Positions 1-64,000 of a stretch of DNA of 64,000 nucleotides are shown one piece after another. Source of the DNA: Luteibacter aegosomatissinici (GTDB lineage: Bacteria > Pseudomonadota > Gammaproteobacteria > Xanthomonadales > Rhodanobacteraceae); the NCBI RefSeq assembly GCF_023078495.1, contig NZ_CP095742.1, forward strand, positions 3,596,001-3,660,000, given 5' to 3'. Numbering within the stretch: position 1 is the first letter of the stretch; each line of letters starts with the position of its first letter. The notes beneath the pieces were generated by a model, which was not told where the DNA came from, did not search any database, and saw nothing but the letters and a program-made list of their open reading frames with translations. Position numbers and translations under genes: made by a program.

Positions 1-309
1 GTGCACCTTGGTCACCAGCGGGCACGTGGCGTCGAAGACGCGCAGGCCGCGCCGATCGGCTTCCTCGCGCACGGCCTTCGGCACGCCGTGGGCGCTGAAG
101 ATGACGGTGGAGTTATCAGGCACCTCGTCGAGTTCTTCCACGAACACGGCGCCATCGGCGCGCAGGCGCTCGACCACGTAGCGGTTGTGCACGACTTCGT
201 GGCGCACGTAGATGGGCGCGCCGTACGACTCGAGCGCGCGCTCCACGATCGCGATGGCGCGATCGACGCCGGCGCAGAAACCGCGGGGATTGGCGAGGAG
301 GATGTCCAA
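1..309 (-). CDS. ispH: 4-hydroxy-3-methylbut-2-enyl diphosphate reductase IspH, 3' end cut by window
   Basis: This is the last enzyme of the MEP isoprenoid pathway, a [4Fe-4S] enzyme that reduces HMBPP to IPP and DMAPP in the cytosol. The visible N-terminal 103 residues show the family opening [15 protein letters not shown], with the first cluster cysteine (about residue 12), then [13 protein letters not shown] and FSAHGV. The best start is a TTG at 309-307: it places the conserved motif at the family's usual distance, a GAGG lies about 7 nt upstream, and no in-frame ATG precedes it. It follows lspA by about 60 nt on the same strand, the usual ileS-lspA-ispH order but without an fkpB gene between. 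The C-terminal two thirds lie outside the window. Confidence 0.95.
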
Positions 310-371
310 ATTGGCCTCGTGGCGGCCCGGGGGCCGCTGGTGGGGATGCCGCTGATTATCGCACGGCGGCG

Positions 372-872
372 TCAGGCTTTCTTCGGGCTGGCCTGGAACA
401 AGCTGAACACGATAAGGCCGAAGGCGCCGACGCTGATGGCGCAATCGGCCACGTTGAACACCGGGAAGGGGTAGCTGCCCAGGAACACCTGGATGAAGTC
501 CGTCACCTTGGCCGCGTGTATGCGATCGATGAGATTGCCCAGCGCGCCCGCGATGATCATGGCCAGGGGCACCGCGGTGCGCCAGTCGCCACGCGGCGTG
601 CGAGCCAGCCAGGTGGCCAGGATGGCGCTGACGCCCAGGGCCAGTACGGCAAAGAACCAACGCTGCCAGCCCGCGCTATCGGCCAGGAAGCTGAACGCGG
701 CGCCCGTGTTGAAGGTGAGCGTCCAGTACAGGAACCCCGGGATCACGGGGTGCGGCGTCTCGGCCGGCTGCAGCGCCACCAGCGCCCACCACTTGGTCAG
801 CTGGTCGGCCACGATCAGGCCGAGGGTGAGCCAGAGCCAGGAAAGGGCGTTGGGGCGGGGGCGGTTAGTCAT
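372..872 (-). CDS. lspA: Lipoprotein signal peptidase (signal peptidase II)
   Basis: This inner-membrane aspartyl peptidase cleaves the signal peptide of diacylglyceryl-modified prolipoproteins. The 166-residue length is normal and the protein has four hydrophobic segments. The catalytic aspartates are visible as Asp125 (KVTDFI) and Asp143 (FNVADCAI), with the conserved FNTGAAFSF and GNLIDR motifs before them. Lgt, which modifies the same substrates one step earlier, is encoded at 35082-35909. The gene lies about 90 nt downstream of ileS, with a REP-like palindrome in the gap, and was probably once cotranscribed with it. Confidence 0.97.
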
Positions 873-904
873 TCACAAAACCAGTTGATAGAGGGGTCTT
901 CTCC

Positions 905-952
905 TGTAGGAGCGCGCTTGCCCCCGAAGAGGGAGTAAACGCGCTCCTACAA
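905..952. repeat. REP-like inverted repeat pair
   Basis: TGTAGGAGCGCG at 905 is matched by its complement ending at 951, separated by non-palindromic sequence. It belongs to the dispersed family also seen at 7690, 13854, 16215, 21075, 23431, 32273, 33201, 34191 and 58083. It fills the ileS-lspA gap and has no T-tract. Confidence 0.75.
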
Positions 953-962
953 GGGGCGTGGC

Positions 963-3821
963 TTAGAACCAGCGGCGGTCTTCGCCCGGACCGGCCACGT
1001 TTTCCACGCAACGGCCGCAGATCTCCGGGTGGGCCGGATCGTGGCCCACGTCGGCGCGGTGCTGCCAGCAGCGGATGCACTTGGCCCAATCCGTGACAGA
1101 GGCCGAAACGTACACCTCGCCCTCTTCCAGCTCTACCTTCTCCGCCGTGGCCGGGCGGCCGTCGAGCGGTGCCAGGGCCACGTCCGAGGTGATGAAGAAG
1201 AAGCGCAATTCCTCCGACGACTCGGCGAGGGCCGACTGGGTGGCCAAATCCGCGTGCAGCGTGATCGTGGCATCCAGCGACGCGCCGATCTGGCCGGCCT
1301 TGCGCATGCCTTCGAGCACGCGCGAGGCGGTCTCGCGGATGGCGAGGAGCTTGCCCCACCATGCACGGGTTTCCGCGTCCTGGCGCACTTCGAGGCCTTC
1401 GTAGAAGGTCTCGAACAGCACCGATTCGCTACGCGAGCCCGGCATGTGCTGCCAGATCTCTTCCGCCGTGAAGCTCAGCATCGGCGCGATCCAGCGCACC
1501 ATGGCCTCGGCGATACGGTACATGGCGCTCTGCGCGCTGCGACGGCCACGGCTCTCCGTCGGCATCGTGTACAAGCGATCCTTGGTGACATCCAGGTAGA
1601 GCGCACCCAGCTCGGTGGTGCAGAAGTTCTGCACCCGCTGGACGATTTCCGGGAAGTCGTACCGCTCGTACGCGGCGACAATCGCGGCCTGCGTATCGGC
1701 AGCCTGTTGCACGGCCCACTGGTCGAGCGGGAGGCAAGCCTCGGTGGCAAGCAGGTGCTTGTCCGGGTCGAAGCCATCCAGGTTGCCGAGCAGGAAGCGC
1801 GCAGTGTTACGGATGCGACGATACGTATCGGCGACGCGCTTCAGGATCTCGTCCGACAGCGACATTTCGTTGCGGTAATCGGTGGAGCAGATCCACAGGC
1901 GCAGGATGTCCGCGCCCAGGGTCTTCATGATGTCCTGCGGCTCGATACCGTTGCCCAGTGACTTGGACATCTTGCGGCCCTGCGCATCCACGGTGAAGCC
2001 GTGGGTCAGCACATGGTCGTACGGCGCGCGCCCGTGGATGGCGGCCGAGGTGAGCAGCGATGACTGGAACCAGCCGCGGTGCTGGTCGGAGCCTTCCAGG
2101 TACATCACCTTGTATTCGCTGGCACCGCCAGCCTGCAGTTCGGGGCGCTGGCCCACGACCGCAAAATGGCTAACGCCGGAATCGAACCATACGTCGAGGA
2201 CGTCGGTCACCTTCTCATACTTGTCGGCGTCATCACCGATCAGCTCGCGCGGATCGAGGTTGAACCAGCTGTCGATGCCTTCGTGCGCGACCTTCTGCGC
2301 CACCTTCTCCATCAGGGCGACGGAATCCGGGTGCGGCTCGTGCGTGCTCTTGTCGACGAACAGCGTGATGGGCACGCCCCAGGTGCGCTGGCGCGAGATA
2401 CACCAGTCCGGGCGGCCCTCGACCATGCCGCGGATGCGCTCTTCGCCCCAGGCGGGCACCCAGCGCACCGACTTGATCGAGGTGAGCGCCGTATCGCGCA
2501 GGCCGGCGGTTTCCATGCCGATGAACCACTGCGGCGTGGCGCGGTAGATCACCGGGGTCTTGTGGCGCCAGCAATGCGGGTAGCTATGGGTGAGCTTCGC
2601 GAAGGCAAGCAGCACGCCGCGCGAGCGCAGCAGGTCGACGATGGCGTCGTTACCCTTCCAGATGTGCATGCCGGCGAACGTGACATCACCGGCCAGCGGC
2701 AGGTCGCTGCGATACACGCCGCGACCATCCACGTAATTGAGCGTGCCAATGCCGTACTGCTGGCCCACGGCAAAGTCTTCCGCACCGTGGTCGGGCGCGG
2801 TATGCACGGCGCCGGTACCGTCTTCATCCGAGACATGATCGCCCAGGATGATCGGCACGTGCTTGTCGTAGAACGGGTGCTTGAGCTGCTGGTTTTCCAG
2901 GGCCGCACCCTGCTTGCGGCCAAGCACGTTCACACCCTCCACACCGTAGCGTGCGAGTGCCTTCTCAACGAGCGCCGAGGCGACGACGAGCAGCACGCGA
3001 TTGCCATCGCGGGCCGGCCCCTCGACCAGCGCGTATTCGATTTCGCCACCCAGCGAGACCGCCTGGCTGGACGGCAGCGTCCACGGCGTGGTGGTCCAGA
3101 TCGGTACGGCAACGATCGCGTCGCCTACGTCCACGCCGAACTCGGCACCCATTTCCTTCGGATACACGGCGTCGTACGCCACGTCCACCGCCGGCGAGGT
3201 CTTGTCGGCGTATTCGATCTCGGCCTCGGCCAGCGCCGAACCGCAATCAAAACACCAGTACACGGGCTTCGCGCCGCGCACGACGTGGCCGTTATCGACG
3301 ATGCGCGCCAGGGCACGAATCATGTCGGCTTCGTACGTGAAATCGAGCGTGCGGTACGGCTTTTCCCAGTCGCCCAGGACGCCAAGGCGCTTGAAGTCCA
3401 TGCGCTGCAGATCGATCTGGGCCAGTGCGTATTCACGGCACTTCTGGCGGAAAGCGGCAGCGTCGAGCTTGTCACCCGCCTTGCCGAACTTCTTCTCGAT
3501 GGCGATTTCAATCGGCAGGCCATGGCAATCCCAGCCCGGCACGTACGGTGCGCGGTAGCCAGCGATCAGTTTGGATTTGACGATGACATCCTTCAGCACC
3601 TTGTTCACGGCGTGGCCAAGGTGGATCGCGCCGTTCGCATACGGCGGGCCGTCGTGCAGCACGAACACCTTGTCGCGCCCGGCGGTCTTTTCCTGGATCT
3701 GCTGGTAACGGCCGACACGCTCCCAGCCGGCAAGCCAGTTCGGCTCGCGCTTGGGCAGGTCGCCGCGCATCGGGAATTCCGTCTGCGGCAGGTTGATGGT
3801 GTTCTTGTAGTCCTGGGTCAT
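963..3821 (-). CDS. ileS: Isoleucyl-tRNA synthetase
   Basis: This class I aminoacyl-tRNA synthetase charges tRNA-Ile and edits misacylated valine. At 952 residues it is full length. The HIGH signature is HLGH at residues 67-70, the KMSKS loop is at 617-621, and the C-terminal zinc knuckle uses Cys915, Cys918, Cys935 and Cys938. The start chosen is the ATG at 3821, giving [20 protein letters not shown], typical of the family. An upstream in-frame ATG at 3854 would run into the end of ribF and is less likely. ribF ends 19 nt upstream, so the two are probably cotranscribed in the common ribF-ileS-lspA order. Confidence 0.98.
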
Positions 3822-3840
3822 CGCTGGCAACCGTGGTGTG

Positions 3841-4797
3841 TCATGCATCGGCAAGGATGGGGTTCATCCCCAGGGCCTGCCGGGCGGCGCGTTCGTCCTG
3901 GCGCATCTGTGCGGTCAGGGCGTCCAGGCCGTCGAATTTTTCTTCATCGCGCAACTTCCGCACGAACTCCACGCCGATGCGCTGGCCGTAAAGGTCGCCG
4001 GAGAAATCGAACAGATGGGCTTCGAGCAAAGGTTCGCTTACTTCGTTCACCGTGGGACGGAAGCCCAGGCTGGCCACGCCAGGCCAACTGCACGGGCCAT
4101 CGCCAATACCGATGCGCACCGCGAAAATCCCCTGGATGGGGCTGACGCGGTCGCGCAGGTGCACGTTGGCGGTGGGGTAACCCAGCTCGCGGCCAAGCTG
4201 CTTGCCGTGTTCCACGTGCCCGTCGATCACGAACGGCCGCCCGAGCAGCACGCCGGCATCGGCGAAACGGCTTTCGGCGAGCAGCGTTCGCACCTTTGAC
4301 GACGAGACCCGCTCGCCATCGACCAGCACCGGGGCCACGGCATGGGCGGTGAAGCCCAGCTCCGCGCCCATCGATTGCAGCAGGGCAAAGTCGCCGCCGC
4401 GACGGTGGCCGAAGCGGAAATCCTCGCCCACCCATACCTCGCGGGCGGCGAGCCGGCCGACGATGACCTGGCGCACGAAGTCTTCGGCGGACATCTTCGT
4501 CAGGGCCTCATCGAAGCGCAGGGAAAGCAGCTCCACGATGCCGGCGGCAGCCATGCCCTCCGCCTTCTCGCGCACGCCGGAGAGGCGCGCCACCGGCTCC
4601 TTCGAAAAGAAGGCACGCGGCAAGGGATCGAAGGTGATGACGGCCGGGGCCAGTCCCTTGTCCGCGGCGCGCTGGCGCACCTCGGCAAGGATCGCCTGGT
4701 GGCCCAGGTGCAGGCCATCGAACGCACCGATGGCGACGACGCTACCCTGGGGCGTCAGGCAGGCACCATCCACGTCGCGATGCAGTCGCAGCGTCAT
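3841..4797 (-). CDS. ribF: Bifunctional riboflavin kinase / FAD synthetase
   Basis: RibF phosphorylates riboflavin to FMN and adenylates FMN to FAD. The 318-residue protein has an N-terminal adenylyltransferase domain beginning [15 protein letters not shown] (the GxFDGxHxGH nucleotide-binding motif, about residues 17-31) and a C-terminal kinase domain with [11 protein letters not shown]. The open frame extends upstream, but that part reads as low-complexity shadow; the ATG at 4797 gives the family N-terminus [11 protein letters not shown]. It sits between murJ (about 100 nt upstream, same strand) and ileS. Confidence 0.97.
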
Positions 4798-4894
4798 GCG
4801 TGGCCGCCTTGGGGTCGATGCGGAATAAAAGCCATCGGGCCAGTATAGCGGCCCCATTGCGCCGCACAATGCGTGCGCCAGCGCCGTGGGCGGC

Positions 4895-6502
4895 TTAACG
4901 GGCGCGAAGCTCGCCGGGCCGGAAACCCATGGCGAAAAGGGCCGCCACGTATGAGCCGCCACCAGCGCAAACCAGCACGGCCAGGCGCCCTACCCGCGTC
5001 CATTTTTCGACCCCGCTCCATTCCGGCCAGACATACAGACCCGCCAGCAGCACGGCGGACATCACGCCACAGGCGACGGCGAGCCGAACGATGTGCCGGC
5101 CCCAGCCCGGTTGGCGCTCATACACCCCCGCCTTGCCCAGCCAGCGCCAGAGCAGGCCCAGGTTGATATAGCTGGCGATGGCGCTGGCCATGCCCAGGGC
5201 CATGTGCAGGCCCGGGATGGTCGCAATGGCCTGCAACCACGAGCCCTCCTTCTGGGCAGGGGTACCCCACAGGGCGACCAGCAGGGCCAGGCACAGCACG
5301 TTGAGCACCATGTTCGACACCAGCGAGGCCACACCCGCCCGCACCGGCGTCTTTGTGTCCTTGCGGGCGTAAAAAGCCGGCAGCACGACCTTCACCATGG
5401 CGAAGGCCGGCAGGCCAAAGCTGAGGGCGGTGATCGACAGCGAGGCCATCTTCGTATCGAACGCGGTGAACCGGCCGTTCTGGAAGATCGTGGCCACCAG
5501 CGGGAACGAGAGGATCATCAAGGCGAACATGGCCGGCACCGCGATCAGCAGCGTGGTGCGCAGGCCCCAGTCGAGGGCACGGGAGAAACCATCCCGGTCA
5601 CTGGCCACATGGTGCCGGGAAAGCGAAGGCAGGATGACCGTGCCAAGGGCCACGCCGAACACGCCCAGTGGCAGCTCCAGGAAGCGGTCCGCCTGGGAGA
5701 GCCAACTCTGCGAGCCGGCGATCAGCAACGAAGCGATGATCGTATCCAGCAGCAGGTTGATCTGCGCCACCGATGAGCCAAACAGGGTCGGCACCATCAG
5801 GCGCATGATCCGGCGCACATCCGGCGACTGCCAGCCCCAGCGTGGCAGGGTCAGCAGGTCGAGCTGGCGCAGGGCCGGAAGCTGGAACGCCAGCTGGAGT
5901 ATGCCCGCCACGAGGATCGCCCAGCCCATGGCCATGATCGGCGTGTGCAGCATCGGTGCCAGCCACAGCGCGCCGGCAATCATGCACAGGTTGAGGATCA
6001 CCGGCGTCAGCGCCGGCAGGCCAAAACGATGGAAGCTATTAAGCGCCCCGCCGCTCAGGGCGGTCAGCGAGACGAACAGCAGGAAGGGAAACGTCAGGCG
6101 GAGCAGGTCCACCGTCAGGTCGAACTTGCCCGGCTCATTCACCGCGCCGGGCGAAAACAGCGCCGTGACCTGCGGGGCGAAGATGATGCCGATGGCCGTG
6201 ACCAGCAAGAGCACGCCGCCGAGGGTGCCCGAGGTCCGGGCCATCAGGTCCTTCAGCTCCGCATGGGTGCGGGTTTCCTTAACCTCGGTGAAGACCGGCA
6301 CAAAGGCCGTGGAAAAGGAGCCCTCGGCAAACAGCCGGCGCATGAAGTTCGGGATGCGGAACGCCACGAAAAAGGCGTCGGTGGCCGCATTGGCACCGAA
6401 CGAGTGGGCGATGGACATGTCGCGGACCAGGCCGAGCACGCGCGAAACCATGGTCATGCTGCTGAAGGACAGCATGCTGCGTAAGAGGCTGGGAGCTTTC
6501 AT
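4895..6502 (-). CDS. murJ: Lipid II flippase MurJ
   Basis: MurJ (MviN) is an inner-membrane MOP-superfamily flippase that carries lipid II to the periplasmic face for peptidoglycan synthesis. The 535-residue protein has about 14 hydrophobic segments. Family features near the N-terminus include MVSRVLGLVRD, followed by the AFFVAFRIPNFMRRLFAEGSF region (about residues 45-65). The ATG at 6502 is preferred because the upstream extension is not membrane-like and MKAPSLLRSML is a typical opening. It is divergent from rpsT, the gene pair seen in many gammaproteobacteria, and leads into ribF. Confidence 0.97.
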   Translation of the reverse strand: MKAPSLLRSMLSFSSMTMVSRVLGLVRDMSIAHSFGANAATDAFFVAFRIPNFMRRLFAEGSFSTAFVPVFTEVKETRTHAELKDLMARTSGTLGGVLLLVTAIGIIFAPQVTALFSPGAVNEPGKFDLTVDLLRLTFPFLLFVSLTALSGGALNSFHRFGLPALTPVILNLCMIAGALWLAPMLHTPIMAMGWAILVAGILQLAFQLPALRQLDLLTLPRWGWQSPDVRRIMRLMVPTLFGSSVAQINLLLDTIIASLLIAGSQSWLSQADRFLELPLGVFGVALGTVILPSLSRHHVASDRDGFSRALDWGLRTTLLIAVPAMFALMILSFPLVATIFQNGRFTAFDTKMASLSITALSFGLPAFAMVKVVLPAFYARKDTKTPVRAGVASLVSNMVLNVLCLALLVALWGTPAQKEGSWLQAIATIPGLHMALGMASAIASYINLGLLWRWLGKAGVYERQPGWGRHIVRLAVACGVMSAVLLAGLYVWPEWSGVEKWTRVGRLAVLVCAGGGSYVAALFAMGFRPGELRAR

Positions 6503-6634
6503 CCGTACCTGGGGCCGCCGATAAACCGCTAGTTTGACAAAGGCGGGCGGGCGCGGGACAGTCCTCATTCTGGATTTTCCCGGGCAGCCCCCGGGGCACC
6601 TGCCCGCCCGGCCTCCCGCGCGGGGGCTAACCTA

Positions 6635-6663
6635 TTGACGCAGCCCCAGTTTGGCCGCAAAAT
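6635..6663 (+). promoter_or_regulatory. Putative sigma70 promoter of rpsT
   Basis: TTGACG at 6635-6640 and CAAAAT at 6658-6663 are separated by 17 nt. The -35 is near consensus and the -10 matches 4 of 6 positions. Transcription would begin about 35 nt upstream of the rpsT start. Confidence 0.5.
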
Positions 6664-6704
6664 GGGCGTCTTTCTTAAAACCCACCGAACACTGGAGCTT
6701 TACC

Positions 6705-6968
6705 TTGGCCAACATCAAGTCCGCGAAGAAGCGTGCGCGTCAGTCGGAGCAGCGCCGGCTGCGCAACGTCAGCGCGCGTTCCATGGTGCGTTCCGCACTG
6801 AAGAAGGTCGTCAAGGCGATCGACGCCAAGGATAAGGCAGCCGCTGCCTCCGCTTACGCCGTCGCCGTGCCGGTCATGGATCGCTACGCCGCCCGCGGCC
6901 TGATCCACAAGAACAAGGCTGCTCGCCACAAGAGCCGCCTGAACGCGAAGATCCGCGACCTGGCTTAA
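6705..6968 (+). CDS. rpsT: 30S ribosomal protein S20
   Basis: S20 is a small basic protein that binds 16S rRNA in the 30S body. The 87-residue product begins [17 protein letters not shown] after the initiator, the family signature. The start is a TTG at 6705 with GGAG about 7 nt upstream; the in-frame ATG at 6651 would add 18 residues absent from S20 proteins. A UUG start is also known for E. coli rpsT, where it contributes to autogenous translational control, so the same may hold here. It is monocistronic, with its own promoter and a strong terminator. Confidence 0.97.
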
Positions 6969-6993
6969 CGCCTGCGCGACATCGCTGTTCACG

Positions 6994-7020
6994 AAAAAGC
7001 CGGCGCAAGCCGGCTTTTTT
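6994..7020 (+). terminator. Rho-independent terminator of rpsT
   Basis: A GCCGGC / GCCGGC hairpin with a GCAA loop is flanked by an A-run and followed by six T residues. It starts 25 nt after the rpsT stop codon. Confidence 0.93.
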
Positions 7021-7055
7021 GTTGCCCGCCGTACCCCGCCCAACCGGGCGGCCAC

Positions 7056-7634
7056 TCAGGCGGCTGGCGGAAATCCAAAGTACTCGCCGTGGACGCGGGC
7101 ACCCCGCGGAATCTCACGGAACAGCTTGACGATAAGCAGTACATCGCCCGAAGCGGCCAGTCCGTTCATGATCGACAGCGTGGCCAGGAAAGGCACCACC
7201 GCCGCCGGCACATAGGGCGAGATGGCCCACGGCAGCACCGTAAGGAACACGATCGGCGCAACCAGCGTCCATGCCAGCCTTCCACGGGACTGCTCACCGT
7301 TGTAGCTCGCATAGAACAGGAAATTCTTGGGCAGCACACCCACGACCGACTGGCTCGAAAAACCAGCGTAAGGGTGCGACAGCAAGTGAACCAGTTCGTG
7401 AATGACGATCACGCCCAGCAAGGTGGGGATAAAAATCTCGGGGGGCTGGTCGAATGTGCCAAACACAATCGCGTTCGGCCACAGTGAACGCCACGAGAGA
7501 TAAAGCAGGGGTCCTACGATCACGATACCGATGATCATCGCAATGACGTGTACGCGCGAGTAGTCCGTGACCAGCTTCGTTTTATCGGAAAGCTGGCACT
7601 CCACGATCGGCGGCATACCCATTCTGAAACGCAT
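7056..7634 (-). CDS. DUF3267-type membrane metalloprotease-like protein
   Basis: This is a 192-residue membrane protein of unknown substrate. It has hydrophobic segments near residues 28-50, 65-85, 115-140 and 145-165. The second carries VIHELVHLLSHP, an HExxH zinc-protease motif of the kind found in DUF3267 proteins. The ATG at 7634 was chosen over the longer frame because a GAGG lies 6 nt upstream. It is transcribed toward the rpsT terminator, downstream of obgE with a REP palindrome between, and is probably a separate unit. Proteolytic activity is inferred from the motif only. Confidence 0.75.
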   Translation of the reverse strand: MRFRMGMPPIVECQLSDKTKLVTDYSRVHVIAMIIGIVIVGPLLYLSWRSLWPNAIVFGTFDQPPEIFIPTLLGVIVIHELVHLLSHPYAGFSSQSVVGVLPKNFLFYASYNGEQSRGRLAWTLVAPIVFLTVLPWAISPYVPAAVVPFLATLSIMNGLAASGDVLLIVKLFREIPRGARVHGEYFGFPPAA

Positions 7635-7689
7635 CCTTGGCCTCGTCGAGTGTGGACGACTGGGGATTGCCATATTTACTGTCGCGCCA

Positions 7690-7714
7690 ATCGCGCGCAA
7701 GCGCGCTCCTACAG
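7690..7714. repeat. REP-like element, single copy
   Basis: One arm and hairpin of the dispersed family, reading ATCGCGCGCAAGCGCGCTCC and then TACAG, in the orientation opposite to the copy at 23431. It lies between the DUF3267 gene and the 3' end of obgE. Confidence 0.8.
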
Positions 7715-7744
7715 AAACAGGTTGGCGCGCCAGGAATCGCCGCC

Positions 7745-8842
<1,098 letters not shown>

Positions 8843-8850
8843 TTACAAAC

Positions 8851-8880
8851 GAAAAGCCCCGCCGTGGGGCGGGGCCTTCG
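8851..8880 (-). terminator. Terminator or attenuator between rpmA and obgE
   Basis: On the minus strand a perfect GCCCCGCC/GGCGGGGC hairpin is followed by TTTTCG. It lies just after the rpmA stop and before obgE, so it could end most ribosomal-protein transcripts and lower obgE expression. Confidence 0.8.
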
Positions 8881-8898
8881 TTATCGCGCCGGGGCGAA

Positions 8899-9156
8899 TT
8901 ACGCCTGGACGACGTCGACGAACTTGCGGCCCTTGTCGCCGCGGGTCTTGAAGGCAACGGTGCCATCGACCAGCGCGAACAGGGTGTGGTCGCGGCCGAG
9001 GCCGACGCCCACGCCGGCGTGGAACTTGGTGCCACGCTGACGAACGATGATGTTGCCGGCTTCAACAGCCTGGCCGCCATAGATCTTCACACCGAGATAC
9101 TTCGGGTTCGAATCGCGACCGTTACGGCTGGAACCTACGCCTTTTTTATGTGCCAT
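8899..9156 (-). CDS. rpmA: 50S ribosomal protein L27
   Basis: L27 lies near the peptidyl-transferase centre, where its N-terminal tail contacts the tRNA 3' ends. The 85-residue product starts [24 protein letters not shown], the expected mature-type N-terminus with no cleavable extension. It is 21 nt downstream of rplU and preceded by a good GGAGGATAT ribosome-binding site. Confidence 0.98.
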
Positions 9157-9177
9157 GACTCAATATCCTCCGGCGAC

Positions 9178-9492
9178 TCAGGCGTTGATGCCCGTGATCT
9201 CGATTTCGGTGTAATGCTGACGGTGACCCTGCGTGCGCTTGTAGTGCTTGCGACGACGGAACTTGATGATGCGGATCTTATCGGCGCGGCCGTGGGCGCG
9301 GATCTTCGCGCTGACGGTGGCACCAGCGACCAGCGGGGCGCCAACGGTGATGGATTCGCCTTCGCCGACGAGGAGGACTTCCTCGAACGTGAAGGTTGCA
9401 TCGACTTCGGCGGGGAGCAGCTCGACGCGCAGGACTTCGCCCTGCATAACGCGGTACTGCTTGCCACCGGTCTTGATGACTGCGTAGCTCAT
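9178..9492 (-). CDS. rplU: 50S ribosomal protein L21
   Basis: L21 binds 23S rRNA in the large subunit. The 104-residue product begins [19 protein letters not shown] and has the conserved [21 protein letters not shown] stretch near the end, cut here at 20 residues. It is the first gene of rplU-rpmA-obgE and has a strong promoter about 65 nt upstream. Confidence 0.98.
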
Positions 9493-9555
9493 GGTGGATT
9501 CCTGTTACTGGTTATGTAGTTCTTTTTAGGGTGTTGCGGGTGTTACGAACCGCGA

Positions 9556-9585
9556 ATTATAGCGGAGCCGAAAAGGCAAGGTCAA
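9556..9585 (-). promoter_or_regulatory. Sigma70 promoter of rplU-rpmA
   Basis: On the minus strand TTGACC (9585-9580) and a perfect TATAAT (9561-9556) are separated by 18 nt. It is the closest match to consensus seen in the window, consistent with a highly expressed ribosomal operon. Confidence 0.8.
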
Positions 9586-9658
9586 TCAGGTGGTTAACTT
9601 TCGGACGAGTTCCAGTCAGTGACATGGTTAGCTTATAAATCAAGGCCTTACGATTACT

Positions 9659-9754
9659 TGTAGAAGCCCACCCTGTGGGCGACATCTTTCGCCCATTCGC
9701 CACGGGCCGTTCAGTGCCCCGCGAAAGACGTCGCCCACAGGGTGGGCTCCTACA
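9659..9754. repeat. Long inverted repeat of a second REP type
   Basis: Outer arms of about 25 bases begin TGTAGAAGCCCACCCTGTGG and end with the complement, at 9659 and 9754. An inner pair (ATCTTTCGC / GCGAAAGACG) extends the structure. The core CCCACCCTGTGGG differs from the GCGCGCTTGCGCGC core of the other copies, so this is a separate subtype. It lies just downstream of the DUF2059 gene and has no T-tract. Confidence 0.8.
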
Positions 9755-9758
9755 CCGG

Positions 9759-10292
9759 TTATTTCTTCTTGGCCGGGGCGGGAGCGGGAGCGGGGGCCGG
9801 GGTGGCCGGCTTGGCCGCGGCGCCCGTAGCCGGGCACTGGCCCTGGGCGTTCAGGGTGCCCTGGCTCTGCAGCTGGCTGATCATCTGCTGGCCGCGCTCC
9901 TGGCCCCACTGCTTGCCCACCTGCATGCCCTCGGCCATGGTGGCCGGCATCTGGGTGATTACCTTCTGGCCCAGGGGGGATTTGTAAAACTTGAGCAGGC
10001 CGTCGATATCTTCAGCCGTGAAATGCTTCTGGTAGACCGGCACCATGCGGCCGATCAACTGGGTGGTGGCGTTGGCATCCACGAAGCCCTGCCAGTAGCT
10101 GGCCGGCACGCACGGCAGCGCACTGGCCATAACCCCGGCCATCTGGCTGTTCATCTGGCTGAGCATGCGGCCCATGCCCACGGCATCCATCAACTGGCGC
10201 ACCTGCGCCTCGCTCGGGGGGGCCGCCATGGCCTGCCCTGCCGCACACGTCGCCAGCACCAGGCCGGCAGCGATCCCTGTCCATTTACGCAT
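9759..10292 (-). CDS. Exported DUF2059-type protein
   Basis: This is a 177-residue periplasmic protein of unknown function. A signal peptide covers residues 1-23 (ending AAGQAMA). The body resembles DUF2059, with LMDAVGMGRMLSQMNSQM and the FYKSPLGQKV segment typical of that domain (about residues 105-125). The last 25 residues are a low-complexity Pro-Ala repeat ending in KKK, perhaps a linker or a wall-interacting tail. It stands alone between a REP structure and the divergent uvrA. The domain name is by resemblance only. Confidence 0.8.
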   Translation of the reverse strand: MRKWTGIAAGLVLATCAAGQAMAAPPSEAQVRQLMDAVGMGRMLSQMNSQMAGVMASALPCVPASYWQGFVDANATTQLIGRMVPVYQKHFTAEDIDGLLKFYKSPLGQKVITQMPATMAEGMQVGKQWGQERGQQMISQLQSQGTLNAQGQCPATGAAAKPATPAPAPAPAPAKKK

Positions 10293-10464
10293 GGTATGTC
10301 CTCTTCACGGTGGAAAGACGGGCCCCAAAACCGGGGGCCGGGCCATGGTAGCCGGGTGGCGACCATCCGGACACAAGGCTTGTGCTGAACCGTCATAAGT
10401 CGATGTGAAATGAAGGCTTGACGCCCTTGGTATAGTCGTCCTCTTCCCCCATTTTTGTCGGCAC

Positions 10465-13422
10465 ATGGACAGCATTCGCATCCGCGGCGCCCGCACGCAC
10501 AATCTCAAAAATATCGACCTCGACCTGCCCCGTGACAAGCTGATTGTCATTACGGGGCTGTCTGGTTCCGGTAAATCGTCCCTGGCTTTCGACACCATCT
10601 ATGCCGAAGGCCAGCGTCGCTACGTCGAGTCCCTGTCGGCTTATGCCCGCCAGTTCCTCTCGATGATGGAAAAGCCGGACGTAGACACGATCGAAGGCCT
10701 TTCCCCGGCCATCTCGATCGAGCAGAAGTCGACGTCCCATAACCCTCGCTCCACCGTCGGTACGATCACCGAGGTGTACGACTACCTGCGCCTGCTTTAC
10801 GCACGTGTCGGCACGCCCCGTTGCCCGAACCACGGGATCCCGCTCGAGGCGCAAACGGTCAGCCAGATGGTGGACAGCGCCCTCGCACTGGATGCCGACA
10901 AGCGCTGGATGCTGCTCGCGCCGGTCATCCGTGAGCGTAAGGGTGAACACGTACAGGTCTTCGACCAGCTGCGCGCGCAGGGCTTCGTCCGCGCCCGCGT
11001 GGATGGCGAGGTATACGACCTGGATGCCGTGCCGCCGCTCACGCTGCGCCAGAAGCACACGATCGAAGCGGTCATCGACCGCTTCCGCCCGCGTGACGAC
11101 ATCAAGCAGCGCCTGGCCGAGTCGTTTGAAACGGCCCTGCGCCTGGGCGATGGCATTGTCATCCTGGTGGACATGGATGACGCGAAGGCGGACGAGCAGT
11201 TGTTCTCGTCTCGCTTCTCCTGCCCGATGTGCGATTACTCGCTGCCCGAACTCGAGCCGCGCCTGTTCTCGTTCAACTCGCCCGTGGGCGCCTGCCCCAC
11301 CTGCGATGGCCTGGGGGTGACCCAGGTGTTCGATCCCGCACGCGTGGTGGGACACCCCGAGCTCAGCCTCGCCGGGGGCGCCATCCGTGGCTGGGATCGT
11401 CGCAACGCGTATTACTTCCAGATGATCATCTCGCTGGGCAAGCACTACGGGTTCGATCCCGAGACGCCGTGGCGCCAGCTCAGCAAGGCCCAGCAAAACG
11501 CGGTGCTGTACGGCTCGGGCAAGGAGCTGATCCCGTTCCGTTACATCACCGATCGCGGCGGCAAGGTCACGCGCGAACACAAGTTCGAAGGCATCATCAA
11601 CAACCTCGAACGCCGCTACCGCGAGACCGAGTCGGCGGCGGTGCGCGAGGAGATGCAGCGTTACATCGCCGATCATCCGTGCCCGGATTGCGGCGGTCAG
11701 CGCCTGAACCCTTCCGCGCGAAATGTGTTCGTCGCCGACAAGGCCATACCGGAGATCACCGGGCTGGCGATCGACAACGCACTCAATTTCTTCGCCACGC
11801 TGAAGCTCAGCGGCTGGCGTGGCGAGATCGCGGTGAAGATCATCAAGGAGATCCGCGAGCGGCTGACGTTCCTCAACGACGTGGGCCTCAATTACCTCAC
11901 CCTCGATCGCCAGGCGGATTCGCTGTCGGGCGGCGAGGCGCAGCGTATCCGCCTGGCCAGCCAGATCGGCGCCGGCCTCGTGGGCGTCATGTACGTGCTG
12001 GATGAGCCGTCGATCGGCCTGCACCAGCGCGATAACGAGCGCCTGCTCGGCACCCTCACCCGCCTGCGTGACCTCGGCAACACCGTAATCGTGGTGGAAC
12101 ATGACGAGGACGCGATCCGGGCTGCGGATTACCTTCTGGATATCGGCCCGGGCGCGGGCGTGCATGGCGGTTCCATCGTGGGCGAAGGCACCCTGGAACA
12201 GGTGATGAAATCGCCCACCTCGGTCACCGCCAAGTACCTGAGCGGCGAGCGTGGCATCAAGGTGCCTGCAAAACGCCGCGAAGCGATCGATGGCCAGTGG
12301 GTGGAGCTGAAGGGCGCCACTGGCAACAACCTGAAAGACGTGGACCTGCGTATTCCCGTGGGTACGTTCACATGTGTCACGGGCGTGTCCGGTTCGGGCA
12401 AGTCCACGCTGGTCAACGATACGTTCTACCGCATTGCCGCGATGGAGTTGAACGGTGCCAGCGAGCAGCCGGCACCGTACGAATCCATCGAGGGCCTGAA
12501 CCTGTTCGACAAGGTTGTCGATATCGACCAATCGCCGATCGGGCGCACGCCGCGCTCGAACCCGGCCACGTACACCGGCCTGTTCACCCCGCTGCGCGAG
12601 CTGTACTCGCAGGTGCCGGAGGCGCGTTCGCGCGGTTACACGCCCGGCCGCTTCAGCTTCAACGTGCGCGGCGGCCGCTGCGAGGCGTGCGAAGGCGATG
12701 GCATGATCAAGGTGGAGATGCACTTCCTCCCGGATGTGTATGTGCCTTGCGACGTGTGCCACGGCAAGCGCTACAACCGCGAAACGCTGGAAGTGCTTTA
12801 CAAGGGCCACACCATTGCCGACGTGCTCGACATGACGGTGGAAGACGCGTTCAAGCTGTTTGAGAACGTGCCTGTGATTGCACGCAAGCTGGAAACGTTG
12901 CGTGCGGTAGGCCTGGATTACATCAAGCTTGGTCAGAGCGCCACGACGCTCTCGGGCGGCGAAGCGCAGCGCGTGAAGCTGTCGAAGGAACTCTCCAAGC
13001 GCGACACGGGCAACACGCTGTACATCCTGGACGAGCCGACGACGGGCCTGCACTTCCACGATATCGAGCAGTTGCTCGAGGTGCTGCATACCCTCGTCAA
13101 CCACGGGAATACCGTGGTCGTGATCGAGCACAACCTGGATGTGATCAAGACCGCCGACTGGCTGGTCGATCTCGGCCCTGAAGGCGGTGCCGGCGGTGGG
13201 CGCATCCTCGTTAGCGGCACGCCCGAGACCGTCGCCAACACGAAGTCCTCGCACACCGGGCGGTTCCTGCTGCCCCATCTGAACGCGCCTGCGCCTGCTG
13301 CGCAGGAAAAGCCTGCGGCGAAGAAAGCGACAGCCAAAGTCCCCGCCAAGGCCGTGGGCAAAGCCACGACCAAAGCCACCACCAAGGCGGCCCCGGCCGC
13401 GAAGAAGAAAAAGACTGCATGA
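10465..13422 (+). CDS. uvrA: Excinuclease ABC subunit A
   Basis: UvrA is the damage-recognition ATPase of nucleotide excision repair and loads UvrB on DNA. It has two ABC modules: Walker A at 31-39 (GLSGSGKSS) and 640-648 (GVSGSGKST). Zinc sites are Cys253/256/277/280 and Cys739/742/762/765, and both LSGGEAQR signatures are present. At 985 residues it exceeds the usual length of about 940; the extra is a C-terminal Lys/Ala-rich tail (about 945-985) of KAxAK-type repeats resembling histone H1-like tails. No LexA box was recognised upstream. The stop overlaps the next gene by 4 nt. Confidence 0.98.
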
Positions 13423-13847
13423 GCACTGAAGCCTCCCAGACGCCCGCGCCCAACCCCATCTTCATTACGCCGATGGATGTGCGCTGGCAGGATCTGGACG
13501 CGTACAACCACGTGAACAACGCGAACTACCTGGTGTACCTGCAGGAAGCCCGCCTGAAGTGGCTCATGAACCTGCCGGATCCGTGGTACGCCCCGGAAGC
13601 CGCGCCGGTGATGGCGCACAGCGAGATCAACTACCGCCTGCCGATCGAATGGCCGGCCGATATCCAGATCGAGCTGTATGTGAACCGCGTAGGCAGCAGC
13701 TCCATGACCGTTGGCCACCGCATCGTCGATAGCCAGGATGCCACCCGCATCCACGCGGATGGCAGCGTCACCATGGTATGGATCGATACGAAGACCGGCC
13801 GGCCCGTCGCCCTGCCCCAGGCAATCCGCGACGCCGCCAAGGGCTAA
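13419..13847 (+). CDS. Acyl-CoA thioesterase, hotdog fold (YbgC/FadM type)
   Basis: This 142-residue single-domain protein belongs to the 4-hydroxybenzoyl-CoA thioesterase group. The motif [20 protein letters not shown] (residues 18-37) holds the catalytic Asp and the HVNN turn that binds the thioester. The substrate cannot be read from the sequence; a short or medium acyl-CoA is usual. Its ATG overlaps the uvrA stop (ATGA), so it is probably translationally coupled, although no functional link to DNA repair is known. Confidence 0.85.
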
Positions 13848-13853
13848 GCGACC

Positions 13854-13883
13854 CTGTACGAGCGCGCTTGCGCGCTCGTACAG
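13854..13883. repeat. REP-like perfect palindrome
   Basis: CTGTACGAGCGCGC and its exact complement flank a TT spacer, giving 14-bp arms. Both arms carry the same TACGAG change relative to the family TAGGAG, a compensating double change that keeps pairing. It follows the thioesterase gene and has no T-tract. Confidence 0.85.
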
Positions 13884-13961
13884 AAGGCGGGCGCCTTCGT
13901 AACGCATGGCATTCATCTGCTCCCGGTATGATCCATCGGCGATCTACACGGAGAGAGACCC

Positions 13962-15428
13962 ATGCGCCGCACCCTCGTACTGGCTATTGCCTGCGCCGTC
14001 GCCCTGCCCGCGTTCGCGGCCGATGAGCGTACCGCCCTCACCCTCTACCGCGCCGACAGCGACCAGCTGTTTCAAACAACCGGCGATGCCCTCTCCAGCG
14101 ATGGCTATGCCGTGGTGCACGAGCGCCGCGCGTTCGACCTGAAGGGCGGCACCCAGGATCTTTCCATCGGCGGCCTGCCCGCTGCGCTCGATGCCGAGGC
14201 GCTCACCCTGCGCTTCCCCGGCAAGGGCACCCGCGTGCTTTCGCAGCGGCTACTGCTGGGCCAGGGCTTCGACGGCGCGGTGGCCGGCCTGGTCGGGCAG
14301 AAGGTCCAGGTCGTGGGTAACGGCGGGCAGGACATCGCGAATGGGACCCTGGTACAGGCCGGCAGCCCCATGGTGCTCCGTGATGCCACGGGCCAATTCA
14401 CCCTGGTGCGCGATTACGCGGCGCTGCGGGTGGCAGGTGTCGACAACGTGGCCCGTGGCTCCACCCTGCAGGTGCGCATCGACGGCAGCGCTACAGGCAA
14501 CAGCACCGCGCAGCTGGATTACCCAACGTCCGGCCTCGGCTGGCGCGGTGCCTACGTCGCCACGCTCGCGAGCGGCAGCGCCTGTTCCATGGCATTCGAT
14601 GCCAACGCAAGCATCGCCAACCGCAGTGGCCGTGACTGGAAGGATGTCGCGCTCAAGCTGGTGGCCGGCGATGCGCGGCGCGCCAAGGCACCTCCCGCGC
14701 AACCGCGGTTCATGTCCCGCGCCGCCCCGGCGCCCGCGGCCATGGGCATAGAGGAAGCCTCGACCAACGCCGTCCCGGCCACCCTGGGCGACCTGCGCAC
14801 GTACACGCTGCCCAAGCCCATCGACTTGCCCGATGGCAGTGTCACGCAAAGCCCGCTGTACGACACCCGCACCGTGGCTTGCGAACGCCTGGCAACGTAC
14901 GAAACGGGCCAGCGCTTCTACGGCGGCGAGCCCACTGTGCAGCCCGACATGAACCTCGCACCCAGCGATGGCACGCCGATCAACGCCAGTCTGAAATTCA
15001 AGGCGTTCGATAGCCTGCCAGCGGGTTACGTGCGCGTCATGACCGGTGACCGCGACGGTAATGCCGAACTGCTGGCGGAAGGCGCACTCCGCGATACGCC
15101 GAAGAACGAAGACGCCACGATCGACCTGGGCAACGCGTTCGATCTGCGCGCGAAACGCGAGCGCACGTCGTTCAACGTGGCGGGCAAGCAGATCGACGAA
15201 GGCACGCGCCTGAGCTTCACCAATGCGGGCGATGGCACGCGCACGATTACGGTGCGCGAGCGCCCGACCCGCTGGCGCGCCTGGCAGCTGGTGTCGTCGT
15301 CAATCAAGCCTTCGAAGAACACCGCCGACGTGCTCGAGTTCAAGGTGGATGTCCCGGCCCACGGCAGCGCCACCCTCGATTTCGCCGTACGCTACACCTG
15401 GACCGACGCCGACATCCGGCCCCGCTAA
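13962..15428 (+). CDS. Exported DUF4139-domain protein
   Basis: A 488-residue protein with a signal peptide (residues 1-19, ending LPAFA). An N-terminal beta-rich region is followed by a DUF4139-like domain from about residue 180 to the end, with LDYPTSGLGWRGAYVATL and the closing RWRAWQLVSSS and ATLDFAVRYTW segments. Function is unknown; family members are envelope proteins. A strong GGAGAGAGA site precedes the ATG. It is followed 19 nt later by an enoyl-CoA hydratase homologue on the same strand. Confidence 0.8.
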   Translation: MRRTLVLAIACAVALPAFAADERTALTLYRADSDQLFQTTGDALSSDGYAVVHERRAFDLKGGTQDLSIGGLPAALDAEALTLRFPGKGTRVLSQRLLLGQGFDGAVAGLVGQKVQVVGNGGQDIANGTLVQAGSPMVLRDATGQFTLVRDYAALRVAGVDNVARGSTLQVRIDGSATGNSTAQLDYPTSGLGWRGAYVATLASGSACSMAFDANASIANRSGRDWKDVALKLVAGDARRAKAPPAQPRFMSRAAPAPAAMGIEEASTNAVPATLGDLRTYTLPKPIDLPDGSVTQSPLYDTRTVACERLATYETGQRFYGGEPTVQPDMNLAPSDGTPINASLKFKAFDSLPAGYVRVMTGDRDGNAELLAEGALRDTPKNEDATIDLGNAFDLRAKRERTSFNVAGKQIDEGTRLSFTNAGDGTRTITVRERPTRWRAWQLVSSSIKPSKNTADVLEFKVDVPAHGSATLDFAVRYTWTDADIRPR

Positions 15429-15447
15429 ACCGACCTGAGGCAAACCC

Positions 15448-16206
15448 ATGCTGGATATTCTTCCCCACGACGGCGACATTCATGAAATCCGGATGGCGCG
15501 GCCGCCGGTCAACGCCCTCGATACCGCACTGGTGAACGCCCTGCGCAGCGCTATCCTGGAGGCACCGATCAACGGTGCCCGCGGCATCGTGCTTTCGGGC
15601 GCGCAGGGCATGTTCTCGGCGGGCGTGGATGTCCCTGCGCTGCTCCAGCTCGACCGCGCCGGTGTCGAAGGCTTCTGGAACGATTTCTTCGCGCTGTGTG
15701 GCGCGATTGCCGCTTCACCGGTGCCGGTCGTCGCAGCGGTGACCGGGCATAGCCCGGCCGGCGGTGCGGTCCTTTCGCTGTTTGCGGACTACCGCGTCAT
15801 GGCGCACGGCATGTACAAGATCGGCTTGAATGAAGTTCAGGTCGGCCTTTCCGTGCCCGAGCCCATCCAGTTCGCCATGCGCCGCATCGTCGGCGCCTAC
15901 CGCGCCGAGCGCCTGCTGGTGGCCGGCGCCATGGTGGATGCGGAAGCTGCGCATGCGATCGGCCTGGTCGATGAGCTCGCCACGGTCGAGCAAGTCGTGC
16001 AACGCTCGGTCCAGTGGCTTAGCGAGCTCCTGAAATCGCCCCCGCACGCCATGCTGCGCACCCGCGCCATCGCGCGCGCTGACCTGCTTGACGTATGGGG
16101 CGACACCAACGGTCTGCTCGATGCCGGCTTCATCGATGATTTCTTCGCCCAGGAAACGCAGGGCGTGCTCAATGCCCTGGTGGCCCGCCTGAAATCGAAG
16201 GCCTAA
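15448..16206 (+). CDS. Enoyl-CoA hydratase/isomerase family protein
   Basis: A 252-residue crotonase-fold protein. The oxyanion-hole strands are GAQGMFSAGVDVPALL (about residues 51-66) and TGHSPAGGAVLSLFADYRVM (about 97-116). The usual hydratase glutamates are not both evident, so hydratase, isomerase or another crotonase reaction are all possible. It is probably cotranscribed with the upstream DUF4139 gene, though no functional connection is apparent. A REP palindrome follows its stop codon. Confidence 0.85.
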   Translation: MLDILPHDGDIHEIRMARPPVNALDTALVNALRSAILEAPINGARGIVLSGAQGMFSAGVDVPALLQLDRAGVEGFWNDFFALCGAIAASPVPVVAAVTGHSPAGGAVLSLFADYRVMAHGMYKIGLNEVQVGLSVPEPIQFAMRRIVGAYRAERLLVAGAMVDAEAAHAIGLVDELATVEQVVQRSVQWLSELLKSPPHAMLRTRAIARADLLDVWGDTNGLLDAGFIDDFFAQETQGVLNALVARLKSKA

Positions 16207-16214
16207 GCCACACC

Positions 16215-16234
16215 TGTAGGAGCGCGCTCCTACA
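16215..16234. repeat. REP-derived perfect 20-bp palindrome
   Basis: TGTAGGAGCGCGCTCCTACA is its own reverse complement. It looks like a family member reduced to its two outer arms, and it separates two convergent genes. Confidence 0.85.
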
Positions 16235-16260
16235 CAGAACAGGGTTACGCGAACGCCCGG

Positions 16261-17187
16261 TTACATGAAACCGGTGATGCCGGCGACGCCTTGGGCGGCA
16301 TGCATACGTGCCATCGGCAGGTCCGCCGGGCCAAGGCCACCCAAGGCGTAAACCGGAAGCGAGGCGTTCTCGGCCCACTTTGCGAAGCGCGGCCAGCCCA
16401 GCGGGGGTGCATCCCGATGGCTGGCGGTGCTTTCCACGGGCGATAGCGTGGCGAAGTCGCAACCTAGTGCCGATGCGAGCACCAGCTCATCCGGGTCGTG
16501 GCACGAGGCGCCCACCAGTTGGCCAAATGGTAACGGGCGCTCACTGAGTTCACGCAGCTGCGCCGCAGAAAGGTGCACACCCGCACCTAGCAGCCGCGCG
16601 CCCTCGATATCCCGATTCAACATAAGCCGCGCGCCAAAGCGCTCGACCTCGGGCAACAGGGCTTCTGCGCCCGCTCGCGCCAGTTCGGGTGGCACGCCCG
16701 GCAGTCGCCACTGAAGCAAGCGCTCGCCTCGCGCCAGCGCGGCACGTACCAGGGTCGTCGCATGCGCGACCGAGGCCCCCGCCGGCGTGATGGGGTAATG
16801 CTCTGGCAGGCGCAACGCCGCGAGGATGGGCCGGTCGGCAGGTGCAAGGAGCGCCGGGTCGATGTCCCACGGCAGCCGCCAATCGATCGCGGCGGCATCC
16901 AGTGCTTGCGGCTCCCCTGTCCAGGCCCGGACGACCACGGCTTCGAGCAGCATGCTGCGCTCGCCGTAAGTCCACGGCACCCGGATCAGGTCCTCGAAGG
17001 ACAGTGGGTCCACCGCGATGCCCAGCTCTTCATCCAGCTCACGCTCAAGGGCGGCCATGGGCGCTTCGCCCGGCTCCACCTTGCCCCCCGGGAATTCCCA
17101 CATGCCCGCCAGGTGCTTACCGGGCGGGCGTTGGGCGACGAGGATGCGCCCGGCGCCATCGAGCAGGACGCCGGCGAGCACGTGCAT
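16261..17187 (-). CDS. Nudix hydrolase (MutT type) fused to a thiamine phosphate synthase-like domain
   Basis: A 308-residue two-domain protein. Residues 1-130 form a Nudix domain with the full box GGKVEPGEAPMAALERELDE followed by ELGI (about 36-59), expected to hydrolyse 8-oxo-dGTP or a related nucleotide. Residues about 135-308 resemble ThiE/TenI, with CHDPDELVLA, LGCDFATLSPV and YALGGL motifs. This fusion is common in Pseudomonas and Xanthomonas relatives; the second domain's role is unclear. The ATG at 17187 overlaps the folA stop by one base (TGATG), indicating coupling. The longer open frame upstream runs through folA and is not used. Confidence 0.88.
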   Translation of the reverse strand: MHVLAGVLLDGAGRILVAQRPPGKHLAGMWEFPGGKVEPGEAPMAALERELDEELGIAVDPLSFEDLIRVPWTYGERSMLLEAVVVRAWTGEPQALDAAAIDWRLPWDIDPALLAPADRPILAALRLPEHYPITPAGASVAHATTLVRAALARGERLLQWRLPGVPPELARAGAEALLPEVERFGARLMLNRDIEGARLLGAGVHLSAAQLRELSERPLPFGQLVGASCHDPDELVLASALGCDFATLSPVESTASHRDAPPLGWPRFAKWAENASLPVYALGGLGPADLPMARMHAAQGVAGITGFM

Positions 17188-17675
17188 CAGACGGCCCTGA
17201 CGTATTCGACCATATCGAACGGGTGCGCGTGGGTCTTGTCGGCCTTGTGCGACACACGGGAGACCTCGATCCATTCCTTGAAGTCGATGCCCGGGAAGAA
17301 GACGTCAGCGCCTTCCACGGCCGCATATACCCAGGTCAGGTACAGCGTGCGGGCATACGGCAAGGCTTCGCGGAACACCTCACCACCACCAATGACCATC
17401 AGGCCGGTGTGGCCGCAGCTCGCCTGCGCCTCGGCGATGGAGCGCACCGTGATCTGGCCGGGGTACGGCGCCTCGCCCTTGCGGGTGAGCACGTAGTTCG
17501 TGCGGTTCGGCAAGGCACGGCCGATGGATTCGGCGGTCTTGCGGCCCATCAGCACGGATTTGTCGGTGGTCAGGGTCTTGAAGTAACTCAGGTCGTCGGG
17601 AAGGTGCCAGGGCAACCCGCCCTGCTTGCCGATGGCAAAGTTTTCGTCGAGCGCGGCAACCAGGTGGACGGCCAT
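17187..17675 (-). CDS. folA: Dihydrofolate reductase
   Basis: DHFR reduces dihydrofolate to tetrahydrofolate with NADPH. The 162-residue protein shows the N-terminal VHLVAALDENFAIGKQGGLP loop, WHLPDDLSYFK with the substrate-binding Asp28, MGRKTAESIGR for NADPH, and VIGGGEVF. The ATG at 17675 has an AAGGAAG site. Its product pool links to ThyA (34273-35067), which produces dihydrofolate. It is coupled to the downstream Nudix-ThiE gene. Confidence 0.97.
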   Translation of the reverse strand: MAVHLVAALDENFAIGKQGGLPWHLPDDLSYFKTLTTDKSVLMGRKTAESIGRALPNRTNYVLTRKGEAPYPGQITVRSIAEAQASCGHTGLMVIGGGEVFREALPYARTLYLTWVYAAVEGADVFFPGIDFKEWIEVSRVSHKADKTHAHPFDMVEYVRAV

Positions 17676-17814
17676 GGAACTTCCTTTCGCAAAAAATGGA
17701 GGAGCCGGGCACATGGCCCGTACGTGCAAATAGTAGTCCTAGGAATGTGATGGTGGAACAAACATGCGTTTGAAGTTGCGTGGGGGCACGCACCAGCCCG
17801 CCCCGGTCCCCGTG

Positions 17815-18834
17815 CTAAGGCTGTGCGAGCGCATCGTCCAGGCCGCGTGCGCGGATCACCATGCGGCGCGTCTTCAGGTCAATGGTGGTCGCGTACCACG
17901 GGTGGGCCGGCGCCTCGCTGCTGGTGTCTTCGAACACCCGCCCATCGGCCTGGCGGCAGCGCAACGTAACAAAGATCGCGCCGTCGGGCAGGGCGATGTC
18001 ACGCGTACCGCCCCAAGGCACTTCGCCCACGGCAAGCGGGACGCTCGCCTCCGATCCCGTATCGCCCGTATTGACCCGGGCCATGGCATCGAAGCCGCCC
18101 ACACTGCGTGGGATGAGCGCCAGCGCCAGCGTGTAACGCACGGGCTCGGGATCGGGGCGGAACCAGCCGACGATCGCAGCCCACCACGGTTGCGCGGGAT
18201 GCGTCGTGAGCGTCATCGGCGCATAACCGAGAGCACGCGAACTGACGGAGGCGCCCAAGGTGCAGAGGAAGCGAAGCTGTTCCGCGCCTGCGTCACGCAG
18301 CTCGCATGGCCTCCCCTGCACGGTGAGCTCCGGGCTGTGTGCATCCAGGGCATGGCCGGCGATCACGAGCTCCACGGCCAATGGCTTCGCTGGCGCCACG
18401 ATGTAGCGCGGGCTGAAGTCGGTGACACGAGGGAAGCGGTAGGTCGCCGCAAGCGTGCTGAGCAGCGCATCGGCCTGGCCGAGCATGGCGGCTGCCTTCT
18501 TGCGCGGATAGCGCTCGCTGCGGCGCATGTCATCAGCCGCATTGAGCGTACCGTTCAAAAACGACTGCTGGACATCGTTTAGATCACCCACGAGCTTACC
18601 TTCCGTCGCCGCACCGACCGCCGCGAGTTGCGGCACCAGCAACTCCGCGTTCTGGCGGGCAATGAATGCGCCGACGCCGAATTGGCCGCCCGCATCGCGG
18701 ATGATTTCCGTCGCCGCGCTGTGCGTTTCTTCAAGTACGGATGCGACGGTACGCGGCCCCGGCGTATCGGCATCGCCGGCATACGCCATCGATGCACACG
18801 CCAGAACGCCCCACCCAAGGCAACGCTTGTCCAT
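17815..18834 (-). CDS. Exported protein of unknown function
   Basis: A 339-residue protein I do not recognise. A short signal peptide is likely (residues 1-19, ending SMAYA). The first half is predicted mostly helical and alanine-rich (VLEETHSAATEI, FLNGTLNAADDM). The second half looks beta-rich, with two cysteines about 12 residues apart (GRPCELRD and RFLCTL) that could form a disulfide. No membrane segment or catalytic motif is obvious. It stands alone, transcribed convergently toward nothing close, with 139 nt to folA. Confidence 0.65.
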   Translation of the reverse strand: MDKRCLGWGVLACASMAYAGDADTPGPRTVASVLEETHSAATEIIRDAGGQFGVGAFIARQNAELLVPQLAAVGAATEGKLVGDLNDVQQSFLNGTLNAADDMRRSERYPRKKAAAMLGQADALLSTLAATYRFPRVTDFSPRYIVAPAKPLAVELVIAGHALDAHSPELTVQGRPCELRDAGAEQLRFLCTLGASVSSRALGYAPMTLTTHPAQPWWAAIVGWFRPDPEPVRYTLALALIPRSVGGFDAMARVNTGDTGSEASVPLAVGEVPWGGTRDIALPDGAIFVTLRCRQADGRVFEDTSSEAPAHPWYATTIDLKTRRMVIRARGLDDALAQP

Positions 18835-18970
18835 GACACCTCCCCAACCGTCCCATCCTGGCCGGTAGGATCACTCTCCGCCGCTGCCGTGCACGACGCA
18901 AGCGTGCCCACGTGAAGGCGGTGGTGCGAATACGGAAGGCGATGTGTAACTGGCCGCGAGAATGGGTTAA

Positions 18971-19843
18971 TCAGTCCTTGGCCAGGCGTACGTGCAATTC
19001 GTCCACGACATGCCGTGCACGGCGGGGTAATTCCCACTCGGCCCGGTGGATCAACCATAGCGTTTCAACGATAGCCCGGTCAGCATCGAGCACGCGGATC
19101 GCCTCCTGTCGCGCGAATGCCCGCCTCGCGTGCCGTGGCAAAACGCTGAAACCCAACCCCCTGGCGACGGGTTCCAGGATAAGCGCGATCTGATTGGTGA
19201 ACCCCGTAACCGGTACCTCACCCAGGCGTTTACCGGGAAAACGGCGGGCCAGGAGGCGAGTCGCCATGGATTGGCCATCCGGATGGTCGATGAAGCCCAA
19301 GCGGAGCAGATCCTCCCAATCACTCACCTCCGCATCCGCCGGAATGACCAGCTCGAGGGCTTCCTCGCAGAAACGCTCGATGGCCAGCCGCTCGTCATCG
19401 GGGCGGCGCGACACGATGCCGATATCGAACCGGTTATCGAGCACCGCCTGGAGCACATCTTCTTCGGGGGCGAAACGGTGGCGCACCACCAGCCCTGGCG
19501 TTTCCCGCTGGATATCCAGCAACTTCGGGTAGGTCGACAGGCCGACGCTGCCCGGGGTGATGATCGACACCACGCCATCGAGCGCATCCGCATTGGACAG
19601 GCGCGAGGCCAGGCAACGTTCGGCCCGCGCCACTTCCTCACCATAGGCCAGCAGCGCGTGCCCCGCTGGCGTCAGCTCCACGCCGCGTGGCCGCCGGATC
19701 AACAAGGGGCCAAGCTGGGCTTCCAGTTGACGGATGTGCTGGCTCACCGCTGCCTGGGTCAGTTCGAGCGTCTCGGCGGCACGGGTAAAGGTGCCCTCCG
19801 CAGCAAGAGTGGTGAATGAGCGAAGCCACGCCGGGTTCATCAT
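18971..19843 (-). CDS. LysR-family transcriptional regulator
   Basis: A 290-residue LTTR. The N-terminal winged helix-turn-helix (about residues 5-62) contains FTRAAETLELTQAAVSQHIRQLE cut to its key part, TQAAVSQHIRQLEAQL, followed by the periplasmic-binding-like effector domain (about 90-285). The effector is not identifiable. It is divergent from the Old Yellow Enzyme gene with 94 nt between starts, the arrangement in which LysR proteins usually control the divergent gene and themselves. Two ATG codons in tandem open the frame; the first (19843) is used here. Confidence 0.92.
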   Translation of the reverse strand: MMNPAWLRSFTTLAAEGTFTRAAETLELTQAAVSQHIRQLEAQLGPLLIRRPRGVELTPAGHALLAYGEEVARAERCLASRLSNADALDGVVSIITPGSVGLSTYPKLLDIQRETPGLVVRHRFAPEEDVLQAVLDNRFDIGIVSRRPDDERLAIERFCEEALELVIPADAEVSDWEDLLRLGFIDHPDGQSMATRLLARRFPGKRLGEVPVTGFTNQIALILEPVARGLGFSVLPRHARRAFARQEAIRVLDADRAIVETLWLIHRAEWELPRRARHVVDELHVRLAKD

Positions 19844-19937
19844 AACAAACTCTTATAGAAACCATTAGGAAGTCGCGCTTCTTATTATAGTGCTCAGCCC
19901 CTATCGTTTGCGTATTACTGTTGCCGTAGGTGCATCA

Positions 19938-21041
19938 ATGTCCGCCCTGTTCACCCCCTTCACCCTGAAGGACGTCACGCTCCGCAATCGCATCGCCATC
20001 CCGCCCATGTGCCAGTACCGCGCCGAGGATGGCTTCACCAACGACTGGCACCAGGTGCACTACCCGGCCATCGCCCGCGGCGGCGCCGGTCTGGTCATCG
20101 TCGAGGCCACTGGCGTGTCGCCCGATGGCCGTATCACGCCTGCGTGCCTGGGCATTTGGGACGACGCCCATGTCGAGGGGCTTTCGCGCATTGCTGCCTC
20201 GATCAAGGCCTCCGGTGCCGTGCCCGGCATCCAGATCGCCCACGCGGGCCGCAAGGCCAGCGCACAGCGCCCATGGGAGGGCGATGACCACATCGATGCC
20301 GCCGACCCGAGCGCGTGGGAAACCGTTGGCCCTTCCGCGCTTGCCTATGGCCGTGGCCTGCCCCGCGTTCCGCGTGCCATGACCCTGGATGACATCGCCC
20401 GCGTGAAGTCGGATTTCGTGGCCGCCGCGAAGCGCGCCCGTGCTGCCGGTTTCGAATGGCTCGAGCTGCATTTTGCCCACGGCTACCTGGCGCAGAGTTT
20501 CTTCTCCGCCCACTCGAACCAGCGCGATGATATTTACGGTGGCAACGCGGAGAACCGCGGCCGCTTCCTGCTGGAGACGCTCGCGGCCGTACGCGCCGTG
20601 TGGCCGGAAAACCTGCCGCTCACTGCGCGCTTTGGCGTGCTTGAGTACGACGGCCGCGACGAGGAAACCCTCGCCGAGTCGATCGAACTGGTGCGCAAGA
20701 TGCACGGCGAGGGCCTCGACATGCTCAACGTCAGTGTCGGCTTCACCATTCCCGAGACGAACATTCCCTGGGGCTCGGCCTTCCTGGGTCCCATCGCCGA
20801 ACGCGTGCGCCGCGAAGCCGGCCTGCCGGTCGCCTCGTCATGGGGCATTGATGATCCGCACGCCGCAAACCGCGTGATTGCCGACGGCCAGATGGACCTC
20901 GTGATGATCGGCCGCGCGCACCTGTCCGATCCGCACTGGCCGTACAAGGCCGCCATGGCACTGGAGGTGCCACGGCCGTCGTGGACACTGCCGCCGTCGT
21001 ACGCACACTGGCTGGAGCGTTACGCGCCGATGCGCGCCTGA
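19938..21041 (+). CDS. NADH:flavin oxidoreductase, Old Yellow Enzyme family (XenA/YqjM type)
   Basis: A 367-residue FMN-dependent ene-reductase acting on activated C=C bonds such as enones or nitro compounds. It is a TIM barrel opening LFTPFTLKDVTLRNRIAIPP, with MCQYRA near residue 25 placing the class-typical Cys by the flavin, HAGRKAS, and ELHFAHGYLAQSFFSAHSN with the substrate-binding motif. The ATG at 19938 gives the family N-terminus; the frame open from 19890 is upstream leader. It is likely regulated by the divergent LysR gene. The physiological substrate is unknown. Confidence 0.92.
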   Translation: MSALFTPFTLKDVTLRNRIAIPPMCQYRAEDGFTNDWHQVHYPAIARGGAGLVIVEATGVSPDGRITPACLGIWDDAHVEGLSRIAASIKASGAVPGIQIAHAGRKASAQRPWEGDDHIDAADPSAWETVGPSALAYGRGLPRVPRAMTLDDIARVKSDFVAAAKRARAAGFEWLELHFAHGYLAQSFFSAHSNQRDDIYGGNAENRGRFLLETLAAVRAVWPENLPLTARFGVLEYDGRDEETLAESIELVRKMHGEGLDMLNVSVGFTIPETNIPWGSAFLGPIAERVRREAGLPVASSWGIDDPHAANRVIADGQMDLVMIGRAHLSDPHWPYKAAMALEVPRPSWTLPPSYAHWLERYAPMRA

Positions 21042-21074
21042 CGCAACCGGATACATTGGCACGACGCCGTCATC

Positions 21075-21142
21075 TGTAGGAGCGCGCTTGCGCGCGATGG
21101 GGTTTGCGGCAAGCACCCATCGCGCGCAAGCGCGCTCCTACA
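21075..21142. repeat. REP-like inverted pair
   Basis: Two whole elements face each other: TGTAGGAGCGCGCTTGCGCG at 21075 and its complement ending at 21142, with about 20 bases between. It lies between two convergent genes (oxidoreductase and tetR). Confidence 0.9.
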
Positions 21143-21158
21143 TCAGGGCGTTCGGAAC

Positions 21159-21734
21159 CTACTCCGGCAGCAGGCCGGCTGCCTGATAGTTCTTGATCAT
21201 CGCGTCATAAAGCTTGATGTCATTCCGCCCGCGCGCCATGAGTTGCGCGCCGGCCACCGCCGCAAAAATGGCATGTGCGCGCTTCTTAGCATCCTTGGCG
21301 GTCACGATGCCCGCTTCGACGAGCGTCTTGCCCAGCCACGCCACATTGACGTCGGTGAACACCTCGACTTCCTTCTTGACCACATCGGGAAGGTCATCGA
21401 ACTCGGCCGTCATGAAGCTGCACAGGCACATGCGGTTATCGTTGGCGAGCGCCGCACGGAACGTGCCCGGGTACTTCCGCAAGCGCTCCGCGGGATCCGC
21501 GAATCGCGCCGTGATCGCTTCCAGCCCCGCAGCGGCATCCTCCCAGTAGCGCCGGGCCACCGCGGTGGCGAGATCCGCCTTGCTCGGGAAATGGTGGTAG
21601 AGGCTCGCCGCCTTGATGCCGACATCTTCCGCCAGGCCGCGAAGGTTCAGGCCACCGTAGCCGTGGGCCTGCGCCATCAATGTCGCCGCCTCAAGGATCG
21701 TGTCCTTGGAATTCCTGCCTGCCTGACTATCCAC
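21159..21734 (-). CDS. TetR/AcrR-family transcriptional repressor
   Basis: A 191-residue regulator. The N-terminal helix-turn-helix lies at about residues 10-55 (LRGLAEDVGIKAASLYHHFPSK, key part IKAASLYHHF), followed by an all-helical ligand domain with a CLCSF cysteine pair near residue 100. It is divergent from the amidase at 21994. A perfect 16-bp palindrome just downstream of the amidase -10 is a strong candidate operator, so it probably represses the amidase and perhaps itself. The ligand is not known. Confidence 0.92.
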   Translation of the reverse strand: MDSQAGRNSKDTILEAATLMAQAHGYGGLNLRGLAEDVGIKAASLYHHFPSKADLATAVARRYWEDAAAGLEAITARFADPAERLRKYPGTFRAALANDNRMCLCSFMTAEFDDLPDVVKKEVEVFTDVNVAWLGKTLVEAGIVTAKDAKKRAHAIFAAVAGAQLMARGRNDIKLYDAMIKNYQAAGLLPE

Positions 21735-21893
21735 GAGCCGTACCCTCGATAAGGTGAACCAGCCCGACGGGCCAGGACATTCACTGACTTCCCCCGAACA
21801 CAGGGCACCGGCCCCATGCCGGGCCGGGTCGACATGTCCACGTCATTCTCTCAAAAGCCGGAAGCAGGGCCAATTCGCGCGGGTAGAAATCCG

Positions 21894-21922
21894 TTGACGA
21901 GCCGAATTATCGCGCGTATCGT
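21894..21922 (+). promoter_or_regulatory. Putative sigma70 promoter of the amidase gene
   Basis: TTGACG at 21894-21899 and TATCGT at 21917-21922 have a 17-nt spacer. The predicted transcription start falls inside the TetR-type palindrome that follows. Confidence 0.55.
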
Positions 21923-21926
21923 CAGC

Positions 21927-21942
21927 CCTAACAAACGTTAGG
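21927..21942. promoter_or_regulatory. Candidate TetR operator
   Basis: CCTAAC-AAAC-GTTAGG is a perfect inverted repeat with 6-bp arms and a 4-bp spacer. It covers the predicted start of amidase transcription in the divergent tetR-amidase gap, where binding would block initiation. Confidence 0.7.
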
Positions 21943-21993
21943 TAGGCGCGCTGCCTGGCCTTGTTGCCTCCCCCCTTCAAACCGAGAGAACCC

Positions 21994-23421
21994 ATGAATT
22001 CCGGACTCGTTTACCAGGATGCGACGAAGCTCGCCGACCTGATCCGCACCAAAGAGGTTTCACCCGTGGAAGTCATGCGGGCGCACCTGGACCGTATCGA
22101 CGCGGCCAATCCGCACCTAAACGCCATCGTCACCGTCGCCGACAGCGCCATGAAAGCGGCAAAGGCCGCTGAAGCGGCCGTGATGGCCGGCGGAAACCTC
22201 GGGCCGCTGCACGGCGTTCCCTTCACCGCAAAGGATTCGTTCGACACCGCCGGCGTCCTGACCCAGCTCGGCTCCCCCATATTCAAGGGCCGGGTCCCCG
22301 ACAGCGATGCGACCAGCGTGGCCCGCATGAAGCAGGCCGGCGCCATTCTCCTCGCCAAAACCAACCTTCCCGAGTTCTCGTACTGGATCGAAAGCGACAA
22401 CCTGCTTTCCGGCCGCACGCTCAACCCGTGGAACCGGGAACGCACCCCGGGCGGCTCGAGCGGCGGCGAATCTGCCGCGGTCGCCGCGGGCATGTCGCCC
22501 ATCGGCCTGGCCACCGACGTCGCCATCTCGGTCCGTGGGCCGGCAGCGCTTACCGGCGTTGTCGGATTCAAGCCGACCCATGGCCGCATTCCCATGACCG
22601 GGATCTGGCCGCGCGTACCGCGTCGATTCTGGCATGCCGGGCCGATCGCGCGCTCAGTGCGTGACGTCGCCCTGGCCTATTCGCTTCTGGCGGGCCCGGA
22701 TGGTGCAGACGGCTTCTCGATCAGCCCGCCCACGCTTGATGCAGGGACTGGCCCGGGGCTGGGACGGCCATTGCGCATTGGCTGGTTGGTGGAACCGGGC
22801 TTCGGCCTTGTGGACAGCGACGTCGCGGCGACCGTCCAGGCCGCCGCCGATGCCTTGAAGTCGACGGGCATGATCGTCGAACCCGTGCGGCTGCCTGTCC
22901 TTGAGGAGATCAATGCCCTGGACCTGCTGTGGAAGCTGCAGGCCATGGAGACGAAGCCTGCATTCAGGGCAGCCACCCAAGGCCACGAGGCACTGATCTA
23001 CAAGCACGTGCAGGCCGTGTTCGATACCCCCGATACGTCCATCGAGGATTTCGTTCTCGCCGAACAACAGATTGAGTTGATGCGAGACGGCTTTGCGCAG
23101 TACTTCCAGCGTTACGACGCCCTGCTCTGCCCCGTCACACCCGTGCCGGCGCACGCCCACGACGCGGCTGAGTTCGTGATCAACGGCCAGGCCGTCTCCT
23201 CCCTGCATGTGATGGATGCTACGGCGCCCCTCAGCGTGACCGGCCTGCCGGGGCTCAGCCTTCGCTTTGGCACCAGTCGTGACGGCCTGCCGATCGGCGT
23301 GCAGTTGGTCGCACCATGGCTGGCGGAGTCGACGATCCTGCATCTGGGCGCTGTACTGGAGCGGTTGAGCCCGGTGCGCGACCAGCATCCGAGCCTCACG
23401 GCCATGGGCATGGCGGCCTGA
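21994..23421 (+). CDS. Amidase signature family enzyme
   Basis: A 475-residue hydrolase of the Ser-cisSer-Lys class. Lys80 (FTAKD), Ser155 (GGSSGG) and Ser179 are spaced as the triad requires. The region around the nucleophile reads TDVAISVRGPA; most family members have two glycines where Ala-Ile stand here, so the oxyanion hole may differ. The ATG at 21994 follows a GAGAG site. Possible substrates include amides or acyl-amino compounds, but the sequence does not decide. Expression is probably controlled by the divergent TetR protein. Confidence 0.9.
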   Translation: MNSGLVYQDATKLADLIRTKEVSPVEVMRAHLDRIDAANPHLNAIVTVADSAMKAAKAAEAAVMAGGNLGPLHGVPFTAKDSFDTAGVLTQLGSPIFKGRVPDSDATSVARMKQAGAILLAKTNLPEFSYWIESDNLLSGRTLNPWNRERTPGGSSGGESAAVAAGMSPIGLATDVAISVRGPAALTGVVGFKPTHGRIPMTGIWPRVPRRFWHAGPIARSVRDVALAYSLLAGPDGADGFSISPPTLDAGTGPGLGRPLRIGWLVEPGFGLVDSDVAATVQAAADALKSTGMIVEPVRLPVLEEINALDLLWKLQAMETKPAFRAATQGHEALIYKHVQAVFDTPDTSIEDFVLAEQQIELMRDGFAQYFQRYDALLCPVTPVPAHAHDAAEFVINGQAVSSLHVMDATAPLSVTGLPGLSLRFGTSRDGLPIGVQLVAPWLAESTILHLGAVLERLSPVRDQHPSLTAMGMAA

Positions 23422-23430
23422 CAAAAATGG

Positions 23431-23458
23431 TGTAGGAGCGCGCTTGCGCGCTCCTACA
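23431..23458. repeat. REP-like perfect palindrome
   Basis: TGTAGGAGCGCGC, a TT centre, and the exact complement make 13-bp arms. It separates the convergent amidase and paoD genes. Confidence 0.9.
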
Positions 23459-23469
23459 GGGGGTGTGCC

Positions 23470-24492
23470 TTAGTGGATCGGGCGACCCGTGTGGCTAAGG
23501 GCCTGCCCATCGCGCTTGTGCCGCGTGGCCATGATTTCCGCGACGATGGCGAGGCCGATCTCGCGACTGGTGTTGGAGCCGATATCGAGGCCGGCCGGCA
23601 CGCGCAGCGCGGCGGCCGGCACGGCGCTGGCAATGGTTCGGGCGCGACGCTGTGAGCCCAGGGCGCCCAGGTAGAAGGCACCGAAGGCGGCTCCTGCCCG
23701 CAGGTAAGCAATATCCAGATCCAGGTTGTGGGTCATGCTGACCAATGCCGTGGAACCATCCAGCCGAACCGTCGCTGCCAGGTTCTCGGGGCGAGCCTCG
23801 AGCGCCTGCCATCCGGTCAAGTCCAGCGCCACCTGCGCCAGCCGATAGGCGGATGTATCCACGACGATGCCCCGCCACCCCATGCGCGCCGCCAACGCAG
23901 CCAGCTCCACGGCTTCGTGACACGCGCCGGCGACCACGAGCGACACGGGCGCATCAAACGTTTCGATAAGCCGCGTGCCACCGTCCAACCGTTCGCTCTC
24001 GACGTTGTCGCACGTGGCGGCAAAACCATCGACGGGCAGCGGTGTACATGTCCGCGTCGGCGGGGCCATCGCGGGCGATGCAGGAAAATGGGTGACGATC
24101 TGGAAAGGCTTGCTCGTGGCGAGGATGGCATCCAGTTCGTCGACGAAGGAAGGAACGACGGGCGCCAGTGGCTCGATGGCAACCTCCAGTTCACCGCCAC
24201 ATCCCGCTTCCAGGAGCACGTCCAGCCCCTGCTCGGCGTTATACGCGGCGTATGCCAGTTCGCCGGATGCCATGACCTGCAAGGATCGCTCGACGATCGC
24301 CCTTTGAGGACAACCGCCCGCAAGGGGATTCACGATGCTGCCATCGGCGCGCACCAGCATCGCCGCACCCACGCGGCGGAAGGTGGATCCCGACGTATGC
24401 ACGATGGTGACCAGTGCGGCTCGTTCGCCAGGCGAATCAGCGAGACCCCGCCATGCCAGGGCCAGCCTGCGCAGTTCATCGTATGACTTCAT
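23470..24492 (-). CDS. paoD: XdhC/PaoD-type molybdenum cofactor insertion chaperone
   Basis: A 340-residue accessory protein. XdhC-family proteins bind the matured molybdenum cofactor (for PaoD, the cytosine dinucleotide form) and insert it into the apo-oxidoreductase. Visible are the N-terminal LVTIVHTSGSTFRRVGAAML and NPLAGGCPQ segments and a C-terminal Rossmann-like part with GACHEAVELAALAARMGW and YLGALGSQRR. It is the last gene of the pao operon and its ATG overlaps the paoC stop by 4 nt. It is not part of the final enzyme. Confidence 0.88.
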   Translation of the reverse strand: MKSYDELRRLALAWRGLADSPGERAALVTIVHTSGSTFRRVGAAMLVRADGSIVNPLAGGCPQRAIVERSLQVMASGELAYAAYNAEQGLDVLLEAGCGGELEVAIEPLAPVVPSFVDELDAILATSKPFQIVTHFPASPAMAPPTRTCTPLPVDGFAATCDNVESERLDGGTRLIETFDAPVSLVVAGACHEAVELAALAARMGWRGIVVDTSAYRLAQVALDLTGWQALEARPENLAATVRLDGSTALVSMTHNLDLDIAYLRAGAAFGAFYLGALGSQRRARTIASAVPAAALRVPAGLDIGSNTSREIGLAIVAEIMATRHKRDGQALSHTGRPIH

Positions 24493-26684
24493 GCAGCCGG
24501 GAGCTTATCCAGAAGTTTGTCCAGGGTGACCGGGTAATCGCGCACGCGTACGCCGGTAGCGTTATATACGGCGTTTGCCACGGCGGCGGCAACGCCACAC
24601 AGCCCGAGTTCGCCGACGCCCTTGGCCTTCATGGGCGAAGACACCGGATCGGTTTCGTCGAGGAAGACGACCTCCTGGTGGGGGATGTCCGCATGGACGG
24701 GCACCTCGTAGCCGGCCAGGTCATGATTCACGAAAAAACCCAGTCGCTTATCGACCACCAGTTCCTCCATCAAGGCCGCACCGACGCCCATGGTCATCGC
24801 ACCGATCACCTGGCTGCGCGCCGATTTGGGATTGAGGATACGCCCTGCCGCGCAGACCGCCAGCATACGGCGAACCCGGATCTCGCCGGTGGCGGCATCC
24901 ACCCCCACTTCGACGAAATGGGCGCCAAACGTCGATTGCTGGAACTTCTTCGCCAGGTCGCCGTACTCCATGCTGTCTTCGGCAACGAGCTCACCGCCAG
25001 CCGCGGCTTCCGCGATGGCCTTGCTCTTGCCAGCGGCCGTCACTTTGCCATCCTCGAACACGACGGTGGCCGGATCCATGCCCAACGCGCCAGCGATCGC
25101 CTCGCGAAGCTTCACGCAGGCCGCGTAGACACCCGCCGTCGAGCTGTTGCCTCCCCATTGCCCGCCCGACCCGGCCGATACCGGGAACGAGGAGTCACCG
25201 AGCAACACGGTGACCTGCCCGATCGGCAGGCCGAGCATTTCAGCGGCGGTCTGCGCGATGACGGTGTAGCTGCCCGTGCCGATGTCGGTCATGTCGGTTT
25301 CAACGGTCGCCCGGCCATCCTTGCCGAGACGTACACGGGCCCCCGACTTCATGACGAGATTGTTCCGGAATGCCGATGCCACGCCCATGCCGAGTAGCCA
25401 GCGCCCGTCGCGCCGAGCCCCCGGCGTGGCGGAACGCTGGTTCCAACCGAACCGTTCCGCACCGGTGCGCATACACTGCACGAAGTTGCGTTGTGAGAAT
25501 GGCCGGTTGGGCTTTTCGGGGTCGACCTGGGTGTCGTTGAGCACGCGGAAATCCACGGGGTCCAGCTTGAGCTTCTCGGCCATCTCGTCCATGGCGATTT
25601 CCAGTGCCATCAAGCCTGACGCCTCGCCGGGCGCGCGCATGGCGTTACCTTCGGGCAGATCCAGGGTGGCCAGCCGGGTTGCCGTCATGCGATTTGCGCC
25701 GGCGTAAAGAAGGCGCGTCTGCTGCACGGCCGTTTCCGGCCCACCGCCCCGCAGGTCACCCGACCACCCCTCGTGCCCGATGGCCGTGATCTTGCCGTCT
25801 GGCGTGGCCCCTATGCGGATGCGCTGGATCGTTGCGGGCCGGTGCGTGGTGTTGTTGAACATGACGGGTCGCGGCAGCGCCACGGCCACCGGTCGATTCG
25901 CGGCCCTGGCACCCAGCGCCGCGAGAATCGCATCCGCCCGGACAAACAGCTTTCCGCCGAAACCACCGCCGATGTAGGGCGATATGAGGCGAACGTTATC
26001 GGGCGAAAGGCCCAGGGTCGTCGCCACGTCGCCTTTGCCCCAGTGGATCATCTGGTTGGAGGTCCAGATCGTGAGCTTGCCGCCGTCCCAGGCAGCGATG
26101 GAGGCGTGCGGCTCCATCATGGCGTGGGAATGGTCGGGCGTCGTGTACGTGGCATCGAGCTTCACGGGTGCCGCGGCAAAAGCACCGGAAAAATCACCCA
26201 CGGCAGTATCGGGTTGGCCATCATCAGGTTTGACCGCTGCGGCCTTCGCGGCGGCGAGATCGAAGGCGCCGGGGGTACGGGCGTAATCGACGCGGACCAG
26301 CGCCGCGGCCGAGCGCGCCTGCTCGAAGGTCTCTGCGACGACCACGGCAAGGGCCTGGTGGTAGTGCTGCACGTCGGGCCCACCCAACAGCATGGCCGTG
26401 TTGTATTTGCCCTTGGTGAGCTTGCCCGCCTCTTTGGCAGTCACGATGGCCAGCACACCGGGCGCCACTTTGGCGCGCGACGTATCGATCGATACGACGC
26501 GGCCCTTGCCGATCGTGGCAGGCACGATGTACCCGTATGCGTGCGCGGGTACGGCATCGTGCTGCTCGTACGCATAGTGGGCAGTGCCCGTGGTTTTCAG
26601 CGGACCATCGATACGGTCATGGGGCTGGCCGACCACCTTGAGGCGGTCGATGGGATTGACGGTGGCAGGCGTGTCGAATTTCAT
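24489..26684 (-). CDS. paoC: Aldehyde oxidoreductase molybdenum-binding subunit (PaoC-like)
   Basis: The large catalytic subunit, 731 residues, of a xanthine-oxidase-family enzyme. It opens MKFDTPATVNPIDRLKVVGQ, close to E. coli PaoC. Cofactor motifs include GGGFGGKLF for molybdopterin, and the catalytic base is Glu692 in GVGELG, the same number as in PaoC. It probably oxidises aromatic or other aldehydes in the periplasm. The ATG at 26684 overlaps the end of the original paoB frame (ATGA). The open frame continues upstream for 95 codons in a spurious frame over paoB and should not be used as the start. Confidence 0.93.
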   Translation of the reverse strand: MKFDTPATVNPIDRLKVVGQPHDRIDGPLKTTGTAHYAYEQHDAVPAHAYGYIVPATIGKGRVVSIDTSRAKVAPGVLAIVTAKEAGKLTKGKYNTAMLLGGPDVQHYHQALAVVVAETFEQARSAAALVRVDYARTPGAFDLAAAKAAAVKPDDGQPDTAVGDFSGAFAAAPVKLDATYTTPDHSHAMMEPHASIAAWDGGKLTIWTSNQMIHWGKGDVATTLGLSPDNVRLISPYIGGGFGGKLFVRADAILAALGARAANRPVAVALPRPVMFNNTTHRPATIQRIRIGATPDGKITAIGHEGWSGDLRGGGPETAVQQTRLLYAGANRMTATRLATLDLPEGNAMRAPGEASGLMALEIAMDEMAEKLKLDPVDFRVLNDTQVDPEKPNRPFSQRNFVQCMRTGAERFGWNQRSATPGARRDGRWLLGMGVASAFRNNLVMKSGARVRLGKDGRATVETDMTDIGTGSYTVIAQTAAEMLGLPIGQVTVLLGDSSFPVSAGSGGQWGGNSSTAGVYAACVKLREAIAGALGMDPATVVFEDGKVTAAGKSKAIAEAAAGGELVAEDSMEYGDLAKKFQQSTFGAHFVEVGVDAATGEIRVRRMLAVCAAGRILNPKSARSQVIGAMTMGVGAALMEELVVDKRLGFFVNHDLAGYEVPVHADIPHQEVVFLDETDPVSSPMKAKGVGELGLCGVAAAVANAVYNATGVRVRDYPVTLDKLLDKLPAA

Positions 26685-27636
26685 GCGCCCGTCCTCGCTT
26701 CGGCCAGCACCGCACCGAGCGTGCGTTCCACCAGGGTTACCTTCATGGCGTTCTGCGGTGTCGTGCGGGCATTTGCCAACAATGTCGATGCACGGCCTTC
26801 GCCCCCTCCTGCAAGTGCGCATCCGCGGCCCCTGATCGCCAGGGCATGGGAGCCACGCCGCCGAGGGCAACGCACCCGCTGCCGTCTTTCTGGACCACCG
26901 CCGCGACCGACACGAGCGCGAACGCATAGGACGCCCGATCGCGCACCTTGTGATAGATGTGGGTGCCACCCAATGGCTTCGGCAGCGTAACGGCTGTAAT
27001 CAGCTCAGCCGGCGCAAGTACGTTCTCAATGTGCGGCGTCGAGCCGGGGAGCTTATAGAACTCGGCAAGGGGAATCCTCCGCACCTGCCCGCCGGGCTGC
27101 ACTGTCTCCACCGTGGCATCCAGCGCCCGCATGGCGACGGCCATGTCGCTCGGGTGCACCGCAATGCAGGCGTTACTCACACCCACGATCGCGTGCGATC
27201 GGCTGAAGCCTCCAAGTGCCGCGCATCCGCTGCCGGGAAGCCGCTTGTTACACGCCTGGTGCGTGTCATAGAAGTACGGGCAACGCGCGCGCTGCAGCAG
27301 GTTGCCCGCCGTCGTGGCCTTGTTGCGCAGTTGACCGGACGCGCCCGCGACAAGGGCGCGCGTCAGCAGAGCGTAATCCCGCCGCACTCGACGGTCCGCC
27401 GCAAGGTCGGTGTTTCGTACGAGGGCGCCAATACGAAGGCCACCCTCCTGCGTCGCCTCGATCGCATCCAGGCCCAGGCCGTTGATGTCCACGAGGTGCT
27501 CGGGCGCCTCGACTTCGATTTTCATGAGATCGAGCAGGTTGGTGCCGCCGGCGATAAACTTTGCCTTGCGCCCGTTTGCCACAGCCGCGGCGGCCTGCGC
27601 CGGGCTCGTGGCGCGCTCGTAGGTAAAGGGCTTCAT
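26681..27636 (-). pseudogene. paoB: FAD-binding subunit of aldehyde oxidoreductase (PaoB-like), frameshifted near the 3' end
   Basis: The FAD subunit passes electrons out of the enzyme. Visible are the FAD loop [13 protein letters not shown] (residues 27-39), [13 protein letters not shown], and cysteines in RCPYF, ACNKR and SGCAAL that in PaoB bind an extra [4Fe-4S] cluster. The frame is intact to about residue 282, then shifts: it ends in 15 unrelated residues at 26743, while the natural C-terminus ([20 protein letters not shown]) continues in another frame and stops at 26681, overlapping paoC by 4 nt. Restoring one base near 26790 gives 318 residues, the length I recall for E. coli PaoB. 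It is either a real mutation or a sequencing error. Confidence 0.85.
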
Positions 27637-28322
27637 ACCTGGCTCCCCGCGTATTCACTCACGGCCTCAACAATGTTCGAGTACGCGCCGCAGCGACAGA
27701 TGTTTCCGCTCATGCGTTCGCGCAATTCGAGGGTGCTGAAGGCGGCCTTTGCCGTGATGTCGGCCGTGGCGTGGCTCGGTACATCCCGGTGGATCTCATC
27801 CAATGCGCCCACGGCACTGCAGATTTGCCCCGGCGTGCAATAACCGCATTGGTAGCCATCGTGCTTTACGAAGGCGGCCTGCAACGGATGCAGCTTCTCC
27901 GGCGTGCCCAGGCCCTCGATGGTGGTGACCTTCGATCCCTGGTGCATGACCGCCAGGGTCAGGCAGCTGTTGATCCGCCGCCCGTCGACCAGCACCGTGC
28001 AGGCCCCGCATTGACCGTGGTCACAACCCTTCTTGGTGCCGGTAAGGTGCATGTGCTCGCGCAAGGCGTCGAGCAGCGTGGTCCGGGTATCGAGCGAAAG
28101 CGTGGTCTGCTTGCCATTGACCTCAAGGGCGACCTGCTGCATGACCGGTGCCCTGCCTCCATCAGGGACAGTGGCCCTGGCGACGAGCGGGGGCGTGGCA
28201 GCCACCGTCGCTGACACGGCCGTCAGCTTGAGAAAGCCACGACGAGAGATAGTCAGGGGATCATGTGTATCCAAGGCGTCGCCCTCATGCCGGTGGGTCT
28301 GGGGTGTGTCACGCCCGATCAT
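27633..28322 (-). CDS. paoA: Aldehyde oxidoreductase iron-sulfur subunit with Tat signal (PaoA-like)
   Basis: A 229-residue [2Fe-2S] subunit. A twin-arginine motif SRRGFLK (residues 26-32) and hydrophobic run direct export of the folded complex. One cluster uses Cys100/105/108/120 (plant-ferredoxin type) and the other Cys159/162/209/211. It is the first gene of the operon and overlaps paoB by 4 nt. The ATG at 28322 has a weak AGGCGG site; an in-frame TTG about 16 codons later, behind a GAGG, is a possible alternative start that would still keep the Tat signal. It is divergent from the sulfate transporter operon. Confidence 0.92.
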
Positions 28323-28462
28323 GCTACCGCCTGCCGCGTTGCCGCACTGTCATGAAATCCCGCACGATGCGTTGAAGTTCCCTGGTCATTTCACGCCGTG
28401 CTGACATGCCAGCCCGCTTCATCGATACTCCCCCAAGGCCCCAACCCTTCCGAGCAAGGAAC

Positions 28463-29467
28463 ATGGCGATGAAGCTGCGCCCTACCCTGCTATCCCTCGC
28501 GGCCGCCGTCGTGGCGCTGCCGGTGATGGCGAAGGACATCACGCTACTGAATGTCTCGTACGACCCTACCCGCGAGCTTTACAAGGGTATCAACACCGCC
28601 TTTGCCGCCGACTGGAAAGCAAAGCATGGCGATAGCGTCACCATCCAGATGTCGCACGGTGGCTCTGGCAAGCAGGCCCGTGCCGTTGTGGACGGATTGC
28701 CTGCTGATGTCGTGACCCTGGCGCTGGCCTACGACATCGATGCCGTGGCCGACCGGGGGCTGCTCGGCAAGGACTGGCAATCACGCCTGCCTGATAACGC
28801 CTCTCCCTACACCTCCACCATCGTCTTCCTTGTACGCAAGGGCAACCCGAAGGCCATCCACGACTGGGGTGACCTGGTCAAGAATGGCGTCCAGGTCATC
28901 ACGCCCAACCCGAAGACATCAGGCGGCGCGCGCTGGAATTTCCTCGCGGCGTGGGGCTACGCCCTAAAGCAGCCCGGCGGTAATGACGATACGGCCAAAG
29001 CCTACGTAAAAACGCTGTTCCAGCATGTCCCCGTCCTGGATACCGGCGCACGCGGGGCAACCAACACCTTCGCCCAGCGCGGTATCGGCGATGTGCTTGT
29101 CGCGTGGGAAAACGAAGCGCTGCTCGCCAAGCAGGGCCCGGGTGGCGACCAGTTTGAGATCGTCATTCCCTCGGTGACGATCGTCGCCGAACCGCCTGTC
29201 GCCGTTGTCGACAAGAATGCGGCGGCCCACGGAACGCGCGATGTCGCCGATGCGTATCTGAAATTCCTGTACTCGCCACAGGCGCAGGATATCGAGGCGC
29301 GCAACTTCTACCGGCCACGCTCGGCCGACGTGGCGGCGAAGTATGCCGCGCAGTTCCCCAAGGTGAACACGTTCACCCTCAACGACGTATTCGGTGACTG
29401 GCGCAAGGCACAGGCGAAGTTCTTTGCCGAAGGCGCCCTCTTCGACCAGATCGGGCCGGGCAACTGA
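28463..29467 (+). CDS. sbp: Sulfate ABC transporter, periplasmic sulfate-binding protein
   Basis: A 334-residue solute-binding protein for sulfate, possibly thiosulfate. A signal peptide ends at about residue 22 (LPVMA), the mature protein opening [19 protein letters not shown] as in Sbp/Cys[21 protein letters not shown] and [13 protein letters not shown] hold the anion-binding segments. The ATG at 28463 is preceded by AAGGA. It is the first gene of sbp-cysT-cysW-cysA, with 2 nt to cysT. CysB-type control is usual for such operons; no cysB lies in the window. Confidence 0.95.
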
Positions 29468-29469
29468 GT

Positions 29470-30294
29470 ATGCGGCGGCGTGTATTGCCCGGCTTCGGGT
29501 TGAGCCTTGGCTATGCCGTCGCCTACCTGGGGCTGATTGTCCTTCTGCCGTTGGCCGCGTTGGCGTGGAAGGCATCGGATGTCGGGTTCAGTGGCATCCT
29601 GCGTCTGCTCTCGTCACCACGCACGCAGGCGGCGTTGAAGCTCAGCTTCGGCGGCGCGCTGGTCGCTGCTTGCGTCAACGTGGTCGTTGGGCTGGCCGTG
29701 ACGTGGGCGCTGGTGCGTTACCGCTTCCCCGGGCGCCGCGTGCTCGATGCGCTCATCGACCTGCCGTTCGCCCTGCCCACCGCCGTTGCGGGTATCGCGC
29801 TGACGGCGATCTACGCGCCCAACGGCTGGCTGGGTCGCTGGCTGGTGCCGCTCGGCATCCAGGTGGCGTATACGCCACTTGGCGTGCTGGTGGCCATGGT
29901 GTTTGTCGGCTTCCCTTTCGTGGTACGCACGCTACAGCCCGTGCTGCAATCGCTGGAACAGGAAGTGGAGGACGCGGCGGAAAGCCTGGGAGCCACCGCG
30001 GCGCAGACTTTTCTTCGGGTGATCCTGCCTACGCTCTTGCCTACATTGCTTACGGGCTTTGCACTCGCGCTGGCACGCGCCGTGGGTGAATACGGCTCGG
30101 TGATCTTCATCGCCGGAAACATTCCCCTGCGCTCGGAGATTGCACCCCTGCTGATCGTGCAGAAGCTGGAAGAGTTCGATTACGCCGGTGCGTCGGCACT
30201 CGGCATCGTGATGCTCCTGTTCTCGCTGGCCTTGCTGGTGCTGGTGTCTGTCGTACAGCGGTGGACCCGGCGCTGGGCGGAGGCAGCGGCGTGA
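29470..30294 (+). CDS. cysT: Sulfate ABC transporter permease CysT
   Basis: A 274-residue inner-membrane permease with about six transmembrane segments. The cytoplasmic EAA loop that contacts CysA reads DAAESLGATAAQTFLRVILP (about residues 168-187). Together with CysW it forms the channel. It starts 2 nt after sbp and its stop overlaps the cysW start (GTGA). Confidence 0.95.
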   Translation: MRRRVLPGFGLSLGYAVAYLGLIVLLPLAALAWKASDVGFSGILRLLSSPRTQAALKLSFGGALVAACVNVVVGLAVTWALVRYRFPGRRVLDALIDLPFALPTAVAGIALTAIYAPNGWLGRWLVPLGIQVAYTPLGVLVAMVFVGFPFVVRTLQPVLQSLEQEVEDAAESLGATAAQTFLRVILPTLLPTLLTGFALALARAVGEYGSVIFIAGNIPLRSEIAPLLIVQKLEEFDYAGASALGIVMLLFSLALLVLVSVVQRWTRRWAEAAA

Positions 30295-31154
30295 AAGCAC
30301 GTATCGACAAGCGCCGCGCCGGGCTCGTCAGGCGGCTGGGCCGCGGGCTCATCATCCTGCTGGCCAGCCTGTTCCTGTGCCTGTTCCTGGTGGTGCCACT
30401 GGCATCCGTATTCGTCGAGGCGCTTCGCCAGGGCGCGCATGCTTTCCTTGATAGCCTGGACCAGGCAGAAGCCATCGCCGCCATCCGCCTTACCTTGCTG
30501 GTCGCGGTGATCAGCGTGCCGCTCAACGTCGTCTTCGGCATCGCGGCGGCATGGGCGATGACCCGTTTCGAGTTCCGCGGCAAGGCCCTGCTCGGTGCGT
30601 TTATCGATTTGCCGCTATCGGTTTCGCCGGTGGTCTCGGGCCTGCTGTTCGTCCTCATGTTCGGCGCACAAGGCTGGTTCGGGCCGTGGTTCGCGGCGCA
30701 TGACATCCAGGTCATCTTTGCCGTGCCCGGCCTGATCCTCGCCACCATATTCATCACACTACCGTTCGTCGCACGCGAGCTCATCCCCCTGATGCAGGCC
30801 CAGGGCAGCGAGGAAGAGGAAGCGGCCCGCGTGCTCGGCGCCAGCGGCCTACAGACGTTTTTCCGGGTCACGCTGCCGAATATCCGCTGGGCGCTGTTGT
30901 ATGGCGTGCTGCTGTGTAACGCGCGTGCCATGGGTGAATTCGGCGCCGTGTCCGTCGTCTCCGGTCATATCCGTGGCCTGACGACCACCATGCCGCTCGA
31001 AGTCGAGATGCGCTACAACGAGTACAACTACGTCGGCGCCTTCGCCATCGCCAGCCTGCTCGCCTTGCTGGCCCTGGTCACCCTGGCGGTGAAATCCTTC
31101 CTGGAATGGCGCTACCACAACGACATGGACGCTACGGCGCCACGGCGCCGCTGA
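30291..31154 (+). CDS. cysW: Sulfate ABC transporter permease CysW
   Basis: A 287-residue permease, partner of CysT, with about six membrane segments and an EAA loop EEAARVLGASGLQTFFRVTLP-like (key part ARVLGASGLQTFFRV). The start is the GTG at 30291, which overlaps the cysT stop and has GGAGG 7 nt upstream; the ATG at 30261 would lie inside cysT. The ending YRHN-type tail is replaced here by a short polar run. Confidence 0.94.
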   Translation: MKARIDKRRAGLVRRLGRGLIILLASLFLCLFLVVPLASVFVEALRQGAHAFLDSLDQAEAIAAIRLTLLVAVISVPLNVVFGIAAAWAMTRFEFRGKALLGAFIDLPLSVSPVVSGLLFVLMFGAQGWFGPWFAAHDIQVIFAVPGLILATIFITLPFVARELIPLMQAQGSEEEEAARVLGASGLQTFFRVTLPNIRWALLYGVLLCNARAMGEFGAVSVVSGHIRGLTTTMPLEVEMRYNEYNYVGAFAIASLLALLALVTLAVKSFLEWRYHNDMDATAPRRR

Positions 31155-31163
31155 GAACTGCTG

Positions 31164-32270
31164 ATGACACTTGCCTTGCAACGGCTTACCCGCCAGTTCA
31201 ATGACCTCGCCGCCCTGGACGATGTCAGCCTTGATATTGCCGATGGCGAGTTCCTTGCGCTGGTCGGACCATCGGGCTCGGGCAAGACGACGCTGCTGCG
31301 TATCCTCGCCGGACTCGATTACCCCGATTCGGGAACCGTCACCCAGAACGGACAGGATTTCCTCGCTGCTTCGGCGCGCGAGCGCAACGTCGGGCTGGTT
31401 TTCCAGCACTACGCGTTGTTCCGCCACCTGACCGTACGTGAGAACGTGGCGTTCGGCCTGCGCGTACGGCCCCGGCGACGCAGGCCGTCGCGAAGCGATA
31501 TTCGCGCACGGGTCGACACCCTGCTGAAGCGCGTGCAGTTGGGTGAACTGGGTGACCGCTACCCTAGCCAGCTTTCGGGTGGCCAGCGCCAGCGTGTCGC
31601 GCTTGCCCGCGCATTGGCTATCGAACCGGATGTATTACTGCTGGATGAGCCCTTCGGCGCGCTCGATGCGCAGGTGCGCACGGCACTCCGCCGCTGGCTG
31701 CGCGAACTGCATGAGGACATGGGACTCACGACCGTGTTCGTGACCCACGACCAGGAAGAAGCGCTGGAGCTTGCCGACCGGCTTGTTGTCATGAACAAGG
31801 GCCGCATCGAACAGGTCGGGCCGCCGCATGCGATCTACCAGGATCCGGCGACACCGTTCGTCTGTGAGTTCATCGGGCGCACCAACCGCATTCCGCTCTT
31901 GCGCCACGATGGCATGTGGGTCGCCGGCGGCTGGTCCACGCCAGCGGCCACATCACACGGCAGGTTCAAGCGCGCCGTGGCCTATGTGCGGCCCGAGCAC
32001 CTGTCACTGTCGCCCCCTGCCGACGCGCCCGCCTGGGAAGCACGCCTGCGCCATGTGTATCTCGCAGGCAGCGTGGCCCACCTGGATATCCATGTGGCCG
32101 AGATCGACCAGACGCTTGAAGTGGATGTAGCCAGCGAAGACCTCGGCCGCCTTTCGCTGCAACCCGGTGCCGTGCTGCGCATCGCACCCACGGCGCTGGT
32201 GGCCTTCCCGCTGGATGACCTTACCGCGCCGCAGCCAATCGCCAGCGAACGCTGGGTGCTACGCAACTAA
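31164..32270 (+). CDS. cysA: Sulfate/thiosulfate ABC transporter ATP-binding protein CysA
   Basis: A 368-residue ATPase. Walker A is GPSGSGKTT (about residues 35-43), the signature [15 protein letters not shown] (about 136-150), Walker [12 protein letters not shown], and the switch histidine lies in [10 protein letters not shown]. The C-terminal 130 residues are a TOBE-like regulatory domain. It closes the operon, 9 nt after cysW, and is followed by a REP element rather than a clear terminator. Confidence 0.95.
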
Positions 32271-32272
32271 CC

Positions 32273-32298
32273 TGTAGGAGCGTGCTTGCACGCGATGG
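32273..32298. repeat. REP-like element, single copy
   Basis: TGTAGGAGCGTGCTTGCACG then CGATGG. The core carries paired GTGC/GCAC changes that keep the hairpin. It lies 2 nt after the cysA stop. Confidence 0.85.
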
Positions 32299-32384
32299 GC
32301 CCGCGCAATCCGCACCGTCTGTTTTACGAGACGGTTGGCGCCTCGCGGCAACTTCGGACAAGTGGCGTCGACGTGACCGTTTGG

Positions 32385-32663
32385 CTAGCGGCGATCAGCC
32401 TGGTCCCATGCCCAGCGCGCATGCGCCCTCCCTACACGCTCCACCCCCGCCTGCGTCATGGCGGCCACGGCCTCAAGGGAAAGGCCCAACTGCTTGTAAT
32501 CCACGCTATCGGCTTCGTGAACCAGATCAGCCAATGTGCTCGTGACGCCACGCGCGTATTGGAGCCAGAGTGTGGCTTCGTTCAACAGCTCATGGACGGT
32601 GGGTTCGTTCTCGATGGCAGCGCCTGCGTTAAGGGGCGCCAGGTTCTCTTCAGATGCATTCAT
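32385..32663 (-). CDS. Small helical protein, DUF3077-like layout
   Basis: A 92-residue, acidic and probably all-helical protein with no signal peptide. It reads MNASEENLAPLNAGA, then a long amphipathic region (TVHELLNEATLWLQYARGV, LEAVAAMTQAGVERVGRAH). The plan recalls small Pseudomonas and xanthomonad DUF3077 proteins, but I am not sure of the family. The ATG at 32663 is preceded by AGGGAG 9 nt upstream, which favours it over the longer frame from 32741. It faces the cysA operon. Function unknown. Confidence 0.6.
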   Translation of the reverse strand: MNASEENLAPLNAGAAIENEPTVHELLNEATLWLQYARGVTSTLADLVHEADSVDYKQLGLSLEAVAAMTQAGVERVGRAHARWAWDQADRR

Positions 32664-32912
32664 TCGCTTTCTCCCTGCAGCCGCCGCCACGCGTTCTAAC
32701 GTGGCACGACAGTCAATACGACCTGCCATGCCACGGACCATAGGATCGCGGGTTCACCGGCGGCCCGTGTCCGGGCGCCAGGCGGCTTGATTGATGAAGT
32801 GGTTTGCAGCGACAACTGCCCGTGAGGCTTGCCAGGCGCGATGCCTGCCTCATTCGATCAAGAATTGCCTCAAAAACGGCTGTCGCAGCGGTTCTTCAAC
32901 CGCGCCTGCGGC

Positions 32913-32996
32913 TTATGCAGGCGGCCCGTTAACCGATGAGATGCCGCCGGGGGGATCCGGCGGGCGGGCGTGTGCCGTATGATCAACAACAGCCAT
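32913..32996 (-). CDS. Possible 27-residue small protein
   Basis: The frame runs from ATG (32996-32994) to TAA (32915-32913) and reads MAVVDHTAHARPPDPPGGIS, then SVNGPPA. A very good ribosome-binding site, AAGGAAG, lies 6 nt upstream, which is the main support. The peptide is proline- and glycine-rich and has no membrane segment. It resembles no family I know and could be a leader peptide or chance. The two hairpins at 33033-33113 lie upstream in its presumed leader. Confidence 0.3.
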   Translation of the reverse strand: MAVVDHTAHARPPDPPGGISSVNGPPA

Positions 32997-33200
32997 GATT
33001 AACTTCCTTTCAGTTAGTTATGGTTAGCGGGTCAGGTGTGTTCCAGCACACCTGGCTCGCGACTTCACCGCCATGCGGTGCGTCGCCTCGGACCTTGCGA
33101 CCGGCGAGGCGACAAACAGACCCTAGCAAAAGCATTTCGCCTTGTCTGTAGGCGTTAGCCACCATGATTGAAGGCACATCGCTGCGGGTACGCGAACACG

Positions 33201-33232
33201 CGATGTAGGGTTGTGGCGAGCGCGCTCCTACA
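33201..33232. repeat. Decayed REP-like element
   Basis: CGATGTAGG and a downstream GCGAGCGCGCTCCTACA are recognisable as REP arms, but the pairing is broken. Confidence 0.5.
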
Positions 33233-33379
33233 CCTGGTTGATCTCGTCATGCGAGGCATTCATGCGGATGTTTCATAGGACCATCCCTGTTGACGGGCTT
33301 AATTCTCAAGCCCTGTGCTGCTAAAACGTGAATCCCTGACACCGAAACGCCGGACTTCGAACCAACGGCGAGACTACGC

Positions 33380-34126
33380 ATGAATCCACTGATCCAAACG
33401 ATGCATTCGGCTCTCGAGGCCACCGACCCCGATTTGGCGCAGATTGTGATGCGCGTCGCCGAAGATATCGATGCTTCATCACACATGGACGCAACGGCGC
33501 AGTTCGTCGTGCAATCAGGCGCCATGGTGGCGATCGGCAGCATGCGCCAGCTTACCCTTCTACTGGACGCTGCCCTTGCCGCCGGCCTTGAGGCGGCGAC
33601 ATTCAAGGAGGTGATTTACCAGGCCGTGCCTTACGCTGGCATGGGCAAGGCACTGGAAGCGCTCGATATACTGAATAGCTTCCTCGCCCGGAACAGCCTG
33701 CCGATGCGGCACGAAGGCTACGCGACCGTTACGACGTCTGATCGACACGCGAAGGGCATCGCCCTGCAGAAGGACATCGTGGGCGCTGAGACCATCGACA
33801 CGATGTACGCCACTGCGCCGGCGGATCTGCTCCACATCCAGAAGCTTCTCTCCGCGAATTGTTTCGGCGACCATGTTGCCCGCGTGGGCCTGAGTGTGCC
33901 CACACGCGAACTGCTCACGCTCGCCATCCTCGCCTCGCTTGGTGGCTGTGAACCGCAACTCAAGGCACATGTCGCGGCGAACGCGCGTGCAGGCAACGGC
34001 CGCGCCGTGCTGATCGATGTGATGACCCACCTGCTGCCACTCATCGGCTACCCGCGGACGTTGAACGCGCTGCGCATCATCGGTGAAGTGCTGCCGCCTG
34101 AACCCAATTCGCCCGCTACGTCCTGA
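33380..34126 (+). CDS. Carboxymuconolactone decarboxylase-like protein, two-domain
   Basis: A 248-residue cytosolic protein with two tandem CMD-like modules, about residues 25-105 and 145-240. The second carries the clearest family match, LTLAILASLGGCEPQLKAHV followed by LLPLIGYPRTLNAL. The CxxC pair of the AhpD peroxidase group is absent, so a lactone decarboxylase-like or other role is more likely than peroxidase. It is flanked by REP elements and has no evident operon partner. Substrate unknown. Confidence 0.82.
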   Translation: MNPLIQTMHSALEATDPDLAQIVMRVAEDIDASSHMDATAQFVVQSGAMVAIGSMRQLTLLLDAALAAGLEAATFKEVIYQAVPYAGMGKALEALDILNSFLARNSLPMRHEGYATVTTSDRHAKGIALQKDIVGAETIDTMYATAPADLLHIQKLLSANCFGDHVARVGLSVPTRELLTLAILASLGGCEPQLKAHVAANARAGNGRAVLIDVMTHLLPLIGYPRTLNALRIIGEVLPPEPNSPATS

Positions 34127-34190
34127 TTTGCCCGGTTCGGCGGTGACCCGGCTGGAAAGCATGGCCGACAAATTACCTGCATGCCCCCCG

Positions 34191-34258
34191 GTAGGAGCGC
34201 GCTTGCGCGCGATGCAATGGTTCGGCAAGCCCCGATCGCGTGCAAGCACGCTCCTACA
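34191..34258. repeat. REP-like inverted pair
   Basis: GTAGGAGCGCGCTTGCGCGC at 34191 faces a copy ending at 34258 with the variant core CGTGCAAGCACG. It lies between the convergent CMD-like gene and thyA. Confidence 0.9.
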
Positions 34259-34272
34259 GGGCCCGCGCTGCG

Positions 34273-35067
34273 TTAGACGGCAACAGGCGCCTTGATCGCC
34301 GGGTGCGGATCGTAATCCACGATCGACACATCCTCGAAGCGGAAGCCGAAGATGTTCTTCACTTCCGGATTCAACACCAGCTTCGGTAGCGCACGCGGTT
34401 CGCGGGCGAGCTGCTTCTGCGCCTGCTCGATATGGTTCGAATACAGGTGCGCATCGCCCAGCGTGTGGACGAAGTCGCCGACCTCCAGCCCGGTGACCTG
34501 GGCGATCATGTGGGTCAGCAGTGCGTAGCTGGCGATGTTGAACGGGATGCCGAGGAAGATATCGCCCGAGCGCTGGTACAGCTGGCACGAGAGCTTTCCG
34601 TTCGCCACGTAGAACTGGAACATGGTGTGGCACGGCATCAGCGCCATCTTCGGCAGCTCGCCCACGTTCCAGGCGGAAACGATGAGGCGGCGCGAATCCG
34701 GGTTGCGCTTAATCTCTTCCACCACCCAGGCGATCTGGTCGACCACCTTGCCATCGGCCGTGGGCCACGCACGCCACTGGCGGCCGTACACCGGACCGAG
34801 GTCGCCGTTGGCATCGGCCCACTCATCCCAGATGCTGACGCCGTTTTCCTTCAGGTAAGCGATGTTCGTATCGCCCTGCAGGAACCAGATCAGCTCGTGG
34901 ATGATCGAGCGCAGGTGCAGCTTCTTGGTGGTGACGAGCGGGAAACCCTTCGCCAGGTCGTAGCGCATCTGCCAGCCGAACACGCTGCGCGTGCCGGTAC
35001 CGGTGCGGTCGGCCTTATCGGCGCCGTGCTCAAGGACGTGGCGGAGCAGTTCGAGATAGGGCTGCAT
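34273..35067 (-). CDS. thyA: Thymidylate synthase
   Basis: ThyA methylates dUMP to dTMP using methylene-tetrahydrofolate. The 264 residues equal the length of the E. coli enzyme. The catalytic Cys146 lies in [11 protein letters not shown], the phosphate-binding region in [20 protein letters not shown] (about residues 165-184), and the N-terminus is [15 protein letters not shown]. The ATG at 35067 is 15 nt after the lgt stop, giving the conserved lgt-thyA pair. The frame open further upstream overlaps lgt and is not used. Confidence 0.98.
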
Positions 35068-35081
35068 GGCGAAGGACGATA

Positions 35082-35909
35082 TCACGTAGCGGTAGCGGTG
35101 GGCGCTGCGACCGGCGCGTAGGGCGCGCGGCGCGACATCAGCAGCCAGAGGATGCCCAGGGCGATCAGCGGCAGCGAAAGGATCTGGCCCATGGTGACCC
35201 AGCCAAAGGCCAGGTAACCCAGCTGCGCATCGGGCACGCGCACGAATTCGATGGTGAAGCGGAACACGCCGTAAAGCAGCGCGAACAGGCCGGATACCGC
35301 GTAGCGCGGGCGCGGTTTCATCGAGAACACCCACAGCACGGTGAACATCACCACGCCTTCCAGGGTGAACTCATACAGGGGGTTCGGGTGGCGCGGCAGC
35401 ATATCCGGCGCGTGCGGGAAGATCATGCCGATGGGCAGATCGGTAGGCTTGCCCCACAGTTCGCCATTGATGAAGTTGCCCAGGCGGCCAAGGCCGAGGC
35501 CGAGCGGCACCAGTGGCGCCACGAAATCCATGGTGTCGAAGAACTTGACGCCGTTGCGCCGTGACCACCACAGGCCGGCCACCAGCACACCCAGCAGGCC
35601 GCCGTGGAACGACATGCCGCCATCCCACACGCGGAAGATGGCCAGCGGGTCGGTCCAGATCCAGTTGATGGCGGTATAGAACAGCATGTAGCCGATACGG
35701 CCGCCCAGCACCACGCCCATCATGGCGTAGAACATCAGGTCGCTGAACCGGTCGGAGTTCACCGGCAGGCGCCCCTGGCGGCGGCGGTATTCACCCAGCG
35801 CCCAGCCACCCAGGAACCCCCCGAGGTACATCAAACCGTACCAGTGGACCTGCACCGGGCCAACGTGGAAGGCAACGGGTTCGAAGTGGACGACAAACGG
35901 AGAGGCCAT
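35082..35909 (-). CDS. lgt: Prolipoprotein diacylglyceryl transferase
   Basis: Lgt transfers diacylglycerol from phosphatidylglycerol to the lipobox cysteine, the step before LspA. The 275-residue integral membrane protein has about seven hydrophobic segments. It shows the Lgt signature [19 protein letters not shown] (about residues 140-158) and the MSFHGGLLG motif with the essential His (about 100). It is upstream of thyA and divergent from the S9 peptidase lipoprotein gene, itself a likely substrate. Confidence 0.97.
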
Positions 35910-35968
35910 GGAGGGGCACGCAAAGGGGCGATCCCCAAGTGTACCGCCCCGGCTTGCGGCATGCCGCC

Positions 35969-35997
35969 TTGTGAAGACGGCGCAGGTGAGCTATAGA
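35969..35997 (+). promoter_or_regulatory. Putative sigma70 promoter of the S9 peptidase gene
   Basis: TTGTGA at 35969-35974, a 17-nt spacer and TATAGA at 35992-35997. The start would be about 55 nt upstream of the ATG. Confidence 0.55.
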
Positions 35998-36058
35998 GCC
36001 ATCCGGACCGCCGTCCGGGGGGATGGCGGCAAGGGAGCTTTTCCAGGGGAGTACCAAG

Positions 36059-38041
36059 ATGATGAACCGCCTTGCCCGGCCGTTGCTGGCCGCGCTGTGC
36101 CTGGCCGGCTGCGCCAGTGCCGCCACCGCCACGGACCTGATCCCGACCGCCGATTTCGCCCGGCACGCACCGATCACCGATCCGCTGCTCTCGCCCGATG
36201 GTCAGCACGTGTCCGTGGCCTACCACGATCCGGACGGAAAAACGCACGGCCTGGCGATTTTTGCGATCACGGATATGAGCAAGCCGATCACCCTGATCCG
36301 CATGCCGCCCTATGAACTGCCGGCGGATGTCATGTGGACCAGCAATACGCGCCTCGTGGTCGCCCGCGGCAAGATCGATGGCTCCATCGGCAACAAGACG
36401 TACACGGGCGAGCTGATGGCCGTGGATATCGACGGCAAGAACCCGGATTACCTTTATGGCTTCGAAGCTGTCGGCAAGCGCACCGGCACGCGCGCACTGG
36501 ATCGCGGCTGGGGCTATCTGGATGGCAAACCGCCGCAATCGAACGGGCACTTCTACATGCGCAGCGTCTCCTGGGAAAACCAGGATCGCAGCACCTTGTA
36601 CGACGTGGACGCGAAGAGCAGCGCACGCCGACAGATGGCCGACATCGGCATTGGCTACATGACCTTCATGGTCGATCCGGAAGGCACGCCGCGCTTCACT
36701 TACGGCGTGAATACCGATCACAAGTGGGTGGTGTACCGCCGCGACACCAATGGCGGCTGGGCCAAGGTGGACATGGATAGCGAGCACAAGCGGTTCACGC
36801 CGCTCGCGCAGGTCGCCGGCAGCAAGCGCATGTACGCCGAATACAGCCCCAATGGCATCGGTGGCGCGCTGGTGGAGCAGGATGAGGATGGCGGCAACGT
36901 CCGCATCATCCGCAAGGATGCGTTCAGCGACGTGTCCTCCACCGGGCTCTGGACGGCGCAGCCGGCACGTCCGTTCGCCACGCGCGCGGAAACCGGCCTG
37001 CCGACGGTCACCTATGTCGATCCGCAGGACCCCACCGCCAAGCTGCATATGGCCATCTCGCAGAAATTCCCGGGCTACGCGGTGAATTTCAACTCCTTCA
37101 GCGAGGATGGAAGCGAACTGATGTTCACGGTGTGGAGCGACCGTGACCCGGGCCGCGTCATGCTGATCAATACGAAGACCTTCAAGGTCAGCGCCCTGTA
37201 CACGGTCGCCCCGTGGATCGACCCAGCCAGGATGGCGGAGCGTCGGCCGCTTCACTTCAAGGCGCGTAACGGCGAAGAACTGGAAGCCATCCTAACGTTC
37301 CCCAAGGGCAAGCCCGAAACCAACCTGCCCATGGTGCTGATGCCGCACGGAGGCCCCTTCATGGAACAGGATTCGTGGGGCTACGACGATACGGCGCAAT
37401 TCCTGGCCAGCCGCGGTTACCTGGTGCTGCAGGTGAATTTCCATGGTTCCAGCGGCCGGGGCCACGATTTCAGCGAAGAGGGCTACAAAAAGTGGGGCAC
37501 CCTGCTCCAGGATGACCTGATCGATGGCGTGAAGTGGGCCATCAATGAGAAGTTTGCCGATGCCTCGCGGGTTTGCGTCTTCGGTGGCAGCTTCGGCGGC
37601 TACTCCGCCCTGATGGCGCCGATCCGGGAGCCGGGCATGTTCAAGTGCGCCGTCGGCTACGCCGGGGTCTATGACCTGCCCATGCAGTACGACAAGGGTG
37701 ATGTGCAGGAAAACAAGCGCGGGCGCGGCTATCTGGAGCTGACCCTGGGCACCGACCAGGCCATGCTCATTGCCAATTCGCCGGCCCGCAATGCCGATAA
37801 GCTGAACCTGCCTATCCTGCTGGTGCACGGCGAGGATGACGAGCGCGCCCCGTTCGCCCAGTTCAAGGCCATGAAGGCGGCGCTGGACGCGGCGCACAAG
37901 CCGTACGAGACGCTGACCAAGTCGGGCGAAAAGCACGGCTTCGTCAAGCCGGAGAACATCGAGGAGTTCTTCAACAAGATGGCCGCGTTCCTGGACCGTA
38001 ACATCGGCGATGGCGCAGCGGGCAAGGCGGCCGCTCCCTGA
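36059..38041 (+). CDS. S9 family peptidase (prolyl oligopeptidase/acylaminoacyl peptidase type), likely lipoprotein
   Basis: A 660-residue serine peptidase. The N-terminus has a lipobox LAGC at residues 15-18, so it is probably a membrane-anchored lipoprotein facing the periplasm. A beta-propeller-like region (about 40-400) is followed by an alpha/beta hydrolase domain with Ser511 (GGSFGGYS), Asp593 or Asp594 (HGEDDERAP) and His626 (GEKHGF). It probably trims oligopeptides. Of the two tandem ATGs the first (36059) follows GGGGAG. The adjacent TonB-dependent receptor genes suggest a role in nutrient scavenging, which is an inference. Confidence 0.93.
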   Translation: MMNRLARPLLAALCLAGCASAATATDLIPTADFARHAPITDPLLSPDGQHVSVAYHDPDGKTHGLAIFAITDMSKPITLIRMPPYELPADVMWTSNTRLVVARGKIDGSIGNKTYTGELMAVDIDGKNPDYLYGFEAVGKRTGTRALDRGWGYLDGKPPQSNGHFYMRSVSWENQDRSTLYDVDAKSSARRQMADIGIGYMTFMVDPEGTPRFTYGVNTDHKWVVYRRDTNGGWAKVDMDSEHKRFTPLAQVAGSKRMYAEYSPNGIGGALVEQDEDGGNVRIIRKDAFSDVSSTGLWTAQPARPFATRAETGLPTVTYVDPQDPTAKLHMAISQKFPGYAVNFNSFSEDGSELMFTVWSDRDPGRVMLINTKTFKVSALYTVAPWIDPARMAERRPLHFKARNGEELEAILTFPKGKPETNLPMVLMPHGGPFMEQDSWGYDDTAQFLASRGYLVLQVNFHGSSGRGHDFSEEGYKKWGTLLQDDLIDGVKWAINEKFADASRVCVFGGSFGGYSALMAPIREPGMFKCAVGYAGVYDLPMQYDKGDVQENKRGRGYLELTLGTDQAMLIANSPARNADKLNLPILLVHGEDDERAPFAQFKAMKAALDAAHKPYETLTKSGEKHGFVKPENIEEFFNKMAAFLDRNIGDGAAGKAAAP

Positions 38042-38079
38042 CCTGATGGCCACGGGGCAGCCGCCGTGACCCCCGGCGG

Positions 38080-38107
38080 TTGCCCCTTGCGCCCGCAAGC
38101 GTTATGT
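38080..38107 (+). promoter_or_regulatory. Putative promoter of the first TonB-dependent receptor gene
   Basis: TTGCCC (38080-38085), a 16-nt spacer and TTATGT (38102-38107) in the context GCGTTATGTTCGCGT. The same arrangement and nearly the same -10 context recur at 41174-41201 upstream of the second receptor gene. Confidence 0.5.
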
Positions 38108-38163
38108 TCGCGTGATCGCTGGGCCCGGGTGGTGCCTGGTGGGGATCGGGAGGTTGTCGGGGT

Positions 38164-41076
38164 ATGGTCGTCAGTAGTGGGCATAAGCGCCACGTCGCGG
38201 CGCGGCGGGCGGTGCTTGCCGTCGCCCTGCTCGGCTGCCTTGCGCCCGGCCACCTGCTCGCCCAGGACGCCAGCTCGCCTGCCGAGATGCTTGCCCCGGT
38301 CAATGTGACCGTCACCGGCTCGCGCATCCGCGGCATCGATGTCGAAACCGCCCAGCCCGTCTTCACCATGGACCGTGCCGCCATCCGCGCCACGGGCCTC
38401 ACGAGCCTGGGCGATATCGTGGCGCGCATGCCCTCGGCCGGCACGCCCGAGGTCACGCCGCAGGACACCCTCTCTTCCAGCAACGACGCGGGCGGCCGTT
38501 ACGCCAACCTGCGTAACCTCGGCGCCGTGCGCACCCTGGTGCTGGTGAATGGCCGCCGCTGGACGACCAGCCTGGGTGGCCTCACGGATCTGTCGACCAT
38601 CCCGGTGTCGATCGTCGAGCGCATTGAAGTCCTGAAGGATGGCGCCTCCTCGATCTACGGCTCGGATGCCATTGGCGGCGTCGTGAACATCATCACGACC
38701 GATCGCTTCGAAGGCGCGTCGGCCGACGTGCTCTATGGCGTGAACGGCAAGGGCGATGGTGCCCAGAAGAATGGCAACTTCACCTGGGGCCGCAGCACCG
38801 AGCGCTCATCGATCATCCTGGGCGCCAGCTACGAGGACGGTGATTCGCTGGATGACGACAAGCGAACGCTGACCAGCACGGCCTACGGCCCCCGCCATCC
38901 GCTCGATGGTTACAACATGGGCGCCTATGGTGGCGTCGTGGATCCGCGCGCCGCGGGCACCGCGGGCGCCGGCAACTACGCGGCGGATGGCAGTTGGGTA
39001 CCCAACCGCTATGTGATCAACCACGGCGCGACCGATAGCGCCAACCTGGCGAACTACCATCCGTACGACGTCGACAGCACGGCGGACAAATACAACACCC
39101 AGCGCGACATGACCTTCCGCGCGGGCAGCAAGCTGCGCAACCTGTTCGCCACGGGGCGCTACAACGTTACCGACGACATCACCTGGCGCGGCATGGCCAA
39201 CTATGGTGTGCGCGATACGCGCAGCCAGGCGGCCGGTTACCCGTTGCAAAGCGCCACGGGCCGCGCCGATGGCCTGACGATTGATCCAGGCAACGCGTAC
39301 AACCCCTTCCCTGGTTACGACACTTCGTTCTTCCGCCGCACGGTGGAAGTGCCGCGCATGGACTGGGCCAAGTCGAAGGTGTTCCATGCCGATACGGGCC
39401 TGGAAGGCACGTTCCTGTGGGGCGACCACACCTGGAGCTGGGACGTCACGTATGCCTACTCCGAGGACCGGGCCAGCCGGACCACCAGCGGCAACATCAA
39501 CCTGGTGAACGCCCGCACGGCGCTGGGCCCAACCACGACGATCGATGGCCAGGTGGCATGCGCGGACGCGGCCGACCGCGCGGCGGGCTGCGTGCCCTGG
39601 AATATCCTGGCGGGCCCTGGCGGCACGCCGGATGCGGTATGGAACTACGTGACGTCGACCACCACGGCGCACGAAACCACGCGCACCAACGATGTCATCG
39701 CCAACCTCACGGGCGGGCTGTTCGATCTGCCGGCAGGCACGCTGCGTGTCGCTGGCGGCCTGGAGCATCGCAGTGAAAACGGCCGCTACACCCCCGACGC
39801 GGCGGATTCGGCGGGCCTGACCACGCAGTTGGCAAGCGATCCGACCGCTGGCGGCTATATCGCCAACGAGGCCTACCTCGAGTTCGATGTGCCGCTCCTC
39901 GCCGACCTGCCGTTGGCGCAGGAACTCGCGGTCAATGCCTCGTCGCGCTATTCGCATTACACGGCGTTTGGCGGCCGCACGAATAACAAGTACAGCTTCC
40001 GCTGGAAGCCGCTGGACGACCTTTTGCTGCGTGGCACCTACGCGCAGGGTTTCCGTGCCCCCACGGTGTCCGACCTGTACGGTGGCTCGGCGGAGAGCTT
40101 CGAGAGCTTCCTCGATCCCTGCGATAGCGCCTTTGGTGCTTCCGCCACGGATGCCGCCGTCCGCTCGCGCTGCGCCGCTGCCGGCGTGCCGGCAAACTAC
40201 CGCCAGGTGGATCAGTCGGGCGCGCAAATCACCTCGAACACGGGTGGCCAGAACCCTTCAGCATTCCGTACCGGTGCCAATCCGCACCTGAAGCCGGAAT
40301 CGTCCATCACGCGCACGGCGGGCCTGGTCTACAGCCCCATGTACGTCGATGGGCTCGATGTCACCCTGGATTACTACAAGGTCGACATCCGCGACGTCAT
40401 CACCCCGGTCCTGGCCGGCGATATCCTCAACTTCTGTTACGTCCGCAACGATCCCACCTACTGCGGGCGCTTCGCGCGTGCGGCAGATGGTCGCATCACC
40501 TCGCTCGATGAGAGCCTGGTGAACCTGGGTTCGCTGCGCACCGAGGGCTACGACCTCGGCATGCACTACCGCTTCCCGCAGACGCGCTTCGGCGAATTCA
40601 CGGTGCTATCCGATAGCACTTACCTGAAGGACTACACGCAGCGCAGCAGCGCCAGCGCCGAGCCGCGCCAGCTCGCCGGCTACATGAATGGCGTGCAGGG
40701 GCTGTATCGCGTGCGCTCCAACCTCTCGCTCGACTGGGGCTGGAAGCAGTTCGGCGCGACGTGGACCGTGCGCTACTACTCCGGGCTGAAGGATTCATGC
40801 TGGTCCACCACGGTGGAGTGCAACCAGCCGGATACGTTGAACGTGATCAGCGGCGTCACCGGCGTGAGCCGCAAGGGTGGCGTGGCGTTCAACGACCTGC
40901 AGTTCCGCTGGGCGACGCCGTGGAACGGCAACGTGCGCGTAGGCATCAACAACGTCTTCGCGCGCAAGGGGCCGTTCTATTACAACGTGGCCAGCGCGGG
41001 CGGTGGCAGCCCGCCGTATAACCCGGCGTTTGATATCGACCGGTATTTCTACATCGGCTATCAGCAGCGCTTCTGA
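38164..41076 (+). CDS. TonB-dependent outer-membrane receptor
   Basis: A 970-residue receptor. A signal peptide (about residues 1-35, ending HLLAQ) is followed by a plug domain (about 45-165, with VTVTGSRIRG, VLVNGRRW and ERIEVLKDGASSIYGSDAIG) and a long beta-barrel ending in the terminal aromatic signature YFYIGYQQRF. No N-terminal signalling extension is present. The ligand cannot be read; xanthomonad receptors of this kind take up peptides, plant compounds or metal chelates. It starts about 120 nt after the S9 peptidase gene. The ATG at 38164 follows GGGGT. Confidence 0.93.
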   Translation: MVVSSGHKRHVAARRAVLAVALLGCLAPGHLLAQDASSPAEMLAPVNVTVTGSRIRGIDVETAQPVFTMDRAAIRATGLTSLGDIVARMPSAGTPEVTPQDTLSSSNDAGGRYANLRNLGAVRTLVLVNGRRWTTSLGGLTDLSTIPVSIVERIEVLKDGASSIYGSDAIGGVVNIITTDRFEGASADVLYGVNGKGDGAQKNGNFTWGRSTERSSIILGASYEDGDSLDDDKRTLTSTAYGPRHPLDGYNMGAYGGVVDPRAAGTAGAGNYAADGSWVPNRYVINHGATDSANLANYHPYDVDSTADKYNTQRDMTFRAGSKLRNLFATGRYNVTDDITWRGMANYGVRDTRSQAAGYPLQSATGRADGLTIDPGNAYNPFPGYDTSFFRRTVEVPRMDWAKSKVFHADTGLEGTFLWGDHTWSWDVTYAYSEDRASRTTSGNINLVNARTALGPTTTIDGQVACADAADRAAGCVPWNILAGPGGTPDAVWNYVTSTTTAHETTRTNDVIANLTGGLFDLPAGTLRVAGGLEHRSENGRYTPDAADSAGLTTQLASDPTAGGYIANEAYLEFDVPLLADLPLAQELAVNASSRYSHYTAFGGRTNNKYSFRWKPLDDLLLRGTYAQGFRAPTVSDLYGGSAESFESFLDPCDSAFGASATDAAVRSRCAAAGVPANYRQVDQSGAQITSNTGGQNPSAFRTGANPHLKPESSITRTAGLVYSPMYVDGLDVTLDYYKVDIRDVITPVLAGDILNFCYVRNDPTYCGRFARAADGRITSLDESLVNLGSLRTEGYDLGMHYRFPQTRFGEFTVLSDSTYLKDYTQRSSASAEPRQLAGYMNGVQGLYRVRSNLSLDWGWKQFGATWTVRYYSGLKDSCWSTTVECNQPDTLNVISGVTGVSRKGGVAFNDLQFRWATPWNGNVRVGINNVFARKGPFYYNVASAGGGSPPYNPAFDIDRYFYIGYQQRF

Positions 41077-41173
41077 GGAATCCGATCGCGCCACCTGAGA
41101 ACCACTCTCATCTTGCGCACTGTCGCAGTAAGTCACGATATCCGGTTGTTTGTGCACGAAATGCCGCAAATGC

Positions 41174-41201
41174 TTGCAGTCGCATGACGACGGCGTTATG
41201 T
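41174..41201 (+). promoter_or_regulatory. Putative promoter of the second TonB-dependent receptor gene
   Basis: TTGCAG (41174-41179), a 16-nt spacer and TTATGT (41196-41201) in the context GCGTTATGTTCGTGT. It matches the element at 38080 in spacing and -10 context and leaves a leader of about 145 nt. Confidence 0.5.
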
Positions 41202-41353
41202 TCGTGTTACGTCGCCATTCGCCCAGGGGTTGGCGCGACGTCGGTGTCCCCACGCCGTTTACCTCACACACCCACAACCGAGTGCCGTCCCACGGCGCTA
41301 CTACAAGCTGTTCAGCCTTGCTGAAAATGCAGGGCCAGGGAGTTTTTGACCTC

Positions 41354-44300
41354 ATGACAAGCACCACCCTGCTCACGCGCTCCCGCGTGTTGAAGCGCAC
41401 TGCGCTCGTTTCCGCGCTCGGCGCCTGCCTGCTGGCCGGTACCGCCTTCGCGCAGAGCACCGTTGGCGACATCTACGGTACGGCCTCGGCCTCGCAGACC
41501 ATCCAGATCCAGAACCTCGGCTCGGGCGCGTCGCGCACCGTCACCGCCGATGCAGACGGCCACTACCGCGCCTCGTCGCTGCCGATCGGCAGCTACCGCG
41601 TGAACGTGATCGAGAACGGCGCCACCGTTTCGACCCGTGATATCAACGTCGTCGCTGGCCAGTCGGCCCAGCTGAACTTCGCGTCGGCCAATGGCGGCGC
41701 CACCAGCGCGCAGGCCCTTGATACCGTGACGGTGTCGGCCAACGCCCTCTCCGCCATCGACGTGGCCTCGGTCGAGTCGCGCACCAGCTTCACCGCCGAC
41801 AAGCTCGACAAGCTGCCGGTGCCGCGCAACGTCGTCGACGTGGCCGCACTGACCCCGGGTACCGTGAAGGGTGACTCCGCGTTCGGCAACCTGCCGTCGT
41901 TCGGTGGCGCCTCGGTCGCCGAGAACAGCTACTACGTCAACGGTTTCAACGTCACCAACCTGTACAACAACCTGTCGTTCTCGGAAGTGCCGTTCCAGGC
42001 CATCCAGCAGCTCGACGTGCAGACCGGCGGCTACGGCGCGCAGTACGGTTTCTCGACCGGCGGCGTGACCTCGGTGATCACCAAGCGTGGCACCAACGAA
42101 TGGAAGGGTGGCGCATCGTGGGTTTACACCCCGGCCTGGGGCCGCGAGCAGCAGCCGACCACCTACACGAAGGACGGTAACCTTTACCGCACCTACCAGA
42201 AGAACAGCGATAACGACAACGTGTACTCGGCCTGGCTGGGTGGCGCGCTGATCAAGGACAAGCTGTTCTTCTACGGCATCTTCCAGTCGCACAAGGAAAC
42301 CACCACCGGTTACCAGGAAGCGACCTCGTCGAAGCCGGCTGAGCGCAACGAGTACAGTGATCCGTTCTATCTCATCAAGATGGACTGGAACATCAATGAC
42401 TCGAACATCCTCGAATGGACGGGGATGAACAATACCAAGCACACGACCAACCAGTACTACAACCAGGAAATTGGCGCTGACGGCAAGCCGTACACCACCG
42501 ATTACCTGGGCGACCGCCACGTCAAGACGGGCGGTGCGGTCAACGTGTTCAAGTACACCAGCTACATCACCGATGACCTGACTGCCACCGCGCAGTGGGG
42601 CAAGATGAAGTCCAAGAACTCCTCGGACTACACCTCGGCCGATGGCACCGTCACCAAGTACGACGGCAACATCAACAGCCCGAACCAGGGTTGCCCGTAC
42701 GTGATCGATCGCCGCAGCAGCACGCAGAGCGGCCTGACCGATCCGGTCCACTCGTGCTACCTGGCCAGCACCATCGATCGCTTCAATGGCGAAGACCAGC
42801 GTACCGCGTACCGCGTCGACCTCGACTGGAAGGTGGGCGACCACGATCTGTCGGGCGGCTTCTCGCGCGAGAAGTGGAGCTCGGACGCCGGCCAGAGCTA
42901 CGCCGGTGGCGCGCTGTACTACTACCGCACGAATGCGGCGGGCCAGGACTACGTCTCGGAATACAACTACCGCACCGGTGGTTCGGTTTCGATCGACCAG
43001 AAGTCGTGGTACCTGCAGGACAACTGGCAGGTGACCGACAAGTTCCTCGCCTACATCGGCGTGCGCAACGACTCGTTCAACAACAAGAACGGCGCTGCCG
43101 AGAACTTCGTCCGCCAGGGCAACATCTGGCAGCCGCGCCTGGGCTTCTCGTACGACGTGTTCGGCGATTCGAGCACCAAGATCTTCGGTACCGCCGGCCG
43201 CTACTCGCTGCCGATCGCCGCGAACGTCGCCCTGCGCGCCGCCACGGCGTCGTACTACACGATCCAGAACTTCTCGTACTCGGCCATTGATCCGGTGACC
43301 GGCGTGCCGACCCTCGGCGCACCGCTGACCGACAAGTCGATCGTGAACGGCGAGAACGGTTCCACCCCGGATCCGCGCTCGGTCGCCACGAAGGACCTGA
43401 AGCCGTACTCGCAGGATGAATTCATCCTGGGTATCCAGCACCGCATCACCAGCGACAACGACTTCCTGAACGACTGGGTGGTCGGCGCCAAGGCAACCTA
43501 CCGCAAGCTCAACAACGCTATCGACGACACCTGCGACTGGCGTCCGTTCTACGCGTACGGCAAGTCGATCGGCCTGGACATGGACGCCAACGGCGACCAG
43601 TTCACCCCGCCGTCCTCGATGCCGGGCTGCTTCATCTACAACCCGGGCAGCAAGGTCTCGGTTGATGTCGACCTGGATGGCAGCGGCGTGCTGCGCAACG
43701 TCACCATCCCGGGCAAGGCGTTCGGCGAGAAGGCCAAGCGCACGTACGAAGCCGTCACCCTGTCGGCTGAGAAGGCCACCGATAACTGGTACGTCAATGC
43801 GTCGTACACCTGGTCGAAGAACCGTGGCAACACGGAAGGCCTGGTGAAGTCGGATAACGGCCAGGACGATACCGGCACCACCAGCGCGTTCGATTACCCG
43901 GAACTGATGGTCGGCGCGACCGGCTACCTGCCGAACGATCGTCGCCACAGCTTCAAGGTGTACGGCGGCTGGCGCATCACCCCGGAATGGCAGGTTGGCG
44001 TAAATGGCCTGCTTGAATCCGGTCGTCCGACCAGCTGCTTCGGCGGCGGCGACGAGACCGTGGGCGGTATCCCGAGCTACAACTCGGAGTTCTTCTACTG
44101 CGATGGCAAGATCTCGTCGCGCGGCACGGCCAAGCGCCTGCCGTGGAACTGGTCGCTCAGCCCGAACGTCGTCTACACCCCGGCTTACGCCAAGGGCGTG
44201 ACGGTGCAGCTGGACGTGATCAACCTGTTCAACAACGACAAGAAGACCGCCATCAACGAGATCGGCGAGAACGGTTCGGATTCGAACTACTACGGCACGA

Positions 44301-44374
44301 CGTACCGTGTGCCGACGTACTACCAGACGCCGCGTTACCTGCGCCTGATGGTCCAGTACGACTTCAGCCTGTAA
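41354..44374 (+). CDS. Oar-like TonB-dependent receptor with carboxypeptidase-regulatory-like N-terminal domain
   Basis: A 1006-residue outer-membrane protein. A signal peptide ends near residue 32 (GTAFAQ). Residues about 35-115 form a carboxypeptidase-regulatory-like beta domain (GSGASRTVTADADGHYRASS), followed by a plug (about 130-240, with LPVPRNVVDVAALTPGT and GFSTGGVTSVITKRGTNE) and a barrel ending LRLMVQYDFSL. The start at 41354 gives a good signal peptide, and AGGGAG lies about 11 nt upstream; the frame stays open to 41150 but that part is leader. Codon use is strongly biased toward C/G endings, suggesting high expression. Ligand unknown. A strong terminator follows. Confidence 0.93.
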   Translation: MTSTTLLTRSRVLKRTALVSALGACLLAGTAFAQSTVGDIYGTASASQTIQIQNLGSGASRTVTADADGHYRASSLPIGSYRVNVIENGATVSTRDINVVAGQSAQLNFASANGGATSAQALDTVTVSANALSAIDVASVESRTSFTADKLDKLPVPRNVVDVAALTPGTVKGDSAFGNLPSFGGASVAENSYYVNGFNVTNLYNNLSFSEVPFQAIQQLDVQTGGYGAQYGFSTGGVTSVITKRGTNEWKGGASWVYTPAWGREQQPTTYTKDGNLYRTYQKNSDNDNVYSAWLGGALIKDKLFFYGIFQSHKETTTGYQEATSSKPAERNEYSDPFYLIKMDWNINDSNILEWTGMNNTKHTTNQYYNQEIGADGKPYTTDYLGDRHVKTGGAVNVFKYTSYITDDLTATAQWGKMKSKNSSDYTSADGTVTKYDGNINSPNQGCPYVIDRRSSTQSGLTDPVHSCYLASTIDRFNGEDQRTAYRVDLDWKVGDHDLSGGFSREKWSSDAGQSYAGGALYYYRTNAAGQDYVSEYNYRTGGSVSIDQKSWYLQDNWQVTDKFLAYIGVRNDSFNNKNGAAENFVRQGNIWQPRLGFSYDVFGDSSTKIFGTAGRYSLPIAANVALRAATASYYTIQNFSYSAIDPVTGVPTLGAPLTDKSIVNGENGSTPDPRSVATKDLKPYSQDEFILGIQHRITSDNDFLNDWVVGAKATYRKLNNAIDDTCDWRPFYAYGKSIGLDMDANGDQFTPPSSMPGCFIYNPGSKVSVDVDLDGSGVLRNVTIPGKAFGEKAKRTYEAVTLSAEKATDNWYVNASYTWSKNRGNTEGLVKSDNGQDDTGTTSAFDYPELMVGATGYLPNDRRHSFKVYGGWRITPEWQVGVNGLLESGRPTSCFGGGDETVGGIPSYNSEFFYCDGKISSRGTAKRLPWNWSLSPNVVYTPAYAKGVTVQLDVINLFNNDKKTAINEIGENGSDSNYYGTTYRVPTYYQTPRYLRLMVQYDFSL

Positions 44375-44394
44375 TTCATCGCACGCTGGACATG

Positions 44395-44424
44395 AAAGGG
44401 CCGCCCATCGGGCGGCCCTTTTTT
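44395..44424 (+). terminator. Rho-independent terminator of the Oar-like receptor gene
   Basis: GGGCCGCCC-ATC-GGGCGGCCC followed by TTTTTT, 20 nt after the stop. The A-run on the other side lets it also serve the convergent TPM gene. Confidence 0.95.
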
Positions 44425-44448
44425 ATGCTTCTGCACCGCCAGCTGACG

Positions 44449-44949
44449 TCAGAGCAACAGCGGCTGATCAGGCAGTTCGTTGGTACGCGGCGTGCCATCG
44501 GCCGGGAAATGCCGCGCAAGCAGCGCGCCCGCCTCGTTCACGCCGGTGAGCACCGCCTCGCGGAAATGCCCCTTGGCGAACTCATCACGCATGTGCGCCG
44601 TGATCGCCTCCCACTCGGCGGCAGCCACCTTCCGCGCAATACCGCGGTCGGCGACGATCTCGATGCGGTGCTCGGCCAGCAGCACGTAAAGCAGCACGCC
44701 ACAGTTATCTTCGGTATCCCATACGCGCAGGTGGGCGAAAAGCTCCGCGGCGCGATCGCGTGCGGTCACGCCATCGGTGACCGCGGCGAACGGCAGACGT
44801 GATTCCACCGCCACGCGTAATTCCCCTCGGTGGGTGGTTTCGCCTGCGGCCACGCTAGCCGCGATGGCGTCAAGGGCGTACTTCGGGAACTGCTTCCCGA
44901 TCTGGAACCAGGCGCCGAACAGGTTCGCAGCGATGCGTTGCATATCCAT
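44449..44949 (-). CDS. TPM-domain protein
   Basis: A 166-residue cytosolic protein with one TPM (Psb32/YgcG-type) domain, about residues 35-145, visible in LRVAVESRLPFAAVTDGVTA and NCGVLLYVLLAEHRIEIVAD. It lacks signal peptide and membrane anchor, unlike its neighbour, of which it appears to be a degenerate relative. The ATG at 44949 overlaps the upstream gene's stop by one base and follows GGGGAG; a GTG one codon earlier is also possible. It is the last gene of the lemA-ygcG-TPM operon. Role unknown. Confidence 0.85.
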   Translation of the reverse strand: MDMQRIAANLFGAWFQIGKQFPKYALDAIAASVAAGETTHRGELRVAVESRLPFAAVTDGVTARDRAAELFAHLRVWDTEDNCGVLLYVLLAEHRIEIVADRGIARKVAAAEWEAITAHMRDEFAKGHFREAVLTGVNEAGALLARHFPADGTPRTNELPDQPLLL

Positions 44950-45845
44950 CACCAGCTCCCCGACGAACCGCCGCCGCCAAAACTGCCACCGCCGCCACTG
45001 AAGCCGCCACCGCCACCACCGCCAAACCCGCCACCACCAAAACCGCCACCGCCGCCGAAACCACCCCAGCCGCCCCAGCCACCGCCGCCGATGGAACGGC
45101 CCGCGCCCATGGGGATGGCCATGAGCAGCGCGCCGCCGACCAGGCCGAGTACGCCGAAGAACAGGGAGTTGAGCAGCAGCCAGCCGAGGCCGCCGGCGAT
45201 GAGGCCGCCGATGGGGGCACGCACGCCGAGCGGCGCACGACCGAGCACACCGCGCAGGAACAGCACGCCGAACAGCAGCGGAATCAGGAAATGCCCGCCC
45301 CCATTGCCGCGGCGCTCGTGGCTTTCGTCGGGGTTGACCGGGGGCGGCAACGCTTCGCCCTGGACGATCTGGGTGATCGCGTTCAGGGCCTCGGTGATGC
45401 CGCCGTAGTAATCGTTGGCGCGCAGCTTGGGCGCCATGTATTCCCGGATGATTCGGGAGGCGATGGCATCGGGCAGTGCACCTTCCAGCCCGTAACCCAC
45501 CTCGATACGCACGCGCCGATCGTTCTTCGCCAGAAGCAACAGCACGCCATCATCAGTGCCCTTGCGCCCCACCTTGTTGGTCTCGGCCACGTTGAGCGAA
45601 TAGCTCTCGAGGTCGTCGGGCTGCGTGGTGGGCACCATCAGCACCACCACCTGGGCGCCCTTGGTCTTCTCCAGGTCCACCAGTCGGGCATCGAGCTGGT
45701 TGACCTGTTCGGCGGTGAGCGTGCCCGTCAGGTCGGTGACATGCCGGGTGAGCTTGGGAACGGCCGCCGCATCATCGGCCAGTGCCGCCAACGGCGGCAC
45801 CAGCAACGCAATGGCGAGCAGCAGCCGTGCCGCGATCCGGCGCAT
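44949..45845 (-). CDS. YgcG-family TPM-domain membrane protein
   Basis: A 298-residue envelope protein. After the signal peptide (residues 1-23, ending AALA) comes a TPM domain (about 30-165, with LTAEQVNQLDARLVDLEKTK, VVVLMVPTTQPDD and RRVRIEVGYGLEGALPD). One or two membrane segments (about 185-245) lead into a glycine-rich tail (about 250-298) ending GGSSGSW, as is usual in this family. It is coupled to lemA upstream (TGATG) and the second TPM gene downstream. The function of LemA-TPM pairs is unknown; membrane quality control has been suggested. Confidence 0.9.
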   Translation of the reverse strand: MRRIAARLLLAIALLVPPLAALADDAAAVPKLTRHVTDLTGTLTAEQVNQLDARLVDLEKTKGAQVVVLMVPTTQPDDLESYSLNVAETNKVGRKGTDDGVLLLLAKNDRRVRIEVGYGLEGALPDAIASRIIREYMAPKLRANDYYGGITEALNAITQIVQGEALPPPVNPDESHERRGNGGGHFLIPLLFGVLFLRGVLGRAPLGVRAPIGGLIAGGLGWLLLNSLFFGVLGLVGGALLMAIPMGAGRSIGGGGWGGWGGFGGGGGFGGGGFGGGGGGGFSGGGGSFGGGGSSGSW

Positions 45846-46468
45846 CAGTGCGCGGCCGAGGCCGCCGGTGCCGGGGTGCTATTGAAATCGACCGTGGGCG
45901 CGGTGGAGATGGCCTTCTCGTTCTCAACGCTGAAGTTCGGCTTCACCTGATAACCCATGACCTTGGCCGTGAGGTTGTTCGGGAACGAACGGATCAGCGT
46001 GTTGTACGACTGCACGGCATCGACGTAGCGCTTGCGGGCGACGGTGATGCGGTTCTCCGTGCCCTCGAGCTGGGCCTGCAGGTCGCGGAAGGAGCCATCC
46101 GCCTTCAGCTGGGGATAGTTCTCGCTAACAACCAGCAGGCGCGACAGTGCGCCGGAGAGCTGGCCCTGGGCGGCCTGGAACTTGGCGAGGGCTTCCGGAT
46201 CGTTGGCCTGCTCGGGCGAGAGCTGCACCTGGCCGACCTTGGCGCGAGCGTTGGTCACCTCGGTGAGCACACGTTCTTCGTGCTGGGCGTAGCCCTTGAC
46301 CGTGTTGACCAGGTTGGGCACGAGATCGGCGCGGCGCTGGTACTGGTTGAGCACCTCGGACCAGGCAGCCTTGACGGCCTCGTCCTCGCGCTGGATCGAG
46401 TTGTAACCACAGCCGGACAGGATGCCGGCGAACACGACGAGAGCAAAGGTACGGAGGAGTGTCTTCAT
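45845..46468 (-). CDS. lemA: LemA-family lipoprotein
   Basis: A 207-residue LemA protein. The N-terminus carries a lipobox LSGC (Cys20), so it is likely a lipoprotein rather than a simple membrane-anchored protein. The helical LemA domain shows YNSIQREDEAVKAAWSEVLN and RADLVPNLVNTVKGYAQHE (about residues 21-65) and the closing KVMGYQVKPNF. The ATG at 46468 is preferred because it opens the lipoprotein signal peptide. It is first in the lemA-ygcG-TPM operon. Confidence 0.92.
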   Translation of the reverse strand: MKTLLRTFALVVFAGILSGCGYNSIQREDEAVKAAWSEVLNQYQRRADLVPNLVNTVKGYAQHEERVLTEVTNARAKVGQVQLSPEQANDPEALAKFQAAQGQLSGALSRLLVVSENYPQLKADGSFRDLQAQLEGTENRITVARKRYVDAVQSYNTLIRSFPNNLTAKVMGYQVKPNFSVENEKAISTAPTVDFNSTPAPAASAAH

Positions 46469-46599
46469 GGCGGCGGGTTCCTTGGGTGTGCGGAGCACAA
46501 CTTACCCCAAAGCGCCGCCGAACGGATTGGCCCATTCGATGTAGGGCCGTGCCAGCACTCGGCCGGTACCCAGGAGGGCGCGGAGAGCCCCCTAAGGCT

Positions 46600-46971
46600 T
46601 CAGAAATACCGGGGAATCAGGATCAACGCCCAGCTGATGCCGACCATGAGCATGAGCAGGAACACCGCGGCGGAGCCCATATCCTTGGCGCGGCCGGCCA
46701 GTTCATGGAACTCGGGGCTGACCTTGTCCACGATCGCCTCGATCGCGGAATTCAGCAGCTCGGCGGCCAGCACCAGCACCGGGAAGGTGATGAGGATGAT
46801 CTTTTCGACCCCACCCTGACCCAGCCACAGCCCCAGGGGGATGACGACGATGGCCAGCGAAAGCTCTGCGCGGAACGAGGCTTCGTACTGGTAGCAGGCT
46901 TTCAGGCCCTTCATGGACCATTGGAAAGCCGCATAAATCTCGCGGGGGCCGCGACGGACGTTCGATGCCAT
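46600..46971 (-). CDS. dgkA: Diacylglycerol kinase
   Basis: A 123-residue inner-membrane enzyme that phosphorylates diacylglycerol to phosphatidate, recycling lipid headgroup turnover products. It has the expected three membrane segments and the DgkA signature AELLNSAIEAIVDKVSPEFH (about residues 68-87), with an ELAGRAKDMGSAAV motif after it. The catalytic glutamates are present. It stands alone, divergent from the POT transporter gene. Confidence 0.96.
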   Translation of the reverse strand: MASNVRRGPREIYAAFQWSMKGLKACYQYEASFRAELSLAIVVIPLGLWLGQGGVEKIILITFPVLVLAAELLNSAIEAIVDKVSPEFHELAGRAKDMGSAAVFLLMLMVGISWALILIPRYF

Positions 46972-47274
46972 GGGATCAGGCCTGCCGCAGGGCGGCCGGA
47001 CGGGTGGCCCGGGCGGTGAGGTTGTAGGTGCGCTGCGGCATGGGACTGGGCGGCCGGAGGGTTCGGGTTGGCCCCCTATGATGCCACAGGCGGCCTTCGC
47101 ACGAGCTTACGGCCCCCGGACCCTTGTGGCGTATCGCCGCGCCCCTCTGGCGCTGCAACACAACCCGGCGGACCATTTGTATTACGCTTGACCGGTTGTG
47201 GCCCCGTTCAGGGTCATGGCAACGGGAGCGGCCATTCGTGGCCGTTCGCTGTTTCCAATGTGTCCGGAATTTAA
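46972..47274. other. Intergenic region with a UUCG hairpin
   Basis: No gene is seen between the divergent dgkA and POT transporter genes. CGGCCA-TTCG-TGGCCG at 47229-47244 makes a compact hairpin with a stable UUCG loop, ending 30 nt before the transporter start and so inside its probable leader. No strong -10/-35 pair was identified. Confidence 0.5.
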
Positions 47275-48810
47275 ATGGCAATCCAGAATCCGCCTGTTTC
47301 ACAGACCAAGTCGTTCAGCACGGTCTTCCTTATCGAAATGTGGGAGCGCTTCGGCTTCTACGGCATGCAGGTGCTGATGGTCACCTACATGGTCAAGAAG
47401 CTTGGCTTCCCCGAAGCCGACTCCAACCTGGTGTGGGGCGCCGCTGCGGCGCTGATCTACGCCACGCCCGCCATCGGCGGCTGGATCGGCGATAAATTCC
47501 TCGGTACGCGCCGCACGATGCTGAGCGGTGCCGTCGTGCTGATGATCGGTTATGCCCTGCTGTGGGTGCCTACCGACAACGCGATCTTCCTTTATCTCGC
47601 CCTGGGCGTCATCGTCCTAGGCAACGGCCTGTTCAAGCCGAATGCCGGCAACCTCGTGCGCAAGATCTACGAAGGTGATGCGGTCAAGATCGATAGCGCA
47701 TTCACCATCTACTACATGGCGGTGAACGTCGGCTCGACCATCTCGATGCTGCTCACCCCGTGGATCCGTGACTACGTAGGCGAGCACTACGGTGATGCGC
47801 TGGGCTGGCACACCGCGTTCGGCGTGTGTTCGATCGGCCTGGTTCTTGGCCTGGTCAACTACTTCTTCATGCGCCACACCCTGGCGCACATCGGCTCGAC
47901 GCCGGACGAAACCCGTCCCCCCATGAAGAACATCCTCGGCGTGGTCGTCGGTGGCCTCCTCATCATTGGTGTTTCGGCTCTCATCCTGCAGAACCAGACC
48001 GTCGCCAAGATGTGCGTTTACGCCGCTGGCGTGCTGATCCTGTTCATCTTTGCCCACCTCATCCGCTCGGTGGAGCCAGGCGAGCGTGCCGGCCTGATCG
48101 CTGCGCTGGTGCTCACGATCCAGACGATCTTCTTCTTCATCTTCTACCAGCAGATGTCGACCTCGCTGAATCTGTTCGCCCAGCGTAACGTCGATCTCTC
48201 GTTCGGCATTTTCGGCTTTGAGATCTTCCGCTGGATCCCCGAGCAGTTCCAGTCGCTCAACGCTATCTGGATCGTGATCCTCTCGCCGATCCTTGTCTGG
48301 ATGTACAACACGCTGGGCAAGCACGGTAAGGATTTCCCTGTCGCCGCCAAGTTCGCCCTGGGTTTCGTCGCCGTGGCCGCGGGCTTCTTCATGTACGGCC
48401 TGGGTGCGCATACCGCCGTGGACGGCAAAATCTCCTCCTGGTACATGGTGTGGGGCTACGGCCTCTATTCGCTGGGCGAGATCCTGGTGAGCGGCCTGGG
48501 CCTGGCCATGATCGCCCGCTACGTGCCGGCACGCATGGGCGGTTTCATGATGGGCGCGTACTACGTGGCCGTGGGCGTCTCCCAGTACCTGGGCAGCGTG
48601 GTCGCGAACTATGCCGCGATCCCCAGCGACATCAACGATCCGCTGCAGTCGCTGCCGATCTATACCAGCCTGTTCAACAAGCTTGGCTTCGTCGGCGTCG
48701 GCTGCACGGTGCTTGCCGTGCTCATGCTGCCGCTGATGCGCAAGCTATCGCTTGATCACGCACTGGCCGATGTCCCGCCGGTGCCGCCGGTTCATAACGA
48801 AGACCTGTAA
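47275..48810 (+). CDS. POT-family proton-dependent oligopeptide transporter
   Basis: A 511-residue inner-membrane transporter of the PTR2/POT group that couples di- and tripeptide uptake to protons. It has about 14 hydrophobic segments. The family signature in the first helix reads EMWERFGFYGM (residues 22-32; usually ERFSYYG), carrying the ExxER proton/peptide motif, followed by GGWIGDKFLGTRRT and the central FFIFYQQMSTSLNLFAQRN segment cut to its core FYQQMSTSLN. A GGA lies 8 nt before the ATG. It would import the short peptides produced by the S9 peptidase, although the genes are 9 kb apart. Confidence 0.95.
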   Translation: MAIQNPPVSQTKSFSTVFLIEMWERFGFYGMQVLMVTYMVKKLGFPEADSNLVWGAAAALIYATPAIGGWIGDKFLGTRRTMLSGAVVLMIGYALLWVPTDNAIFLYLALGVIVLGNGLFKPNAGNLVRKIYEGDAVKIDSAFTIYYMAVNVGSTISMLLTPWIRDYVGEHYGDALGWHTAFGVCSIGLVLGLVNYFFMRHTLAHIGSTPDETRPPMKNILGVVVGGLLIIGVSALILQNQTVAKMCVYAAGVLILFIFAHLIRSVEPGERAGLIAALVLTIQTIFFFIFYQQMSTSLNLFAQRNVDLSFGIFGFEIFRWIPEQFQSLNAIWIVILSPILVWMYNTLGKHGKDFPVAAKFALGFVAVAAGFFMYGLGAHTAVDGKISSWYMVWGYGLYSLGEILVSGLGLAMIARYVPARMGGFMMGAYYVAVGVSQYLGSVVANYAAIPSDINDPLQSLPIYTSLFNKLGFVGVGCTVLAVLMLPLMRKLSLDHALADVPPVPPVHNEDL

Positions 48811-48816
48811 CGCCGC

Positions 48817-48850
48817 AAGGGCCGTCCCACCCGGGGCGGCCCTTCGCTTT
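48817..48850 (+). terminator. Probable terminator of the POT gene
   Basis: AAGGGCCG and CGGCCCTT pair around a 12-nt loop, followed by CGCTTT. The T-tract is weak, so some read-through into the regB-like gene starting at 48859 is possible. Confidence 0.65.
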
Positions 48851-48858
48851 AAGAGACC

Positions 48859-50139
48859 ATGAGCGACCACTTACACAGCCCCTCCTCCCGCTCCGGTCCG
48901 TTCGTCCTGGCACGTACGCTCGCCTGGCTGCGCTTGTGCGCCATCGCCGGCCAGAGCGTCGCCATCCTTTCCTGCGTCACCTTGCTCAAGCTCGATGTGC
49001 CGCTACTGCCGCTGATGATCGGCGTGTGCGTGCTGGCAGTGTTCGCCGCTGCTGCTTCGTTCCGCCTGGGCATGCCCTGGAAGATCAGCGAGGGCGAGGC
49101 GATCGTGCACATCGCCTTCGATACGCTGGTATTGGGGTACCTGCTCTATTTCACAGGTGGCGCCTCCAATCCTTTCGTGACGCTGCTGTTGGTGCCCATC
49201 GCGCTCTCCGCCGCCGCGCTCTCCATCGTGGGCGTCGCGCTGGTGTCGATCCTGACGGGCGTGGCCTATGTGCTGCTGGTGCCTTACCACCTGCCGCTGC
49301 CCACGCTGGGCAACAAGAGCCTCGATTTCGACCTGTACGTAGCCGGCCTGGGCGTGAACTTCGTCATCATGGCGATCTTGCTTGGCGTGTTCATCAGCAA
49401 CCTGGCCAAGGCCATCCGCATCCAGCAGGATGAAGTGAACCGTGTGCGCGAGCGCGCGCTGCGCGACGAGGGCATCCTCGCGATCGCCACCCAGGCCGCG
49501 GGTGCCGCGCATGAGTTGAACACCCCGCTCTCCACCATGCGTACCCTGCTGCCCGAGATCCGCCGCGAGCATGCCGGTGACAATGCGCTGGGCGATGACC
49601 TTGATCTGCTCGAGGGCCAGGTGGAGCGCTGCCGTACGATCCTGCGCGAGATGGTGGCCTTCGGCCAGGCCCAGCTTTCACAGGAACCCGAGCGGCTCTC
49701 CGTCGGGCAATTCATCCATGTGTGCATGGAGCGCTTCCAGTTGCTGCGCCCCGAGGCCGATGTAGCCCTGAGCGTGGAACCAGGTGCCGAACGCCTCGCG
49801 CTGCGCTCACCGGCGGGACTGCGCCACGCGCTCATCAACCTGCTCAACAATGCCGTGGATGCTTCCTCGCTCAACGGTAGCGCCTTCGTCGGCTTCGATA
49901 TCCGCGTCGAGGGGCCCTGGCTGGTCCTGACCGTCACCGACGAGGGCCCGGGGTTCGATGAAGTGGATGAACTGGGTACGCTAGGCCTGTCGCAAAAGGC
50001 GACGGGCCTGGGCATCGGCCTTGCCCTGGCGGAAGCAACCGCCGAACGCCTGGATGGCGAGCTGGCTGCAAGCAATACCGGGCATGGCGCGCAGATGCGC
50101 CTGCGCCTGCCCCTTTCGGTCATTGGAGACCACACATGA
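48859..50139 (+). CDS. regB: RegB/PrrB/RoxS-like redox-sensing histidine kinase
   Basis: A 426-residue membrane kinase. Six hydrophobic segments span about residues 20-180, with the quinone-site-type motif GGASNPF (100-106). The phospho-acceptor is His218 in AAHELNTPLS. Cys258 in QVERCRTIL lies exactly 40 residues after it, the same spacing as His225 and the redox-active Cys265 of Rhodobacter RegB. The N box (LINLLNNAVDA), G1 (DEGPGF) and G2 (GLGIGLA) are intact. The stop overlaps the response-regulator start by 4 nt. It likely senses quinone or thiol redox state. Confidence 0.9.
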   Translation: MSDHLHSPSSRSGPFVLARTLAWLRLCAIAGQSVAILSCVTLLKLDVPLLPLMIGVCVLAVFAAAASFRLGMPWKISEGEAIVHIAFDTLVLGYLLYFTGGASNPFVTLLLVPIALSAAALSIVGVALVSILTGVAYVLLVPYHLPLPTLGNKSLDFDLYVAGLGVNFVIMAILLGVFISNLAKAIRIQQDEVNRVRERALRDEGILAIATQAAGAAHELNTPLSTMRTLLPEIRREHAGDNALGDDLDLLEGQVERCRTILREMVAFGQAQLSQEPERLSVGQFIHVCMERFQLLRPEADVALSVEPGAERLALRSPAGLRHALINLLNNAVDASSLNGSAFVGFDIRVEGPWLVLTVTDEGPGFDEVDELGTLGLSQKATGLGIGLALAEATAERLDGELAASNTGHGAQMRLRLPLSVIGDHT

Positions 50140-50717
50140 ATGAACTCATCCCGCCCGGCGGCCGCCCCCTGCTCATCGTCGATGACGACCCCACCTTCGC
50201 GCGCGTGCTTGGCCGCGCACTTAGCTCGCGCGGGTTCGAGGTCATCACCACCGATAACGCCGACGATGCGCGCGCGCTCACCCGCCGCCACCAGCCACGC
50301 TACTGCGTGCTCGACCTGAAGCTCGGCGACGAGAACGGCCTGCGCCTGATTCCGGAACTGCAATCGCTGGTGCCGGATATCCGCGTGCTGCTGCTCACCG
50401 GCTATGCATCGATCGCCACCGCGGTGGAGGCGATCAAGCGGGGTGCCCACGATTACCTCGCCAAGCCGGTCGACGCCGATGCCGTGGTCCGTGCGCTGCT
50501 CGATGGCGATGCAGGCCCCGCGGAAGGCGATGACCTGGTCGATGCGCCGGACGCCCCGCTGCCGCTGCGGCGGTTGGAATGGGAGCACATCCAGCGTGTG
50601 CTGACCGAGTGCGAAGGCAATATCTCCGAGACGGCTCGTCGCCTCGGTATGCATCGGCGCACGCTCCAGCGCAAGTTGAGCAAGCATCCCGTGCGCGAGC
50701 GGCCGGACGAGATCTGA
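50136..50717 (+). CDS. regA: RegA/PrrA/RoxR-like response regulator
   Basis: A 193-residue regulator. The receiver domain (about residues 10-125) has DDD near the start, the phospho-acceptor Asp in VLDLKLGDENG (about residue 66) and the conserved Lys in YLAKPVDA. A Fis-type DNA-binding helix-turn-helix closes the protein (about 150-185, NISETARRLGMHRRTLQRKL). RegA proteins are highly conserved and control respiration and redox balance. It overlaps the kinase gene by 4 nt and its stop shares a base with the next start (TGATG). Confidence 0.92.
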   Translation: MNELIPPGGRPLLIVDDDPTFARVLGRALSSRGFEVITTDNADDARALTRRHQPRYCVLDLKLGDENGLRLIPELQSLVPDIRVLLLTGYASIATAVEAIKRGAHDYLAKPVDADAVVRALLDGDAGPAEGDDLVDAPDAPLPLRRLEWEHIQRVLTECEGNISETARRLGMHRRTLQRKLSKHPVRERPDEI

Positions 50718-51886
50718 TGAACGCCATGCGCGCGATGCTCCTGGCCCTGGCGCTAACCCCCGCCGCCCACGCCCACGACATGGCCGCGATGGCCAACGAA
50801 GCCCCGCTCGGCTTCGATGCGACCATCGACAATGCGGGCCACCTGTGGGTGGTCGATACCGTAGGCGAGCATGTCCGGGTACGTCGCTCGGATGACATGG
50901 GTCGCGAATTCGCCCTCTCCACCATCGTGAACCCCACCGGCGAGCCGATCTACGCCGAAGGCGAAAATCGTCCGAAGATTGCGCTGGGCTCGAAGGGTGA
51001 GCTGTACGTAACGTGGTCGCAGCCGCGCAAGGCGCCATGGACCGGATTCGTGCGCTTCTCGCGCTCGCTCGACAACGGTGCGCACTTCGATCCGCCCAAG
51101 ACCGTACACACCGACAAGGCGGAGATTACCCACCGCTTCGATTCGCTGGCGGTGGACGGCAAGGGCAACCTCATTGTTGCCTGGATCGACAAGCGCGATC
51201 TCGAGGCGGCCACGAAGGCACATAAGCCCTACCTGGGTGCAGCGACGTATTACAGTTGGTCCACTGACCGTGGCGCGAGCTTCGCGCCGGAACAGAAGAT
51301 CACCGACCAGAGCTGTGAGTGCTGCCGCATCGCGCTCGCGCGCGCGCCGGATGGCAGCATCGATGCCTTCTTCCGCGCCATTTACGGCGACAACATCCGC
51401 GACCACGCCTTTGCCACGTTACCGGTGGGTAGCAAGCCTGCTGTCGCGCGGGCCACGTTCACGCAATGGCATATCGAAGGCTGCCCCCACCATGGGCCTT
51501 CGCTGGCGATCGATAGCACCGGCACGCGTCACGCCGTGTGGTTCAGCGCCGCCGGTGGGAAACCCGAGATCACCTACGGCCAGCTGCAGCCAGGCAAGCC
51601 GCCGGTGCATGCGTTCACCGTGGCGGGCAACGGCGCTTCGCATGCCGACCTCGCCGTGGATGGCAAGCATGTGTGGATCGCGTGGCACCAGATGTCGGCC
51701 GACGGACTGGCCTTGATGCTGCGCGAATCGAACGATGGCGGTGCCACGTTCAGCGAGCCGCGCGCCATTGCGAATACCGCCGGCCCCTCGGGATGGCCCA
51801 AGCTCGTGCTGCACGATCATCGCGCGTTCGTTGCATGGAACCCGGGCGGACAGTTCCGGCTGGTGCCCACGGAGGCGTTGCAGTGA
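50717..51886 (+). CDS. Exported BNR/sialidase-like beta-propeller protein with CxCC and CPHH motifs
   Basis: A 389-residue secreted protein. A signal peptide ends near residue 20 (AAHAHD). Repeats with Asp-box-like SxDxGxxF segments (SRSLDNGAHF, STDRGASFAPE, SNDGGATFSEP) indicate a sialidase-type propeller. Two unusual motifs, C200-E-C202-C203 and C256-P-H258-H259, look like metal or disulfide sites; sialidase catalytic residues are not evident. The ATG at 50717 overlaps the regA-like stop; the frame open from 50579 lies inside that gene. Its place between a redox regulator and a thioredoxin-fold gene suggests a redox or copper role rather than glycan cleavage. This is an inference. Confidence 0.8.
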   Translation: MNAMRAMLLALALTPAAHAHDMAAMANEAPLGFDATIDNAGHLWVVDTVGEHVRVRRSDDMGREFALSTIVNPTGEPIYAEGENRPKIALGSKGELYVTWSQPRKAPWTGFVRFSRSLDNGAHFDPPKTVHTDKAEITHRFDSLAVDGKGNLIVAWIDKRDLEAATKAHKPYLGAATYYSWSTDRGASFAPEQKITDQSCECCRIALARAPDGSIDAFFRAIYGDNIRDHAFATLPVGSKPAVARATFTQWHIEGCPHHGPSLAIDSTGTRHAVWFSAAGGKPEITYGQLQPGKPPVHAFTVAGNGASHADLAVDGKHVWIAWHQMSADGLALMLRESNDGGATFSEPRAIANTAGPSGWPKLVLHDHRAFVAWNPGGQFRLVPTEALQ

Positions 51887-52368
51887 AGCGGGGGCTGCTG
51901 CTTGGTGCGCTGGTCCTCGGCAGCGTGGTTCCTGCCGCGCCTGTCGTTGCCGCTACACCACAGGCACTGGATGCGAAGGGAGTCCCGGCGCTCGTCGCGG
52001 TGCCAGCGAAAGGCAGCAAGGTGGTCGCGCTTTGGTCGCTCGACTGTGCGTACTGCGAAGAGAACCTGGCGGCACTGCGTGCATACCAGCGCCAGCACCC
52101 GGATGTCGATCTCATCTACGTCGCCACGGACCCGGTACGCCAGGGCGAGGCGCTGGAAGCGCGGCTGAAGCATGCGAAGCTCGATGATGTGCCCGCACGG
52201 GCATACGCCGATGCCACACCGGACCGCTTGAACTTCCTGATCGACCCAAGCTGGGGTGGCGAAACACCACGTACGCTGGTCGTACACGCTGACGGATCAC
52301 GCCAGGCGTACAGCGGCGCACTCACGCCCGAGCGTATCGCTACCCTGCTACATCAATCGAAACCCTGA
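51883..52368 (+). CDS. Exported thioredoxin-fold protein (TlpA-like)
   Basis: A 161-residue protein with a signal peptide (residues 1-23, ending PVVAA) and a thioredoxin fold whose active-site motif is Cys55-Ala-Tyr-Cys58 (ALWSLDCAYCEEN). A cis-proline loop follows in GGETPRTLVV. It is probably periplasmic and could reduce or oxidise the cysteines of the preceding BNR protein. The start is a GTG at 51883 overlapping the previous stop (GTGA) with GGAGG 7 nt upstream; the longer frame would lie inside that gene. It ends the regB-regA operon and is convergent with the next kinase gene. Confidence 0.85.
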   Translation: MKRGLLLGALVLGSVVPAAPVVAATPQALDAKGVPALVAVPAKGSKVVALWSLDCAYCEENLAALRAYQRQHPDVDLIYVATDPVRQGEALEARLKHAKLDDVPARAYADATPDRLNFLIDPSWGGETPRTLVVHADGSRQAYSGALTPERIATLLHQSKP

Positions 52369-52414
52369 CACCGTAGCTGCTTCACCGATGCCCCAACTCC
52401 TACATTTCGAAGGT

Positions 52415-53416
52415 TTAAGCCTCGATGGGCTGCGGATTTGGGAAGCGAACGCTGGCGACGCGCGAGGCGCCTGGCAGGGCGCGCAACTCCAGCGGCCACT
52501 GGAACCTGTCCGACAGACGTCGTGCAATGGCGAGATCAAAGCCATGCCTGTCGACAGACGCATGCCTACGGGTCTCCGGGTCGGGCATGTCGACCGCCGG
52601 GTTGATGACGCTGACGCTACCGGGCATCACGGTGACCACGATGGTTCCCTGGTCGGTCTGCTGCAGTGCGTGGCGGATGAGCTGGCCACACAGCACGGCA
52701 AACACCCGTGGCGAGGCGTGCAACGCGAACGCCGCCGGCTCGTCGAGTATCAGCTCCACGGGCCTGCCCGCGATCAGTTCGCGCGCGTAGTCCACTTCCT
52801 GGCGCAGCACCTTGTTGACGATGAAATCTTCTTCGGCAAGGCCCTGGTCGGATTCACGCGACAAGATAAGGAAGGCTTCCACCAACGATTCGAGCTCACG
52901 CGTCGATCGGCGGATGCGTTCGAGCGATCGGTGACCAAACTCGGACAGATCCGTCTCGTCCGCCAGCATGTCGGAGGACATCTTGATGACGGTGAGCGGG
53001 CTACGCAGTTCATGGCTGGCATCGCGGGTGAAGTTGCGCTCGCGTTCGCCATAACCCTCGATGCGCGAAGCAAGCCCATGCAGGCCACGAACCAGCGACG
53101 CGACATCACCATCCTTGCCCTTGCCCTTACCCTCTTCCGCGGCCAGCCCTTCCATATCGGGGTGATCGGGATCCCACCCGTTGAGCAAGCGCGCGAGCGC
53201 GGCGATGGGCAGCCACGCCCGTGACACGGCCAGCCATGCCAATGCGCCCGAACAGAGCATGATCGCCAACGCCGCACCCAGGGGCGCGACGTTATAGGCG
53301 GCCATCAACGAAGCGATGACCACCACGAGCATCTGTAACCCGAAGACAATGGCGATGCGGGCGCGGAATGATCCGCGCCAGCCCCGCCCTGCCCCCTGCG
53401 ATGTCCTGCCTTCCAT
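52415..53416 (-). CDS. Histidine kinase with degenerate ATPase domain
   Basis: A 333-residue membrane sensor. Two hydrophobic segments (about 20-40 and 47-67) have almost no periplasmic loop between them, then a HAMP-like linker leads to the dimerisation domain with His135 in RDASHELRSPL. The C-terminal domain has the length of a HATPase but lacks key residues: the N box reads GQLIRHAL (His for the Mg-binding Asn), G1 reads INPAVDMPD with no DxGxG, and G2 reads HGFDLAIARRL. Kinase activity is therefore doubtful; it may act as a phosphatase or need a partner. It is downstream of its OmpR-type regulator by 27 nt. Confidence 0.85.
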   Translation of the reverse strand: MEGRTSQGAGRGWRGSFRARIAIVFGLQMLVVVIASLMAAYNVAPLGAALAIMLCSGALAWLAVSRAWLPIAALARLLNGWDPDHPDMEGLAAEEGKGKGKDGDVASLVRGLHGLASRIEGYGERERNFTRDASHELRSPLTVIKMSSDMLADETDLSEFGHRSLERIRRSTRELESLVEAFLILSRESDQGLAEEDFIVNKVLRQEVDYARELIAGRPVELILDEPAAFALHASPRVFAVLCGQLIRHALQQTDQGTIVVTVMPGSVSVINPAVDMPDPETRRHASVDRHGFDLAIARRLSDRFQWPLELRALPGASRVASVRFPNPQPIEA

Positions 53417-53443
53417 CGATTACTTCCGGCCCCTCACCTTCCG

Positions 53444-54172
53444 TCAGGCCGTCTGGGAGGCGGCGACCTCGGAATCGAGGTCGGCAAGGCGATAGCCCGC
53501 CGAGTGGATGGTATGCAGCAGCGGGCGATCGAACGGCTTGTCGATCACGCGGCGCAGGTTGTAGAGGTGCGAACGCAGGGTGTCCGAATCGGGCAGCGTA
53601 TCGCCCCAGATCTCGCGTTCAATATCGCGGCGGCTCACCACACGCGGCGATTCGCGCATGAGGATGGCCAGCAGCTTCAGGCCGATCGGAGAAACCGTAA
53701 GTTCCTGGCCACCACGGGTGAGGCGAAGCGTCGCCGTATCCAGGGTCATGTCGCCCACCGTGAGCACCTCAGACGACACCTGGCGGCGATCGCGACGGAT
53801 CAGGGCGCGCAGGCGAGCCTCGAGCTCGCGTACTTCGAACGGCTTGACGAGGTAATCGTCGGCGCCTGCTTCCAGGCCCACCAGCTTGTCTTCCAGGGTA
53901 TCGCGTGCCGTGAGCATGAGTACCGGGGTGGACTTCTTCCCGTCCTTGCGCAGCTTGCGGCACACATCCAGGCCGTCCATGCCCGGGAGCATCAGGTCGA
54001 GCACGATCACGTCGTAACTATTGGAGACCGCAAGGTGCAGGCCACTGACGCCGTCGGCCGCGTAGTCGACGGAGTAGCCCCGGCGTTCAAGGAATTCGCC
54101 CACCATTTCGGCGATCTGACGGTTGTCCTCGACAAGGAGGATCAGGCCAGCTTGTTCGTCGCGGTTGCTCAT
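53444..54172 (-). CDS. OmpR/PhoB-family response regulator
   Basis: A 242-residue regulator. The receiver domain (about residues 8-122) has EDN, the phospho-acceptor Asp in VLDLMLPGMDG and Lys in DYLVKPF. The winged-helix DNA-binding domain (about 140-230) shows SPIGLKLLAILMRESPRVVS and LRSHLYNLRRVIDKP. The ATG at 54172 follows AAGGAGAG; the in-frame ATG 9 codons earlier is less well supported. It precedes the degenerate kinase gene in one operon. The regulon is unknown. Confidence 0.94.
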   Translation of the reverse strand: MSNRDEQAGLILLVEDNRQIAEMVGEFLERRGYSVDYAADGVSGLHLAVSNSYDVIVLDLMLPGMDGLDVCRKLRKDGKKSTPVLMLTARDTLEDKLVGLEAGADDYLVKPFEVRELEARLRALIRRDRRQVSSEVLTVGDMTLDTATLRLTRGGQELTVSPIGLKLLAILMRESPRVVSRRDIEREIWGDTLPDSDTLRSHLYNLRRVIDKPFDRPLLHTIHSAGYRLADLDSEVAASQTA

Positions 54173-54293
54173 CGCTCCACTCTCCTTTCGGTGATTCACA
54201 AATGTGAAGAGTTAACGGCCGGACCGGTGAGAACAGCGTGAAGACCGAAAACAAGCATTCATTCTGGGTAGGCGAACGTCGACGTTTCGTGGA

Positions 54294-54908
54294 TTACATG
54301 AGCATCGGTGCAAGCGCTTTCCATACATTGTCAGCCACGCGCGGCTCACCCTTCTCCGTGGGGTGCAGGCCATCGTCCTGCATGAGCGCCGGGTCCAGCG
54401 CCACGCCATCGAGCAGGAACGGCACCAGGGCGGCGCCATGCTTCGCTGCGGCATCCGTGTAGACCTTGCGCAGCCCGTCGCGATATTGCGGGCCGTAGTT
54501 CACCGGCAGTTCGATCCCGAGCAGCAAAACCTTGGCTCCCGCACCCCTGGCGGCGGTGATCATCGCATCCAGGTTCTCGGCCAGCTTGCCCAGCGGCAGC
54601 CCCTGCAGGCCATCGTTCGCGCCCAGTTCGATCACCACCACGCCCGGCTTCTCCCGGCTCAATAACCCTGGCAGGCGGTTACGGCCACTCAGCGAGGTTT
54701 CCCCACTGATACTGGCATTGACCATTGTCCACGGCGTCGCCATGTTCGAAGTGCGCGCGTCCAGCAAACGCACCCAGCCGGCTTCCACCGGTATGTTGTG
54801 CGCCGCCGATAACGAGTCCCCGAGCACCAGCACCTTCCGCGGCGCGCCCGCCGCGTGGGCCACGGCGCAGCAAACCATAAGCAACAACAGGACAAGGCTA
54901 CGACGCAT
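54294..54908 (-). CDS. tesA: Periplasmic arylesterase / lysophospholipase TesA-like
   Basis: A 204-residue SGNH hydrolase that in E. coli acts as thioesterase I, protease I and lysophospholipase L1. A signal peptide covers residues 1-20 (AVAHA). The catalytic Ser32 is in GDSLSAAH, Asn in IELGANDGLQG, and the Asp-His pair in DDGLHPTEKG. The ATG at 54908 overlaps the divergent ybbA start by 2 nt (CATG), the same tesA/ybbA neighbourhood as in E. coli. No separate promoter region exists between them. Confidence 0.94.
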   Translation of the reverse strand: MRRSLVLLLLMVCCAVAHAAGAPRKVLVLGDSLSAAHNIPVEAGWVRLLDARTSNMATPWTMVNASISGETSLSGRNRLPGLLSREKPGVVVIELGANDGLQGLPLGKLAENLDAMITAARGAGAKVLLLGIELPVNYGPQYRDGLRKVYTDAAAKHGAALVPFLLDGVALDPALMQDDGLHPTEKGEPRVADNVWKALAPMLM

Positions 54909-55593
54909 GAGCGATTCTTCCCGGGTTCTTCTAGAAGTGGCCGATGTTAGCAAGTCGGTTTTCGGCCCGGAGGGTCAGCTGGACATTCTCTCCGGCGTAA
55001 ACCTGGCGGTGGCCGCTGGCGAAAGTTTCGCCATCGTCGGGGCCTCCGGCTCGGGCAAGACCACCCTGCTGGGCCTGCTGGCGGGCCTGGATGTCCCTAC
55101 GGCGGGCACTATCCGCCTGGATGGCCAGGCGCTGGATCGCATGGATGAAGAAGCCCGTGCCGCCGTCCGCCGTCGCCTGGTCGGCTTCGTTTTCCAGTCG
55201 TTCCACCTGCTTCCCGCCCTCACCGCGGAAGAGAACGTCATGCTGCCGCTGGAACTGGAGGGGGACGACAACGCCCGAGACCGCGCGCATGGCGCGCTCG
55301 ATGCCGTGGGCCTGGCAGCGCGCCGGCGCCATTACCCGGCCCAGCTTTCCGGCGGCGAACAGCAGCGCGTCGCACTGGCCCGTGCCTTCGTTCACCGCCC
55401 GCGTATCCTTTTCGCCGATGAGCCCACCGGTAACCTCGACCAGCACACCGGCGAGCACGTCGGCGATCTGCTGTTCGACATGAACCAGCAGCACCAGACC
55501 ACGCTTATCCTGGTGACCCACGACCCACGCCTGGCCGCGCGCTGTGCCCGGCAGGCCGAACTGCGCGAAGGGCGTCTTGGGGTGCCCGCATGA
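54907..55593 (+). CDS. ybbA: ABC transporter ATP-binding protein YbbA (LolD-like)
   Basis: A 228-residue MacB/LolD-class ATPase. Walker A is GASGSGKTT (about residues 40-48), the signature [15 protein letters not shown], Walker B LFADEPTGNLD and the switch His in LVTHDPRLA. It pairs with the large permease YbbP, whose ATG overlaps its stop by 4 nt. The start at 54907 is chosen because it begins the domain directly; the frame continues upstream through tesA. The substrate of YbbA-YbbP is unknown, possibly an envelope lipid or peptide. Confidence 0.94.
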   Translation: MSDSSRVLLEVADVSKSVFGPEGQLDILSGVNLAVAAGESFAIVGASGSGKTTLLGLLAGLDVPTAGTIRLDGQALDRMDEEARAAVRRRLVGFVFQSFHLLPALTAEENVMLPLELEGDDNARDRAHGALDAVGLAARRRHYPAQLSGGEQQRVALARAFVHRPRILFADEPTGNLDQHTGEHVGDLLFDMNQQHQTTLILVTHDPRLAARCARQAELREGRLGVPA

Positions 55594-58073
55594 ACGTGAC
55601 CCGGCTTGCCCTGCGCACGCTGCGTCGTGAATGGCACCTGGTGGAGTTGCGCACACTGGCGGCATCGCTGGTGTTGGCCGTCGTCGCGCTCGGTGTGGTG
55701 GCCACCCTCTCCACCCGCATCGAACGCGGCATCCTGGCCAGTGCCGCCGAGCTGATCGGCGGCGATGTTGGCGTATCCGCGCCCGCACCGTTGCCCGATG
55801 CCATGGCGGCATCCGCGCGTGCCGATGGGTTGGCGATGACGCGCGGCGCCCAATTCCGCAGCGTCGCCTTCGTCGGCGAGCACAGCCAGCTGCTCGATGT
55901 GCTCGCCAGCGATGCAGCCTACCCGTTGCGTGGCACGCTGGAAGTGAGCGGCGCGGATGGCCGCACCCATGTGGCGCACGGCCCGGCGCGTGGCGAGGTG
56001 TATCTCGACCACCGCGCCATGGTGAGCCTGGGTATTACGCCAGGACAGCGCGTACAGATTGGCGGTCAGGACCTGGTCGCTTCCGCGGAGCTGGTGCGCC
56101 AGCCCGATGGCGGCGAACTGTTCGCCCTCGCACCGCGTGCTGTCATGAACCTCGATGATGCCAATGCGGCTGGCCTGCTCGGCGTAGGCAGCCGCGCACG
56201 TCATCGCCTGCTCGTGTCGGGCACCCCTGCCGCCGTGGCGCGCTGGCGCACGAACGTCGAAGAAGGCGCGCTGCCCGCCGGTGCCGATCTGATTACACCC
56301 GAGAAGATGCAGGAGCGCATGCGCAGCGCATTTGATCGCGCGAGCGCGTTCCTGCGCCTTACTGCCCTGCTTTCAGCACTGCTCTCAGGCGTGGCGATCG
56401 CGCTGGCATCGGCGCGCTATGCGCGGCGCAAATCGGGCGAAGTAGCGCTACTCCGCGCCCTGGGCACGCCCCGGCGCAAGGTGGCATCGCTGCTGGTGAT
56501 GACGCTTGCGGCCCTAGCGCTGCCTGCCGCCACGCTAGGCGTAGTAATCGCACTGGGTCTTACCGAAGGCGCGTGGTATTTCGCGCGCCAGTTGTTCGAC
56601 AACATCCCCACGACATTGCCTCTGGGCCCTGCCTTTGCCGCGGCGGCCATGGGCCTTGCCGTGCTGGCCGGCTTCGCCCTGCCCCCGTTGGTGCGGCTGG
56701 CCGAAGTACCGCCGGTGGCGGTGTTCCGCGAATCCATGCAGCGCCGCCTGCGCCGGTTCGATGTGCTCTACCTCGTACCGCTGGCCACCGCGATCGGGTT
56801 GCTCTGGCTGCAAAGTGATTCCGCGAAACTTGCGGGGATCCTTGCGGCCAGCCTGGGCGGCGTCGCCGCCGTCGCCGCGCTGCTGGCGGCGTTGCTGCTC
56901 GTCGTCGCCCGCCGCGTCGCGCCGGGCGCCCATCCTGCGCTGCGCCTGGGCCTCGCCGCCCTCGCGCGCCGTCGCGGCCTGTCGCTGGTCCAGGCCACCG
57001 CCCTGTCGCTCGGCTTGTGCGCGCTGCTACTGCTTGCCGTCATCGCGCCCTCGCTGCTGGAAGGCTGGCGCCGTGAGTTGCCTGCCGATACACCGAACTG
57101 GTTTGTATTGAACCTGCAGGACGACCAGCGCGATGCGTTTGCCCAGCAGCTACAGCACATCGGTGCAACGAAAACGAACATGATGCCGCTGGCCGTGGGC
57201 AAGCTCACCGCGATCAACGGCACGCCGGTGGACAAGCTGCCCTTCCTGGAAAACGACGAGGCGCGTGATGCTGCCGACCGCCAGTTGCGCCTTTCGTGGT
57301 CGGCCGATCTCCCACCGTCCAATGACGTGGTCGCCGGCACCTGGCCTGGCGCGTCCCCCGCCCAGGCCGAGGTATCCGTGGATACCTCGTGGCGCGATCG
57401 TTTCCACCTGAAGCTCGGCGACACGCTTCGCTTCGAAGTGGGTGAAGGCACGCTCGATGCGAAGCTCACCAGCGTGCGCAAGGTGGACTGGACCTCATTC
57501 AGGGTGAACTTCTTCCTGATGATCGACCCCGCGCATGCCGGGGCTATTCCGCATACGTGGCTCACCAGCTTCTACCTGCCGCGCGGCCACGGCGATGACC
57601 TGTCGAAGCTGTCGCGGGACTACGGCAACCTCAGCCTGATCGACGTGGATGCGCTGCTCGATCGCGTTCGCGAGATCGTCGATCGCGTGGGCGGTGCCGT
57701 GCGCTGGGTGCTCGGTTTCAGCCTGCTCGCCGGTGCGCTGGTGCTCACTGCCGCCCTGGCCGCAAGCGCGCAGGAGCGCCGAAAAGAAGCGGCGCTCCTG
57801 CGCACACTGGGTGCCACACGGGCACAGCTACGTGCCGCCGCGGCCTGCGAGTTTGCACTCCTGGGCCTGGTAGCGGGGCTTACGGCCGGGCTAGGCGCCG
57901 CGGGCGCCGGATTCTGGCTCGGGAAGGCGGTGTTCCGCCTGCAGGACTTCGTACCACCGTTGTGGCCACTGTTCTGTGCCGCGGCCATCGCTGCGTTCGT
58001 GGTGATGTTGATCGGCTTGTTTGGTACCCGCCGCGTGTTGCGGACGTCGCCGATGGCGTTGCTGCGGGAATGA
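55590..58073 (+). CDS. ybbP: FtsX-like ABC permease YbbP
   Basis: An 827-residue inner-membrane protein with about ten membrane segments: one near the N-terminus (about 22-45), a group of FtsX-type helices (about 255-410), a middle set (about 420-500), a periplasmic domain (about 500-690) and a last three-helix FtsX module (about 700-825) ending TSPMALLRE. The duplicated FtsX layout is that of E. coli YbbP. It is translationally coupled to ybbA. A REP element follows. Confidence 0.93.
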   Translation: MNVTRLALRTLRREWHLVELRTLAASLVLAVVALGVVATLSTRIERGILASAAELIGGDVGVSAPAPLPDAMAASARADGLAMTRGAQFRSVAFVGEHSQLLDVLASDAAYPLRGTLEVSGADGRTHVAHGPARGEVYLDHRAMVSLGITPGQRVQIGGQDLVASAELVRQPDGGELFALAPRAVMNLDDANAAGLLGVGSRARHRLLVSGTPAAVARWRTNVEEGALPAGADLITPEKMQERMRSAFDRASAFLRLTALLSALLSGVAIALASARYARRKSGEVALLRALGTPRRKVASLLVMTLAALALPAATLGVVIALGLTEGAWYFARQLFDNIPTTLPLGPAFAAAAMGLAVLAGFALPPLVRLAEVPPVAVFRESMQRRLRRFDVLYLVPLATAIGLLWLQSDSAKLAGILAASLGGVAAVAALLAALLLVVARRVAPGAHPALRLGLAALARRRGLSLVQATALSLGLCALLLLAVIAPSLLEGWRRELPADTPNWFVLNLQDDQRDAFAQQLQHIGATKTNMMPLAVGKLTAINGTPVDKLPFLENDEARDAADRQLRLSWSADLPPSNDVVAGTWPGASPAQAEVSVDTSWRDRFHLKLGDTLRFEVGEGTLDAKLTSVRKVDWTSFRVNFFLMIDPAHAGAIPHTWLTSFYLPRGHGDDLSKLSRDYGNLSLIDVDALLDRVREIVDRVGGAVRWVLGFSLLAGALVLTAALAASAQERRKEAALLRTLGATRAQLRAAAACEFALLGLVAGLTAGLGAAGAGFWLGKAVFRLQDFVPPLWPLFCAAAIAAFVVMLIGLFGTRRVLRTSPMALLRE

Positions 58074-58082
58074 GATAAGAGC

Positions 58083-58103
58083 CATCGCGCGCAAGCGCGC
58101 TCC
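58083..58103. repeat. REP-like element, partial
   Basis: ATCGCGCGCAAGCGCGCTCC is present, but the terminal TACA of the family is replaced by GGGCC. It lies between the convergent ybbP and rimI. Confidence 0.65.
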
Positions 58104-58118
58104 GGGCCGCGTCACCAC

Positions 58119-58592
58119 TCAATCAGCGATGTGCATCTCAAGCGCCATCACGATGGCCTCTTCCCTGCCGTTCTTCGCCGGGTAGTAGGCCGGCCGCCGG
58201 CCAATCTCGGTGAAGCCCATGGACTCATACAGCGTGTGCGCCACCGGATTCGAGGGGCGCACTTCAAGAAAGATGCGCTCGGCGCCATACCAGCGGGCAA
58301 GATCCACCAGGCGGCGCATCATGCGCCGGCCATAACCCAGGCCACGATGCGCATCGCCAATGCAGACGTTAAGTACGTGCGCTTCGCCCGCGGCGACGGA
58401 AAGGATGCCGTAGCCTGCGATCTCGCCCTCGTGGACGATCACCCAGCAGTTATGCCCGGCCTGCAGGCAATCACGGAAGATGCCTGCGCTCCAGGGGAAT
58501 TCGTACGACGCGTGCTCGATCGCCACGACCGCATCGAGATCCTCGCGGCGCATGGCGCGAACTTCGGTCGAAGGGCGAGCGACGGCAACCAT
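58119..58592 (-). CDS. rimI: Ribosomal protein S18 alanine N-acetyltransferase
   Basis: A 157-residue GNAT enzyme that acetylates the N-terminal alanine of ribosomal protein S18. The acetyl-CoA loop HRGLGYGRRMM (about residues 83-93) follows HVLNVCIGDAH, and FLEVRPSNPVAHTLYESMGF is the RimI-type ending motif. The ATG at 58592 gives the family start and lies 6 nt after the holD-like stop. The order holD-rimI is the same as in E. coli. Confidence 0.93.
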   Translation of the reverse strand: MVAVARPSTEVRAMRREDLDAVVAIEHASYEFPWSAGIFRDCLQAGHNCWVIVHEGEIAGYGILSVAAGEAHVLNVCIGDAHRGLGYGRRMMRRLVDLARWYGAERIFLEVRPSNPVAHTLYESMGFTEIGRRPAYYPAKNGREEAIVMALEMHIAD

Positions 58593-58597
58593 GGCGT

Positions 58598-59074
58598 TTA
58601 GCCCCTGCCTAGTGACCGGCCGAGGGCACGCAGCCCGTTCCACAGGCGCCGCTTGGCGGCGGCATCGGCCACGAGGGCCGCGGGCGGATCCACCAGCACG
58701 ATCTGTGCGGCACTCATGACCGCGGCAGGTAATTCATGGCCGAGTGCACGGGCCTGCGCTTCCCCGAATACGAGGTAGTGCGCGGCGACCGGCACGTGAC
58801 CGAGGCCGCGCTCGCCGGCTTCAAGGCGTGCGGCACGGCCCATGACGGGCCCAAAGGCGCGCAACGCCCTTCCCACCAGATCCAGCTCCCGCTCGCTGGC
58901 ACCCGCTGGCAGGACGACGACGCAGGGCACCCGGTCACCCTGCCCGCCCTCGTTAACCGCGTGGTGCCGATCCCCCGCGACAGCCGCGCCTGCGCCTACG
59001 TCACGCAAGCGCCACGGGGTAACCCCCATGACCTTGAGCAGGCGTTCGCGACGCGCGGGCGAGACGGCAGCCAC
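58598..59074 (-). CDS. holD: DNA polymerase III psi subunit-like protein
   Basis: A 158-residue protein. The opening RRERLLKVMGVTPWRLRD resembles the conserved N-terminus of HolD, which in E. coli contacts chi (HolC), and the ending AAKRRLWNGLRAL matches the helical closing segment. Psi links the clamp loader to SSB through chi. The middle is poorly conserved, as is usual in this fast-evolving family, so the assignment rests on the two ends and on the position directly before rimI. pssA ends 3 nt upstream of its start region. Confidence 0.7.
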   Translation of the reverse strand: MAAVSPARRERLLKVMGVTPWRLRDVGAGAAVAGDRHHAVNEGGQGDRVPCVVVLPAGASERELDLVGRALRAFGPVMGRAARLEAGERGLGHVPVAAHYLVFGEAQARALGHELPAAVMSAAQIVLVDPPAALVADAAAKRRLWNGLRALGRSLGRG

Positions 59075-59077
59075 GGC

Positions 59078-59863
59078 TTATTCAGCCGGCCGGGTGTGGC
59101 GGCGCACGCGGCGCCGGTGGGCCGCACGACCCCAAAGCGTCATGACCGGTCCGGAGATGGTGTAGATGACCGTACCCGCGAACAGCACGCGCGCCGGGTC
59201 GATAAACAACAGCACGACAATGAGCACGGCGGCAATCAGCCAGATGAAGGGCACACGATCACCCTTCGGCCACGCCTTGAAACTGTAATAGCGGACATTG
59301 CTGACCATGAGCAGGCCCGCGATCACCGCCAACGGCAGGGTGAAGAACGCCACCTCCGCACCGGTGATATCGAACTTGGTCATGGTCCACACGAACGACA
59401 TGCACAGTGCCGCCGCCGCGGGGCTGGCGAGCCCCTGGAAGTAGCGCTTGTCGGCCACTCCCACCTGGGTATTGAAGCGCGCGAGGCGCAACGCGGCGCA
59501 GACGGCGTAGATGAACGCCGCGGCCCAGCCGATCTTGCCCCAGGTGCGGCCATAGTCGGCAAGCGACGACAACGACCACGTGTACATGACCAGCGACGGC
59601 GCCAGGCCGAAGCTGACCAGATCCGAAAGCGAATCGAACTGGACGCCGAACTCGCTCTGCGTGTTGGTCAGGCGGGCGACGCGGCCGTCCATGCCATCCA
59701 GGATGCCGGCGACGAACACCGCGAGGGCGGCGGTGCCGAAATTCCCATGGAAAGCGGAGACGATCGCGTAGAACCCGGCGAACATGGCGCCGGTGGTGAA
59801 CAGGTTCGGCAGGAGGTAGATACCGCGATGGCGGGGCCCCCGGGCTTGGATCGGATCGCTCAT
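59078..59863 (-). CDS. pssA: CDP-diacylglycerol-serine O-phosphatidyltransferase (type II PssA)
   Basis: A 261-residue integral membrane enzyme that makes phosphatidylserine, the precursor of phosphatidylethanolamine. It is a CDP-alcohol phosphotransferase with about seven hydrophobic segments and the signature DGx2ARx8Gx3Dx3D, seen as DGMDGRVARL then FGVQFDSLSD (about residues 55-80). The start chosen is the ATG at 59863 (MSDPIQARG); the frame open to 59998 is upstream leader. It leads into holD and rimI. Confidence 0.95.
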   Translation of the reverse strand: MSDPIQARGPRHRGIYLLPNLFTTGAMFAGFYAIVSAFHGNFGTAALAVFVAGILDGMDGRVARLTNTQSEFGVQFDSLSDLVSFGLAPSLVMYTWSLSSLADYGRTWGKIGWAAAFIYAVCAALRLARFNTQVGVADKRYFQGLASPAAAALCMSFVWTMTKFDITGAEVAFFTLPLAVIAGLLMVSNVRYYSFKAWPKGDRVPFIWLIAAVLIVVLLFIDPARVLFAGTVIYTISGPVMTLWGRAAHRRRVRRHTRPAE

Positions 59864-60018
59864 CGGCTCAGTCGTCACTTGGGCCCCCAGTTTAGCCCAC
59901 CCGCTGTAAACCGTCAGTTGGCGCGTTCCCGGCACAAAGCGCGACACAGTCGCTTGCGTGGCCCGAAAGCGGGTGTTAGATGTGTCGCCCACATTCATCC
60001 AAGCCCGGGTACCGCCGC

Positions 60019-60441
60019 ATGCGCCGCTGCATCGCCATTCTCCTGCTCGCCGCCGTCTGTCCCCTGGCCTTCGCCCAGGCCTACAAATGGAAGGACGCCC
60101 AGGGCGTTACCCATTACTCCGATTCACCGCCCCCGACCAACTCGGCCAAGGTCGAGAAGATCCAGATGAAGGGCGGCGTGAACGCCCCCTCCCCGGCGCA
60201 GTCCGCCCCGGCCAAATCCAGCACGGCCGGCAGCCCGCCGCCGGGCACCCCCGTGGCGGACAACCCGGCGAACCGGGCCAAGCTCTGCGACTCCCTGCGC
60301 AAGAACATGGACGTGCTGCAGAAGGAAGCCGTCGTGAGCATGGACGATGGCAAGGGGGGCACGAAGCAGCTCGATGCCGCCGGCCGCCAGCGCCAGGTGG
60401 AAACCACCCAGGCCCAGATGACCCTCTACTGCAAGTCATAA
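60019..60441 (+). CDS. Exported DUF4124-domain protein
   Basis: A 140-residue protein with a signal peptide (residues 1-19, ending LAFAQ). The mature part begins with a DUF4124-like motif AYKWKDAQGVTHYSDSPPP (residues 20-38), typical of small xanthomonad envelope proteins of unknown role. It has a Pro/Ala-rich linker and a cysteine-containing helical tail (Cys about 98 and 137). The ATG at 60019 is chosen for the signal peptide. proS follows 39 nt later. Confidence 0.85.
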   Translation: MRRCIAILLLAAVCPLAFAQAYKWKDAQGVTHYSDSPPPTNSAKVEKIQMKGGVNAPSPAQSAPAKSSTAGSPPPGTPVADNPANRAKLCDSLRKNMDVLQKEAVVSMDDGKGGTKQLDAAGRQRQVETTQAQMTLYCKS

Positions 60442-60446
60442 CCCCT

Positions 60447-60452
60447 TATAAT
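60447..60452 (+). promoter_or_regulatory. Possible -10 element of proS
   Basis: A perfect TATAAT lies 28 nt before the proS ATG. No good -35 hexamer stands 16-18 nt upstream, so it is only a candidate; read-through from the DUF4124 gene is the alternative. Confidence 0.4.
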
Positions 60453-60480
60453 TCCGCTTTTCCCCGACGATATCCGCCCG

Positions 60481-62181
60481 ATGCGCCTCAGCCAGTACCA
60501 CCTCGCCACCGTCAAGGAAGTTCCCGCCGATGCGGATATCGCCAGCCAGCAGCTCATGCTGCGTGCCGGCATGATCCGCAAGCTGGCCTCGGGCCTCTAC
60601 ACGTGGTCGCCGTTGGGCCTGCGCGTGCTGCGCAAGGTGGAAGCCGTGGTCCGCGAGGAAATGGTACGCGCCGGCGCCATCGAGCTACTGATGCCTTCGG
60701 TGCAGCCGCGCGATCTGTGGGAAGAAACCGGCCGCTGGGAGAAGTTCGGCGGCCAGCTCCTGAAGATGAAGGATCGCAAGGAGCAGGAATTCTGCTACGG
60801 CCCGACGCACGAGGAGGTCATCACCGACTTCGCGCGTAACGAGCTGAAGAGCTACAAGCAGCTGCCGCTCAACTTCTTCCAGATCCAGACCAAGTTCCGC
60901 GACGAGATCCGCCCGCGCTTTGGCGTGATGCGTGCGCGCGAATTCCTGATGAAGGATGCCTACTCGTTCCACCTCACCCCGGAATCGCTCGGCGAAACCT
61001 ACAAGGTGATGTACGACGCGTATTCGCGCATCTTCACCCGCCTGGGCCTGGAGTTCCGCGCCGTGGATGCCGATACCGGCGCCATTGGCGGCAGCGCCAG
61101 CCACGAGTTCCAGGTGCTGGCCGATTCGGGCGAAGACCACATCGCGTTCTCGGATGCGTCGCCCTACGCGGCCAACATTGAAAAGGCCGAAGCCCTGGCG
61201 CCGGCCGGCGAGCGCCCTGCCCCGTCGGCGGAGCTCACGCGTGTCGATACCCCCACCCAGCGCACCATCGACGAGGTGAGCGCGTTCCTGGGCGTGCCGG
61301 CCACGCAGACGGTGAAGACGATCCTGGTCCGCGGCATCGAGGGCCTGGTGGCCCTGTGCCTGCGTGGCGATCACGAAATCAACGAAGTGAAGGTATCGCA
61401 CCTGGCAGAGCTGGGTGACGAGCCCGAACTGGCCAGCGAAGAAGAAATCCTCGCCGCCACCGGCACGCGCCCCGGCTTCATTGGCCCGGTGGGCCTGCCC
61501 GATAACATCCCGGTCATCGTGGATCGCAGCGCCGCACTGCTCGCGGATTTCGTTTGCGGCGGCAACCAGGATGGCACGCACTACACGGGTGCCAACTGGG
61601 TGCGCGATGCGCGCATCACCAGCGTGGAGGATATCCGCAAGGTGGTCGATGGCGATGCCTCGCCGGATGGCAAGGGCACGCTGCGTCTCGCCCGTGGTAT
61701 CGAGGTAGGCCACATTTTCCAGCTGGGCCAGAAGTACGCGGAGGCCATGGGCGCCAGCGTGCTGGATAGCAACGGCAAGATGAGCACGATGTTCATGGGC
61801 TGCTACGGCGTGGGCGTGAGCCGCATCGTGGCCGCCGCGATCGAGCAGCGCCACGATGAGAACGGCATGATCTGGACCGATGCGATGGCCCCGTGGCGCG
61901 TGGCGGTGTGCGTCATCAACCCGAAGAACGACGCGGCAGTGGCGGAAGCGGCCGAGTCGCTGTACCGCGAGCTGTCGGAAGCCGGCATCGATACGGTGCT
62001 GGATGACCGCGGCCTGCGCCCGGGTTCGATGTTTGCGGATATCGAGCTGATTGGCATCCCGCACCGCGTGGTGGTGAGCGGCCGTGGCCTGGAGGCGGGT
62101 ACGTTCGAGTACCGCGCCCGTACGGATGCGGAGGCGCGCAACGTGACCCGCGAGGAATTGCTGGCCGTTCTGAACGGCTGA
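60481..62181 (+). CDS. proS: Prolyl-tRNA synthetase (bacterial type)
   Basis: A 566-residue class II synthetase. Motif 2 is seen in [20 protein letters not shown] (about residues 137-156), and motif 3 in [15 protein letters not shown] (about 441-455). The insertion of about 160 residues between motifs 2 and 3 (about 225-385) is the YbaK-like cis-editing domain that clears mischarged alanyl-tRNA-Pro. The anticodon-binding domain closes the protein. It has its own strong terminator. Confidence 0.98.
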
Positions 62182-62203
62182 GCTAGTCCTCCGCACGAAA
62201 CAG

Positions 62204-62236
62204 AAAAGGCCGCGAGCGATCGCGGCCTTTTCTTTT
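62204..62236 (+). terminator. Rho-independent terminator of proS
   Basis: AAAAGGCCGCGA and TCGCGGCCTTTT make a 12-bp hairpin with a GCGA loop, followed by CTTTT. It begins 22 nt after the stop codon. Confidence 0.95.
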
Positions 62237-62319
62237 CGCCCTGCCCTGCAAAGCGGGGGGCCATCCCTATCGAGAGCGCCTCGATACACGTTCCGAAGGC
62301 GTGATTCTCACCCGGCTTT

Positions 62320-62475
62320 GGGAAAATACTCACTATTAATGACAGTGATTACCCCATTGGCTTGTAGGGTTTTTCTGATATTAGGAAAAAGATAATCAAA
62401 CGGCTCCCATAATCCATTTCATTGCGCCACAATGCCATGCAATGGCCATTACCTAATGGCCCGTCGATACCACCA
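62320..62475 (+). promoter_or_regulatory. AT-rich palindrome-rich region upstream of the H-NS-family gene
   Basis: This stretch is markedly more AT-rich than the rest of the window. It contains TCACT/AGTGA (62330-62348), CATTG-CGCCA-CAATG (62420-62434), GGCCATTA-CC-TAATGGCC (62444-62461, perfect 8-bp arms) and GATACCACCA (62466-62475). The composition suits binding of the H-NS-like product itself. Several -10-like hexamers occur (GATATT, GATAAT), but none has a convincing -35. Together with the proS terminator it accounts for the 308-bp gap. Confidence 0.5.
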
Positions 62476-62489
62476 CTCGGGAGGATGCC

Positions 62490-62813
62490 ATGGCCGTCGA
62501 TATCAAAAACCTTAGCCAGACCCAGCTTGCGGACCTGATTGCCAAGGCGCAATCGCGCCAGAACGAGCTGCAGAAGGAAAAAGTCACGCGGCTGCGCGAG
62601 AAAGTCTTTGCACTCATCAAGGAAGAAGGCCTCACCTTCGATGACGTCTTTGGTAAAGCCGCCCCGAAATCCAGGCGCGCCGGTGCTACGGTCGCCGCCA
62701 AATACCGCAACCCGTCCGATCCCGAACAGACCTGGTCCGGCCGCGGCAAGCGCCCGCGCTGGTTTAACGATGCGCTAAAGGCCGGCACGAAAGAAAAAGA
62801 CATGCTGGCCTGA
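62490..62813 (+). CDS. H-NS-family nucleoid-associated protein
   Basis: A 107-residue protein of the H-NS/HvrA/BpH3 group that binds AT-rich DNA and silences genes. Residues 5-55 form the helical oligomerisation part (LSQTQLADLIAKAQSRQNEL). The DNA-binding domain is at about 70-95, with YRNPSDPEQTWSGRGKRPRW holding the SGRGKRPRW minor-groove loop. A GGAGG site precedes the ATG. Its own upstream DNA is AT-rich and palindromic, which suggests autoregulation. Confidence 0.93.
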   Translation: MAVDIKNLSQTQLADLIAKAQSRQNELQKEKVTRLREKVFALIKEEGLTFDDVFGKAAPKSRRAGATVAAKYRNPSDPEQTWSGRGKRPRWFNDALKAGTKEKDMLA

Positions 62814-62835
62814 AGAACGCAGGCAGTTCACAAAT

Positions 62836-62860
62836 AAGGCCCCACCCTGCGGGGCCTTAA
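62836..62860 (+). terminator. Terminator-like hairpin after the H-NS-family gene
   Basis: AAGGCCCC and GGGGCCTT pair around a 7-nt loop. There is no T-run beyond TTAATG, so termination may be partial and the tautomerase could be reached by read-through. Confidence 0.6.
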
Positions 62861-62872
62861 TGTGTGCCGTAT

Positions 62873-62908
62873 CATGGGTGGTATCCCAACTCGCTGGATA
62901 CCACCATG
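62873..62908 (+). promoter_or_regulatory. Hairpin or operator covering the tautomerase start codon
   Basis: GGTGGTATCC (62877-62886) and GGATACCACC (62896-62905) form perfect 10-bp arms with a 9-nt loop. With one bulged G, the flanking CAT (62873-62875) also pairs with the ATG start codon (62906-62908), giving 13 pairs. As RNA it would bury the start codon and the only GGA ribosome-site candidate; as DNA it could be an operator. Confidence 0.65.
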
Positions 62909-63286
62909 CCTCTCGTCCGTATCGATGTACGCCGTGGCAAGGATGCCGCCTACCGCACCGCACTGGGCCACGCCGTCCATGATGCCCTGGTCGCCATCGG
63001 CGCCCCCCACGATGACCGCTTCCAGGTCATCGCCGAGCACGATCCCGAAGGCCTGGTCTACGACCCCCAATACCTCGGCATCCAGCGCACCGACGATGTC
63101 GTGTTCATCCAGATCACCTTCAACGACACGCGCACGCTCGAGCAGAAGAAGCAGCTGTACAAGGCCATCACCGAAAACCTTGGCAAGGCGCCGGGCGTGA
63201 AGCCGGGTGACGTGTTCATCAACCTTGTTGAGGTAAAGAAGGAAAACTGGTCGTTTGGCAATGGAGTGGCGCAGTACGCGCCATGA
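62906..63286 (+). CDS. Tautomerase-family protein
   Basis: A 126-residue protein related to 4-oxalocrotonate tautomerase and MSAD-type enzymes. The N-terminus MPLVRIDVRRGKDA places Pro2 as the likely catalytic base after Met removal. The rest has the duplicated beta-alpha-beta layout, with FIQITFNDTRTLEQKKQLYK and DVFINLVEVKKENWSFGNG. The start is fixed by Pro2; the frame open from 62864 is leader. Translation may be regulated by the hairpin over the start. It is convergent with the exporter gene. Substrate unknown. Confidence 0.88.
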   Translation: MPLVRIDVRRGKDAAYRTALGHAVHDALVAIGAPHDDRFQVIAEHDPEGLVYDPQYLGIQRTDDVVFIQITFNDTRTLEQKKQLYKAITENLGKAPGVKPGDVFINLVEVKKENWSFGNGVAQYAP

Positions 63287-63298
63287 GCTGGCGCGCCC

Positions 63299-64000
63299 CT
63301 AAAGAGAGCGGCGCGGGGCCACGATCAGGTCGCCGAAGAGCAGGCCGGCTACGAGCGATACCAGCAGGGTAACGCCCAGCAGGCCCGTATCCATGCCGAG
63401 CGACGTATCGTGATCCAGAAGGTACGACACGCTGCGGAAGCTCACCGAGCCCGGCACCAGCAGGATGATGCCGGGTTCGCGCACGACCGCGCCCGGCTGT
63501 TGCGCATAGCGGGCATAGACATTGCTGAGCGAGCCAAGCAGCACGCCACCGATGAACACGCCGAACGGCGCGCCGGGAATCGAGCCGGAGATCTGGCCGC
63601 CCCAACGCGTGGCGAGGTATCCAAGCACCACGGACCCCATGACCACCAGCCAGTCGCGCCGGGCGGCACGGAACAGGATGGCGAACGAAAATGCGCCCAG
63701 GACCAGCGATGGCCAATCCGCCCACGAGGGTAGCGGCGGCAACGCGTAGTCGTGCGGCACGATACCCAGCGCTTCGCAAAGCTGGGTCGCGGCCACCGTA
63801 CCGAAGGTGAGCTTGAGCAAGGTCGCCACCGCACCGCCCATGCGCGCGACGCCGGCCACCAGGTGCTGGCTGGAGATCTCGCGGACGGCAGTGGTCAGTG
63901 CCATGCCCGGCAGCAACACGATAAGGCTGCCGAGGATGACCGACTTCAGCGCCAGCGGCACGACATAGGCCGCGACCACCGTGGCGATGATGGTGGCGAC
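63299..64000 (-). CDS. ThrE-type threonine/serine exporter family protein, 5' end outside window
   Basis: The visible 233 C-terminal residues are hydrophobic with about eight segments. They include LIVLLPGMALTTAVREISSQ and HLVAGVARMGGAVATLLKL, as in the ThrE/YjjP-YjjB family, and a second module (LGAFSFAILF, GVFIGGVLLGSLSNVYAR, VPGSVSFRSVSYLL). The frame stays open to the window edge with no convincing start, so the N-terminal half is missing. A role in amino-acid export is inferred from the family. Confidence 0.85.
   Translation of the reverse strand, partial: VATIIATVVAAYVVPLALKSVILGSLIVLLPGMALTTAVREISSQHLVAGVARMGGAVATLLKLTFGTVAATQLCEALGIVPHDYALPPLPSWADWPSLVLGAFSFAILFRAARRDWLVVMGSVVLGYLATRWGGQISGSIPGAPFGVFIGGVLLGSLSNVYARYAQQPGAVVREPGIILLVPGSVSFRSVSYLLDHDTSLGMDTGLLGVTLLVSLVAGLLFGDLIVAPRRSL

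What the first reader, a model, noticed from the sequence alone, without database searches (positions are those of the whole stretch)
48859..52368. Redox regulator operon that includes a secreted CxCC/CPHH beta-propeller and a thioredoxin-fold protein
Four genes are chained by overlaps of 1 to 4 nt (ATGA, TGATG, GTGA), so they were selected as one unit. The kinase keeps the RegB redox-cysteine spacing (His218 to Cys258, 40 residues). The other two products are exported: a sialidase-type propeller with C200-x-C202-C203 and C256-P-H-H, and a CAYC thioredoxin-fold protein. In Rhodobacter the equivalent locus carries a Sco-type copper/thiol protein (SenC/PrrC). The hypothesis is that the propeller is a metal or thiol sensor or cargo, maintained by the thioredoxin-like protein and feeding back on the kinase. 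I know of no description of this arrangement.
Basis: partly seen in the sequence, partly recalled or inferred. Interest (0 to 1): 0.7.

Follow-up and report, generated by a model that had tools for sequence, protein, structure and literature searches.

The report
Copper-uptake-linked cysteine propeller beside RegBA
A secreted, propeller-shaped protein that databases call a sialidase probably handles copper after it enters the cell: its relatives sit in copper-uptake gene clusters beside an outer-membrane receptor and a thioredoxin-like partner, and in this bacterium the pair has become coupled to an oxygen- and redox-sensing gene pair.

Summary
The four overlapping genes are as described: RegB-like kinase, RegA-like regulator, exported propeller with CxCC and CPHH, and CAYC thioredoxin-fold protein. 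The host is inferred to be Luteibacter. All four occur together in 21 of 23 same-genus genomes; two lack the propeller.

The propeller is not mainly a RegBA accessory. Elsewhere it usually sits between a TonB-dependent receptor and the thioredoxin-like gene (receptor at 13 of 15 phylum-sample loci), often with CruR or PCuAC. In the loci examined, RegBA is linked only in Rhodanobacteraceae and one metagenome contig, and stands alone in relatives without the propeller. Luteibacter keeps a receptor of the same family elsewhere, behind a DUF2946 leader.

Four cysteines are invariant in 69 aligned sequences; the CPHH histidines are not. CxCC and CPHH share one register in adjacent blades.

Best reading: a periplasmic soft-metal (probably copper) protein kept reduced by its thioredoxin-like partner, here coupled to a redox regulator whose Rhodobacter homologue binds copper. 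Metal binding is unproven; Cys-Cys distances could not be measured.

The parts
48859..50139 (+). RegB/ActS/PrrB-like membrane histidine kinase (426 aa): H-box HELNTPL at His218, Cys258, quinone-type GGASNPF heptapeptide at 100-106
   Evidence: GGxxNPF in 46 of 46 and His-to-Cys spacing of 40 in 38 of 46 HK rows (score over 150) by regex; of five unmatched rows inspected, three have Cys at +40 and two have Arg there; the other three unmatched rows lack the H-box regex
50136..50717 (+). RegA/ActR/PrrA-like response regulator (193 aa) with Fis-type HTH and Cys159 just before it (RVLTECEGNIS)
   Evidence: the Cys motif is found in 39 of 46 RR rows (score over 150), 7 not matched; Cys156 of Rhodobacter RegA forms the copper-stimulated disulfide (PMC9147068)
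50717..51886 (+). Exported seven-bladed propeller (389 aa), relatives named sialidase/exo-alpha-sialidase; C200/C202/C203 (blade 4) and C256/H258/H259 (blade 5)
50717..50794 (+). Likely signal peptide and His/Met-bearing mature N-terminus (AHA-HDMAAM, by inspection)
   Evidence: no signal-peptide predictor available
51314..51325 (+). Codons of C200-E-C202-C203 at the entry to the inner strand of blade 4
51482..51493 (+). Codons of C256-P-H258-H259, same register in blade 5
51883..52368 (+). Exported thioredoxin-fold protein (161 aa, GTG start) with CAYC; solved folds matched include DsbF, ResA, StoA and TlpA

Best explanation
The propeller and its thioredoxin-like partner are the periplasmic end of a TonB-dependent copper-acquisition module. 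Copper (free or chelated) is brought across the outer membrane by a TonB-dependent receptor. The propeller binds or processes it with an invariant Cys4 set (C200, C202, C203, C256) plus lineage-variable histidines and a His/Met-rich N-terminus. The co-encoded thioredoxin-like protein keeps those thiols reduced, as TlpA does for ScoI and CoxB, and copper passes on to the oxidase-assembly chaperones (PCuAC/Sco). In Rhodanobacteraceae the module lies behind regBA. In Luteibacter no receptor is at this site, so propeller and TRX directly abut regBA, while a related receptor with a DUF2946 (CruR-type) leader lies elsewhere in the genome. RegBA would match the supply of oxidase copper to oxygen/redox state. 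SHOWN: gene order, conservation, predicted fold, blade register, absence of the receptor here and its presence elsewhere. INFERRED: loss or replacement of the receptor, copper as substrate, the thiol/metal site, reduction by TRX, shared transcription, purpose.
For: Linkage: a receptor upstream on the same strand in 89 of 96 and TRX downstream in 92 of 96 non-CPV rows outside Luteibacter, at least three places counted twice. Phylum sample alone: 13 of 15 receptor, 13 of 15 TRX, 9 PCuAC, 6 CruR. Neighbour identities were confirmed on one representative each (two for DUF2946): TonB receptor, PCuAC, DUF1775/YcnI, CopC-CopD, DUF2946, TonB, ExbB, ExbD. CruR is a demonstrated copper-responsive leader (PMC9426467), and receptors for oxidase copper exist (PMC12914433; PMC12617631). 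Own genome: a same-family receptor at 183.8 kb behind a DUF2946 ORF scoring 46.9 (cut-off 23.7). It groups with the propeller-linked receptor L168 (0.997). PCuAC and SCO matches lie 168 nt apart at 1.3386-1.3395 Mb. Protein: four Cys invariant in 69 of 69 rows; CxCC and CP in 15 of 15 phylum and 20 of 20 family rows, which were not selected by motif; CxCC and CPHH in equal register of neighbouring blades. At least 3 His+Met in the 25 residues after the hydrophobic core in 77 of 99 non-CPV rows against 0 of 12 CPV rows (rows are related, so the test value there overstates significance). TRX fold matches include TlpA complexes 4txo/4txv. Rhodobacter RegA binds copper (PMC9147068).
Against: No metal site was demonstrated and no interatomic distance could be read. 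The four Cys could be two plain disulfides. The copper genes sit with relatives, not in this operon, and neither CruR nor PCuAC was detected by profile near the module in the Rhodanobacteraceae rows (one CruR-like ORF by regex at L202). Two same-genus genomes keep the receptor without a propeller, so the receptor does not strictly need it. The receptor is far below the TIGR01778 copper-receptor cut-off (29.3 of 472.45). In the CPV clade the Cys4 set persists with no receptor or TRX neighbour (0 of 13 rows); of ten CPV loci inspected, five showed no metal gene by eye and one was not resolved. No sigma-70-like promoter was found in the region, and the one terminator-like match lies inside the kinase gene. 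For B. japonicum, PMC12617631 states that deleting the receptor gene pcuB had no detectable phenotype.
Confidence: 0.58

Rival explanations
1. Structural-disulfide reading: the four Cys form two disulfides that staple blades 4 and 5, the thioredoxin-like protein is their disulfide isomerase, and the propeller is a ligand- or chelate-binding protein (lectin or periplasmic binding type) for whatever the receptor imports, without binding metal through Cys.
For: Inferred periplasmic location, a co-encoded thioredoxin-fold partner, adjacent blades in equal register; fold matches are lectins, sialidases and other glycan-active proteins; invariant D158, R160, R220 and R228 would suit an anionic ligand pocket.
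Against: His/Met enrichment at the N-terminus and copper-gene linkage suggest a metal. That CxCC is unusual for plain disulfides is my opinion, not tested.
Confidence: 0.22
2. One reading: the propeller is a sensor or cargo of the RegBA system that feeds back on the kinase, with the thioredoxin-like protein as its redox partner.
For: Tight junction to regBA at 28 of 28 Luteibacter loci; HK+RR next to the module in 14 of 15 and 14 of 16 other non-CPV Rhodanobacteraceae rows.
Against: RegB-like kinases occur without the propeller (11 of 11 searched), the propeller without RegBA in most rows outside the family, and also within it at L100, L190 and L196.
Confidence: 0.1
3. True sialidase or other glycan-active enzyme, as the database names say.
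For: Four Asp-box-like SxDxGxxF motifs; sialidase-class fold; source names 'exo-alpha-sialidase' and 'sialidase family protein' among listed relatives.
Against: BNR_2 below cut-off and no NCBIfam sialidase model; invariant residues are Cys-centred; copper genes among the neighbours. Catalytic residues were not mapped.
Confidence: 0.05

Closest known systems
CruR-CrtA(BfrG)-PepSY_TM copper-uptake operon, Bordetella pertussis (PMC9426467, PMC12914433)
   Same: DUF2946 leader, TonB receptor, sometimes PCuAC/Sco and TonB-ExbBD nearby; copper for respiratory oxidases
   Different: Third gene is PepSY_TM; 'propeller', 'sialidase' and 'thioredoxin' do not occur in either main text, though PMC9426467 mentions AhpC_TSA genes in CruR operons, which could include this TRX type; the receptor here is not shown to be CrtA-type; the window locus carries regBA instead of receptor and leader
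pcuABCDE, Bradyrhizobium japonicum (Serventi 2012, not held; abstract recalled, cited)
   Same: Receptor, PCuAC, and by recall YcnI- and CopCD-like genes; Bradyrhizobium-type loci such as L120, L130, L131, L134-L136, L138, L139, L141 and L144 hold propeller and TRX in one row with PCuAC, YcnI and CopCD
   Different: As I recall the abstract, the described operon has five genes without a propeller or TRX; no regBA
TlpA with ScoI and CoxB, Bradyrhizobium (PMC6696091 passage)
   Same: Thioredoxin-fold periplasmic reductase of copper-site proteins; fold match to 4txo/4txv
   Different: Window protein is CAYC, 161 aa, below the NCBIfam TlpA cut-off (16.0 of 230), and its presumed client is a propeller
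RegB/RegA-SenC locus, Rhodobacter (PMC9147068)
   Same: Redox two-component pair next to an exported copper/thiol protein gene; Cys before the RegA HTH conserved
   Different: Non-homologous partner: propeller plus TRX rather than Sco/SenC; kinase and regulator below equivalog cut-offs
GH33-type sialidases and PLL-type lectins
   Same: Seven-bladed fold, Asp-box-like motifs
   Different: About 9 to 15 percent identity in the Foldseek rows listed, CxCC/CP invariant, copper-gene context

Membership tests
RegB/ActS/PrrB kinase (NF033792) | Curated equivalog score of 350 bits | tested here: not met
   214.2 bits, best of all families
RegB/ActS/PrrB kinase (NF033792) | H-box, redox Cys about 40 residues on, GGxxNPF quinone heptapeptide | tested here: met
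   His218, Cys258, GGASNPF
RegB/ActS/PrrB kinase (NF033792) | Redox- or quinone-controlled autophosphorylation | not testable with these tools
   needs biochemistry
RegA/ActR/PrrA regulator (NF033791) | Curated equivalog score of 250 bits | tested here: not met
   197.8 bits, best of all families
RegA/ActR/PrrA regulator (NF033791) | Receiver plus Fis-type HTH with conserved Cys before the HTH | tested here: met
   PF00072, PF02954; Cys159
Sialidase (GH33 / BNR_2) | BNR_2 gathering score of 31.4 | tested here: not met
   25.0 bits
Sialidase (GH33 / BNR_2) | Catalytic Arg triad, Tyr/Glu and Asp (recalled) | not tested
   no coordinates or residue-level structural alignment available
TonB-dependent copper-acquisition module (working definition) | Receptor and copper genes at the propeller locus in relatives | tested here: met
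   receptor 13 of 15, PCuAC 9 of 15, CruR 6 of 15 phylum rows
TonB-dependent copper-acquisition module (working definition) | Receptor and copper genes at the window's own locus | tested here: not met
   receptor 0 of 8, CruR 0 of 8, PCuAC 0 of 8 Luteibacter rows
CruR / DUF2946 leader before the host's own receptor | PF11162 over cut-off, CXXC, C-terminal RAPP | tested here: inconclusive
   46.9 bits, CGYC present; the C-terminal motif reads RGPP, not RAPP
OprC-type copper receptor (TIGR01778) | Score of 472.45 | tested here: not met
   29.3 bits for the host receptor, 37.0 for L088
TlpA-like thioredoxin | Thioredoxin fold with CxxC and conserved Pro | tested here: met
   model pLDDT 88.2, fold matches; C55, C58, P129 invariant in 14 rows
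TlpA-like thioredoxin | NCBIfam TlpA score of 230 | tested here: not met
   16.0 bits

The most novel reading that the evidence does not exclude
The CxCC/CP propellers are an undescribed class of periplasmic copper protein: a seven-bladed propeller that takes copper from a TonB receptor in a Cys4(+His) site shared by two adjacent blades, with its own TlpA-like reductase. Many entries now named sialidase would be this. In Luteibacter it is hard-wired to a RegA-type regulator of the kind that binds copper in Rhodobacter, closing a loop between copper supply, oxygen and oxidase expression.
Probability: 0.33. Interest if true: 0.8.

Novelty: new variant of a known kind. Interest (0 to 1): 0.57.

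Why it matters
How bacteria handle copper between the outer membrane and the oxidase chaperones is open: the abstract of PMC12914433 calls copper acquisition pathways poorly characterized. This work names a widespread candidate for that step (3761 relatives at E <= 1e-3 in a capped search; not all need share the Cys set), gives it a likely reductant, and suggests that its annotation as a sialidase is wrong. It also offers a second, non-homologous example of an exported copper/thiol gene next to RegBA, beside SenC, which makes the proposed link between copper and RegA testable in another lineage.

Tried and rejected
Sialidase annotation: rejected as a functional guide. Propeller as an obligate RegBA partner: rejected on distribution. 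'Luteibacter lacks the receptor': rejected after searches found it elsewhere. Simple relocation of the native receptor: not favoured, since the tree puts the host receptor with L168 rather than with the main Rhodanobacteraceae operonic clade. That tree is weak: one FastTree run of 55 sequences, some low supports (0.343), one host receptor meant as outgroup (L163) fell inside, and six other family receptors (L190, L193, L194, L197, L198, L202) fell in other clades. CruR near RR in Rhodanobacteraceae: by regex only at L202 among 35 loci scanned, eight of which have the propeller and no receptor as next gene and one of which (L193) has RR downstream.

A claim of Cys-Cys proximity from the model was dropped: structure prediction gives no coordinates. 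PDB sequence searches found nothing for the propeller alone and only partial matches, to sialidases and related proteins, for its profile.

Literature: eight full-text searches were run in a library of open papers. Searches used propeller, sialidase or BNR terms; none of the titles and abstract starts listed describes this propeller. Word searches found no 'propeller' or 'sialidase' in the main texts of PMC12914433, PMC9426467, PMC9973294 and PMC8456105. Subscription papers and supplements (such as neighbour tables) were not searched, so an unnamed mention there is possible.

One search selected loci partly by a pattern containing CP[HV][HN]GP and kept the best 80 of 546, so the Cys256/HH counts from L080-L159, and in A2, are biased; the phylum and family samples are not. 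Of 21 places I fetched context for 15, leaving out the window's own, G043 (fetched) and four weak partial ones. Of 49 full-length places I fetched 20, none of them Luteibacter, chosen across genera. The TBDT and TRX profiles used for counting were built from the loci. In one search one row (N-terminal fragment at L150) is left out of the non-CPV counts. 'Receptor' means a same-strand profile match ending -300 to 1500 bp before the propeller; 'TRX' one starting -300 to 600 bp after it; copper genes lie within 6 kb. In one search TRX rows under score 90 and propeller rows without a clear hydrophobic core were dropped.
Full report
What is there. The window carries kinase 48859-50139, regulator 50136-50717, propeller 50717-51886 and thioredoxin-like gene 51883-52368 on the + strand, overlapping by 4, 1 and 4 nt. 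A POT-family transporter ends 48 nt upstream of the kinase. Named protein hits among the best are Luteibacter, so I infer that host. HK, RR, propeller and TRX were found together in all 21 same-genus genomes that have the propeller; two of 23 lack it. The first listed in-frame propeller start is -4 to +14 nt from the RR stop at all 28 Luteibacter loci looked at.

The regulators. The kinase and regulator match RegB/ActS/PrrB and RegA/ActR/PrrA models best but below their cut-offs. GGxxNPF is kept in 46 of 46 kinase rows and the His-Cys spacing of 40 in 38 of 46 by regex; of five unmatched rows inspected three have Cys at +40. The regulator has Cys159 just before the HTH, where Rhodobacter RegA has Cys156. 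PMC9147068 (abstract and passages read) reports that RegA binds copper, that Cu2+ with oxygen drives a Cys156 disulfide, and that senC is invariably co-transcribed with group 1 regA and/or regB.

The propeller family. In an alignment of 69 sequences, C200, C202, C203, C256, P257, D158, R160, R220, R228, F141, W156, W251 and W374 are invariant. CPHHGP occurs in 52 of 69 and CPVNGP in 15; positions 230 and 272 are His in 53 of 69 each. Many of these rows come, whose pattern included Cys256; in rows not selected by motif, CxCC and CP are present in 15 of 15 (phylum) and 20 of 20 (family). There the two residues after CP vary, so HH is favoured, not required. The AlphaFold model (pLDDT 92.2, pTM 0.89) has strands that I read as seven blades. 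Its fold matches are sialidases, PLL lectins, CylK and glycoside hydrolases. Setting the blades in register on the inner strand, with anchors chosen by me, puts C200-x-C202-C203 of blade 4 and C256-P-H258-H259 of blade 5 at the same positions (-7, -5, -4), with H139 of blade 3 also at -5. This suggests, but does not prove, that they face each other at the channel mouth. Non-CPV members have a His/Met-rich stretch after the signal-like core (77 of 99 rows with three or more in 25 residues, against 0 of 12 CPV rows).

The neighbourhood elsewhere. Clustering genes in 80 named loci and checking representatives in Pfam showed a TonB-dependent receptor before the propeller, TRX after it, and often PCuAC, YcnI, CopC-CopD, CruR/DUF2946 or TonB-ExbB-ExbD. 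Counts: phylum sample, 15 rows: 13 receptor, 13 TRX, 9 PCuAC, 6 CruR, 0 HK+RR. Family sample without Luteibacter, 20 rows: 15 receptor, 16 TRX, 14 HK+RR, 0 CruR, 0 PCuAC; the four CPV rows among them have none. One search set, non-CPV: Rhodanobacteraceae other than Luteibacter 14 of 15 receptor, 15 of 15 TRX, 14 of 15 HK+RR, 0 CruR or PCuAC; all others 47 of 51 receptor, 48 of 51 TRX, 29 CruR, 30 PCuAC, 1 of 51 HK+RR. Luteibacter: 0 of 8 receptor, 8 of 8 TRX and HK+RR. CPV rows, 13 in all: none with receptor or TRX. So the direct copper-gene linkage comes from lineages outside Rhodanobacteraceae.

What happened in Luteibacter. Other Rhodanobacteraceae mostly have HK-RR-receptor-propeller-TRX; outside the family it is mostly receptor-propeller-TRX. 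Luteibacter has HK-RR-propeller-TRX. Searching 28 genomes with the host's receptor, 15 of 15 same-genus and 12 of 13 other genomes have exactly one hit at E <= 1e-90. In those 12 the hit abuts the propeller (gaps under 180 nt); in the same-genus genomes with a propeller it lies elsewhere (compared). The host's receptor (G000 C1:183806-186094) follows a DUF2946 ORF (46.9 bits, cut-off 23.7; CGYC, RGPP end). It groups with the propeller-linked receptor L168 (0.997) inside a 0.972 clade with the main Rhodanobacteraceae receptor group, while six other family receptors fall elsewhere. RegB-like kinases are present in 13 of 13 family genomes searched, 11 of them without propeller; at the nine such loci fetched, HK and RR stand without receptor, propeller or TRX. 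The simplest history is that a copper module joined a core regBA pair and, in Luteibacter, has no receptor at that site; loss or replacement is inference.

The partner. The thioredoxin-like protein models with high confidence (pLDDT 88.2) and matches thioredoxin-fold proteins: DsbF, ResA, StoA and TlpA, including TlpA mixed-disulfide complexes with ScoI and CoxB. TlpA reduces ScoI and oxidase subunit II, per PMC6696091 (passage). CxxC is present in 99 of 99 TRX rows scoring 90 or more, CAYC the commonest with 36. PMC9426467 mentions AhpC_TSA genes in CruR operons and ties them to peroxide; since one TRX relative scores 24.5 against AhpC-TSA (cut-off 26), those may be this gene.

Mechanism. From linkage, the conserved Cys set, the N-terminus and the TRX partner, I propose periplasmic copper handling after TonB-dependent import, with thiols kept reduced by TRX and hand-over to PCuAC/Sco, whose matches lie 168 nt apart at 1.3386-1.3395 Mb of the host (a second SCO match at 1.3965 Mb). 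Copper imports of related design with experimental support are CruR/CrtA (PMC9426467 passages; PMC12914433 abstract, passages and one section) and TccA (PMC12617631 passages and one section). Copper as the substrate here is inference.

Against it. The receptor does not meet the known copper-receptor model. The Cys set outlives copper linkage in the CPV clade, where only some loci have metal genes: an HMA protein directly upstream in two Neomarinimicrobiota contigs (Pfam on L158; L159 by inspection) and CusB-type and RND efflux genes plus YtkA beside it in L155 (L157 by cluster), with none seen by eye at L154, L156, L195, L200 and L201 and L170 not resolved. Two same-genus genomes do without the propeller. 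Two plain disulfides would also explain four conserved Cys.

Verdict. I found no description of the propeller in the searches listed under Tried and rejected.

Noticed in passing
L158:149-520 and L159:6593-6964: In two Neomarinimicrobiota contigs the distant CPVN-type propeller directly follows a small protein with a heavy-metal-associated (HMA) domain (Pfam on L158; L159 by inspection), hinting that the Cys set handles soft metals even without the receptor.
   Followed up: partly
L155:2493-9355 and L157: CPVN-type propeller with a cytochrome c gene upstream and an RND pump, CusB-type fusion protein and YtkA-like gene on the other strand.
   Followed up: partly
L153:8060-10103: CPVN-type propeller with a convergent row of MIP channel, LMWPc phosphatase-type, GNAT and glyoxalase genes; by recall this resembles arsenic clusters, not tested.
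   Followed up: no
L140 and L149: Bradyrhizobium loci with two TonB receptors, the second one followed by PCuAC-YcnI-CopCD: propeller cluster and pcu-like cluster side by side; in L149 each receptor has a CruR-type leader.
   Followed up: no
L150:2182-8677: Gammaproteobacterial metagenome contig with RegBA-like genes divergent from receptor-propeller-TRX; its receptor and propeller matches are each split over two frames. The only RegBA linkage seen outside Rhodanobacteraceae.
   Followed up: no
L167:4803-7793: Convergent to the host's DUF2946-receptor pair lies a 996-aa ORF that by inspection looks like a kinase-LanC (class III/IV lanthipeptide synthetase type) protein; not tested.
   Followed up: no
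L102 (CAMBTO010000012.1): Contig labelled Klebsiella pneumoniae carries receptor-propeller-TRX; its receptor groups with those of Pseudohongiella and another gammaproteobacterial bin, so it may be a mislabelled metagenome bin.
   Followed up: no
window 52415-54199 (-): By inspection of the ORFs, a second sensor kinase (333 aa) and an OmpR-like regulator (251 aa) lie convergent to the thioredoxin-like gene; not tested.
   Followed up: no
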